Positions 1-35,722 of a DNA stretch of 35,722 bases are shown here, one piece after another. The number at the start of each line of letters is the position of its first letter. Positions within the stretch are counted from its first letter, which is position 1. The position numbers and the translations under genes were made by a program. Origin of the DNA: Coriobacteriales bacterium (GTDB lineage Bacteria; Actinomycetota; Coriobacteriia; Coriobacteriales; UBA8131). The notes beneath the pieces are model-generated. The model had not been told where the DNA came from, ran no database searches, and was given only the letters and a program-made list of their open reading frames with translations. Location: NCBI GenBank assembly GCA_031263025.1, contig JAISGO010000008.1, positions 1-35,722 of the forward strand, written 5' to 3'.

Positions 1-771
1 CCGATCTCGATCATGCCTTGCCTGGCCAAGAAAGTCGAGGCGCTTTATCCCTGTTTCGATGACGCCAAGGCCGGTAGTGGACACGATATCGACTGCGTGC
101 TCACTACCCGTGAGCTCGACCGCATGCTTAAACGTTTTAGCGTGCGCATCGATACCCTTGAGGAACAGCCTTTCGATCGCCCCTTTGGCAAGGCCTCCGG
201 CGCTGGCGAGATCTTCGGCGCCACCGGCGGCGTGATGGAGGCTGCCCTGCGCAGCGCCTATTACTATGTGACCGGCAGCAATCCTGCCCCCAATGCTTTC
301 ACCGAGGTGCGCGGCGTAGATGCCCAAGGCAAAAGCAAAGCCTCTGATTTCGGTGGCAGCGGCCAGCGCCGTAACGCCTCGGCCGGGCTTTCCTGGAAGG
401 AAGCCAGCTATCAGGTGGGCGATTTGAGCGTGAAGGTAGCCATCGCCTCCGGTCTGCAGAATGCCGCTAATTTGTTGGAAGCGCTGAAGCGCGGCGACAA
501 ACAGTATGATTTCGTCGAGATCATGGCCTGTCCTGGAGGCTGCGTCGGTGGCGGTGGCCAACCCATCAAGGACGGTCGTGAACAGTCCTTCGAGCGCGGT
601 GAGATCCTCTACGGCCTCGACCAGCGCAACGAAGTGCGTTTTTCCCACGAGAACCCCGACATCAAGAAGACTTATGCCGAATTCTTTGATAAGCCCCTTT
701 CGCCTAAGGCCGAACAGCTCCTGCATACCGACCAGCACTCCTGGCAGATGCCAGGCGAGCGGGCGCGCTGA
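1..771 (+). CDS. hydA: [FeFe] hydrogenase catalytic subunit, 3' end (5' truncated by window edge)
   Basis: The reading frame is open from base 1, so the gene begins outside the window; about 256 C-terminal residues are seen. The first visible residues carry the H-cluster motif MPCxxK (MPCLAKK followed by E). A second H-cluster motif, MACPGGCVGGGGQP, lies near residue 176 of the visible part. These cysteines bind the [4Fe-4S] subcluster and bridge to the 2Fe site. The tail (YAEFFDKPLSPKAEQLL, then a His-containing end) matches the small-subunit-like helix of HydA proteins. Enzymes of this family interconvert protons and H2 using ferredoxin or NAD(P)H-derived electrons. The N-terminal Fe-S domains that would show the electron partner, and so the subgroup (monomeric or bifurcating HydABC), are outside the window. 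It ends just before a hairpin and a tRNA gene. Confidence 0.95.
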   Translation, partial: PISIMPCLAKKVEALYPCFDDAKAGSGHDIDCVLTTRELDRMLKRFSVRIDTLEEQPFDRPFGKASGAGEIFGATGGVMEAALRSAYYYVTGSNPAPNAFTEVRGVDAQGKSKASDFGGSGQRRNASAGLSWKEASYQVGDLSVKVAIASGLQNAANLLEALKRGDKQYDFVEIMACPGGCVGGGGQPIKDGREQSFERGEILYGLDQRNEVRFSHENPDIKKTYAEFFDKPLSPKAEQLLHTDQHSWQMPGERAR

Positions 772-814
772 AAAACCGCGCGAGCGCAGCCAGCATTCTC
801 TTAGAGCGGTTTTT
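771..814 (+). terminator. Probable Rho-independent terminator after hydA
   Basis: AAAAACCGC at 771-779 is the perfect complement of GCGGTTTTT at 806-814, so the stem begins on the last base of the hydA stop codon and ends in a T-run. The 26-nt loop is long and GC-rich. The flanking A- and T-runs would let it work in both directions. The GC part of the stem is only four pairs, so strength is uncertain. Confidence 0.5.
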
Positions 815-883
815 GGAGTGTTCGATGGGAGGGCGGAGATAGGGCAGCGCAGCTTTTGATGCGACTAGCGGGCGCGGTTCAGT

Positions 884-889
884 TATAAT
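884..889 (+). promoter_or_regulatory. -10 element (TATAAT) for tRNA-Thr
   Basis: A perfect TATAAT hexamer lies 13 nt before the first base of the tRNA. No convincing -35 box is found at 16-18 nt; a TTGATG at 856-861 is 22 nt away, which is too far. The promoter probably also serves tarI, which starts 26 nt after the tRNA. Confidence 0.5.
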
Positions 890-902
890 CTTTGGGTACT
901 AA

Positions 903-978
<76 letters not shown>

Positions 979-1004
979 TCGCTTTTACAGCTAAGGAGAC
1001 CATC

Positions 1005-1745
1005 GTGCTTTTCGCCAGTATTTTGGCCGGGGGAACCGGCACAAGGATGAACTTGGGCGATACCCCAAAACAATTCCTACCACTGGCCGATAAACCGATG
1101 ATCATCCACACCCTGGACAAATTCTGTCTTTGTGGTGAATTCGATGCCATTTACGTCGGTGTCCATCAGGATTGGACCGACTACACCCAGTCCTTGCTCG
1201 GTAAATACCATCTCGGTGAGGCTTGTCCGATCAAGGTGGTGGCCGGCGGCGAGACCCGCAATGACACCATCCTCAACACTCTCCAAGCGATTGAAGCCGA
1301 CTATGGTGTAGCTGATGACCATTTGGTGGTCAGCCATGATGCGGCCCGACCCTTTGTCTCGCTGCGCACTATCAAGGCTAACATTGCCTGCGTGCAGGGC
1401 GGCAGCGCCTGTGACACGGTGATCGCGGCGGCCGATACCATCGTGCATAGCAACCTTTCCGGCGACGCCATCGTCGATATCCCCGACCGCGCCCAGATGT
1501 TCCAGGGCCAGACCCCACAGAGTTTCCGGATCAAGGACTTCGAAGCGTCCTATGCCGCTTTAAGTGACGTCCAGAAAGCAGGCTTGACGGACGCCTGTAA
1601 GGTGCTTTTGGCGGCAGGCCTGCCGGTCAAACTGGTGCGTGGCGATTCTTCCAATATCAAATTAACCACCGCCATGGACTATAAGTTGGCCCAGATGATG
1701 ATCGCGGTGCACGAAAGCGATGTCAACGACGAGGCGGGGGACTGA
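1005..1745 (+). CDS. tarI: D-ribitol-5-phosphate cytidylyltransferase (TarI; IspD-family fold)
   Basis: A 246-aa IspD/TarI nucleotidyltransferase. The N-terminal CTP loop is LAGGTGTRM (residues 7-15) with the lysine of PKQFL nearby. Further blocks include SHDAARPF and DRAQMFQGQTPQSF, and the C-terminal TDACKVLLAAG is typical. IspD (MEP pathway) and TarI share this fold. I favour TarI because the next gene is TarJ, its usual partner, and because GVHQDW and the KLVRGDSSNIKLTT tail resemble TarI. TarI joins CTP and ribitol-5-phosphate to make CDP-ribitol for cell-wall polymers. The start is GTG with AAGGAG 8 nt upstream. It is 3 nt from tarJ, so the two are co-transcribed, probably reading out of the tRNA. 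If no other ispD exists in the genome, an IspD role would need re-evaluation. Confidence 0.85.
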   Translation: MLFASILAGGTGTRMNLGDTPKQFLPLADKPMIIHTLDKFCLCGEFDAIYVGVHQDWTDYTQSLLGKYHLGEACPIKVVAGGETRNDTILNTLQAIEADYGVADDHLVVSHDAARPFVSLRTIKANIACVQGGSACDTVIAAADTIVHSNLSGDAIVDIPDRAQMFQGQTPQSFRIKDFEASYAALSDVQKAGLTDACKVLLAAGLPVKLVRGDSSNIKLTTAMDYKLAQMMIAVHESDVNDEAGD

Positions 1746-1748
1746 GCG

Positions 1749-2765
1749 GTGATCAATCGGATCTACCGTCTGGTCGAGCCGCGCACCATCGATATCGACT
1801 TCGAGAGCCTAAGCGTCGCCCCTGGTCAGGTGCTGGTCGCGCCCCAGTACATGGCGATCTGCCATGCCGACCAGCGTTATTTTCAGGGTGCCCGGCCCAA
1901 GGAGGTGCTGGCTCGGAAACTGCCGATGGCACTGATCCATGAATGCTGGGGACGGGTGGTAAACGACCCTGATGGCCGCTTCAAGAGCGGCGACGCGGTG
2001 GTCTTGATCCCCAACATCCCCGGGCGTCAGCCCGATATCTACTATGAGAACTACGGTCCCGGCTCGGGCTTCGCCTCCAGCGGCTATGACGGCTTCATGC
2101 GCGAGCTGGTGGCGCTCGACGCGGATCGGGTGGTGGCCGCCGATGGCATCGCGCCCAAGGTGGCGGCGATCACGGAGTTCGTCAGCGTGGCCGAGCACGC
2201 TCTGGCCCGCCTCAAGGCCGCCCAGGTCACGCCTGGACGGCGTTTTGCGATACTCGGTGACGGGGCGATGGGCTTCACCTTGAGCATGGTCTTGCGTGCG
2301 GCCTACCCGAAAGCCGAGATCAGCGTGCTCGGTCGCCACCGCGAGAAGCTTGCTCTCTTCACTCAGGCAAGCCACGCCCTGCTCTCCGATGACCTGCCCA
2401 ATGATTTCGTCTGCGACCAGGCTTTCGACTGCACCGGCGGCAATGGCTCGACCGCTGCTATCGATACCATCATCGACCATATCATGCCCGAGGGCTGCGT
2501 CATGTTGATGGGTGTCTCCGAGCAACCGGTCGCGGTTAACACCCGGATGGTGTTGGAGAGGGGCCTTACCTTGGTCGGTTGTTCGCGCAGCGGCCGGGCC
2601 GACTTCGAGGCCGCGATCAAGCTCCTCCAAGAGGAGCGCTTCGCCCGGGCTTTCAGCCGTATCATCTACGAGGACAGTCCGGTCGAGCACGTGGCTGACG
2701 TCAAGCGGGTATTCACCACCGATTTGGGCACACCTTTCAAGACCGTCTTCAGATGGGGGATGTAG
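1749..2765 (+). CDS. tarJ: Ribulose-5-phosphate reductase (TarJ), zinc-type alcohol dehydrogenase family
   Basis: A 338-aa medium-chain dehydrogenase. TarJ reduces D-ribulose-5-phosphate to D-ribitol-5-phosphate with NADPH, making the substrate of TarI. Visible family features are the N-terminal INRIYRLVEPR, the AICHADQRYF block (with a Cys at the usual catalytic-zinc position), MALIHE, the SSGYDGFM segment, a Rossmann glycine motif near LGDGAMG, and LMGVSEQPVAVNTRMVLE towards the C-terminus. All are close to TarJ of Gram-positive teichoic acid clusters. The start is GTG, 3 nt after tarI, preceded by a GGCGGGGG purine run. The 338-aa length fits the family (about 340). Confidence in the family is high; the exact sugar-phosphate substrate is inferred from context. 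Confidence 0.88.
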   Translation: MINRIYRLVEPRTIDIDFESLSVAPGQVLVAPQYMAICHADQRYFQGARPKEVLARKLPMALIHECWGRVVNDPDGRFKSGDAVVLIPNIPGRQPDIYYENYGPGSGFASSGYDGFMRELVALDADRVVAADGIAPKVAAITEFVSVAEHALARLKAAQVTPGRRFAILGDGAMGFTLSMVLRAAYPKAEISVLGRHREKLALFTQASHALLSDDLPNDFVCDQAFDCTGGNGSTAAIDTIIDHIMPEGCVMLMGVSEQPVAVNTRMVLERGLTLVGCSRSGRADFEAAIKLLQEERFARAFSRIIYEDSPVEHVADVKRVFTTDLGTPFKTVFRWGM

Positions 2766-2767
2766 GC

Positions 2768-3187
2768 ATGACTAATGTATTGACTTATGGCACCTTTGAC
2801 ATCCTGCATTACGGGCATATCCGTCTGCTCCAGCGGGCGGCCGCCCTGGGCGATCATCTGGTCGTTGCAATTTCAACCGACGAGTTCAACGCGGTCAAGC
2901 ACAAGCAGTCCTATTACCCCTATGCGGTGCGCAAGGAGATGCTCGAGGCCATCCGTTACGTTGACGAAGTGATCCCGGAGCGGGACTGGGGCCAGAAGGT
3001 CGACGACGTCAAGCGACACCACATTGATATAGTGGTGATGGGCGACGATTGGCGCGGTGACGAACATTTCGAGGCCCTCAAGGCTTATTGTGAGGTGGTC
3101 TACCTGCCGCGCACGAGCGGCATCTCCACCACCCAATTGAAGGGCGACATCGACGCCGGTGAGGCCGCCATCCACCCCGATGACTGA
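2768..3187 (+). CDS. tagD: Glycerol-3-phosphate cytidylyltransferase (TagD/TarD)
   Basis: A 139-aa cytidylyltransferase that makes CDP-glycerol from CTP and glycerol-3-phosphate. It has the N-terminal TYGTFDILHYGHIRLL block with the HxGH catalytic motif, the Trp-Gly-Gln-Lys region, MGDDWRG, and the C-terminal RTSGISTT signature that binds the triphosphate. I chose the ATG at 2768, two bases after the tarJ stop. An upstream in-frame ATG at 2753 would add five residues inside tarJ and break the usual family N-terminus (M-x-x-V-x-TYGTFD). With tarI and tarJ it forms a three-gene set able to make both CDP-ribitol and CDP-glycerol. No polymerase or glycosyltransferase for teichoic acid is in the window. 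Confidence 0.92.
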   Translation: MTNVLTYGTFDILHYGHIRLLQRAAALGDHLVVAISTDEFNAVKHKQSYYPYAVRKEMLEAIRYVDEVIPERDWGQKVDDVKRHHIDIVVMGDDWRGDEHFEALKAYCEVVYLPRTSGISTTQLKGDIDAGEAAIHPDD

Positions 3188-3230
3188 GCGGCGCCGCAAA
3201 ACCGATATATACCAAATAGGGAACTTAAAG

Positions 3231-3340
3231 TATAAAAGCGCTCATTCGAGTGTAGTTGGGTGTTTGCAGCACGCTGAAGTTACCTGGTCGGTATCGAGGC
3301 GTGCTGAAAACCCGAAATGTGCCAAATGAGCGCTTTTATA
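3231..3340. repeat. Long palindrome between tagD and lexA (possible bidirectional terminator)
   Basis: TATAAAAGCGCTCATT at 3231-3246 is repeated exactly, inverted, at 3325-3340. Inside, a second nearly matching pair (GGGTGTTTGCAGCACGC and the complement of GCGTGCTGAAAACCC) continues the stem, so most of the 110 bp can fold into one long imperfect hairpin. The right arm contains the lexA stop codon (TAA at 3336-3338 on the minus strand). A-runs before and T-runs after the GCGCTCATT arms fit a two-way terminator for convergent tagD and lexA. A small non-autonomous element is the alternative. Confidence 0.7.
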
Positions 3341-4037
3341 GGGTGCGCAGGAGGGCGGTGACCTTGCCCAGGATCTGCAGCTGATCAGGATAAATCGGCT
3401 CGAGCGCGGCGTTTTGCGGTTGTAAGCGGATACGCACCCCGCCGTCGCGCTGGGGGTCGCGGTAGAAGCTCTTGACGGTGGCGCTGTCGTCAATCAAAGC
3501 CACTACGATCTCGCCGTTGCGGGCGTCCGACTGCTCCTGTACCACCACGTAGTCGCCGTCGTTGATACCGGCCTCGATCATCGAGTTGCCATGCACTTCG
3601 AGCATGAAGGAGGCGGCGTCGCCGACTAGGTTCTTAGGCAGGGTATAGGTCTCCTCGACGTTCTGCTCGGCCAGGATTGGCTCGCCAGCGGCAATCCGTC
3701 CGACCAGGGGCAGGCGCACGAACTGCTCCGAAGCGGCGAACTCCCCGCCCCGAGCAAGCTCTGGGTCGGGCAACTCGAGTGCGGCGAAGGCGGCAGGCTG
3801 TAAGCTGATACTCCTGGCTTGGTCACTTTCGCGCCTGATGAAACCCTTGGCCTCAAGCTGGGTCAGGTGGTTATGGATGGTGGAGGGGGAGGCGATCCCG
3901 GCCGCCTTGGCGATCTGACGGATGGAGGGGGCGAAGCCGTTATCCTGGATGAAATCTACCAGGTATGTCAGCACGTCCCGCTGACGGCGGGTCAGATTGG
4001 CGCTTTTACCTTGTGCTACACGCTCGTTCTCAGGCAT
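3336..4037 (-). CDS. lexA: LexA repressor (SOS regulator)
   Basis: A 233-aa LexA. The N-terminal winged-helix domain (residues 15-70) includes RRQRDVLTYLVDFIQDNG and the recognition helix SPSTIHNHLTQLEAKG. The self-cleavage bond is Ala117-Gly118 (GRIAAGEP). The catalytic dyad is Ser152 (HGNSM) and Lys189 (ATVKSF). LexA represses DNA-repair genes and is cleaved when RecA is activated by single-stranded DNA. A linker of about 35 residues between HTH and cleavage site is slightly long and resembles actinobacterial LexA. The ATG at 4035-4037 has GGGAG upstream. Its promoter carries two SOS boxes, so it is autoregulated. It is convergent with tagD. Confidence 0.97.
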   Translation of the reverse strand: MPENERVAQGKSANLTRRQRDVLTYLVDFIQDNGFAPSIRQIAKAAGIASPSTIHNHLTQLEAKGFIRRESDQARSISLQPAAFAALELPDPELARGGEFAASEQFVRLPLVGRIAAGEPILAEQNVEETYTLPKNLVGDAASFMLEVHGNSMIEAGINDGDYVVVQEQSDARNGEIVVALIDDSATVKSFYRDPQRDGGVRIRLQPQNAALEPIYPDQLQILGKVTALLRTL

Positions 4038-4070
4038 GAGGACTCCCTACTTCGGATTTTCTCAGATTAA

Positions 4071-4106
4071 AGTATAACATATGTTCAGAACATATGTTCT
4101 GAACAT
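4071..4106 (-). promoter_or_regulatory. lexA promoter with tandem SOS (LexA) boxes
   Basis: GAACATATGTTC at 4088-4099 matches the Gram-positive SOS box GAAC-N4-GTTC exactly. It sits in a perfect 26-bp palindrome (4081-4106). A second box, TAACATATGTTC (4075-4086), has one mismatch and lies 13 bp away, centre to centre. On the minus strand a TATACT -10 element (4071-4076) abuts the second box, so LexA bound here would cover the -35/-10 region of its own gene. Confidence 0.92.
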
Positions 4107-4118
4107 TGCGATAAGCGA

Positions 4119-4152
4119 TAAACGGGGACACTCTATAGAGTGTCCCCGTTTA
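4119..4152. repeat. REP-like palindrome, copy A
   Basis: A perfect 34-bp palindrome with arms TAAACGGGGACACTCTA and TAGAGTGTCCCCGTTTA. The same core (GGGACAC/GTCTATA...GTGTCCC) recurs at 22248-22273 and 22982-23007. This copy lies between the LexA operator and the start of the DUF4491 gene. Palindromes with GGGGACA ends resemble REP sequences spread by RAYT (TnpA_REP) transposases; that origin is inference. Confidence 0.8.
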
Positions 4153-4194
4153 GCTACGACAACGATCCGTTACCGCCGGGGATAGTGCTTCCAC

Positions 4195-4200
4195 TACAAT
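4195..4200 (+). promoter_or_regulatory. -10 element for a probable leaderless transcript (DUF4491 gene)
   Basis: TACAAT ends 6 nt before the ATG at 4207, placing the expected transcription start at or next to the start codon. No Shine-Dalgarno sequence lies upstream of this ATG. The same layout is seen at 20964 and 32214. Confidence 0.6.
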
Positions 4201-4206
4201 ACAAGC

Positions 4207-4566
4207 ATGTTAGACGGAATCTTAGGCATCGTGGTCGGCCTGGCGGCCTTCCTCATCATCGGCCTCTTCCACCCCATCGTGATCAAGTCCGAATACCGCT
4301 TCGGCGTCAAGTGCTGGCCGGCCTGGGTGGCCAGCGGCGTGCTCTTCCTGGTGGTCGCGGTGCTACTAGGAGTGTGGACCCAGAACATCGTGCCCCCGGC
4401 CATCGCCGGGGTAGTGGCTTTCTCCTGCTTCTGGGGCATTAAGGAGCTCTTCGAGCAGCGCGAGCGGGTGCGCAAAGGGTGGTTTCCGGCCAACCCTGAC
4501 CGCCCTGAGGAGCCTGCCCCTGCAACAGCCCAAGAACCTGGGGAACAAAAGGCACACCGTGGTTAA
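4207..4566 (+). CDS. DUF4491 family small membrane protein
   Basis: A 119-aa protein matching the DUF4491 family pattern. There are three hydrophobic segments (about residues 3-22, 37-58 and 61-78). The FLIIGLFHPIVIKSEY block follows the first, and FSCFWGIKELFEQRERV then KGWFP at residues 76-98 are typical of the family. The function is unknown. The C-terminal 25 residues are Pro/Ala/Glu-rich, likely disordered and cytoplasmic. It has no ribosome binding site and probably starts from a leaderless mRNA. Its last 8 nt overlap the start of the ECF S component, so the two are translationally linked. Although next to the LexA boxes, its own -10 is about 95 bp away with a palindrome in between, so SOS control is not evident. 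Confidence 0.82.
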   Translation: MLDGILGIVVGLAAFLIIGLFHPIVIKSEYRFGVKCWPAWVASGVLFLVVAVLLGVWTQNIVPPAIAGVVAFSCFWGIKELFEQRERVRKGWFPANPDRPEEPAPATAQEPGEQKAHRG

Positions 4567-5113
4567 GCCAGATTTGGGCAGCCAGTCCCGCCCGGTTTTC
4601 TCGCCGGCCCGTAAGATCGTCTTGATCGCCCTCTTCACCGCCCTGGGGTTGATCGTCAGCTTCGTCGAGATCCCGATCATGCCCAACCTCAAATATGACC
4701 CGGCCAACATCATGGCCCTGCTCTGCGGCTTCATCGTGGGGCCGCTCTGGGGGGTGCTAGCGGGTGCCTTGATGGCGCTCTTGCATGCCCTGGTCACCGG
4801 CAACTGGTGGGGTGCTGTGGTCAACATTTGCGTGGCCACTGCCTTCGTCTTGCCAGCCGCCCTGGTCTACCGTCACACTCAGCGGACCATCCTGCAGATC
4901 GTCGGCTTGGTGCTTAGCTGTATCTTGTTAGTGGTAGTGGCAATCGTGCTCAACGTCGCGATCTACCCCTTGCTGGGTACGCCTCTCAACACCGTGGTCG
5001 CGATGATCATACCCTTGCTCCTGCCATTCAATATCATCAAAGGCGTGCTCAACGCGGTCTTGGCTTTCGCTCTGATCAAGGCCTTGCGGCTGCTTGTGTG
5101 GCAACTTGGCTGA
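4559..5113 (+). CDS. ECF transporter S component, riboflavin (RibU)-like
   Basis: A 184-aa integral membrane protein with about six hydrophobic helices. It has the features of energy-coupling-factor substrate-binding subunits: an early ALFTALGLIVSFVEIPIMP segment, LKYDPANIMALLCGFIVGP, and an AGALMALLHALVTG helix. The LKYDP segment after a Val-Glu-(I/F)-P is typical of RibU, which captures riboflavin at the outer face. The general EcfA1/A2/T module is not in the window, as is usual for group II ECF transporters. The GTG start at 4559 lies inside the end of the upstream gene with AAAGG about 9 nt before it. The vitamin is inferred from sequence pattern only. No FMN riboswitch is seen upstream. 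Confidence 0.8.
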   Translation: MVKPDLGSQSRPVFSPARKIVLIALFTALGLIVSFVEIPIMPNLKYDPANIMALLCGFIVGPLWGVLAGALMALLHALVTGNWWGAVVNICVATAFVLPAALVYRHTQRTILQIVGLVLSCILLVVVAIVLNVAIYPLLGTPLNTVVAMIIPLLLPFNIIKGVLNAVLAFALIKALRLLVWQLG

Positions 5114-5184
5114 CAAGTTCCGGCCAAAGTCCTTTTCTGTGCTTTTTTTCTTCATAATCCCAGCCTAGTCGGTTCGCAGCTGTG

Positions 5185-5223
5185 CTATTCTGTTTTGAGA
5201 ATAGTTATTATTCAGAATAGTTA
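5185..5223 (+). promoter_or_regulatory. Repeated operator-like sites at the modA promoter
   Basis: AGAATAGTTA occurs at 5198-5207 and again at 5214-5223 (16-bp spacing). CTATTCTG at 5185-5192 is the inverted complement of CAGAATAG at 5213-5220. A TATTAT -10-like element (5206-5211) lies between the copies, so a bound regulator would block RNA polymerase. The site is not the proteobacterial ModE consensus. A molybdate-responsive regulator is an inference from the downstream genes. Confidence 0.45.
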
Positions 5224-5235
5224 GAAAGGAACCTC

Positions 5236-6102
5236 ATGTCCAAGTCTATGCGCAGATCGGCTTTTGGTATCGTCCTAGCCGCCTTACTCGCTTTCAGCCT
5301 CTGCTTCTTGAGCGCCTGCGGCAGCAGTTCGAGCAGCAGTGACAATGCCGCCACGCCAACCAGTACCACCCCTGGCACCATCCAGATCTTCGCCGCCAAC
5401 TCCCTCCAGAAGGCCCTGCCCCTGGTGCAAGCCCTCTACACCCAGCAGCATCCTGATGTGAAATTCGCTGACACCCAGTTCAAGGGCTCGGGTGACCTGG
5501 TCAGCGAACTCCAAGGCGGCGCCAAGGCCGATCTTTTGATCTGTGCCAGCGAGTCTTCGATGGACACTGCCAATACCAATGGTTCGATCGAGGCCAACAC
5601 CCGCAAGGATATGTTCACAAATGACCTGGTGATCGCCGAGAAGACCGGCGCGGGCTATAAGATCAACTCCCTCAAGGACGTGGAGAGTGCCAAATACGCC
5701 AAGATCGCGATCGGCCAAGGTGCGGCGGTGCCGGCCGGGGCCTATGCCAACCAGGCCCTCAACACGATCGGCCTCTACAGCGCAGCCGATGGCAAGACCG
5801 GCAGCTATAGCGCCGACTTCGCCAGCAAGGTGGTGCAGGACTCCTCGGTCGGTAATGTCGCCCAGCACGTCCAATCCGGCGACTGCCAGATCGGCTTCGT
5901 CTACACCAGCGACATCTACCGCTATCCCGGCATCCAGGTCGCCTATAAAGTACCGGCCAACACCCACAAAGCCATCGTCTACCCGGGCGCGGTCTGCACT
6001 GGCAGCGTCAATGCCCAAGCCAGCCAGGATTTCCTCAATTTCTGCCTGACTAACGCCCAAGCCCAGAAGATCTGGTCTGAGTACGGCTTCGCCGTCAAGT
6101 AA
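5236..6102 (+). CDS. modA: Molybdate ABC transporter, substrate-binding lipoprotein
   Basis: A 288-aa extracytoplasmic solute-binding protein. The lipoprotein signal peptide ends in LSA-C28, so the mature protein is anchored to the outer face of the membrane by a lipidated cysteine; a Ser-rich linker follows. ModA family features are IFAANSLQKALP (the oxyanion-binding loop), FKGSGDLVSELQGGAKADLLICAS, the TNDLVIAEK block, GQGAAVPAGAYANQAL, and the C-terminal tail SQDFLNFCLTNAQAQKIWSEYGF. It binds molybdate (perhaps tungstate) and passes it to ModB. AAAGGA lies 6 nt before the ATG. It is the first gene of modABC, upstream of a molybdoenzyme locus. Confidence 0.95.
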   Translation: MSKSMRRSAFGIVLAALLAFSLCFLSACGSSSSSSDNAATPTSTTPGTIQIFAANSLQKALPLVQALYTQQHPDVKFADTQFKGSGDLVSELQGGAKADLLICASESSMDTANTNGSIEANTRKDMFTNDLVIAEKTGAGYKINSLKDVESAKYAKIAIGQGAAVPAGAYANQALNTIGLYSAADGKTGSYSADFASKVVQDSSVGNVAQHVQSGDCQIGFVYTSDIYRYPGIQVAYKVPANTHKAIVYPGAVCTGSVNAQASQDFLNFCLTNAQAQKIWSEYGFAVK

Positions 6103-6138
6103 GGATCACGCAGCAGCTAGGAGAATCAGACCAGACCC

Positions 6139-7623
6139 GTGACTGGATATCGGATAGGTCACCCCTTTCGCTTCGGCTTTGCGCTCGCCTTTCTGGCGAG
6201 CGCTTTGCTGTGCGCGATGTTGCTACCAAAAGTAGCGGCCGCCGCAGGCGCCGATTCGCCCCTGACCCTTGCGGCGGACGGCAGCTCAGCCAGCTACCAG
6301 GGCTGGGATCTGGCCGCGACTGGCTTCATGCGCGCCAACAGCGGCACGCATAAGGTCACGACTTTGGCCGATGGTAAGCAGGCTAATCCAGGCTATCGCT
6401 ACCCAGTGTCAGCAAAAGGCGCTCTCTGCGCCGTGGTGAGCGGTACTGCCGTGATCGTCTACCTGCCTGCTGCAAGCGCCCAACTAAGTCGGACGTCGGA
6501 TGGGGCCACCCATTCTGGGAAGGCCGACCAGAAGCCTTCGGCCAAGGCACTCAGTGATTTTGAGCAAACAGCCCTCAAGGCCACCCTCGAGGGTCTTGAT
6601 GGGGCGGCTAGCTCGGCGACTAGCCTTCAGAGCCTGGGCTTGCCCTTTGTCTTCACGGATGCCCAGCGTTTTCGCTATCACGGACTGACCTGTCTTTTCG
6701 ACCAACAAGTCGAAGCCGGGAGCTACTATGTGGTGCTCAAAGGGAGCGCATCCGATCTCGAACAAGTCCAGTTCGTTGACAGTTGCTTGCTTGAGCCAGC
6801 CGCCCAGGTGCAGGTGGCGCCAGCCCCCACCGGCCCGGCGGCCCTAGGGGCTTTCCTCAGCAGTGTCGATTTGCGTCCGCTTTGGGTCTCCTTACGCACT
6901 TCTTTGGCAGCTTTGGTGCTTATTTTCGTCCTAGGACTGCTCGCGGCCAAATTGACCCTGCGTGTGCGCCATCGCTTGCGCGCTGTCCTTGACTCGCTCT
7001 TCACTATCCCGATGGTGTTACCGCCGACCGTCTGCGGTTTCCTCTTGCTGGTGGTCTTCGGCAACTCCACCCCTTTCGGGCGCTGGCTGGAGGTCCATGG
7101 CATCGAATTGGTCTTCACCTGGCCTGCGGCGGTGTTAGCGGCCACCGTGGTCGGCTTTCCGCTGATGTTTCGCACCGTGCGCGGCGCTTTCGAGAGCCTC
7201 GATGCCAATCTCTTCGCGGCCGCCCGCACCCTGGGTTGGGGTGAATGGCGCATCTTCCTGCGTTTGATGTTGCCCTTAGCTTGGCCCTCGATCGCAGCGG
7301 GCACGGTCTTAGCCTTCGCCCGCGCCTTAGGCGAGTTCGGTGCCACCCTGTTCGTGGCCGGCAATTACGCCGGCGTCACCCAGACCATCCCGATCGCCCT
7401 CTACTATGATTGGATGGGTGGGGACTCCCTTACTGCAGTCTTTTGGGTTGTAGTTATTATATTGATATCTTTTGTGGTAATCGCTCTGATCAACTGGTAT
7501 GCCAGCCACAGCCAAAAATGGATGCGCCCGGCGCTTAGCGGCTCTGATCTGCTTCCCCTAAAAAAACCAGCCCAGACTCTGGCCGCCAGCCCGATAAAAA
7601 AGCAGGCTCCAGATGGGCATTAA
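6139..7623 (+). CDS. modB: Molybdate ABC transporter permease with a large N-terminal extracytoplasmic domain
   Basis: A 494-aa protein; normal ModB is about 220-230 aa. Residues 10-35 are a signal peptide or first membrane segment. Residues about 36-235 are a hydrophilic region that I do not recognise, with three cysteines, predicted outside the cell. The ModB domain follows from about residue 240, with several membrane helices. It has the EAA loop (AARTLGWGEWRIFLRLMLP, about residues 358-377) that contacts ModC, and the typical ARALGEFGATLFVAGN block. The GTG start has AGGAGA about 15 nt upstream, which is a long spacing; no better in-frame start is seen. The last 11 nt overlap modC. The extra domain might bind or gate access to ModA; this is unknown. 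Confidence 0.9.
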   Translation: MTGYRIGHPFRFGFALAFLASALLCAMLLPKVAAAAGADSPLTLAADGSSASYQGWDLAATGFMRANSGTHKVTTLADGKQANPGYRYPVSAKGALCAVVSGTAVIVYLPAASAQLSRTSDGATHSGKADQKPSAKALSDFEQTALKATLEGLDGAASSATSLQSLGLPFVFTDAQRFRYHGLTCLFDQQVEAGSYYVVLKGSASDLEQVQFVDSCLLEPAAQVQVAPAPTGPAALGAFLSSVDLRPLWVSLRTSLAALVLIFVLGLLAAKLTLRVRHRLRAVLDSLFTIPMVLPPTVCGFLLLVVFGNSTPFGRWLEVHGIELVFTWPAAVLAATVVGFPLMFRTVRGAFESLDANLFAAARTLGWGEWRIFLRLMLPLAWPSIAAGTVLAFARALGEFGATLFVAGNYAGVTQTIPIALYYDWMGGDSLTAVFWVVVIILISFVVIALINWYASHSQKWMRPALSGSDLLPLKKPAQTLAASPIKKQAPDGH

Positions 7624-8314
7624 AGTCGACATCCACAAGCATCTACCAACCTTCGACCTCGACGTGCGGTTTGAGGCGGGCGACGAGTGTTTGGGCTTGT
7701 TCGGGCCCTCGGGGGCAGGCAAGAGCTTTACCCTGCGCTCCATCGCCGGGATAGAGACGCCAGACCGGGGCCGAATCGAGGTGGACGGGCGCGTTTTCTT
7801 CGATTCGCAGCAAGGCATCAACCTCAAGGCCCGCGAGCGCAAGTGCGCCCTGCTCTTCCAGGACTACATGCTCTTTCCCAATCTCACGGTGGCTGATAAC
7901 ATCTGCGCCGGCCTGCCCCGCCAGGTCGGCAAAGAGCAGCGCCACCAGATCGTCAAAGAACAGCTCGAGCGCTTCGATCTGGCAGGTTTCGGCCGTCGCT
8001 ACCCGGCTAGCCTCTCCGGCGGCCAGCGCCAGCGGGTGGCGGTGGCGCGGATGTTGGCCGCAGCTCCACCGATCCTGATGCTGGACGAGCCATTCTCTGC
8101 CCTTGACTCCGACCTCAAGATCAGCTTGGCCACCGATCTCCAGCGGCACTTCCATGAGTTTGACGGCACCATCCTCTACGTCTCGCACGATGTCGAGGAG
8201 GTGCTGCTCTATTGTGATGACGTGGCCATCATCAAAGACGGCAAGGTCTGCCAGTTCGGGCTGGGCCGCGACATCCTCAAGGTGCCACCCCGTTTAAGCG
8301 AACTGCGTCTGTAA
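7613..8314 (+). CDS. modC: Molybdate ABC transporter ATP-binding protein (short ModC)
   Basis: A 233-aa ABC ATPase. Walker A is GPSGAGKS (residues 31-38), followed by the Q-loop LFQDYMLFP, the signature LSGGQRQR, Walker B ILMLDEP with FSALD, and the H-loop VSHD. The GPSGAGKS-x-TLRSIAG and FPNLTVADNI blocks are typical of ModC and related oxyanion importers. ModC of E. coli type is about 350 aa with a C-terminal MOP/TOBE domain that senses molybdate; here the protein ends right after the nucleotide-binding domain. It overlaps modB by 11 nt in another frame, showing translational coupling. It energises uptake through ModB at the inner face of the membrane. Confidence 0.93.
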   Translation: MGIKVDIHKHLPTFDLDVRFEAGDECLGLFGPSGAGKSFTLRSIAGIETPDRGRIEVDGRVFFDSQQGINLKARERKCALLFQDYMLFPNLTVADNICAGLPRQVGKEQRHQIVKEQLERFDLAGFGRRYPASLSGGQRQRVAVARMLAAAPPILMLDEPFSALDSDLKISLATDLQRHFHEFDGTILYVSHDVEEVLLYCDDVAIIKDGKVCQFGLGRDILKVPPRLSELRL

Positions 8315-8538
8315 GTCGGGGACTAGGCGAGCGGACTGCCCGGCGCAGGAGCGCCTCGGCGCCGCGGATTGCGGTTTTCCTCTGATCTTGCAATCGAGGC
8401 CATTGGCCTTTCCTTTTGCCTTAAAAAATCCTTAAGGCCGTTCCTGCCGGGTTTAACTTTGATTGTCCGGTATCGGCTTTTTCTTTACATTTTCTAAATT
8501 TTGTACCTTTATGCCTGACAAATCTAAGGTTTTGTTTC

Positions 8539-8567
8539 TTGAGTATTGTTTTTCCGCCTGTTACACT
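8539..8567 (+). promoter_or_regulatory. Sigma70-type promoter for the MFS-molybdoenzyme operon
   Basis: TTGAGT (8539-8544) and TACACT (8562-8567) are separated by 17 nt. Transcription would start near 8574, giving a 5' leader of about 55 nt that includes the hairpin at 8581-8600. Confidence 0.55.
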
Positions 8568-8580
8568 TAGGCAGAGGAAA

Positions 8581-8600
8581 TGCGTGCATTCCCGCACGCA
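8581..8600 (+). promoter_or_regulatory. Leader hairpin before the MFS gene
   Basis: TGCGTGC (8581-8587) pairs with GCACGCA (8594-8600) across a 6-nt loop. It lies just after the expected transcription start and 10 nt before the GAAAGGAAGG ribosome binding site. It could be an operator palindrome or a 5' stabilising hairpin. Confidence 0.45.
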
Positions 8601-8628
8601 AGGGTTATTCGAAAGGAAGGAAAGTTCT

Positions 8629-9930
8629 ATGAACGCAAACGCTTCGGGGGGCCTGAAATTGTCCAATTTGATTGGCATTTTCGCCCTCTTCTCTTTTATG
8701 GCGGAGTTCACCATCATGACCCCGTCTATCCAGGCCTTTGCCATGCACTTCCATGACACGGACATGACCACCATCATGTTGGCCAACACCATCACCGGTG
8801 TGGTCGGGGTGCCGATGTCGATTCTGGCTGGCTGGCTGGTGAATAAGATCGGCTACCGGCCGATGGGTATCATCGGGGCGATCGTGATGATTGTGGCAGG
8901 GGCCTTCCCCTTCCTTTTCCCGGGTTTGCAGGAATACTGGCCGATCATCTTCTCCCGGGTCATGGTCGGGGTCGGCTACGGCATGATCTTCCCCCTCGGT
9001 GGGGCTTTGATCATCCTCTTCTATAAAGGGCGCCAGCGCTCGCGCTATCTCGGTGTCGGCGTGATGGTGCAATTCGCCTTCGCCATCCTCTTCTCCCTGG
9101 TGGCCGGCTGGCTGACCACCATCGGCTGGAACTTCAGCTTCCTTACCTATCTGATCAGCGTTGTCCCGCTGGTCCTCTTGATCTTCCTCCTGCCTGAGGG
9201 TAAGAAGCTCTCGATCGAGGACGCCAAGGCCAAGGCGGCGCTCAAGGCCAACGCCCCGAAGGCGAAGATCCCCGGCGCTACCTGGGGCTACATCGTGGTC
9301 TTTGGCTTAGTCATGTGGATGATGTACATTGTGGTCAACTTCTTGTCCTCGATCATCTTGGGCGAGCGTGGCATCGGCGACGCGGCGGCGGCTGGCGTGA
9401 TGGCCTCCTGCTTCAATCTTGGCAACGTAGTCGCCGGCCTGCTTTTCTCGAAATCGATCCAGCTGCTCAAGAGCAAGGTCTTCGGCGTGGCCGGTTTGGT
9501 CGCAGCGATTGGCTTAGCCTGCGCCTATATCGCACCGAGTGTGCTGGTCTATGGCATCGCAGCCTTCTTGATCGGCCTTGGCGGTTCGACCGTCTATACT
9601 TCGGCCCAGAACTCCGTCGGCAACATCACTCCCAAGGCCAAGGTGCCCCTGACCAACGGTCTTTTGACAGCAGCGATGAACCTGGCGAGCTTCTTCGTGG
9701 CCTACTGGCTGGTGCTCTGCACGGGTATCGCGCCTGTCTTCGGTGGCGCGGCGGCCTTGGTGGTCGGCGCCATCTGTGTGGCAGTCGTCTCAGTTGTATG
9801 CATCTTCATCCCCTTCAAGGCAATCCGTAAGGGCTTGGGCAAACAGCCTACCGATGCCCTTGACGAGGCCGAGGAGGGTTTGGATGTGATGGGTGAGGCC
9901 AGCCAAGACCAAGTCGCTGAGCTTGCCTGA
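8629..9930 (+). CDS. Major facilitator superfamily transporter linked to the molybdoenzyme
   Basis: A 433-aa protein with about 12 hydrophobic helices. The cytoplasmic loop 2-3 motif is present in variant form (AGWLVNKIGYRPMG, an MFS motif A of type G-x-L-x-D/N-x-x-G-R/Y). FSRVMVGVGYGMIFPLGGALIILFYKGRQRSR is also typical MFS. The central cytoplasmic loop is rich in Lys/Ala. I start it at the ATG at 8629, which has GAAAGGAAGG 8 nt upstream; the frame is open further upstream but lacks a ribosome site. The gene is 91 nt before the molybdopterin enzyme on the same strand, so it probably moves that enzyme's substrate or product. The substrate cannot be read from the sequence. Confidence 0.88.
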   Translation: MNANASGGLKLSNLIGIFALFSFMAEFTIMTPSIQAFAMHFHDTDMTTIMLANTITGVVGVPMSILAGWLVNKIGYRPMGIIGAIVMIVAGAFPFLFPGLQEYWPIIFSRVMVGVGYGMIFPLGGALIILFYKGRQRSRYLGVGVMVQFAFAILFSLVAGWLTTIGWNFSFLTYLISVVPLVLLIFLLPEGKKLSIEDAKAKAALKANAPKAKIPGATWGYIVVFGLVMWMMYIVVNFLSSIILGERGIGDAAAAGVMASCFNLGNVVAGLLFSKSIQLLKSKVFGVAGLVAAIGLACAYIAPSVLVYGIAAFLIGLGGSTVYTSAQNSVGNITPKAKVPLTNGLLTAAMNLASFFVAYWLVLCTGIAPVFGGAAALVVGAICVAVVSVVCIFIPFKAIRKGLGKQPTDALDEAEEGLDVMGEASQDQVAELA

Positions 9931-9943
9931 TAATCGGTAATCG

Positions 9944-9983
9944 GTGAACCGCCGGTCATACGGCAAATGGGCCGGCGGTTCAC
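9944..9983 (+). promoter_or_regulatory. Strong intercistronic hairpin between MFS gene and molybdoenzyme
   Basis: GTGAACCGCCGG (9944-9955) pairs perfectly with CCGGCGGTTCAC (9972-9983) over a 16-nt loop. No T-run follows, so it is not a classic terminator. It could adjust relative expression by stabilising mRNA ends or by partial termination. It ends 38 nt before the next start codon. Confidence 0.7.
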
Positions 9984-10021
9984 GTAGCAAGGGGTTGATA
10001 ACCCTCAGAAAGGAGCTCCTC

Positions 10022-12685
10022 ATGAGCGAGAAGCCTTTGACCAAGTTGCCGGACAACATGCCCAACGGCTATGTTGACGAAGAAGGGGTAACTTGGAAGT
10101 ACACCCATTGTTTCATGTGCCATATGGCCTGCCGGGTGATGGCCGGCGTCAACCAAGAGGGCAAGGTCTGCGAGATCCGCAACGTCGATGGATCGACTCT
10201 CTGCGACCGCCTCGGCCATCGTGGTGAGAACGCGATCAAACAGCATTATCACCCCAAGCGGATCAATCACGCCCTTAAAAGGGTCGGGCCCAAGGGCACT
10301 AACCAGTTCGAGGAGATCTCCTACGACCAGGCCTTAGACGAGATCAGCGCCAAGCTTGATGAGCTCAAGGCCAAGTATGGCCCGGAGACCCTCTGCATCG
10401 CCGAGGGCACCTACCGCTCCGATCACATGTGGGCGCGTAGCCGTTTCTCCAATCTTTTCGGCAATCCTGGCAATATCATTGACCCCGGCACCATCTGCTG
10501 GTGCTACACCTACACCGTCAATATGTCAATGGTCGGCTGGCCGATCGAGACTACTCTGCCGATGACCGTGCCCTACTCCAACTGCATCGTGATCTGGGGT
10601 ATCCGCCCAGACGAGAAATGCGACAAGCAGGGGCCGCTGTGGAAGGCCTTACGTGCCGCGCTTGACCGCGAGGGCGAGAAGCCTAAGTTGATCGTGGTCG
10701 ATCCGGTGGCGATCTCGCTGGTCCAAGAGGCTGATCACTGGATCTGCATCAAACCCGGTACTGACCTCTACATGCAGATGACTTGGGTCGGTCACATCAT
10801 CAAGAACAAGCTCTATGACGCGGATTTCGTGAAAGACTACACTAATGCGCCGTTCCTGGTAAAGGCGAGCGACAACATACTTGTCCGTGGTTGCGACATC
10901 GACAAGGATGGCAAGTACGAGGATTTCGTGGCTTGGAATGATAAGACCGGCGCCCCGGCGATCTGGTGTTCCGACGAGAACCACTATTATGATGCCGAGG
11001 TCGACGCTCCAATCGAGGGAACGCATAAGATAAAGTTGGCCGACGGCTCCGAGATCGAGGTGCGTACCGTCTTCGACGCCATCGCCGAGCGCGCGGTGGA
11101 GTACACCCCGGAGAAAGCCGAACAGGTCTGCGGTGTGCCGGCGCGCATCACCCAGGCGGCGATCGAGACCTATGCCACCACCAAGCCCGGCTGCATCGCT
11201 TGGGGTATCGGCGGCGGTGACGGCGAGGGCCCCAACGCACATGGTACCACCATCGCCAAGACCCTCCTGCGTTGTTTGACCGGCAACATCGACATCGTCG
11301 GTGGCGAGTATATCGCGGTGCCCGGCCCGATCGGTCCAAATGGTGAGAAGCTCTTCCCGGTGCGCGACTCCGAGTTGGAGATCCCCGATACCGTCAAGCC
11401 CGAGATCCGCAAGAAGTTCCTCGGCAACGACCAGTTCAGGATCATGAGCTGGGAGGCCTTCGAGAAAGGCGACGCCGTTTTCAAGAAGAACCTCCACATC
11501 AACCGTCCCCAGCAGCACCAGATGTTGGTCAGCCCGCCGGTTTGCTGGAAAGCGATCGAAGAGCATGACCCTTACCCGGTGACGGCGATGATTTGTTATA
11601 CCTCCAATCCTTTGATCTGGGCCCCCAATACCAAGCACGTCTACAATGCGATGAAGAAGCTCGAGTTGTTGGTGGTGCTCGACTATTGGAAGACCCCGAC
11701 GGCGGCGATCGCCGACTATATCCTGCCGGCAGCTGATTGGTTGGAGCGTCCCTATGCTTCGACGGTCGAGGACTCGCTGGACTTCTTCGACGGTGGCGAC
11801 CGGGTGGTGCAGCCGCTCTATGACCGCCATCTCGACTATGACTTCTTCCGCGAGCTCGGCATCCGCCAAGGCCAAGCCGAACAGTGGCCTTGGGAGACCT
11901 ATGAGGATCTGATCAAATACCGGATCGAGCGGGTCGGTTGGGACTATGATTCTTTCATGACCGCAGGCTCGATCCCACCGGTGGACGGCTTCCGCGAACA
12001 GAAGTATCTGGATGACCTGCCCAATGGCCAAAAACGCGGTTTCGTCACCCAGTCCCGCAAATGCGAGCTGATCCCCTCGATCATCCAAGAGTGCGGCTAT
12101 GACCCGATTCCCGAGTACGTACCGATGCCGGAGAGCGAGCAGGGTTCGCCTGAGCTGCTCAAGGACTACCCCTTGGTGCTCACCACCGGTGGCCGCTTCA
12201 CCCCGATGTACCATTCCGAGCAACGCGTGCCTGGTTATGGCAACCGTTCCCAGTTCCCCGATCCCCTGGTCAAGATCAACATGCATGACGCCAAGATCTA
12301 TGGTATCCGCCAGGGCGAGAATGTCTGGATCGAGACCCCGCGTGGTCGTATCATGATGAAGGCTTGGCTGGGTTGGGACCTGCCCCGCGGCACCGTGCAG
12401 GCCCAGGCCTCTTGGTGGATGCCGGAGTTGCCGGCTGAGGAGCCCTGGAGCCAAGGCCTCTTCATCTCCAACGCCAACGTCTTGACTGACGATAAGATCG
12501 AGGACCTCGATGAGTGCACCGGGACCTGGACCACGCGTGGCCTGCTCTGCAAGATCTATCCCTGCGTCGATCCCTGGGATCGCTCTGACACCTCTGAGGA
12601 CCTCGACAGCTACATCGCTTCGGGCGGCGGCGTCTGGAAAGGCATCTACGAGAACATCGATCCCAACGTGCACGGCGAAAAATAA
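10022..12685 (+). CDS. Cytoplasmic Mo/W-bisPGD enzyme, acetylene hydratase / catechol dehydroxylase-like
   Basis: An 887-aa DMSO-reductase-superfamily enzyme. Its N-terminal [4Fe-4S] ligands are Cys30, Cys33, Cys37 and Cys61. Cys159 (TICWCY) is the likely metal ligand. The middle region has the family's dinucleotide-binding blocks, for example DYILPAADWLERP. The C-terminal domain (TTGGRFTPMYHSEQR, VWIETPRGR, LFISNANVLTDD, LLCKIYPC) resembles acetylene hydratase and related pyrogallol/catechol enzymes. There is no twin-arginine signal, so it is cytoplasmic. The Asp before the third cysteine that acetylene hydratase needs is absent here (CHMAC), and the ligand Cys is followed by Trp, not the His of formate dehydrogenases. 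With the next-door MFS transporter and ferredoxin this resembles gut catechol dehydroxylase loci; substrate unknown. AAAGGAG lies 7 nt before the ATG. Confidence 0.85.
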   Translation: MSEKPLTKLPDNMPNGYVDEEGVTWKYTHCFMCHMACRVMAGVNQEGKVCEIRNVDGSTLCDRLGHRGENAIKQHYHPKRINHALKRVGPKGTNQFEEISYDQALDEISAKLDELKAKYGPETLCIAEGTYRSDHMWARSRFSNLFGNPGNIIDPGTICWCYTYTVNMSMVGWPIETTLPMTVPYSNCIVIWGIRPDEKCDKQGPLWKALRAALDREGEKPKLIVVDPVAISLVQEADHWICIKPGTDLYMQMTWVGHIIKNKLYDADFVKDYTNAPFLVKASDNILVRGCDIDKDGKYEDFVAWNDKTGAPAIWCSDENHYYDAEVDAPIEGTHKIKLADGSEIEVRTVFDAIAERAVEYTPEKAEQVCGVPARITQAAIETYATTKPGCIAWGIGGGDGEGPNAHGTTIAKTLLRCLTGNIDIVGGEYIAVPGPIGPNGEKLFPVRDSELEIPDTVKPEIRKKFLGNDQFRIMSWEAFEKGDAVFKKNLHINRPQQHQMLVSPPVCWKAIEEHDPYPVTAMICYTSNPLIWAPNTKHVYNAMKKLELLVVLDYWKTPTAAIADYILPAADWLERPYASTVEDSLDFFDGGDRVVQPLYDRHLDYDFFRELGIRQGQAEQWPWETYEDLIKYRIERVGWDYDSFMTAGSIPPVDGFREQKYLDDLPNGQKRGFVTQSRKCELIPSIIQECGYDPIPEYVPMPESEQGSPELLKDYPLVLTTGGRFTPMYHSEQRVPGYGNRSQFPDPLVKINMHDAKIYGIRQGENVWIETPRGRIMMKAWLGWDLPRGTVQAQASWWMPELPAEEPWSQGLFISNANVLTDDKIEDLDECTGTWTTRGLLCKIYPCVDPWDRSDTSEDLDSYIASGGGVWKGIYENIDPNVHGEK

Positions 12686-12909
12686 TGTGTTATCGGCCAC
12701 AGACCGAGCGGATGTTCAAGCAGCACATCCAGGTGGACGCTGAGGTCTGTGTGCTTTGTGGGCGTTGCGTGGAGCTGTGTCCGCGCAACGCCTTAGGAGC
12801 CGACACAGAAGGTATCGTGGTCGACGATGCCCTCTGTGTCGGCTGTCTGCTTTGTGAGATGCGCTGTCCGATGCAGGCGATCTCCCATATCAACCAGCGT
12901 CTCTTCTAG
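12685..12909 (+). CDS. 2x[4Fe-4S] ferredoxin-like electron-transfer protein
   Basis: A 74-aa protein with two CxxCxxCxxxC motifs: Cys22, 25, 28, 32 and Cys51, 54, 57, 61, each followed by Pro (ELCP, MRCP). The ATG at 12685 overlaps the TAA stop of the molybdoenzyme by one base (TAATG), which implies translational coupling and a shared job. An in-frame ATG at 12712 is an alternative start that would give 65 aa beginning just before the first cluster. It most likely donates electrons to the upstream enzyme as a non-membrane electron subunit. No membrane anchor or NAD-binding domain is present. Confidence 0.92.
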   Translation: MCYRPQTERMFKQHIQVDAEVCVLCGRCVELCPRNALGADTEGIVVDDALCVGCLLCEMRCPMQAISHINQRLF

Positions 12910-13082
12910 GATTCTCATAGCTAAACGCCGCATAGCTGCCTCCTGTACCCCAACTTTATCATCTGGCCGTTTAAGTCAAAGCCGCCATCTCGCCTCTACC
13001 CGGACGGATCGACCATCTGTAGTAAAATAAGCTCCTGCGGGGAGGACGACGTTTTGACTAGGCAGCAAGGGAGGGCGGCCTG

Positions 13083-13672
13083 ATGGTTGACGTTAAGATG
13101 AATCCGCCTAAGGATTACACGGCCAAGCTGCGTTTCGTGTCGGCTTTAGACGCGTTGTTGCAAGAGAGAAGTTTTGATGACGTCACGGTCAAGATGATCG
13201 CCGAGCAGGCGGGTTTGACCAGGCCCACTTTCTACCGCTATTTCACTGATAAATACGCGGTGATCCAGTGGCACTCCGACATCATCGCCAAGAGGGTATC
13301 TTCCAAATCGGGCGCAGCCTGAACTGGCGCGATGGCTACAAGATATCCTTGATCGGGCATTGGAAATGTCGTCATCTCTACACTAAGTCAGCGGCTGCCC
13401 ATGGTTATCAATCGCTTTCCCGTTACACCGAACGGGCCAGACGTAAGAACCTGATCGAGACGGTAGCTGACTTCCGCAGATGTGAGCTCAGCCATAGCCT
13501 GCTCATCCAGATCAAGGCCCTCGCGATCTCTGAAACCACTTTGGTGATGCGCTGGATGCGTGACAATATGGACGAGAGCGTAGATGAGATCCGGGACGGT
13601 CTGGTCAGTATCGTCCCACATCAGCTGTTCCTGCTCCTGGATAAGCCATTTATGCCAACATCGCCTCGCTGA
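13083..13672 (+). pseudogene. TetR/AcrR-family regulator with a -1 frameshift
   Basis: Frame 1 from 13083 gives a TetR DNA-binding domain (residues 13-63) with the helix-turn-helix VTVKMIAEQAGLTRPTFYRYF-like core and DKYAVIQWH, then stops at 13322. Another frame continues the C-terminal part without a break: RQEGIFQIGRSLNWRDGY through RRKNLIETV to SIVPHQL, ending at 13672. The two join at AGAGGGTATC (13291-13300): one extra G in the GGG run would restore a single protein of about 196 aa. The total length (590 nt) is one base short of a multiple of three. It is a recent inactivation, a sequencing error in a G-run, or less likely real frameshifting, since no slippery heptamer is seen. It follows the molybdoenzyme operon and may have regulated it. 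GGGAGG lies upstream of the ATG. Confidence 0.85.
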
Positions 13673-13747
13673 ACAGGTGTTTTTATCAAATTCGACCCTT
13701 CGTTGACGAAGTCAGCAAGACAAGCTAAGTTTGTGTTAGAGTAAATC

Positions 13748-14617
13748 ATGGATTTAATCTCCTTTGTCATAGCTTTGGTCGCTTTCGCCCTGGTGGCGCC
13801 CTTTTTGGGCGGCCTGATTAAAGGGGCAGACCGGATTATCACGGCGCGTATCCAAGACCGGGTGGGGCCGCCGCTGTTGCAGCCTTTCTACGATGTGCAG
13901 AAGCTCTGGGCTAAGCAGTCCAAACCGGTCAATGATTTCATCGGTTTCTATGTCCTGATGTCGCTTATCTTCGCGATCTTGGCCGGCGCTTTCTTTTTCG
14001 CTGGGGGCAATTTCTTAATGGTGGTCTTCGTGTTGACCTTGTCGGCACTCTTCTTCGTGCTGGCCGCGTTCTCGGCGCGTTCGCCCTACGCCGATGCCGG
14101 AGCCTCGCGTGAGATCATCCAGGTGGCCGCTTATGAGCCCCTGGTGATCCTGATGGCGGTGGCTTTCTACCTGGCCAGCCATAGCTTTAATATCTCGGTC
14201 AGCGCGACTCTGGAGAAGCCTCTGATCTGCGAGATCCCGTTGATCTTTTTGGCCCTGCTCTTCGTGCTCACCATCAAGCTGCGCAAGTCACCTTTTGACC
14301 TGAGCGTCGCCACCGAGGCACACCAAGAGCTGGTTAAAGGTGCCATCACCGAGTTCTCCGGGCGCACTTTGGCCCTCTATGAGGTGATGGAGTGGTATGA
14401 GTCGGTGCTCTTCCTAGGCTGGGTCGGCCTTTTCTTCGTCTTCTCGGCGGGGTGGTCGTGGTTTTTGGCGCTGGGCTGCGTGATCGTGGTCTATTTCCTG
14501 GAGATCATGATCGACAACAACTTCGCCCGGGTCAAGTGGCAGGCCATGTTCAAGTGGTCGTGGCTGGTCACCTTGGTGCTCGGCTTCATCAACCTCTTCG
14601 CCCTGTATTGGATATGA
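13748..14617 (+). CDS. echB: Ech hydrogenase subunit B (NuoH/HyfC-like membrane subunit)
   Basis: A 289-aa membrane protein with about eight hydrophobic helices, homologous to complex I NuoH. Conserved blocks are KGADRIITARIQDRVGPP (residues 25-42), SPYADAGASREIIQVAAYEP, and SPFDLSVATEAHQELVKG with the following TEFSG. These acidic loops line the junction between the quinone-site-like region and the ion channel. In Ech it anchors the hydrogenase module to the membrane and takes part in ion translocation. The gene opens echBCDEF. A TAGAGT hexamer (13737-13742) lies 5 nt before the ATG and no clear ribosome site is present, so a leaderless start is possible. Confidence 0.92.
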   Translation: MDLISFVIALVAFALVAPFLGGLIKGADRIITARIQDRVGPPLLQPFYDVQKLWAKQSKPVNDFIGFYVLMSLIFAILAGAFFFAGGNFLMVVFVLTLSALFFVLAAFSARSPYADAGASREIIQVAAYEPLVILMAVAFYLASHSFNISVSATLEKPLICEIPLIFLALLFVLTIKLRKSPFDLSVATEAHQELVKGAITEFSGRTLALYEVMEWYESVLFLGWVGLFFVFSAGWSWFLALGCVIVVYFLEIMIDNNFARVKWQAMFKWSWLVTLVLGFINLFALYWI

Positions 14618-14627
14618 GGTGCCTCTG

Positions 14628-15074
14628 ATGTCTTCAACGAGTAAATCCCCCTGGGTCATCCATTATGATGCTTCGAGCTGCAACGGCTGCGACATCGAGG
14701 TGCTGGCCGCGTTGACCCCGCTTTATGACGTCGAGCGTTTCGGGATCGTCAATACCGGCAATCCCAAACACGCCGATATCTTCCTGGTCACCGGCTCGGT
14801 CAATGACCGCTGCCGTCCGGTCATCCAGCAGATCTATGATCAGATGCTCGAGCCCAAAGTAGTGGTGGCAGTGGGGGCTTGTGCCTGTACCGGTGGAGTC
14901 TTCCGTGATTGCTACAACATCGAGGGAGGCGCTGACAGCGCGATCCCGGTCGACGTCTATGCACCCGGCTGCGCGGTGCGCCCTGAGACCATCATCGACG
15001 CCGTGGTACAGGGTTTGGGCATACTCGAACAGAAACGGGCCGCCCTCAAGGCCGCCAAGAAAGCGAAGCGATGA
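14628..15074 (+). CDS. echC: Ech hydrogenase small subunit (NuoB-like)
   Basis: A 148-aa NiFe-hydrogenase small subunit of the short, complex I-like type. It binds the proximal [4Fe-4S] cluster: CNGC (Cys18, Cys21), GACACTGG (Cys85, Cys87) and PGCAVRPE (Cys115). It has no signal peptide. I chose the ATG at 14628, which has GAGGT 7 nt upstream, over the GTG at 14619, which itself overlaps that site. It lies 10 nt after echB, and its stop overlaps echD by 4 nt (ATGA). It passes electrons between EchF and the NiFe site in EchE on the cytoplasmic side. Confidence 0.94.
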   Translation: MSSTSKSPWVIHYDASSCNGCDIEVLAALTPLYDVERFGIVNTGNPKHADIFLVTGSVNDRCRPVIQQIYDQMLEPKVVVAVGACACTGGVFRDCYNIEGGADSAIPVDVYAPGCAVRPETIIDAVVQGLGILEQKRAALKAAKKAKR

Positions 15075-15628
15075 TGTCAGAGACTGATACCAAGAAAGCC
15101 TCGGCCAAACCCGCCGCGCCGGCGGCAGAGCCCTTTCAGCATCCGGCCCGCGCCCAGCAGCCGGAGCATTTTCGCGCCTCTGCCCCCGACCAACTCATCG
15201 GCGAAGCCAAGCGCTATCAGGAGGCCGGTTGGCGTTTCGTCAATATCTGTGGCTCGACCACGATCGATGGCATCGAGCTGCTCTATTCTTTCGGCCGCAT
15301 GGAAGAGCTGGAGAATCTGACCATGATCGTCCAGGTCGGCGATACGGTGCCTTCGATCTCACCGGTCTTCGAGAATGCCTTCTTCTTCGAAAACGAGACC
15401 CAGGATCTCTACGGCATCCATTTCGAGGGCCTGATCCTGGATTATAAGCAGAAATTCTACGGTCCGGTCGAGGCGCATCCGATGGCGCATAATATCCAAG
15501 TCATCGAGCGCAAACAGAAGGCCGCCGCGGCTGCGGCCAAAGCGTCGCCCGAACAAACCGGGAGCGCCAGCGCTGCGGGGACGGACCCGAGTGGCACAGC
15601 AAGCCAGCAGAAGGGCGGTGAGGCATAA
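15071..15628 (+). CDS. echD: Ech hydrogenase subunit D (NuoC-like) with low-complexity tails
   Basis: A 185-aa protein. The central part (about residues 40-145) is NuoC-like: AGWRFVNICGSTTIDGIELLYSF, then FFFENETQDLYGIHFEG, the family's most conserved stretch. The first 35 residues (Ala/Pro/Gln-rich) and last 40 residues (Ala/Lys then Ser/Gly/Gln-rich) are low complexity and not typical of EchD. It links the small and large subunits in the peripheral arm. The start is ATGATG at 15071, overlapping the echC stop; either ATG could serve. The stop overlaps the echE start (TAATG). Confidence 0.88.
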   Translation: MMSETDTKKASAKPAAPAAEPFQHPARAQQPEHFRASAPDQLIGEAKRYQEAGWRFVNICGSTTIDGIELLYSFGRMEELENLTMIVQVGDTVPSISPVFENAFFFENETQDLYGIHFEGLILDYKQKFYGPVEAHPMAHNIQVIERKQKAAAAAAKASPEQTGSASAAGTDPSGTASQQKGGEA

Positions 15629-16716
15629 TGGCTGATCGTACGGTCATTCCTTTCGGGCCGCAGCACCCGGTGCTGCCGGAGCCGATCCACCTTGACCTCT
15701 ACGTCGAGGACGAGAAAGTGGTCGAGGCAGTACCCCAGCTCGGTTTCGTCCATCGTGGCCTGGAGAAGCTGGTGGAAAAGCGCGACTTCCAACAATATGT
15801 CTATGTCTGTGAGCGTATCTGTGGAATCTGCTCTTTCGGCCATAGTTTGGGTTATTGCCAGACGGTGGAGCTGTTGATGGGCCTGGAAGTGCCGCCACGG
15901 GCGGAATTTCTACGGGTGATCTGGCACGAGCTCTCGCGGATGCATTCACATATGCTCTGGATGGGGCTTCTGGCCGATGCTTTCGGTTATGAGAACCTTT
16001 TCATGCAGACCTGGCGCCTGCGTGAGCGGGTGCTCGATATCTTCGAGCAGACCACCGGCGGCCGGGTAATCCTCTCGGCCACCTGTGTGGGCGGGGTTAA
16101 CCAAGATATCTCCAACGAGGATCTGCGTGGCATCTGCGACGTCCTCGACCGCATGCGGAGTGAGTTCCAGACCCTGATCAACACTTTCTTGAAAGACCAG
16201 TCGGTGAAAAGCCGTCTGGTCGGGGTCGGGTATATCTCCAAACAAGAGGCACATGACTTCGCCATGGTCGGGCCTTTCGCAAGGGCCTGTGGTATCGCCG
16301 AGGACGTGCGCTGCTATGGCTATGACGCTTATGGGGCCTTGGCGGATTTCCAACCGATCGTTTCCGACCAAGGTGATGGTTGGGCCCGCTGCATGGTGCG
16401 CGCCGAAGAAGTGCTCCAAGCCATCGATATCATCAAGGAGCTGGTCGAGAAGATCCCGGACGGGCCGATCTCGATGAAGGTAAAGGGGCGTCCGGCTGAG
16501 GGAGCTCAGGCGACCAGTCGCTTGGAACAGCCACGCGGGGAATGCTTCTACTACGCCCGTGGCAACGGGACCAAGTTCTTGGAGCGTTTTCGCATCCGCA
16601 CGCCCACTTCGCAGAGCATCGCCGGCATGGTGCACACCCTGCAGGGCTGCGACTTAGCCGACGTCGCCCTTAACGTCTTGACTATCGATCCTTGTATTAG
16701 CTGTACAGAGAGGTGA
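15628..16716 (+). CDS. echE: Ech [NiFe] hydrogenase large subunit (NuoD-like)
   Basis: A 362-aa catalytic subunit. Both nickel-binding pairs are intact: RICGIC (Cys65, Cys68, with His72 beyond) and, at the extreme C-terminus, DPCISCTER (Cys356, Cys359). This distinguishes it from complex I NuoD, which lacks them, and marks a true group 4 hydrogenase. The rest is NuoD-like: PQHPVLPEP, LGFVHRGLEKL, and HSHMLWMGLLADAFGYE. The protein ends directly after the arginine where other NiFe large subunits are cut, so no maturation protease step is needed. It reduces protons to H2 or oxidises H2 with ferredoxin electrons. TAATG overlap with echD. Confidence 0.96.
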   Translation: MADRTVIPFGPQHPVLPEPIHLDLYVEDEKVVEAVPQLGFVHRGLEKLVEKRDFQQYVYVCERICGICSFGHSLGYCQTVELLMGLEVPPRAEFLRVIWHELSRMHSHMLWMGLLADAFGYENLFMQTWRLRERVLDIFEQTTGGRVILSATCVGGVNQDISNEDLRGICDVLDRMRSEFQTLINTFLKDQSVKSRLVGVGYISKQEAHDFAMVGPFARACGIAEDVRCYGYDAYGALADFQPIVSDQGDGWARCMVRAEEVLQAIDIIKELVEKIPDGPISMKVKGRPAEGAQATSRLEQPRGECFYYARGNGTKFLERFRIRTPTSQSIAGMVHTLQGCDLADVALNVLTIDPCISCTER

Positions 16717-16720
16717 TCCG

Positions 16721-17083
16721 ATGGGCTTTCGTTTAGGCGCCATGTCCTTGCGCAATTTGTTCACCAAGCCGGTGACCAAGATGTACCCAGAGGTGCAGCC
16801 CCAGTTCCCGCCGGCCTTGAAGGGCGAGATCGCCAATGACATCAAGCTCTGTATCTTCTGTAGCACCTGTGTGGTGAAGTGTCCGGCTGACGCATTGAAA
16901 GTCGATAAGACTGCCGGGACTTGGGCGATTGATCGCTTTGCCTGCGTCCAGTGCGGATCATGCGTGCGCGCCTGTCCCAAGAAGTGCCTTAGCATGGAGG
17001 TGCGCCTGCCTAAGCCTGCCACTCAGATGAGTGAATTGGTGATGCACCGGCCTGAGCCAGAACCCGAGGTCAAGGCAGCCTAG
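16721..17083 (+). CDS. echF: Ech hydrogenase ferredoxin-type subunit (NuoI-like)
   Basis: A 120-aa protein with two [4Fe-4S] motifs: Cys44, 47, 50, 54 and Cys75, 78, 81, 85, each followed by Pro or a Lys-rich helix. The N-terminus (MSLRNLFTKPVTKMYP) is the usual EchF/NuoI membrane-proximal segment. It accepts electrons from soluble ferredoxin and passes them to EchC. It starts 4 nt after echE with AGAGGTGA overlapping the echE stop. The last 20 residues are acidic and Pro-rich. It is the last gene of this cluster; the sixth subunit, EchA, is 6 kb downstream. Confidence 0.95.
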   Translation: MGFRLGAMSLRNLFTKPVTKMYPEVQPQFPPALKGEIANDIKLCIFCSTCVVKCPADALKVDKTAGTWAIDRFACVQCGSCVRACPKKCLSMEVRLPKPATQMSELVMHRPEPEPEVKAA

Positions 17084-17086
17084 AGC

Positions 17087-17130
17087 GTATCAAAGGGATG
17101 TATCAAAGGGACGTTTTATTTGATACATCC
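17087..17130. repeat. Hairpin and direct repeat after echF (REP-like / terminator)
   Basis: GTATCAAAGGGA is repeated in tandem at 17087-17098 and 17100-17111. GGATGTATCAAA (17096-17107) pairs perfectly with TTTGATACATCC (17119-17130) over an 11-nt loop. It lies between the convergent echF and aldo/keto reductase genes and could end both transcripts, although the T-run is in the loop, not after the stem. The GGGACG-containing loop recalls REP-type elements. Confidence 0.75.
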
Positions 17131-17140
17131 GCTCCGTCAG

Positions 17141-18304
17141 CTAGAAGTGCCTGCGGATTAATTTCAGAACGGGGCCCAAAGGCCAATGTTCCATCCTCTG
17201 GCGTACTTTTTCCAACTCGCCGGGAATATCGATTCCCTGGGGGCATTTTCCCCGGCAGATGCCACAGCGGCGGCAGGCGGTGGCGCCGCGTGTGGGAAAG
17301 TCTTGGTCGGCTCCGGTCGAGGTGATGTACATGTGCATACCTTGGTAGAAGCTCATGCTCTGGCGGGCGTTGTAGGCGGCGAAACAAGCCGGAATGTTGA
17401 CCCCGTGCGGGCAGGGCATACAGTAGTTGCAACCGGTGCAGGGGATGCGTCGATCATCGCGTAGGGCAAGCTTTGCGCTTTCGAAAGCGGCTAGTTCTTT
17501 CGGCGTCAGAGCGCCCGCTTCGGCCGCGTCGGCCACGGCCAGGTTGTCCACGAGTTGTTGCATGGCGTTCATGCCGGAGAGCGCCAAGGTGGCTTGTGAG
17601 TGGTTCAAGACCCAGGCGAGCGCCCATTGGGCGGGTGTCCAGTGACGTTCGAGTACGGCAAAAGCCTGCTCGGCCGCTGGAGGCAGGTTCTTGGCCAGAC
17701 GCCCGCCCAGCAGCGGCTCCATGATCACTACGGGTAGGCCCAAGGCGCTGGCGCGTTCTAATCCGGCATTGCCGGCCTGGAAGCCCTCTCCGAGGTAATT
17801 GTATTGGATCTGGCAGAAGTCCCAGTCAAATGCTTCAAGTAATTTGAAGAACTCACTCTGGGCGCCATGGAAAGAGAAGCCCAGCTGGCACAGGCTACCA
17901 TCGGCTTGATGTTGCTCTATCCATGACTTGATGCCGAGGTCAAGGAGACGCTGCCATTGGCCTTGGCTGGAGAGGTTATGGATCAGGTAGTAGTCGATGT
18001 GGTCGGTCTGTAGGCGCACCAGCTCTTCGGAAAAGATCCGCTCGACATCGGCTATTGACTTGCACCGCTTGTGCGGGAGTTTGGCGGCAATCTTGACTTG
18101 GTCGCGTAGACCGTGTTTGGCAAGTACTTTGCCCAAGCGCGCTTCGCTCGGGCCATAGGCGAAAGCAGTGTCGAAGTAATTGACCCCGGCTGAGATGGCA
18201 GCGCAAATCAGGGCGTCAGTGGCACTGTCGGAAAGGGGAAAACGCATACAGCCAAATCCCAAAGTGCTGAGCTTGTTGCCGTATCTGTCCTCGCGGTAGT
18301 GCAT
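17141..18304 (-). CDS. Aldo/keto reductase with C-terminal 2x[4Fe-4S] ferredoxin domain
   Basis: A 387-aa protein. Residues 1-270 form an aldo/keto reductase barrel: YGNKLSTLGFGCMRFP at the start, then NYFDTAFAYGPSE with the catalytic Asp and Tyr, KLPHK with the catalytic Lys, and HIDYYLIHNL. The C-terminal 100 residues add a ferredoxin-like domain with CTGCNYCMPCPHGVNIP and ACRRCGICRGKCPQGIDIP. This fusion family is common in anaerobes; its substrates are mostly unknown, and electrons may come from ferredoxin rather than NADPH. I placed the start at the ATG at 18302-18304 because family members begin M-x-Y-R; the frame is open for 88 codons upstream but that part overlaps the divergent GNAT promoter. 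It is the only gene on its transcript. Confidence 0.88.
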   Translation of the reverse strand: MHYREDRYGNKLSTLGFGCMRFPLSDSATDALICAAISAGVNYFDTAFAYGPSEARLGKVLAKHGLRDQVKIAAKLPHKRCKSIADVERIFSEELVRLQTDHIDYYLIHNLSSQGQWQRLLDLGIKSWIEQHQADGSLCQLGFSFHGAQSEFFKLLEAFDWDFCQIQYNYLGEGFQAGNAGLERASALGLPVVIMEPLLGGRLAKNLPPAAEQAFAVLERHWTPAQWALAWVLNHSQATLALSGMNAMQQLVDNLAVADAAEAGALTPKELAAFESAKLALRDDRRIPCTGCNYCMPCPHGVNIPACFAAYNARQSMSFYQGMHMYITSTGADQDFPTRGATACRRCGICRGKCPQGIDIPGELEKVRQRMEHWPLGPVLKLIRRHF

Positions 18305-18371
18305 AGGGTCATGGTAGTGCTTTTCGCGACGCAATTCCAAAGGAGCGGCCAGCTGGGCCCGATCTGATTGC

Positions 18372-18400
18372 CTTTGAGTGGTGTTGACAACCGTTATAAT
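18372..18400 (+). promoter_or_regulatory. Promoter for the GNAT gene
   Basis: A perfect TATAAT lies at 18395-18400. A TTTGAG box at 18373-18378 is 16 nt upstream. A TTGACA at 18384-18389 is only 5 nt away from the -10, so it cannot be its -35. Confidence 0.5.
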
Positions 18401-18427
18401 GGAAGCTGACCAGCCGAAAGGAAAGCC

Positions 18428-18997
18428 ATGCCCCTGCTCACGTATCAACCTGTTTACAGCGAAGATCAGATTGCGGCGATGGCCGCCCTTGGCCGTGAGA
18501 TCTGGCTCGATTACTGGCCGGAGCGGATCGGCCAGGCGCAGACCGAGTACATGCTCGAGACCATGCATTCGGCAGAGGCGATTGCCGCGTCAATCAAGGA
18601 ACAAGGCTATCGTTGGGTCTTCGCCAGAGACGAGGCCGGCCAGGTGGTCGGCTACAGCTCGGCCGCGCCGGAGAGCGTCGAGGCCGCCAGCTATGACCCG
18701 ACCATCCACGGCGACGCCATCAACGCCTTCGCCGCCCATCGCCTCTTCATCTCCAAGATCTACCTTAAGGCGGGAGAGCGCGGTAAGCACTATTGCAGCG
18801 CAATCATTGATTACTGGGCTGACTGGGCCCGCCAGCTCGGCCTTGAAGCCCTCTATCTGACCGTCAACAAATATAACGAGCTTGGCGTGCGTGCCTATAA
18901 GCACCTTGGTTTTCGGACTATCGAGGAGCGCCAATCCGACATCGGCAACGGCTATTTCATGGACGACTTCGTAATGGCGAAAAAACTTGCTATTTGA
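18428..18997 (+). CDS. GNAT-family N-acetyltransferase
   Basis: A 189-aa acetyltransferase. The acetyl-CoA fold is seen in RWVFARDEAGQVVGYSSA (beta strands 2-3), HRLFISKIYLKAGERGKHY (motif A region with the pyrophosphate loop in the variant form KAGERGKHYCSAII), and the C-terminal LYLTVNKYNELGVRAYKHLGFRTIEER, the classic N-x-x-A-x-x-x-Y-x-x-x-GF ending. The acceptor is unknown. GAAAGGAAAG lies 5 nt before the ATG. It is transcribed divergently from the aldo/keto reductase and followed by long structured non-coding DNA. Confidence 0.88.
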   Translation: MPLLTYQPVYSEDQIAAMAALGREIWLDYWPERIGQAQTEYMLETMHSAEAIAASIKEQGYRWVFARDEAGQVVGYSSAAPESVEAASYDPTIHGDAINAFAAHRLFISKIYLKAGERGKHYCSAIIDYWADWARQLGLEALYLTVNKYNELGVRAYKHLGFRTIEERQSDIGNGYFMDDFVMAKKLAI

Positions 18998-19011
18998 CGC
19001 ATTTGAAGCTC

Positions 19012-19054
19012 GCGGCAGCCCTTGTTACCGATCAGGGTAACGGCGGTCTGCCGC
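19012..19054 (+). other. Nested two-stem hairpin after the GNAT gene (possible terminator or RNA element)
   Basis: GCGGCAG (19012-19018) pairs with CTGCCGC (19048-19054). Inside it GTTACC (19024-19029) pairs with GGTAAC (19036-19041) around a 6-nt loop. A run of seven T lies about 27 nt downstream, too far for a standard terminator. Confidence 0.5.
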
Positions 19055-19174
19055 TCGCTCCAACTGCATTCAAATATCAAGTTTTTTTGGATCGCAAGTG
19101 GCATTTAGGCCATTTCGGCTCGCCGCCAGTCCTCATTTACCTTAGTAAACTTCGGCCTGTCGTCAAGCCGGGGA

Positions 19175-19291
19175 AAAACCGGAAAGGCAGGGGTCGCCTG
19201 CTCAGACAGGCTTCGGCGCAAAAGCATTACCTTTATCCAGGCTTCCTGCGCGCCTGCAGAACTCGCATTCGACCCCTGCCTTTCCGGTTTT
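19175..19291. repeat. Long inverted repeat, 22-bp perfect arms
   Basis: The 22-bp arm at 19175-19196 (AAAACCGGAAAGGCAGGGGT and two more bases) is perfectly inverted at 19270-19291, separated by 73 nt that contain smaller stems (CCTG...CAGG). It fills the middle of a gene-free gap (18998-19348). Open frames across it have no coding look and no ribosome site. It may be a small non-autonomous element or a structured RNA. Confidence 0.8.
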
Positions 19292-19348
19292 CCTTGCTGA
19301 CAGCTCACTCCCCGTTTTTTTGTAAACAGCTCTACCAAAAGACAGCAG

Positions 19349-20242
19349 CTAGGCTTGGCGGCGGTCTGGCCCCCAAAAGACCAAGGCGATCATGCCCGGG
19401 CCGACGTGGGAGCCGATCACGGTGCCGATGTCGCAGTTGATCAGCTCGGCGCCGGCGCCAGCCAGGGCGGCCGTGGCCTCGCGCAGAGCGGCCTGCTCTT
19501 CAGGCACGTCGGCGGCACAGACCAAGGTGGTGTTATCTGGGTTGCCTGCCACGTCATGTAACTCACGGTAACGCGCTAAGACCTGTTTGATCGCTTTCTT
19601 GCGCCCCCGGGTCAGGCTCTCCAAGGTCAGACCGCCTTTGAGGTCATAGGAGAGCAGGGGCTTCATGTCGAGCTTCGCCCCCAGGTAGGCTGCCGCCGCC
19701 GGGATCCGTCCGCCCAGTTTGAGCCAATGCAGGTCGTCCACGGTGAAATAACCATGCACCCGGTAGCGGGCTTCCTCTGCCCAGGCGCAGAGCTCATCGA
19801 TAGGGAGGCCGCGCGCAGCCTGACGGGCCGCCTCGAGTACGAGCAGCCCTTCGGCGCAACTCGGTAGGTAGGTATCGATCACCCGCAGGTCGAAGTCGGG
19901 ATGCTTCTCTTTCAGCTGCCTCTGTACCAGACAGGCTGCTTGATAGGTACCAGAAAGGGCGGCGCAGAAGGTGAGCATCAGGGTAGGCCGTCCTGTCCGA
20001 TAGGCGCTCTCGAAGACCTCCTCGAGCTGCCCGGGGCTGACCTGGGTGGTGGTCGGCGTGGCACCTGCCCGCATCCGCTCATAGAAGTCGTGATGCGAAA
20101 GCGAACAGCCGAGGTCGTCGACGTAGTTGTGCCCCTCCAGGGTATAGGTGAAATTGACCAGCTGGACGTCCAGGGTCTGGACGAGTTTGGCCGGTAGGTC
20201 ACAGCAGGAATCGAAGATCAAGTTGACTTTACGTTCTGTCAT
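19349..20242 (-). CDS. DegV-family fatty-acid-binding protein (FakB-like)
   Basis: A 297-aa DegV protein. It has the N-terminal LIFDSCCDLPA strand-loop, the TTTQVSPGQLEEVFESA segment (the usual T(S/T)(Q)PS fatty-acid carboxylate site in variant form), LMLTFCAALSGTYQAA, the VIDTYLPSCAEGLLVLEAA block, and a C-terminal IGTVIGSHVGPGMIALVFWG block typical of the family. FakB proteins present fatty acids to the kinase FakA, which makes acyl-phosphate for phospholipid synthesis; no FakA gene is in the window. A strong GGGGGG run lies upstream of the ATG at 20240-20242. Monocistronic. Confidence 0.93.
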   Translation of the reverse strand: MTERKVNLIFDSCCDLPAKLVQTLDVQLVNFTYTLEGHNYVDDLGCSLSHHDFYERMRAGATPTTTQVSPGQLEEVFESAYRTGRPTLMLTFCAALSGTYQAACLVQRQLKEKHPDFDLRVIDTYLPSCAEGLLVLEAARQAARGLPIDELCAWAEEARYRVHGYFTVDDLHWLKLGGRIPAAAAYLGAKLDMKPLLSYDLKGGLTLESLTRGRKKAIKQVLARYRELHDVAGNPDNTTLVCAADVPEEQAALREATAALAGAGAELINCDIGTVIGSHVGPGMIALVFWGPDRRQA

Positions 20243-20389
20243 AACATCCCCCCCATATTCGATACACCCCTATTATATCGGGTAAGCCATCTACGGCGTT
20301 TTCCGTGTTGCCTGTGTCCCGCTTCGCCGCAGCGCACAATTCATTTTGAGCGAGAGTGCGAACTTTGATGATTCTAGAGTAGAGAATAT

Positions 20390-20800
20390 ATGATATTATT
20401 AATACTTATGAAATCAGGTAAACACGAACTAATAATTCACATAAACATAAACCCATATCCCCAGCAGCATGAGATACATGCAGCGGCTATGCTGGCTGAA
20501 TATTTTGACTGTGACGTGCAATTTATCCAGCGTAAAATCAACGCCAAAACGCTAGATTTGCTGATAAAGGGAATACGATGGGAAATCAAAAGCCCAAAAG
20601 GCAATGCCAAGAATACGATTGATAATAACCTGCGCAAAGCCAATAGACAGTCTCAATATGTCGTTATTGATTTAAGCAGAACCAAGATGCGCGCCTACCA
20701 AGCTAAAGCGAGGATAAACGCTTTCTTGCGAGAAGGATCTACGAAATTCAAACGCATCTTGCTGATAAATAAATCCGGCAAAGTGCTTGAAATCCTCTAA
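20390..20800 (+). CDS. Orphan CdiA_C-type PD-(D/E)XK-like protein (AT-rich, probably acquired)
   Basis: A 136-aa protein. The core resembles the C-terminal nuclease domain of CdiA contact-dependent toxins. Asp56 (KTLDLLI), then Glu65 and Lys67 (RWEIKSPKG) form a D...ExK active site. An NTIDNNLRKANRQSQYVVIDL helix-strand with Asp94 follows, and the end is RILLINKSGKVLEI. No secretion or large CdiA part is attached, so it is a stand-alone domain. The region is much richer in A and T than its neighbours, which suggests transfer. No ribosome site is visible; an in-frame ATG at 20408 is equally possible and sits 8 nt after a TATTAT hexamer. No immunity gene is recognised next to it, but a hairpin follows immediately. 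Function unknown. Confidence 0.68.
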   Translation: MILLILMKSGKHELIIHININPYPQQHEIHAAAMLAEYFDCDVQFIQRKINAKTLDLLIKGIRWEIKSPKGNAKNTIDNNLRKANRQSQYVVIDLSRTKMRAYQAKARINAFLREGSTKFKRILLINKSGKVLEIL

Positions 20801-20823
20801 TTTGTGGTATCATAAATGTTAAT

Positions 20824-20863
20824 GAAAGCGGGCGCGATGCTGTACTGTATCAGACCCGCTTTC
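20824..20863 (+). other. Hairpin downstream of the CdiA_C-like gene
   Basis: GAAAGCGGG (20824-20832) pairs with CCCGCTTTC (20855-20863) across a 22-nt loop containing GTAC. It begins 23 nt after the stop codon. Only a short T-poor tail (CTTAT) follows, so it is a weak terminator at best; a structured RNA partner of the upstream gene is another possibility. Confidence 0.55.
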
Positions 20864-20963
20864 CTTATATCTGGGGCTATTCTGCTCCGCTCAATCGCAC
20901 CTGTAATTCAACTGTCCTTTACGCACGTCCACCTCGGTGGGACAGCGCTAGGGCGCTTCGCGT

Positions 20964-20969
20964 TACAAT
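20964..20969 (+). promoter_or_regulatory. -10 element for a probable leaderless transcript (Fsr-like MFS gene)
   Basis: TACAAT ends exactly 6 nt before the ATG at 20976 and no Shine-Dalgarno sequence is present, the same layout as at 4195 and 32214. Confidence 0.6.
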
Positions 20970-20975
20970 CTGTGC

Positions 20976-22205
20976 ATGCTCTCTAAGAAACACAGTTACC
21001 TGCTCACCCTGGCCCATTTTTGCACCGACCTCAACCAAGGGGCGATTCCGGCCATGATCCCCTTCCTACTTCTGGTCAATCCCCAATATTCGATTGCCCA
21101 GACCACCCTTCTGGTCCTGGCCAACGGCGTGGTCTCCTCGGTGGTTCAGCCGATCTTCGGTTACATCGGCGACAAAGTGGAAAAGCCCTGGCTGATGGCC
21201 CTAGGCGTCTTCATGTCCGGGCTGGGCGTGTCGATGTTCGCTTTCTTCAGTAATTTCGTGGTGCTCTTCTTCAGCTGCATGTTCTGCGGCTTCGGGGTGG
21301 CCCTCTTCCATCCCGAGGGCGGACGGCTGGCCAATGTGGTGGCCGGCGCCTCCAAGGGCGAGGGCATGTCCAACTTCGGGGTCGGTGGCACCCTGGGCTT
21401 CTTCGGTGGCGCCATCCTGGTCACCGTCTTCTTCGGGGCGCTCGGCTTCGGCTTGCACGGTGCCATCGTCTTCTTGGTGTTGGCGGCAATCGCCGCTATC
21501 CTCCTGCTCAGCCAGACCAAGAACTTCCGCCGTTTGACCGAGATCGACGCCCGGCGCAAGGTGGCCAAGGGGCTGGACAAGGCACAAGACCACTGGCCGG
21601 AGTTCTGGAAGGTCAGCTTGGTCAACACCTTCCGTTGTATCATCTTCAACGCCATGCAGGTCTTCATCCCGCTGATCTGGGTGCGTATATTCCTCGTCGG
21701 CAACCCCAATGCCGAGACCATCTCCACCTTGATGCTGGCGATCGCCTCGCTGGTCGGCGCGGTCGGTACCTTCTTCGGTGGCCGCATCGCCGACCGGGTC
21801 GGTTTCAAGAAGGACATCGTGATCTGCTCGGCCCTGCTCATCTGCGGCATCGGCCTCTTCCTGATCGTGGCCAACCTCTACCTCGACACTAACCTCAAAA
21901 CCCTCCTGGTGGTGTTGGCTGGCATCATCATCAGCGTCTCCCTGCTCTTCCTGCAGACCGCTTACAGCCCGGTAATCGCGCTTTCCCAGAAACAACTGCC
22001 CAACCACGTCGGCATGGCCTCAGGTATCGCGCTCGGCGTCTCGGTCTCGCTGGGCAGCGTCTGTTCGCCAATCCTGGGTGCGGTGGGGGATAGCTTCGGG
22101 CTCCTGGCCGTCTTCGGCATCATCTTCGCCCTGACTATCTGTATCTTTCTGATGTCGCTGACTCTACGTAGCGACCGGGTCAAGTCAAAGCAAAAGAAGA
22201 GCTAA
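20976..22205 (+). CDS. MFS efflux transporter, fosmidomycin-resistance (Fsr)-like
   Basis: A 409-aa protein with about 12 hydrophobic helices. It has the Fsr-type opening LTLAHFCTDLNQGAIPAMIPFLL, MFS motif A as GYIGDKVEKPW, and the characteristic FHPEGGRLAN block in helix 4-5. The second-half motif A is GGRIADRVGFKK. Members of this group pump out fosmidomycin or other small molecules; the real substrate here is unknown. The C-terminus is Lys-rich and cytoplasmic. It lacks a ribosome site and probably uses a leaderless mRNA. REP-like palindrome copy B lies 43 nt after its stop. Confidence 0.9.
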   Translation: MLSKKHSYLLTLAHFCTDLNQGAIPAMIPFLLLVNPQYSIAQTTLLVLANGVVSSVVQPIFGYIGDKVEKPWLMALGVFMSGLGVSMFAFFSNFVVLFFSCMFCGFGVALFHPEGGRLANVVAGASKGEGMSNFGVGGTLGFFGGAILVTVFFGALGFGLHGAIVFLVLAAIAAILLLSQTKNFRRLTEIDARRKVAKGLDKAQDHWPEFWKVSLVNTFRCIIFNAMQVFIPLIWVRIFLVGNPNAETISTLMLAIASLVGAVGTFFGGRIADRVGFKKDIVICSALLICGIGLFLIVANLYLDTNLKTLLVVLAGIIISVSLLFLQTAYSPVIALSQKQLPNHVGMASGIALGVSVSLGSVCSPILGAVGDSFGLLAVFGIIFALTICIFLMSLTLRSDRVKSKQKKS

Positions 22206-22247
22206 GACCGCAGAATCGCGTCCAGACCAGCTGACTGTCGAGTTCTC

Positions 22248-22273
22248 CGGGGACACTCTATAAAGTGTCCCCG
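22248..22273. repeat. REP-like palindrome, copy B
   Basis: A 26-bp near-perfect palindrome (CGGGGACACTCTA then TAAAGTGTCCCCG) with one mismatched pair. It shares its core with copies at 4119-4152 and 22982-23007. It could also act as a terminator hairpin for the MFS gene. Confidence 0.78.
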
Positions 22274-22355
22274 ATTCAATCCCCAACAGGGGTGCTAAGA
22301 TAGGCTGAGCGGCATTTGCTGACCCTTTGTCACTTAGAGTTCTAAGGAGAAAGCC

Positions 22356-22955
22356 ATGGCAAAACTCTACTATCAAGGACACGGTTCCTATCGCATCACT
22401 TCGGCTGCAGGCAAGGTGATCTACGTCGACCCCTACGCTGGCGACGGCTATGGGCCGCTGGCCGATCTGGTCTTGGTCACCCACCAGCATTTCGATCACA
22501 ACCGCCTTGATCTCGTCCATCTCAAGCAAGGCGCCCGAGTCATCACTAACTTCGAGGCCTTGGCCGGCGGCGTGCATCAGACCTATTACCTCGACTGGGC
22601 CAAGGTCGAGGCGACTTGGGCTGAGAACGCCCATCATGATCCCAATGATTGCGTTGGCTTCATCCTCAGCCTAGACGGGGTCTCGCTTTATTGCTCCGGC
22701 GACACCTCCAAATACGCCGCGATGGCCGATCTGGCCGCCCGACATTTGGACTACGCCATCCTGCCTGGTGACGGTATCTATAACATGAACCTGGCCGAGG
22801 CGGCTGAGTGCGCCGAGCTGATCGGCGCCAAGCACAATATCATCATCCACTTGAGCCCGGACGGCCCCGACCCGCTCTTTGACCTCGCCAAGGCCGAGGT
22901 TTGGACGGCGCCGAACAAACTGATTATCAAACCTGGTGAAGAGATCGAGCTCTGA
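22356..22955 (+). CDS. Metallo-beta-lactamase-fold hydrolase (UlaG-like)
   Basis: A 199-aa MBL-fold protein. The metal motif is THQHFDHN (His43, His45, Asp47, His48). Further ligands are in NAHHDP, in the SGDTSKY block (Asp) and in IIHLSP (His). The N-terminal YYQGHGSYRITSAAGKVIYVDPYAG matches small UlaG/YycJ-like hydrolases. The substrate is not known. AAGGAG lies 7 nt before the ATG. REP-like palindromes lie on both sides, 82 nt before the start and 26 nt after the stop, so the gene is an isolated unit. Confidence 0.88.
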   Translation: MAKLYYQGHGSYRITSAAGKVIYVDPYAGDGYGPLADLVLVTHQHFDHNRLDLVHLKQGARVITNFEALAGGVHQTYYLDWAKVEATWAENAHHDPNDCVGFILSLDGVSLYCSGDTSKYAAMADLAARHLDYAILPGDGIYNMNLAEAAECAELIGAKHNIIIHLSPDGPDPLFDLAKAEVWTAPNKLIIKPGEEIEL

Positions 22956-22981
22956 GCTTAGCAGCTTAACGGGGGGCTTAA

Positions 22982-23007
22982 CAGGGACAGTCTATAGAGT
23001 GTCCCTG
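22982..23007. repeat. REP-like palindrome, copy C
   Basis: A 26-bp near-perfect palindrome (CAGGGACAGTCTA then TAGAGTGTCCCTG) with one G-G mismatch. It has the same core as copies A and B and lies just after the MBL-fold gene. Confidence 0.78.
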
Positions 23008-23031
23008 CCGGGTGCTAGGGCCGGGCTGTTT

Positions 23032-23060
23032 TTGCGGTCGGCAGGAGTGGTAGGGATAAT
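23032..23060 (+). promoter_or_regulatory. Candidate promoter for echA and the second molybdoenzyme
   Basis: TTGCGG (23032-23037) and GATAAT (23055-23060) are 17 nt apart. It lies after REP-like copy C and about 70 nt before the echA start, so echA has its own promoter separate from echBCDEF. Confidence 0.45.
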
Positions 23061-23133
23061 GTTAGAATGACCTGGGGCGGAACTTCCGCCTATTTGGATC
23101 TGTCCTGCGAAGCGAATTGAAAAGGCGGCCTTG

Positions 23134-25221
23134 ATGTTACAGTTTGTCTCGATAATCCTCGTCCCGCTCTTGGCGGCCCTGCTCTTGCTGGTCTGCCGCA
23201 ACCAAAAAGCGCGGGCCGTTATCACTATCACGGCTGCTGTCCTGATTATCGCCTTGAGCCTGATTTTGGCCGGTCCTTTCCTCTTTGGCGGCGCGACCAA
23301 GCTCGCGGTGGCCGCACCTTGGCATGAGGCTATCTCTTATCTAGGCTTGGCCGTTGATGCCCTGCTCTGTGTCTATATCATTGCCAAGGGCATCTACCAT
23401 CGCAAGTGGTTGGCGGTGGTGCTGGCAGCTGTCCAGCTGGTCTTGGCCCTGGCTTTCGAACTCGGCATCGCCCCCGGTGTCGGTATCGAACATGACCTCT
23501 ATATCGATCAGCTCTCGGCCATCATGATCTTGGTCATCGGTGTGATCGGCAGCTTGATCTGCATCTACGCGGTCGGTTATATGAAGGATTTCCAGACACA
23601 CCTTGAACACCTGGCCCAAGTCGAAGGTGACAAGTTCGCTGCCGATAGCGAAGGTGAACGTACCAATGCGAAAAAACAGCTGCATGACCGGCAGAATATC
23701 TTCTTTAGCGTCATCTTCGCCTTCTTGGCCGGGATGTTCGCACTCGTCCTCTGCAACAACCTAACCTGGCTGCTCTGCGCTTGGGAGGTGACCACCACCT
23801 GCTCTTTCGCCCTGATCGGTTATACCCGCACTCCGGAGGCGATCCGCAACAGCTTCCGTCAGATCGTGCTCAACTTGATCGGCGGTATCGCTTTCGTGGT
23901 GGCTCTGATCTGTCTCGCCCTTGGCCTCGGCATCGGGCAGGCTAGCGGGGCAAGCCCCTTCCTCGAGCTTGACCGTTTGATCGCGAGTGGTTCGGGCGGC
24001 CTTAGCTACATGCTGCCAGTGGCTCTTTTAGCGGTGGCGGCTTTCACTAAGGCGGCCCAAGTGCCCTTTCATTCCTGGTTGCTCGGTGCAATGGTGGCAC
24101 CCACTCCGACTAGCGCCCTGCTCCATTCCTCGACCATGGTTAAGGCCGGGGTCTTTCTCCTGATCAAACTGGCGCCTTGTTTTGGCTTTAATTTCAACGG
24201 CATGTTGGTGATGCTGATCGGTGGCATCTCCTTCCTCTTCTGTAGCGCGGTGGCGATCGCTCAGACCAACTCCAAACGGGTCTTGGCCTACTCCACCATC
24301 GCTAATCTCGGCTTGATCGTGCTCTGCGCCGGGATCGGCACGCCGGAGGCGGTTTGGACCGCGATCTTCTTGCTTATCTTCCATGCCTGTGCCAAGGCGT
24401 TACTTTTCTGCTGCGTCGGCACCGCCGAGCATCACATCGGCTCGCGCCAGATCGAGGTGATGGACAACCTCTTTCGGCGGATGCCCAAGCTGGCCTGCCT
24501 GATGGCTTTGGGCATGTTCATCATGTTCGTGGCCCCCTTTGGCATGCTGGTTAGCAAATGGGCGACCATCTCAGCCTTGGCTGACACCCAGAATATCGGT
24601 TTGATCATCGTCTTGGCCTTTGGCTCGGCTTTGACTTTCGTGTTCTGGGCGAAATGGTTGGGTAAGGTCTTGGCCATCGGCAAGGCCGCTGACAATGTCG
24701 AGAAGTCAGTCAATCGCAGCGAATGGTGGGCACTTGCCGTGATTGCCCTGGTAGTCGCGGCTAGCTGCCTGCTCTTTCCCCTGATTTCCAACCAAATCGT
24801 GCTGCCTTACTTACAGGCTGTAGCGGGTGGGCTACCTAGCCAGGCTAATCCTTTCTGGCAGACGGTGGCGCCGGCGATCTCCTATCAGAACCTCCTGGTA
24901 ATGGCAGTGTTGGTAGCTTTCGTCTTCATCGCTTTCGCGATCCAGCTGGCCCGAACCCGCTCCCGGGCCATCAAAGCCAGTGCCATCCTGGCCGATGGAG
25001 GCAGGCCCTATGCTGACGTCTATATGGCCGGCGCCGGCCTTGATTTCGCTGAACGTAGCTTCTCCAACTCCTTCAGCGAACCTTTGGTCAACACCGAGCG
25101 CAACTGGTATCTAGTGGGTTGGTTCGGTGATGATGTCTGGACCCGTTTCGCCAACGTGATCTGCACTGCCCTGATCATCGTCGGCGTGGTCTTGGCGGCG
25201 GCCGGCTATTGTTTCCTGTAA
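23134..25221 (+). CDS. echA: Ech hydrogenase large membrane subunit (NuoL/HyfB-like)
   Basis: A 695-aa membrane protein with about 16-17 hydrophobic helices, of the antiporter-like NuoL/EchA/HyfB family. The core is WLLCAWEVTTTCSFALIGY (key Glu), then AAFTKAAQVPFHSWLLGAM (key Lys), APTPTSALLHSSTMVKAGVFL (key Lys and His), and SKRVLAYSTIANLGLIV. The end has one more helix after a long cytoplasmic loop. It moves H+ or Na+ as the hydrogenase turns over. The first codon of the open frame is TTG at 23131, but the ATG at 23134, with AAAAGG about 9 nt before, is the better start. It lies 6 kb from echBCDEF and 48 nt before a molybdopterin enzyme. Confidence 0.9.
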   Translation: MLQFVSIILVPLLAALLLLVCRNQKARAVITITAAVLIIALSLILAGPFLFGGATKLAVAAPWHEAISYLGLAVDALLCVYIIAKGIYHRKWLAVVLAAVQLVLALAFELGIAPGVGIEHDLYIDQLSAIMILVIGVIGSLICIYAVGYMKDFQTHLEHLAQVEGDKFAADSEGERTNAKKQLHDRQNIFFSVIFAFLAGMFALVLCNNLTWLLCAWEVTTTCSFALIGYTRTPEAIRNSFRQIVLNLIGGIAFVVALICLALGLGIGQASGASPFLELDRLIASGSGGLSYMLPVALLAVAAFTKAAQVPFHSWLLGAMVAPTPTSALLHSSTMVKAGVFLLIKLAPCFGFNFNGMLVMLIGGISFLFCSAVAIAQTNSKRVLAYSTIANLGLIVLCAGIGTPEAVWTAIFLLIFHACAKALLFCCVGTAEHHIGSRQIEVMDNLFRRMPKLACLMALGMFIMFVAPFGMLVSKWATISALADTQNIGLIIVLAFGSALTFVFWAKWLGKVLAIGKAADNVEKSVNRSEWWALAVIALVVAASCLLFPLISNQIVLPYLQAVAGGLPSQANPFWQTVAPAISYQNLLVMAVLVAFVFIAFAIQLARTRSRAIKASAILADGGRPYADVYMAGAGLDFAERSFSNSFSEPLVNTERNWYLVGWFGDDVWTRFANVICTALIIVGVVLAAAGYCFL

Positions 25222-25269
25222 AAGCTAGCTAGGCCGCGATAAGCGGACGGACTTGACGGAGGTCTGCCT

Positions 25270-27564
25270 GTGCGTGTGACACGAAAATCCAATTGTGCCT
25301 ACTGTGGCTATTATTGTGGTTTCGATTGTGAAATCGAAGTCGAACAAGATGGCCATGAACGCCTGGTCGGCCTGCAACCAGACACGAGTCGCTACCCTTA
25401 TGCCGAACGTATCTTCAAGAGCTGTCGGCGTTGGCGCCTCAATCTTTCCGATATCGATAGCCCGCGGCGTCTCAATTATCCCCTTAAGCGGATCGGCGCT
25501 ACCCGTGGTCAGCTAGGGCGCTGCGGCTTGGAGGTCGGCTCTAAGCTCGCTCTTGGCGCTGATGACGGACAATGGCAGCGCATCTCCTGGTCACAGGCGC
25601 TCGCTGAGATTGCGCAGCGCTTTGACCAACTGCGCCAGCGTTATGGCGCTGCGACTTTGGCTTCGGCCATTGGCGGCCCCCATGCTAGTTTCTGGCCCCT
25701 GCACCGTCTGATGACCCTTTTCGGATCGCCCAACAATATGGGTATCGGCCAGATCTGCTGGAACATCCGCATTCTGATGGATGCCCAGACCTATGGCTGG
25801 CCGATCGAGGTCGAAATTGACCCACAGGTGAGCGGACAGGTCCTGCTTTGGGGGACTAATCCGGCAGTCAGCGACAATTCGGAGTTCTGGCGGCGGATTT
25901 TAGCCCTGCGTCCGGCTGGCGTGCCCCTGATCGTGGTCGATCCGCGCCAGACCCAGACCGCCAAACGGGCCGACCTGCATCTGCAGTTGCGTCCCGGTAG
26001 TGATGTAGTCTTGGCCCTGGCCCTGATCCGCGAGCTGCTCGAGCAGGGCCTATACGACCAGTCTTTCGTAGAGCGTTGGTGCCTTGGCCTGGCAGAGCTG
26101 CGCGCGATGGTCGCGCCCTACACCCTTGATCGTGCGTCGTTGCTCTGCGACCTGCCGGCCGCCCAAATCGCAGAGGCGGCCCGCTTGATCGCCCATGCCC
26201 CGGATGCCCACCCGACTGCCCTTTTGACGGGGCGGGGCATCGATGAGCTTGGTCCCAACACCGCTCCCACCCACAAGGCCATCTCTATCCTGCGCGCCCT
26301 GCTCGGCGATGTGGACAAGGCCGGGGGCTGCGCCATCATGGACACCTCTGACTTCACAGAGGAGCTCGACCTCGAATACAGCGAGCGGATGAGCCCGGAG
26401 TGCAAGGCTGCCCAGCTGGGCCATAACAGTATCCAGAGCTATGCCGGCTACGAGCAGATGCGCACCCAGACCAGTAAGATTGAGGGCAAGCGGTTGCCGA
26501 TGCGTTATCTGACCAGTGCCCATCCTAACTTGGTCTGGCGGGCGGCATTGGGCCAGGGCCCCTATCGGGTCAGTGCGCTGCTGATCGAGGCCACCAATCC
26601 GCTGCTCACCTACGCCGACGCCAATCTGGTCGAGCGGGCTTTCGCGGCCCTTGACACGATCGTCTGCCTTGAGCAAAGGCTCAGCCACAGCGCCCAGTTT
26701 GCTGACTATTTATTGCCAGCGGCAGGCGCCATCGAGCGCCCTCTTTGGCAGATGCATGGTGGGGTCTCTAATTTCTGTTATGGCGGTGCGCGCGCGGTCA
26801 AGCCTTACTACGAGCGCAAATGTGACTATGAGATCCTGCGTGGCCTGGGCTTGGCGCTGGGCCAAAGTGAGGCCGATTGGCCGGATGTGAGCCTTGATGA
26901 GGCGATCGAGAGGGCCTTGGCGCCGACTGGTATGAGCTACCAGCAATGGAGCGAGGTCGGCATGTACTACGGGTCTGGGCGCTACGCTAAGCAAGAGCTG
27001 CCGGACGCCCAGGGTAGCCCCCGGGGCTTTGCCACTGCTTCGGGCAAGATCGAATTTACCCCCCTGCCCCAGCCTGACCTCGGGCTCCTAGGAAAACTTT
27101 ACCCAGAGCTGGAGGATAGCCTGGGCCTTTTCACGGGTAGAGCCGAAGATGAATCCTGCAAAGAAGGCCTGTCCGAGGCCGGCCGAGAGGCCTGTCCAGG
27201 ACTCCCTGGCCGACCCTATATCCTTCTCACTGGCGCCCGGATGCAGCCTTTCTGGGCTTCTTCTTTCCATGACGTCCCGGCTTTTCAGGCCGAGCATCCT
27301 CAGGCCCTGGTGCAGATGTCGGCAGCCACCCTGGCTGAGATCGGAGTGGCCGAAGGCGCACAGCTGCGTCTGAGCACGGCTAAGGGCAGTGCGGTTTTTA
27401 CCACCCAGGTGGCGGCGATTAAAGACGGAGTGCTCTCGGCCGAATACGGTTGGCCTGATCCTGCTAATATCAACCGTCTGACTTCTGCCGATTATGAGGA
27501 CTGCGAGCCCCAGATCGGCTCATGGATCTATGATGGGCTTCCGGTCTGGGTCGAGCCGGTTTGA
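25270..27564 (+). CDS. Second Mo/W-bisPGD enzyme, behind echA; substrate unknown
   Basis: A 764-aa DMSO-reductase-superfamily enzyme with no signal peptide. The [4Fe-4S] ligands are Cys9, Cys12, Cys16 and probably Cys52. Cys163 (GQICWN) is the likely Mo/W ligand, followed by Trp as in the protein at 10022, not by the His of formate dehydrogenases. Shared blocks include YGWPIEVEI, LIVVDPRQTQTAKRADLHL, DYLLPAAGAIERP, and a C-terminal domain from about residue 640. A Glu/Gly-rich insert (residues 605-640) separates the last two domains. The start is GTG with GGAGG 7 nt upstream. The 48-nt gap to echA and shared strand suggest one operon, so its electrons may run through the Ech complex. It is not a clear formate dehydrogenase; the reaction is unknown. 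Confidence 0.82.
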   Translation: MRVTRKSNCAYCGYYCGFDCEIEVEQDGHERLVGLQPDTSRYPYAERIFKSCRRWRLNLSDIDSPRRLNYPLKRIGATRGQLGRCGLEVGSKLALGADDGQWQRISWSQALAEIAQRFDQLRQRYGAATLASAIGGPHASFWPLHRLMTLFGSPNNMGIGQICWNIRILMDAQTYGWPIEVEIDPQVSGQVLLWGTNPAVSDNSEFWRRILALRPAGVPLIVVDPRQTQTAKRADLHLQLRPGSDVVLALALIRELLEQGLYDQSFVERWCLGLAELRAMVAPYTLDRASLLCDLPAAQIAEAARLIAHAPDAHPTALLTGRGIDELGPNTAPTHKAISILRALLGDVDKAGGCAIMDTSDFTEELDLEYSERMSPECKAAQLGHNSIQSYAGYEQMRTQTSKIEGKRLPMRYLTSAHPNLVWRAALGQGPYRVSALLIEATNPLLTYADANLVERAFAALDTIVCLEQRLSHSAQFADYLLPAAGAIERPLWQMHGGVSNFCYGGARAVKPYYERKCDYEILRGLGLALGQSEADWPDVSLDEAIERALAPTGMSYQQWSEVGMYYGSGRYAKQELPDAQGSPRGFATASGKIEFTPLPQPDLGLLGKLYPELEDSLGLFTGRAEDESCKEGLSEAGREACPGLPGRPYILLTGARMQPFWASSFHDVPAFQAEHPQALVQMSAATLAEIGVAEGAQLRLSTAKGSAVFTTQVAAIKDGVLSAEYGWPDPANINRLTSADYEDCEPQIGSWIYDGLPVWVEPV

Positions 27565-27578
27565 TTCAAAGAGTAAGG

Positions 27579-27630
27579 AGCCGCCCAGCCCGGGCCGGAT
27601 TTTCGACCCCGCCTCCTAAGGGCTGGCTTT
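27579..27630 (+). terminator. Possible terminator after the second molybdoenzyme
   Basis: AGCC(GCCC)AGCCC at 27579-27591 pairs with GGGCTGGCT at 27620-27628 with a 4-nt bulge, followed by TT and then AT-rich bases. The loop is 28 nt. Weak but well placed, 15 nt after the stop. Confidence 0.4.
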
Positions 27631-27679
27631 ATGCGACAATCAGTAAGACACAATTCCCACTGACATCCGAGGAAAGACA

Positions 27680-27919
27680 ATGAATGGATCCAGTTTCAGC
27701 GCTCCGGTGATAATCGTCGGCGCGGTCGTGATTGCGGCCATCTTGATCGTAGTCTACGCTTTGAGCGTATGGTTGATTTTCCATGCGCCGCGCTATGCTA
27801 ACTATCCGCGTCGGGCCAAGATCGCGAATGCGGTCCTGCGGGTGGTCTTGGCCCTGATCAGCATCGCCGCCCTCGAATATATCTGGATCGGCGTGCTCGG
27901 TCGGGGTGCTTTCTCTTAG
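27680..27919 (+). CDS. Small two-helix membrane protein, hypothetical
   Basis: A 79-aa protein. One hydrophobic helix spans about residues 9-34 (VIIVGAVVIAAILIVVYALSV) and a second about residues 52-71 (AVLRVVLALISIAALEYIWI). The short loop between them is basic (RYANYPRRAK). By the positive-inside rule the loop is in the cytoplasm. I do not recognise a family. GAGGAAAG lies 6 nt before the ATG. It stands alone between the second molybdoenzyme and lysC. The good ribosome site and helix pattern make it a likely real gene. Confidence 0.7.
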   Translation: MNGSSFSAPVIIVGAVVIAAILIVVYALSVWLIFHAPRYANYPRRAKIANAVLRVVLALISIAALEYIWIGVLGRGAFS

Positions 27920-27985
27920 GCTGGGCGTTCGGTCGTTTTTTGTCTTGATCCCCCTCCTTTTGCCCGATTGGGGGAGGGCACCTGC

Positions 27986-27991
27986 TAGAAT
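27986..27991 (+). promoter_or_regulatory. -10 element for lysC
   Basis: TAGAAT ends 8 nt before the ATG at 28000, with no good ribosome site, so the mRNA is probably leaderless or nearly so. A small CCCTCC/GGAGGG hairpin lies just upstream. Confidence 0.45.
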
Positions 27992-27999
27992 AAAAGCAA

Positions 28000-29283
28000 A
28001 TGTCAATCATCGTCTGTAAATTCGGCGGCACCTCGCTGGCAAATCCTGAGCGGGTGCTGCGTGCCGCCCGCCGTCTGGTCGACTATCGCCAGGCTGGCCA
28101 TGAGGTCGTGGCGGTGGTCAGCGCTATGGGCAAGACCACCGACGATTTGGTGGCCCTGGCTGAGGCGGTCAGCCCCAAGCCCCCTTTGCGCGAAATGGAC
28201 ATGCTGCTCGCCACCGGCGAACAGCAGTCGATGGCAGTGATGGCGATGGCTATCCAAGGTTTGGGCCAGCGCGCGGTCAGTATGACCGGCCGTCAAGCTG
28301 GCATCATCACCACTGCCGCCTACTCGAAAGCCCAGATCGACCAGATCAAATGTGAGCGGGTGACCGACGCCCTGGCCAAGGACGAGATCGTGATCGTTGC
28401 CGGTTTCCAAGGCGTCACCCGCAAGGGCGACATCACCACCCTGGGCCGGGGCGGCTCCGACACCACGGCGGTGGCCCTGGCGGCGGCCCTACACGCCGAC
28501 CTTTGCGAGATCTACAGCGACGTCGACGGCGTCTATACCGCCGACCCACGCAAGGTGCCCCGGGCGCACAAGCTCGAGCGGCTCTCCTATAAGGAGATGC
28601 TGGAGATCGCCGCTGCCGGCTCGGGCGTCTTGGCCCTGCGCGCGGTCGAGTTCGCCCGGCGCTACCAGGTGCCGGTCTCATGCCGCAGCGCTTTCAACGA
28701 CAACCCTGGCACCATCATCTCTGCTTATAAGGAGGATCCCATGGAGCAAGCCGTCGTCTCGTCTGTCACTTACGATAACTCCGAGGCCAAGATCACCATC
28801 CGCGACGTGCCCGATAACGTCGGCATCGCCGCCCAGGTCTTCTCCGCGATCGCCAAGGTCGGCGCCAACGTCGACATGATCGTGCAGAACGTCTCCGAGG
28901 ACGGTCACACCGACATGTCTTTCACCACTCCGATCAAGGAGCTCGACCTGATCGAACCTGTGCTTAAGGCGCAGGTCAAGGCCTTGGGCGCGCGTGAATA
29001 CGGCATCGATCGGGACATCGCCAAGATCTCCATCATCGGTGCCGGCATGAAGGCCAATCCGGGGGTGGCGGCCAAGATGTTCAAGGTCTTAGCCGATAAC
29101 GGCGTCAACATCGGCATGATCTCGACTTCGGCGATCCGGGTCAGTGTGACCGTGCGCTCCGAGAACATCGAGCGGGCGTTGACTTCGCTTCATACTGCCT
29201 TCGGGCTTGATGCTGACGAGGAGTATGAGGAGACCCAACTGACTGCGGCCGAGCTTGCCGCCAAAGCCCAGAAGGGACGCTAG
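28000..29283 (+). CDS. lysC: Aspartate kinase (alpha subunit; class II with internal beta start)
   Basis: A 427-aa aspartokinase, the first step of Lys/Thr/Met and diaminopimelate synthesis. The kinase domain has VCKFGGTSLANPERV at the N-terminus, then GRGGSDTTAVALAAALHAD and EIYSDVDGVYTADPR. Two ACT domains follow from about residue 262: KITIRDVPDNVGIAAQVFSA and ISIIGAGMKANPGVAAKMFK; these bind the feedback amino acid. The C-terminus has a short acidic/Ala tail. The length fits the actinobacterial and Bacillus type, which makes an alpha2-beta2 enzyme from two in-frame starts; the second start is seen here at 28741. It lies 42 nt before the fumarase genes. Confidence 0.96.
   Translation: MSIIVCKFGGTSLANPERVLRAARRLVDYRQAGHEVVAVVSAMGKTTDDLVALAEAVSPKPPLREMDMLLATGEQQSMAVMAMAIQGLGQRAVSMTGRQAGIITTAAYSKAQIDQIKCERVTDALAKDEIVIVAGFQGVTRKGDITTLGRGGSDTTAVALAAALHADLCEIYSDVDGVYTADPRKVPRAHKLERLSYKEMLEIAAAGSGVLALRAVEFARRYQVPVSCRSAFNDNPGTIISAYKEDPMEQAVVSSVTYDNSEAKITIRDVPDNVGIAAQVFSAIAKVGANVDMIVQNVSEDGHTDMSFTTPIKELDLIEPVLKAQVKALGAREYGIDRDIAKISIIGAGMKANPGVAAKMFKVLADNGVNIGMISTSAIRVSVTVRSENIERALTSLHTAFGLDADEEYEETQLTAAELAAKAQKGR
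28729..28735 (+). promoter_or_regulatory. Internal ribosome binding site in lysC
   Basis: AAGGAGG, a consensus Shine-Dalgarno sequence, lies 5 nt before an in-frame ATG at 28741 inside lysC. It is stronger than anything at the gene's own start. Confidence 0.85.
28741..29283 (+). CDS. Aspartate kinase beta subunit (internal in-frame start of lysC)
   Basis: Translation from the ATG at 28741 gives 180 residues (MEQAVVSSVTYDNSEAKITI...) that contain exactly the two ACT regulatory domains. The internal start, preceded by AAGGAGG, is at the position known for the beta subunit of class II aspartokinases such as those of Corynebacterium and Bacillus. It shares its stop with the full-length alpha subunit. 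Confidence 0.85.
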   Translation: MEQAVVSSVTYDNSEAKITIRDVPDNVGIAAQVFSAIAKVGANVDMIVQNVSEDGHTDMSFTTPIKELDLIEPVLKAQVKALGAREYGIDRDIAKISIIGAGMKANPGVAAKMFKVLADNGVNIGMISTSAIRVSVTVRSENIERALTSLHTAFGLDADEEYEETQLTAAELAAKAQKGR

Positions 29284-29324
29284 GGGAGGGCTGCAGCTTT
29301 TCCTGCGGATAGGCTTGATACTAC

Positions 29325-30182
29325 ATGCTGATAGATAACGCAAAACTCGACCAGCCATTTGAGCAGGCCCTGGAGCGCCTCTACTATGAGCTGCGCCCCG
29401 ATTTCCGGGCGGCCCTGGCGGCTCTGCCGGCTGACGGGCCGGCTGCCTTCGCCATCCGACAGCTGCAGGAAAACGCCCGCATCGCTGGCGCTAGCCGGGC
29501 GCCGCTCTGCCAGGACACCGGCTATATCTGGGCGCTGCTCGAGCTCGCGCCGGGCGATACCTTGGCTGGCGGCGCCATGTCCGGCTTTGATGCCATCGCC
29601 GGGCGCGTCTACACCGAGCGGGGCCTGCGCAAGAGCCTCTTGCGTGACGCCTTGGTTGAGCGCGATAACACGGGCGACAACACCCCGGTAATGGGCGAGG
29701 TGCATCTGCTCAAAGACCTGGCGGTGCACTCTAAGCTGCACGTCATGCTCAAGGGCGGTGGCTCAGACAATGCTTCCCGTTTGACCATGCTCGCACCCGG
29801 TGCTGGCACAGAGGGGGTAGTCGCCGAGGTCGTGGACGCGGTCAGGGCCAAAGCCGCCAACGCCTGTCCGCCCTTGCTAGTGGGGGTGGGAGTGGGAGCG
29901 ACCTTCGACAAGGTGGCCGGCCTGGCCAAGCATGCCCTGCTCCGCCCTGTCGACCAGGCCAATCCCGACCCACGGGTAGCTGCGATTGAGGCAGACATGC
30001 TCAAGCGGGTCAATGACCTGGGGATAGGCCCAGGCGGCTTCGGCGGCGGGCCTACCGCCCTGGCGGTGCACATCGAGACTGCCCCCTGCCATATCGCCGC
30101 CCTGCCTTTGGCGGTCAACCTGGGCTGTTCGGCGATGCGTTCGACTACTATTGACCTGGCAACCGGGGAGGTTCTGCTATGA
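29325..30182 (+). CDS. Class I fumarate hydratase (or tartrate dehydratase) alpha subunit
   Basis: A 285-aa Fe-S hydro-lyase alpha subunit. Blocks are PLCQDTGYIWALLEL with cluster ligand Cys62, NTGDNTPVMGEVHLL, and VMLKGGGSDNASRLTMLAPG. A further Cys lies in ANACPPLLVGVGVG and another in HIETAPCHIAALPLAVNLGCSAMRS. It converts fumarate and malate, or dehydrates tartrate; sequence reading alone cannot separate these, but fumarase is the more usual role. The start at 29325 has only a weak GGATAGG 11 nt upstream. Its stop overlaps the beta subunit by 4 nt (ATGA). Oxygen-labile [4Fe-4S] enzymes suit an anaerobe. Confidence 0.9.
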   Translation: MLIDNAKLDQPFEQALERLYYELRPDFRAALAALPADGPAAFAIRQLQENARIAGASRAPLCQDTGYIWALLELAPGDTLAGGAMSGFDAIAGRVYTERGLRKSLLRDALVERDNTGDNTPVMGEVHLLKDLAVHSKLHVMLKGGGSDNASRLTMLAPGAGTEGVVAEVVDAVRAKAANACPPLLVGVGVGATFDKVAGLAKHALLRPVDQANPDPRVAAIEADMLKRVNDLGIGPGGFGGGPTALAVHIETAPCHIAALPLAVNLGCSAMRSTTIDLATGEVLL

Positions 30183-30799
30183 ATTTCGAGACAGGCAGCT
30201 ATAGCCAGTTAAAGACCCCGAGCCTGTCAACGCGCTTGGGCCAGAGTCCAAACGCCCAGAATGAACCCATCGCGCTTTACTTGGACGCCCTTGCGGGCGC
30301 GGAGCTTGTCGCCGGACAATCCGTTCTGCTTTCCGGTGTCGTCTATACCATGCGCGACGCCGGACACCGGCGTTGTCTGGACTACCTCGAAGAACATGGT
30401 GATCTGCCCTTTGGCCTCAAAGGTCAGAGCCTCTTCTATGCCGGCCCGACTGAACTGCGCCCAGATTATGCCGTGCAGGGTATCCCGCCTTTCGCGGCGG
30501 TCGGCCCGACTACGGCTAGTCGCATGGATTTCGCCGCACCCGCCCTCTACCGGGCCGGTATCGCCGCGACTATCGGTAAGGGCCACCGCTCGGCAGAGGT
30601 GTGCGCGGTCTGCCGCGAGTTTGGCTGTGCCTATTTTGCCGCAGTCGGGGGCGCGGCTGCTTTGCTTGCCACCAAGGTCATCTCCGCCGAGCTCGTGGCT
30701 TGGCCTGACCTCGGGCCGGAGGCCCTCTATAAGCTGGAGATCGTGGATTTTCCGGCTCTCATCGCGATTGATGGCAAGGGGCGCGATATCTATGGCTGA
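30179..30799 (+). CDS. Class I fumarate hydratase (or tartrate dehydratase) beta subunit
   Basis: A 206-aa beta subunit. Family blocks are VLLSGVVYTMRDAGHRR, LFYAGPTELRP, AVGPTTASRMDFAAP, TIGKGHRS, and VGGAAALLATKV with a C-terminal MEIVDFPALI-like end. The first 25 residues are a short extension. Together with the preceding gene it forms the active heterodimer. The start ATG overlaps the alpha stop; its last 8 nt overlap tmk. Confidence 0.92.
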   Translation: MNFETGSYSQLKTPSLSTRLGQSPNAQNEPIALYLDALAGAELVAGQSVLLSGVVYTMRDAGHRRCLDYLEEHGDLPFGLKGQSLFYAGPTELRPDYAVQGIPPFAAVGPTTASRMDFAAPALYRAGIAATIGKGHRSAEVCAVCREFGCAYFAAVGGAAALLATKVISAELVAWPDLGPEALYKLEIVDFPALIAIDGKGRDIYG

Positions 30800-31451
30800 A
30801 GGTGCGCACAAAAAACCGCTCTTCATCACCTTCGAAGGTGGCGAGGGAGTGGGCAAGTCAACCCAGATCGGCTATCTCGAAGAAGAGCTGGAGTTCCGTG
30901 GCTTGCGCGTCAAACGCCTGCGCGAGCCCGGCCAGACCCAGGTCGGCGAACAGATCCGGTGCATCTTGCTCGACCCGGACAATGCAGCTTTGACCCCGCT
31001 CTGCGAGCTGATGCTCTACGAGGCGGCCCGGGTGCAGATGGTGCGTGAGGTCCTGCATCCGCTGCTTGAGGGCAAGGCCCAGGCCGCTGACGGTCAGCCT
31101 TATGACGTCATCCTCTGCGACCGCTTCTATGATTCGACCTTCGCTTATCAGGGTTTCGGCCGGGGCATCGCGCTCGAGACGGTTAACCGCCTTAACCAGG
31201 TCGCGGCTGACGGAATCGTGCCTGAGCGTACTATCGTACTGGTCAACGACGTCGAATACGCCCTGACCAAGGCCACTAAGAGCGGCGCTGACCGCATCGA
31301 GGGGCAGCCGATGGCCTTCCATGAGCGGGTCTTGGAGGGTTTCCTCGAGCTATCCCGGCGCGAGCCCGGCCGGGTGCGGATCATCCACAGCCTCGACGAC
31401 AAGCACCAGACCGCCGAGCTGGTCTTGGCCGCAGTCGAGGACCTCCTATGA
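30792..31451 (+). CDS. tmk: Thymidylate kinase
   Basis: A 219-aa dTMP kinase. The P-loop is FEGGEGVGKST (residues 14-24), the DR(E/Q)PG-like motif is REPGQTQVGEQIR, and CDRFYDSTFAYQGFGRGI holds the DR-(F/Y) substrate motif. A C-terminal ADRIEGQPMAFHERV block acts as the lid region. It makes dTDP from dTMP for DNA synthesis. I chose the ATG at 30792, which overlaps the end of the fumarase beta gene by 8 nt; the frame is open much further upstream but only as a shadow of that gene. The stop overlaps trmD by 4 nt (ATGA). Confidence 0.95.
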   Translation: MAEGAHKKPLFITFEGGEGVGKSTQIGYLEEELEFRGLRVKRLREPGQTQVGEQIRCILLDPDNAALTPLCELMLYEAARVQMVREVLHPLLEGKAQAADGQPYDVILCDRFYDSTFAYQGFGRGIALETVNRLNQVAADGIVPERTIVLVNDVEYALTKATKSGADRIEGQPMAFHERVLEGFLELSRREPGRVRIIHSLDDKHQTAELVLAAVEDLL

Positions 31452-32140
31452 GGATTGATGTGCTGACCATCTTCCCCGAGGTCTTCGAGCCCTATGCCTC
31501 GACCTCGATGTTGGGCCGGGCCCGGGAGCGTGGTATCTTGGATTTTCGGACGCACAACCTGCGCGAATGGACACATGACCGCCACCATACCACCGATGAC
31601 GAACCCTACGGCGGCGGCGCCGGCCAGCTGATGTTGGCCGAGCCTATCTTCGAGGCACTGGACGACTTGCAAGGGGTGCCTGCCATGGACGGAACCTTTG
31701 CCACCACCATCTTCTTCACCCCGACCGGCCGTCCCTTCGATCAGCGTTTGGCCGAAGAACTTGCCCAGCAGCGGCAGTTGATCATGGTCTGTGGCCGCTA
31801 TGAGGGTATCGACGAACGTGCCTATAGCCGCGCCGACCTTTGCATTAGCCTGGGCGATTATGTCTTGACCGGGGGTGAGCTGGCTGCCCTCACTGTGACC
31901 GACGCGCTCTGCCGGCTTCTGCCTGGGGTGCTCGGCAACGCCGCGAGTGCCGCTGACGAGTCCTTCAGTACTGGCCTGCTCGAATATCCTCAGTATACCC
32001 GTCCCGCTGAGCTGCGTGGCCTTAAGGTTCCGGATGTCCTGCTCTCCGGCAACCACGCCGAGATCGCCAAATGGCGCCGAGAGCAGGCCCTCGAGCGCAC
32101 CCAGCGCCTGCGACCGGATTTGCTCGGTGAGAATTTTTGA
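31448..32140 (+). CDS. trmD: tRNA (guanine-37-N1)-methyltransferase
   Basis: A 230-aa SPOUT methyltransferase. Diagnostic blocks are DVLTIFPEVFEPY, DDEPYGGGAGQLM, LIMVCGRYEGIDERAY (SAM-binding trefoil knot), ISLGDYVLTGGELAALT with LGNAASAADESF, and LEYPQYTRPAELRG. It methylates G37 next to the anticodon and prevents frameshifting. It usually lies with rpsP-rimM-rplS; here it is the last gene after tmk with a 4-nt overlap. The C-terminal domain (AKWRREQALERTQRLRPDLL) is intact. Confidence 0.96.
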   Translation: MRIDVLTIFPEVFEPYASTSMLGRARERGILDFRTHNLREWTHDRHHTTDDEPYGGGAGQLMLAEPIFEALDDLQGVPAMDGTFATTIFFTPTGRPFDQRLAEELAQQRQLIMVCGRYEGIDERAYSRADLCISLGDYVLTGGELAALTVTDALCRLLPGVLGNAASAADESFSTGLLEYPQYTRPAELRGLKVPDVLLSGNHAEIAKWRREQALERTQRLRPDLLGENF

Positions 32141-32213
32141 GTAGGCAGGATAAGTGCGAATCGTCGAAGACGGCCACCAGCAAACCTTGGTTTAAAGCCG
32201 GAGCGCCTTTTGC

Positions 32214-32219
32214 TAGACT
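32214..32219 (+). promoter_or_regulatory. -10 element for a probable leaderless transcript (m5C methyltransferase)
   Basis: TAGACT ends 6 nt before the ATG at 32226; no Shine-Dalgarno sequence is present. Confidence 0.55.
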
Positions 32220-32225
32220 ATAAAC

Positions 32226-33356
32226 ATGGGTAAAGCATGCGATAAGCAACGGTCGGTGATTTCCTTTTTCTCAGGCGCTATGGGGCTTGATCTGGGCCTT
32301 CTGCATGCCGGCTTGAACGTGGTCATAGGGCAGGATATAGAATCTGATTGTGTCGAGACTGCTCGGGCAAACGGACAAGAATGTATCAAGGCCGATATTC
32401 GGGAGCTTGACGCGAGTGACATGTTAGCCGCTGCGAAATTAAACCCAGAAGAGGCGTTCCTAGTTTGCGGTGGCCCGCCTTGCCAGCCTTTCTCGACTGC
32501 GGGGAAGCGCCTCGGCATCAATGACCCACGTGGTAGTCTTTTTATGGACTATGTTCGAATGATCGCAGAGATCCGACCCCGCTTCTTCATCATGGAAAAC
32601 GTCAAAGGCCTGATGTCCTCCCGTTTGACGCCCGACAAAGATAAAGGTACCGTGCTCAAGGTTGTCTTGCGCGAATTCAAAAAATTGGGTTATAAGACCG
32701 TTCATGGGATTGTGGACGCTGTTGACTATGGGGTTCCACAATTCCGGGAACGTTTCGTCTTGATTGGTAGCCGGGACGCCGAGGATATCTTCCTGCCCCT
32801 GCCGACCCATTTCCAGCAGCACCAGGATTTTGATAATCGCTGGCTGACCTTGCGTCAAGCTATCGCAGACCTGGAAAACAATCCTGGCCCCTGCGAGACT
32901 TTCAGTCCGGAGCGGCTGCGCTTTCTGCGGATGGTTCCCGAAGGTGGTAACTGGCGGGATCTTCCTACAAGGCTCCAGGAGGAAGCGATGGGTGGCGCCT
33001 ATCATTCAGGCGGTGGCAAAGTCGGTTTCTACCGACGCTTGTCCTATGCCCAGCCTGCGCCGACTCTGGTCACTTCGCCCGTGCAAAAGGCTTCGATGTT
33101 GTGTCACCCAACACAGGACAGGCCACTTAGCGTCAAAGAATATGCGAGGATCCAACAATTTCCGGACAGCTGGATCTTCACCGGCACTACGTCAAGTCAG
33201 TATCGCCAAATCGGCAACGCTGTCCCCGTTGCCTTGGGCGAAGCCTTGGGTAAGATGTTGGTCGCCGTCGCCGAAGGTAGGGCAAAGGTGGAAACCAAGC
33301 GGGTGCGTGCCGCGAGATTAACCAGAACCGCTCGAACATTGCAGCGTTGTTCGTGA
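32226..33356 (+). CDS. DNA (cytosine-5-)-methyltransferase, orphan
   Basis: A 376-aa Dcm-type enzyme. The motifs in order are FFSGAMGLDLGLLHAG (I, SAM site), CGGPPCQPFSTAGKR (IV) with catalytic Cys86, MENVKGLMSS (VI), VPQFRERFVLIGSR (VIII), a target-recognition region around residues 225-290, and SSQYRQIGNAVPVALG (X). It places a methyl group on cytosine C5 in a short DNA target that cannot be read from sequence. No restriction endonuclease or Vsr gene is next to it. The last 25 residues are Arg-rich and not typical. Base use is more AT-rich at the 5' end than in neighbours, suggesting transfer. Probable leaderless start. Confidence 0.93.
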   Translation: MGKACDKQRSVISFFSGAMGLDLGLLHAGLNVVIGQDIESDCVETARANGQECIKADIRELDASDMLAAAKLNPEEAFLVCGGPPCQPFSTAGKRLGINDPRGSLFMDYVRMIAEIRPRFFIMENVKGLMSSRLTPDKDKGTVLKVVLREFKKLGYKTVHGIVDAVDYGVPQFRERFVLIGSRDAEDIFLPLPTHFQQHQDFDNRWLTLRQAIADLENNPGPCETFSPERLRFLRMVPEGGNWRDLPTRLQEEAMGGAYHSGGGKVGFYRRLSYAQPAPTLVTSPVQKASMLCHPTQDRPLSVKEYARIQQFPDSWIFTGTTSSQYRQIGNAVPVALGEALGKMLVAVAEGRAKVETKRVRAARLTRTARTLQRCS

Positions 33357-33364
33357 GAAAAAGA

Positions 33365-33391
33365 GAGTACGAATCTTCAGTACTCGCTTTT
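33365..33391 (+). terminator. Probable terminator after the m5C methyltransferase
   Basis: GAGTAC (33365-33370) pairs with GTACTC (33380-33385) over a 9-nt loop, followed by GCTTTT and a T-rich stretch. Confidence 0.55.
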
Positions 33392-33510
33392 GCTTCTTCT
33401 ACATTCCCTGGCGCAGGGGAACATTCTAGAATACTAACAATATGTAGTATGAAACCACTTGGCCGCTGCGGCGGATAAAGGCCTGGCCTTGACTTCCGGG
33501 GGAGTAGAAG

Positions 33511-34533
33511 ATGCGTAAGATAAGAGCTTTTTGCATAGTCCACCCGCTGCTTAGCGGCATCGTCTCGCTGGTCTTCGTCTATGTCGTGTTCCAGGGCCTC
33601 GGCATCCTGATGGAGGACTGGCCGGGTTACAGTGGCGAGATCGTATCCCGACTGCTCTGTCTTGCTTTGATAGTCTTGATCGTCTGCGGTCTGGCCGGCC
33701 CCCGGATTTTCTGGCCGCGCCGGCGTATGCTCGCACTTAGCTTCTGCAAGTGCTGTTTGATCTTGCTTTTCTCCTTTGGTATCGCCCTCTTCCTCGGCCT
33801 GGCCATCGTCCTCTTGTCCATCCTTGCCCGGGTCGAACCAAGCTATGCACTCGTCCTTAAGCGTTCGCTCGGCGTTTTGAGGACAGATTGGGTGCTACGT
33901 TTGCTCGCTGTAGTGTTGCTTTGCCTGGTGGTGGGACTTTTTGAGGAATCCCTTTTCCGAGGGTTGTTCTTAAGCGCCCTTTTGGCCCGCCTCGGCGCCA
34001 GTCGTCGCGGCATCGTCATATCCGTCCTGGTCAGCGCTGCGGTCTTCGGCTTTGCACATGTTCTGCCAGATCTTTGGACGGGGCAGTTGGCCACTGTCCT
34101 TGCCTTGCTCCAAGCTCTGGGTAAGGTGGTCACGACCGGGATGATCGGTTTCATGTTCGGGGCGCTCTACCTTAAGACCCGCAATATCTGGGGTACGGCC
34201 CTGGTGCATGCTCTGAATGACTTCTTCGGGCTATGGTTTTTCGCTTTGTTCGGCTCGAGCAGCCTCGATCTGCAATATGTCCAGGCCGGCGGCAATGCTG
34301 CGGTCATGCTGGTCGGTTATCTGGTGATGGCCTTGATTTACCTGCCCCTGGTCTTCATGGGTTGGCATCTGATCCGTGATCTCAGGCTCCCGCAAAAGGG
34401 TTTCTTCGGCAAGCCGACTTGGGCCGATACGGCCGCTCCTGGCCTAGTCAAGGCGCAAGCGCCCAGGCCCACCTTACCCCCGGCCGGCCCGCCAATTACA
34501 CTACAATCTGGGGAACGGACTGCGAGCCGATGA
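33511..34533 (+). CDS. CPBP-family intramembrane metalloprotease
   Basis: A 340-aa membrane protein with about eight helices. The CPBP (Abi/Rce1-like) motifs are EESLFRG (Glu145, Glu146, with Arg150), FGFAH (about residue 179) and HALNDFFG (about residue 233), which make the metal site inside the membrane. Family members cleave proteins or peptides in the membrane or give immunity to bacteriocins; the target here is unknown. The C-terminal 45 residues are Pro/Ala-rich and cytoplasmic. GGGGGAG lies about 10 nt before the ATG. A pyrH promoter appears to lie in the end of the gene. Confidence 0.9.
34502..34507 (+). promoter_or_regulatory. -10 element for pyrH
   Basis: TACAAT lies within the last codons of the CPBP gene, about 45 nt before the pyrH start. 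No clear -35 box is seen. Confidence 0.35.
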
Positions 34534-34552
34534 TTCAAAAAAAGGAGGTACC

Positions 34553-35290
34553 ATGGCGGATTTCAAATACCAGCGGGTGATGCTCAAACTCTCCGGCGAG
34601 CATTTGGCCGGCGACCAGGGTTATGGCATCGATGCCGCCGTGCTCAGCCGTTTGGCCTCCGAGATCAAGCATATCCTGGATAGCGCCCCGGCTAAGACTG
34701 AGAGCGGCAAGTTGGAGTTGGCAATCACCTTGGGCGGCGGTAATATCTTCCGCGGTTTGGCCGCCTCGACCGAGGGCATGGATCGCAGCCAGGCAGACTA
34801 TATCGGTATGTTGGCCACTGTGATGAACGCCTTGGCCTTGCAAGAGGCACTGGAGCGGGAAGGGGTCTTTACCCGGGTACAGTCCGCCATCGAGATGCCC
34901 CAGGTCTGTGAGACCTACATCCGCAGGCGGGCCATCCGCCATCTGGAGAAGGGCCGGGTGGTGATCTTCGCCGGCGGCACCGGTCATCCTTTTTTCACTA
35001 CCGACACTACCGCAGCCCTGCGCGCCTGTGAGATCGGCGCCGATATCCTGGTCAAGGCGACCAAGGTAGACGGCATCTATGACAGCGACCCCAAGACCCA
35101 TCCCGAGGCCAGCAAGTACGACTGCATCAGTTATCTTGACGTGCTTACCCAAGAGCTCAACGTGATGGACTCGGCCTCGATATCGCTTTGCAAAGACAAC
35201 GACCTGCCCATGGTCGTTCTCAATATCAATACTCCCGGTAATATGCTCAAAGCCCTGCAGGGGGAGCAAGTCGGGACTTTGGTCTACTAA
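34553..35290 (+). CDS. pyrH: Uridylate kinase (UMP kinase)
   Basis: A 245-aa amino-acid-kinase-fold enzyme. Blocks are [20 protein letters not shown] at the start, [58 protein letters not shown] (UMP and phosphate site), [16 protein letters not shown], and the C-terminal NLNxPGNM-like [12 protein letters not shown]. It makes UDP from UMP and is the conserved partner of frr. AAAGGAGG lies 7 nt before the ATG. The next gene is frr, 72 nt downstream. Confidence 0.97.
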
Positions 35291-35362
35291 ATGCTGCTTC
35301 TAGAAAACGTATAAAGAGGGGGATTGCCCCGATAGGAAAGCGCTACGGAAGGAAGAGAACAC

Positions 35363-35722
35363 ATGCCCATTCAAGACATCATCGCAAAACACACCCAGAC
35401 CATGGATCACGCTATCGAGCACCTGCACGGTGAGTTCGCCAAGCTGCGCACTGGCCGGGCCAATCCCAATATCTTGGAGCAGATCAAGGTCGACTATTAT
35501 GGTCAGCCCACGCCGATCAACCAAGTCGGTTCGGTCAAATCGCCGGATGCCCATATGCTCACCATTGAGCCTTGGGACAAGGGCATGCTGAAGGGTGTGG
35601 AGAAGGCCCTGATCGACTCCGACCTTGGGGTCACGCCGCAAAACGACGGCAAACTGATCCGTTTAGCCTTTCCCCAGCCGACCGAGGAGAGGCGCAAGGA
35701 ACTCGCCAAGGACGCTAAGAAG
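35363..35722 (+). CDS. frr: Ribosome recycling factor, 5' part (3' truncated by window edge)
   Basis: The first 120 codons of RRF. It starts MPIQDIIAKHTQTMDHAIEH, with AAGGAAGAG about 9 nt before the ATG, and has the family core FAKLRTGRANPNILEQIKVDYYG, LTIEPWDKGMLKGVEKAL, SDLGVTPQNDGKLIRLAFP and PTEERRKEL. It releases ribosomes from mRNA after termination together with EF-G. No stop codon lies before base 35722. The pyrH-frr order is the usual one. Confidence 0.96.
   Translation, partial: MPIQDIIAKHTQTMDHAIEHLHGEFAKLRTGRANPNILEQIKVDYYGQPTPINQVGSVKSPDAHMLTIEPWDKGMLKGVEKALIDSDLGVTPQNDGKLIRLAFPQPTEERRKELAKDAKK

Follow-up and report, generated by a model that had tools for sequence, protein, structure and literature searches.

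A cytoplasmic molybdenum enzyme with a ferredoxin partner in a Coriobacteriales bacterium falls outside the known catechol dehydroxylase types

Introduction

Cytoplasmic molybdenum enzymes of gut Coriobacteriia are usually called catechol dehydroxylases on the basis of the genes that surround them. The locus described here raises the question of whether an enzyme with such neighbors also belongs to one of the known dehydroxylase families. Characterized enzymes from this class of bacteria fall into two clades (PMC11887054). Gordonibacter-type enzymes (Dodh, Eadh1-3, Gp Hcdh, and Vadh) are cytoplasmic, carry no Tat signal, and have been described in company with an MFS transporter and a small Fe-S partner protein (PMC7028382, PMC12771579). 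They lack the Fe-S motif that is present in Eggerthella-type enzymes (PMC11574389), which include Dadh, Hcdh, and Cadh and are Tat-exported, membrane-anchored proteins of ~1000 aa.

The window, by which we mean the whole 35.7-kb contig (C23) analyzed from a 1.39-Mb genome that is 89% complete, encodes a transporter, a molybdenum enzyme, and a ferredoxin in one compact unit. A preliminary description of this DNA had proposed a catechol-dehydroxylase-like locus. That proposal holds for the architecture, with its MFS protein, cytoplasmic enzyme, and ferredoxin, and fails for family membership, as judged by phylogeny, cluster motif, partner protein, and sequence identity.

Organization of the locus

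The features of the unit and its immediate surroundings are as follows.

5236..6102, + strand: modA, molybdate-binding protein, context for cofactor metal supply (TIGR01256, 114.6 bits; cut-off 62.5)
6139..7623, + strand: modB, molybdate permease with a long N-terminal extension (TIGR02141, 219.6 bits; cut-off 182.6)
7613..8314, + strand: modC-like ATPase of the molybdate transporter, overlapping modB (best model TIGR02142, E=1e-54, under its cut-off)
8629..9930, + strand: MFS transporter that may import or exchange the substrate (PF07690, E=2e-30)
9944..9983, + strand: perfect 12-bp inverted repeat (9944-9955/9972-9983), an RNA stem-loop between the transporter and enzyme genes
10022..12685, + strand: Mo-bisPGD oxidoreductase, 887 aa, cytoplasmic (PF00384, PF01568)
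12685..12909, + strand: 2x[4Fe-4S] ferredoxin, 74 aa (two Fer4 motifs)
13083..13672, + strand: TetR-family regulator gene with one frameshift near 13290, read as ORFs 13083-13322 and 13268-13672 (PF00440, E=4e-12, first ORF)

The three central genes of the preliminary description were confirmed at these positions. The native start of the enzyme has no twin-arginine motif (MSEKPLTKLPDNMPNGY), and the ATG of the two-cluster ferredoxin gene shares a single base with the TAA of the enzyme gene. The inverted repeat upstream of the enzyme encloses a 16-nt loop within a region whose predicted fold reaches -40.6 kcal/mol (z=-2.7). No T-run follows it, and it is a possible mRNA processing or expression-balance element. 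When Rfam was searched for leader elements such as a Moco riboswitch, a tRNA was the sole match, and a sigma-70 promoter scan of the region found none.

The modABC genes lie directly upstream of the unit. Downstream, an Ech-like [NiFe] hydrogenase (13748-17083) comprises NuoH-, 20 kDa-, 30 kDa-, 49 kDa-, and ferredoxin-like subunits, with no antiporter subunit adjoining; its large subunit retains both Ni-binding CxxC motifs. Because neither set of genes was seen near the corresponding cassette in its two closest relatives (L024 and L025, discussed below), we treat them as context rather than as members of the unit. Intact homologs of the split TetR gene are found near the cassette in the same two relatives. 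The frameshift near 13290 could be either a real inactivation or an assembly error.

Several other features of the window were observed. An [FeFe] hydrogenase A6-like fragment occupies positions 13-771, and a lone ORF at 20390-20800 carries a CdiA C-terminal-type domain (PF18451). Between 23131 and 27564, a gene for a proton-antiporter-family protein precedes one for a second bisPGD enzyme (25270-27564), which has a CAYCGYYC motif and Cys-Trp at the metal. Homologs of this second enzyme in Gordonibacter and Ellagibacter (L074 and L071) have no antiporter homolog in the stretches examined.

Fold and active site of the enzyme

The preliminary description had noted a C-terminus like that of acetylene hydratase, and the comparison with solved structures bears this out. 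Among all PDB chains, the best sequence match is acetylene hydratase from Pelobacter acetylenicus (2e7z), which aligns with the C-terminal half at E=1e-79; the runner-up reaches 7e-40. An AF2 model of the enzyme (pLDDT 87, pTM 0.89) likewise has acetylene hydratase as its top Foldseek match, with a TM score of 0.90 on target length and an rmsd of 3.0. Perchlorate reductase and ethylbenzene dehydrogenase are the second-best fold matches and come far behind. By sequence, the enzyme also weakly resembles two reductases, those of thiosulfate/polysulfide and of perchlorate.

For acetylene hydratase we use the published site numbering: cluster ligands Cys9/12/16/46, metal ligand Cys141, and catalytic Asp13. 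The two proteins share the Cx2Cx3C cluster motif, and in the alignment Cys30/33/37/61 of the window enzyme correspond to the four [4Fe-4S] ligands, Cys159 to the metal ligand, and Trp394 to the retained Trp293. The remainder of the site differs. The missing hydration Asp of the preliminary description is indeed replaced, with His34 (CFMCHMAC) at the position of Asp13, where the 19 clade members examined all have His, Ser, or Asn. Ile113, Ile142, and Trp472 are changed to Tyr131, Trp160, and Glu583, and these three substitutions are invariant in the same 19 proteins. The enzyme also lacks Trp179, carries an insertion of ~70 residues (276-350), and has a ferredoxin partner. With Asp13 replaced by His34 and the pocket rebuilt in this way, hydratase chemistry is unlikely.

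Dodh and Eadh also have His at the Asp13 position. This residue does not single out dehydroxylases, since Dadh has Lys. In formate dehydrogenase, Cys or Sec is followed by His at the metal. The window enzyme has Cys159-Trp160, and thus the absence of this pair from the enzyme, as first noted from the sequence, is upheld.

Pyrogallol transhydroxylase and resorcinol hydroxylase are, like the window enzyme, bisPGD enzymes, and they act on polyhydroxybenzenes. The profile comparison with this pair gives a weak match (61 bits), and their metal ligand is Ser (PMC10100899) in place of Cys159.

Placement among reference enzymes

To place the enzyme relative to proteins of established function, we matched published primers to genomes. 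The two qPCR primers for Dodh (PMC7028382) both pointed to its gene in Gordonibacter pamelaeae, and the four for Dadh all pointed to one gene of an Eggerthella-group genome. Eadh1-3 were located by synteny with the amidohydrolase Eah (PMC12771579); the individual Eadh numbers are tentative. A FastTree phylogeny of 126 proteins and an IQ-TREE phylogeny of 85 proteins agree. In these trees, the two published clades of characterized enzymes are represented by Dodh and Eadh for one and by Dadh for the other.

Dodh, Eadh1-3, and dozens of Gordonibacter and Ellagibacter paralogs form a single clade with 100/100 support, and the window enzyme lies outside it. Dadh groups with other Tat-bearing enzymes elsewhere in the tree. 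The enzyme is therefore outside both known catechol dehydroxylase types, contrary to the affiliation that had been proposed. Nor did the trees place it with the nitrate, formate, polysulfide, or arsenate enzymes, the groups named in advance as speaking against a dehydroxylase. Its own clade has 34 members in the larger tree and 100% bootstrap support in a 19-member subset. Members at 49-55% identity come from Gordonibacter, Ellagibacter, Raoultibacter, Slackia, and Deltaproteobacteria, with Geomonas and Desulfosarcina represented, and the human-gut strain Gordonibacter sp. 28C has three copies. A search of four Eggerthella-group genomes found no clade member (best 34%), and the literature searched gave no reported function for any protein of the clade.

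In the FastTree phylogeny, the window enzyme and acetylene hydratase fall within one group of 59 members (support 1.0), but IQ-TREE gives this grouping just 59.5/53, and the branching order of acetylene hydratase, the window clade, and the Dodh clade is poorly supported. Identity to characterized Dodh, Eadh, and Dadh, the references covered by this comparison, is 24-29% (24-28% for the Gordonibacter type and 28% for Dadh), under the 30% cut-off applied in the field to such enzymes (PMC11585353).

Two candidate assignments were rejected along the way. Membership in the Dodh family was ruled out by locating Dodh and Eadh and then building the trees, and the primer match for Dodh ruled out the notion that the Gordonibacter relatives at 50-55% identity are Gordonibacter-type enzymes.

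As a separate observation, the closest Gordonibacter relatives of acetylene hydratase itself (L103 and L140) keep the catalytic Asp (CDGGC/CDGRC), and L103 also keeps Trp179 and Trp293. These two proteins are possible real hydratases in gut bacteria.

Cluster motif and partner protein

Sequence features beyond the trees distinguish the same groups. The N-terminal CxxCxxxC motif is present in 33 of 34 members of the window clade, the exception being a protein that starts late, compared with none of the 53 proteins in the Dodh/Eadh clade. No member of the window clade has a twin-arginine motif. Partner genes were counted with motif patterns, which miss divergent proteins such as the Eadh partners. 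By this measure, a dicluster ferredoxin is encoded within 1.5 kb of 24/31 window-clade members and 0/53 Dodh/Eadh-clade members, whereas a CxxCHxCExxC partner accompanies 0/31 and 42/53, respectively.

The enzyme thus resembles the Gordonibacter type in its occurrence in Coriobacteriia, its cytoplasmic location, the adjoining Fe-S partner and MFS genes, the Cys metal ligand, and the His after the second cluster Cys, but differs in cluster motif, usual partner, and clade. With the Eggerthella type it shares bisPGD, the N-terminal [4Fe-4S] motif, and the Cys ligand, yet the unit lacks both a Tat signal and an anchor gene. Because it is cytoplasmic and nonetheless carries the Fe-S motif, it is of neither type. 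Its affinity is with the uncharacterized bisPGD clade, which has the same motif and mostly the same dicluster ferredoxin.

Neighborhoods of relatives

The two closest clade members, L024 and L025, are orthologs with 77-79% identity to the window enzyme, and together the three proteins form a branch apart within the clade, accompanied by an MFS transporter particular to it. Orthologs of the window transporter (65-67% identity) were found only beside this enzyme in L024 and L025. The ferredoxin has 42% identity to its counterpart in L024; the L025 contig stops 345 bp past the enzyme gene. This conservation of transporter and enzyme across species shows that the unit is not a chance set of ORFs. 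Both relatives correspond to MAG records (Cf509 and Gx485) and, judging from the record names, are probably from termite gut; the gut bacterium that carries the window probably comes from a termite as well.

In L024 and L025, the transporter-enzyme cassette lies ~300 bp from, and divergent to, a genuine Gordonibacter-type enzyme, which comes with an Fe-S partner of its own and with a TetR gene that is a homolog of the window copy. This neighboring enzyme is 81% identical between the two. The back-to-back arrangement supports a role for the cassette in phenol metabolism better than any other evidence, but it is known from two species only and is absent from the window. The window genome does have a genuine Gordonibacter-type enzyme with its partner, on a different contig (G000 contig 43).

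Other Coriobacteriia members of the clade adjoin genes for large LuxR-type regulators. Small Cys-rich proteins that start with MCFRP or MCFN and have zinc-ribbon-like motifs and Gly/Pro-rich tails also recur near clade members (L030, L031, L037, and others).

Deltaproteobacterial members have a different setting. There (L039, L041, L042, L043, and L052), the homolog is in a conserved operon that also encodes PDH-like E1 alpha/beta and E2 components, a dicluster ferredoxin, another bisPGD enzyme, and proteins of the SDR and M24 families. The window unit lacks the PDH-like genes, and no published description of the operon was found in the literature searched. Its content suggests a catabolic, perhaps aromatic, pathway, which leaves room for an oxidative role of the homolog.

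Proposed function and competing explanations

We propose that the window enzyme is a cytoplasmic, ferredoxin-driven reductase that acts on a phenol of plant origin, probably by dehydroxylating it, and that it represents a third architecture beside the two known types. We give this reading a probability of roughly 45%, or somewhat below even odds. That the enzyme works like a dehydroxylase is our best guess; that it is a catechol dehydroxylase of a known family is not supported. According to this proposal, the MFS protein would bring a small plant-derived aromatic compound, probably a phenol, into the cell, and ModABC would supply molybdenum to the cytosolic enzyme. The dicluster ferredoxin would pass low-potential electrons to the [4Fe-4S] cluster of the enzyme and then to the Cys159-bound Mo-bisPGD center, where most likely a C-OH bond would be cleaved reductively, with His34 perhaps serving in place of the hydratase Asp. 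TetR would regulate the unit, although the window copy of its gene is broken or misassembled. The dedicated ferredoxin argues for redox rather than hydration chemistry, and the arrangement in L024 and L025, together with the analogy to catechol dehydroxylases, points to the C-OH bond of a phenol as the bond cut. The adjoining modABC and Ech-type hydrogenase genes fit with molybdenum supply and a reduced-ferredoxin economy. Against the proposal stand the Deltaproteobacterial operon, which looks catabolic rather than respiratory, and the lack of specificity of His at the Asp13 position for dehydroxylases.

Resorcinol hydroxylase and ethylbenzene dehydrogenase are bisPGD enzymes that act oxidatively on their own substrates, and when Azoarcus degrades resorcinol anaerobically, bisPGD enzymes work together with a ring-cleaving complex that is PDH-like. 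By extension, the window enzyme could carry out the first catabolic step for an aromatic or other organic compound, oxidizing or hydroxylating it anaerobically and delivering the electrons to ferredoxin. The Deltaproteobacterial operon, with its PDH-like E1a/E1b/E2 genes, SDR, M24-family protein, and additional bisPGD enzyme, favors such a role, as do the second-best fold matches, perchlorate reductase and ethylbenzene dehydrogenase. We nevertheless consider it unlikely, since those folds score far behind acetylene hydratase and the cassettes of the window, L024, and L025 are flanked only by transporter, ferredoxin, and regulator genes, with no catabolic genes. Reduction of some other acceptor, such as an inorganic oxyanion, a sulfur compound, an N- or S-oxide, or a corticoid-like alpha-hydroxyketone, appears still less probable. 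The similarities to thiosulfate/polysulfide and perchlorate reductases that would suggest it score far under the match to acetylene hydratase, and oxyanion reductases are not usually found in the cytoplasm. A molybdenum-dependent corticoid 21-dehydroxylase does occur in Eggerthella and Gordonibacter (PMC11574389); the window enzyme is unlikely to share that identity because its clade is absent from the four Eggerthella-group genomes.

The closest solved relative is a non-redox enzyme, and retention of the residues equivalent to Cys141 and Trp293 would suit a hydratase, dehydratase, or hydroxyl-transferase whose substrate is a small phenol or unsaturated compound; the ferredoxin would then serve only to keep the metal reduced. 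Such chemistry is quite improbable given the loss of Asp13 in all 19 clade members examined, the replacement of most of the hydrophobic pocket, and the dedicated dicluster ferredoxin in 24 of 31 members. The original suggestion of a genuine Gordonibacter-type catechol dehydroxylase with a new substrate agrees with the published gene arrangement of transporter, Tat-less enzyme, and small ferredoxin (PMC7028382), with acetylene hydratase being the best PDB relative of both the window enzyme and Dodh, and with the shared His in these proteins and Eadh. It is largely refuted by the position of the enzyme outside the 100%-supported Dodh/Eadh1-3 clade, by the Fe-S motif that is absent in 53/53 proteins of that clade, by the different partner and low identity, and by the presence of a true member elsewhere in the same genome.

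Implications

What the window enzyme has in common with catechol dehydroxylases is its neighborhood; its family, cluster motif, and partner protein are not shared, and its branch is separate and well supported. The clade might constitute a third, unrecognized type of ferredoxin-driven aromatic reductase that extends from Coriobacteriia of the human gut and of termites to Geobacter- and Desulfosarcina-like bacteria. Its target would then lie beyond the reach of the known catechol dehydroxylases, either as a different substrate, such as a polyphenol from lignin or humus, or as a different bond, such as a C-O bond outside catechols. This broader view is more doubtful than our proposal of a phenol reductase. 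A working expression host exists for Gordonibacter, which makes the question testable now. If the enzyme is a reductase, it would widen the known ways in which gut bacteria, including those of insect guts, use plant phenols as electron acceptors.
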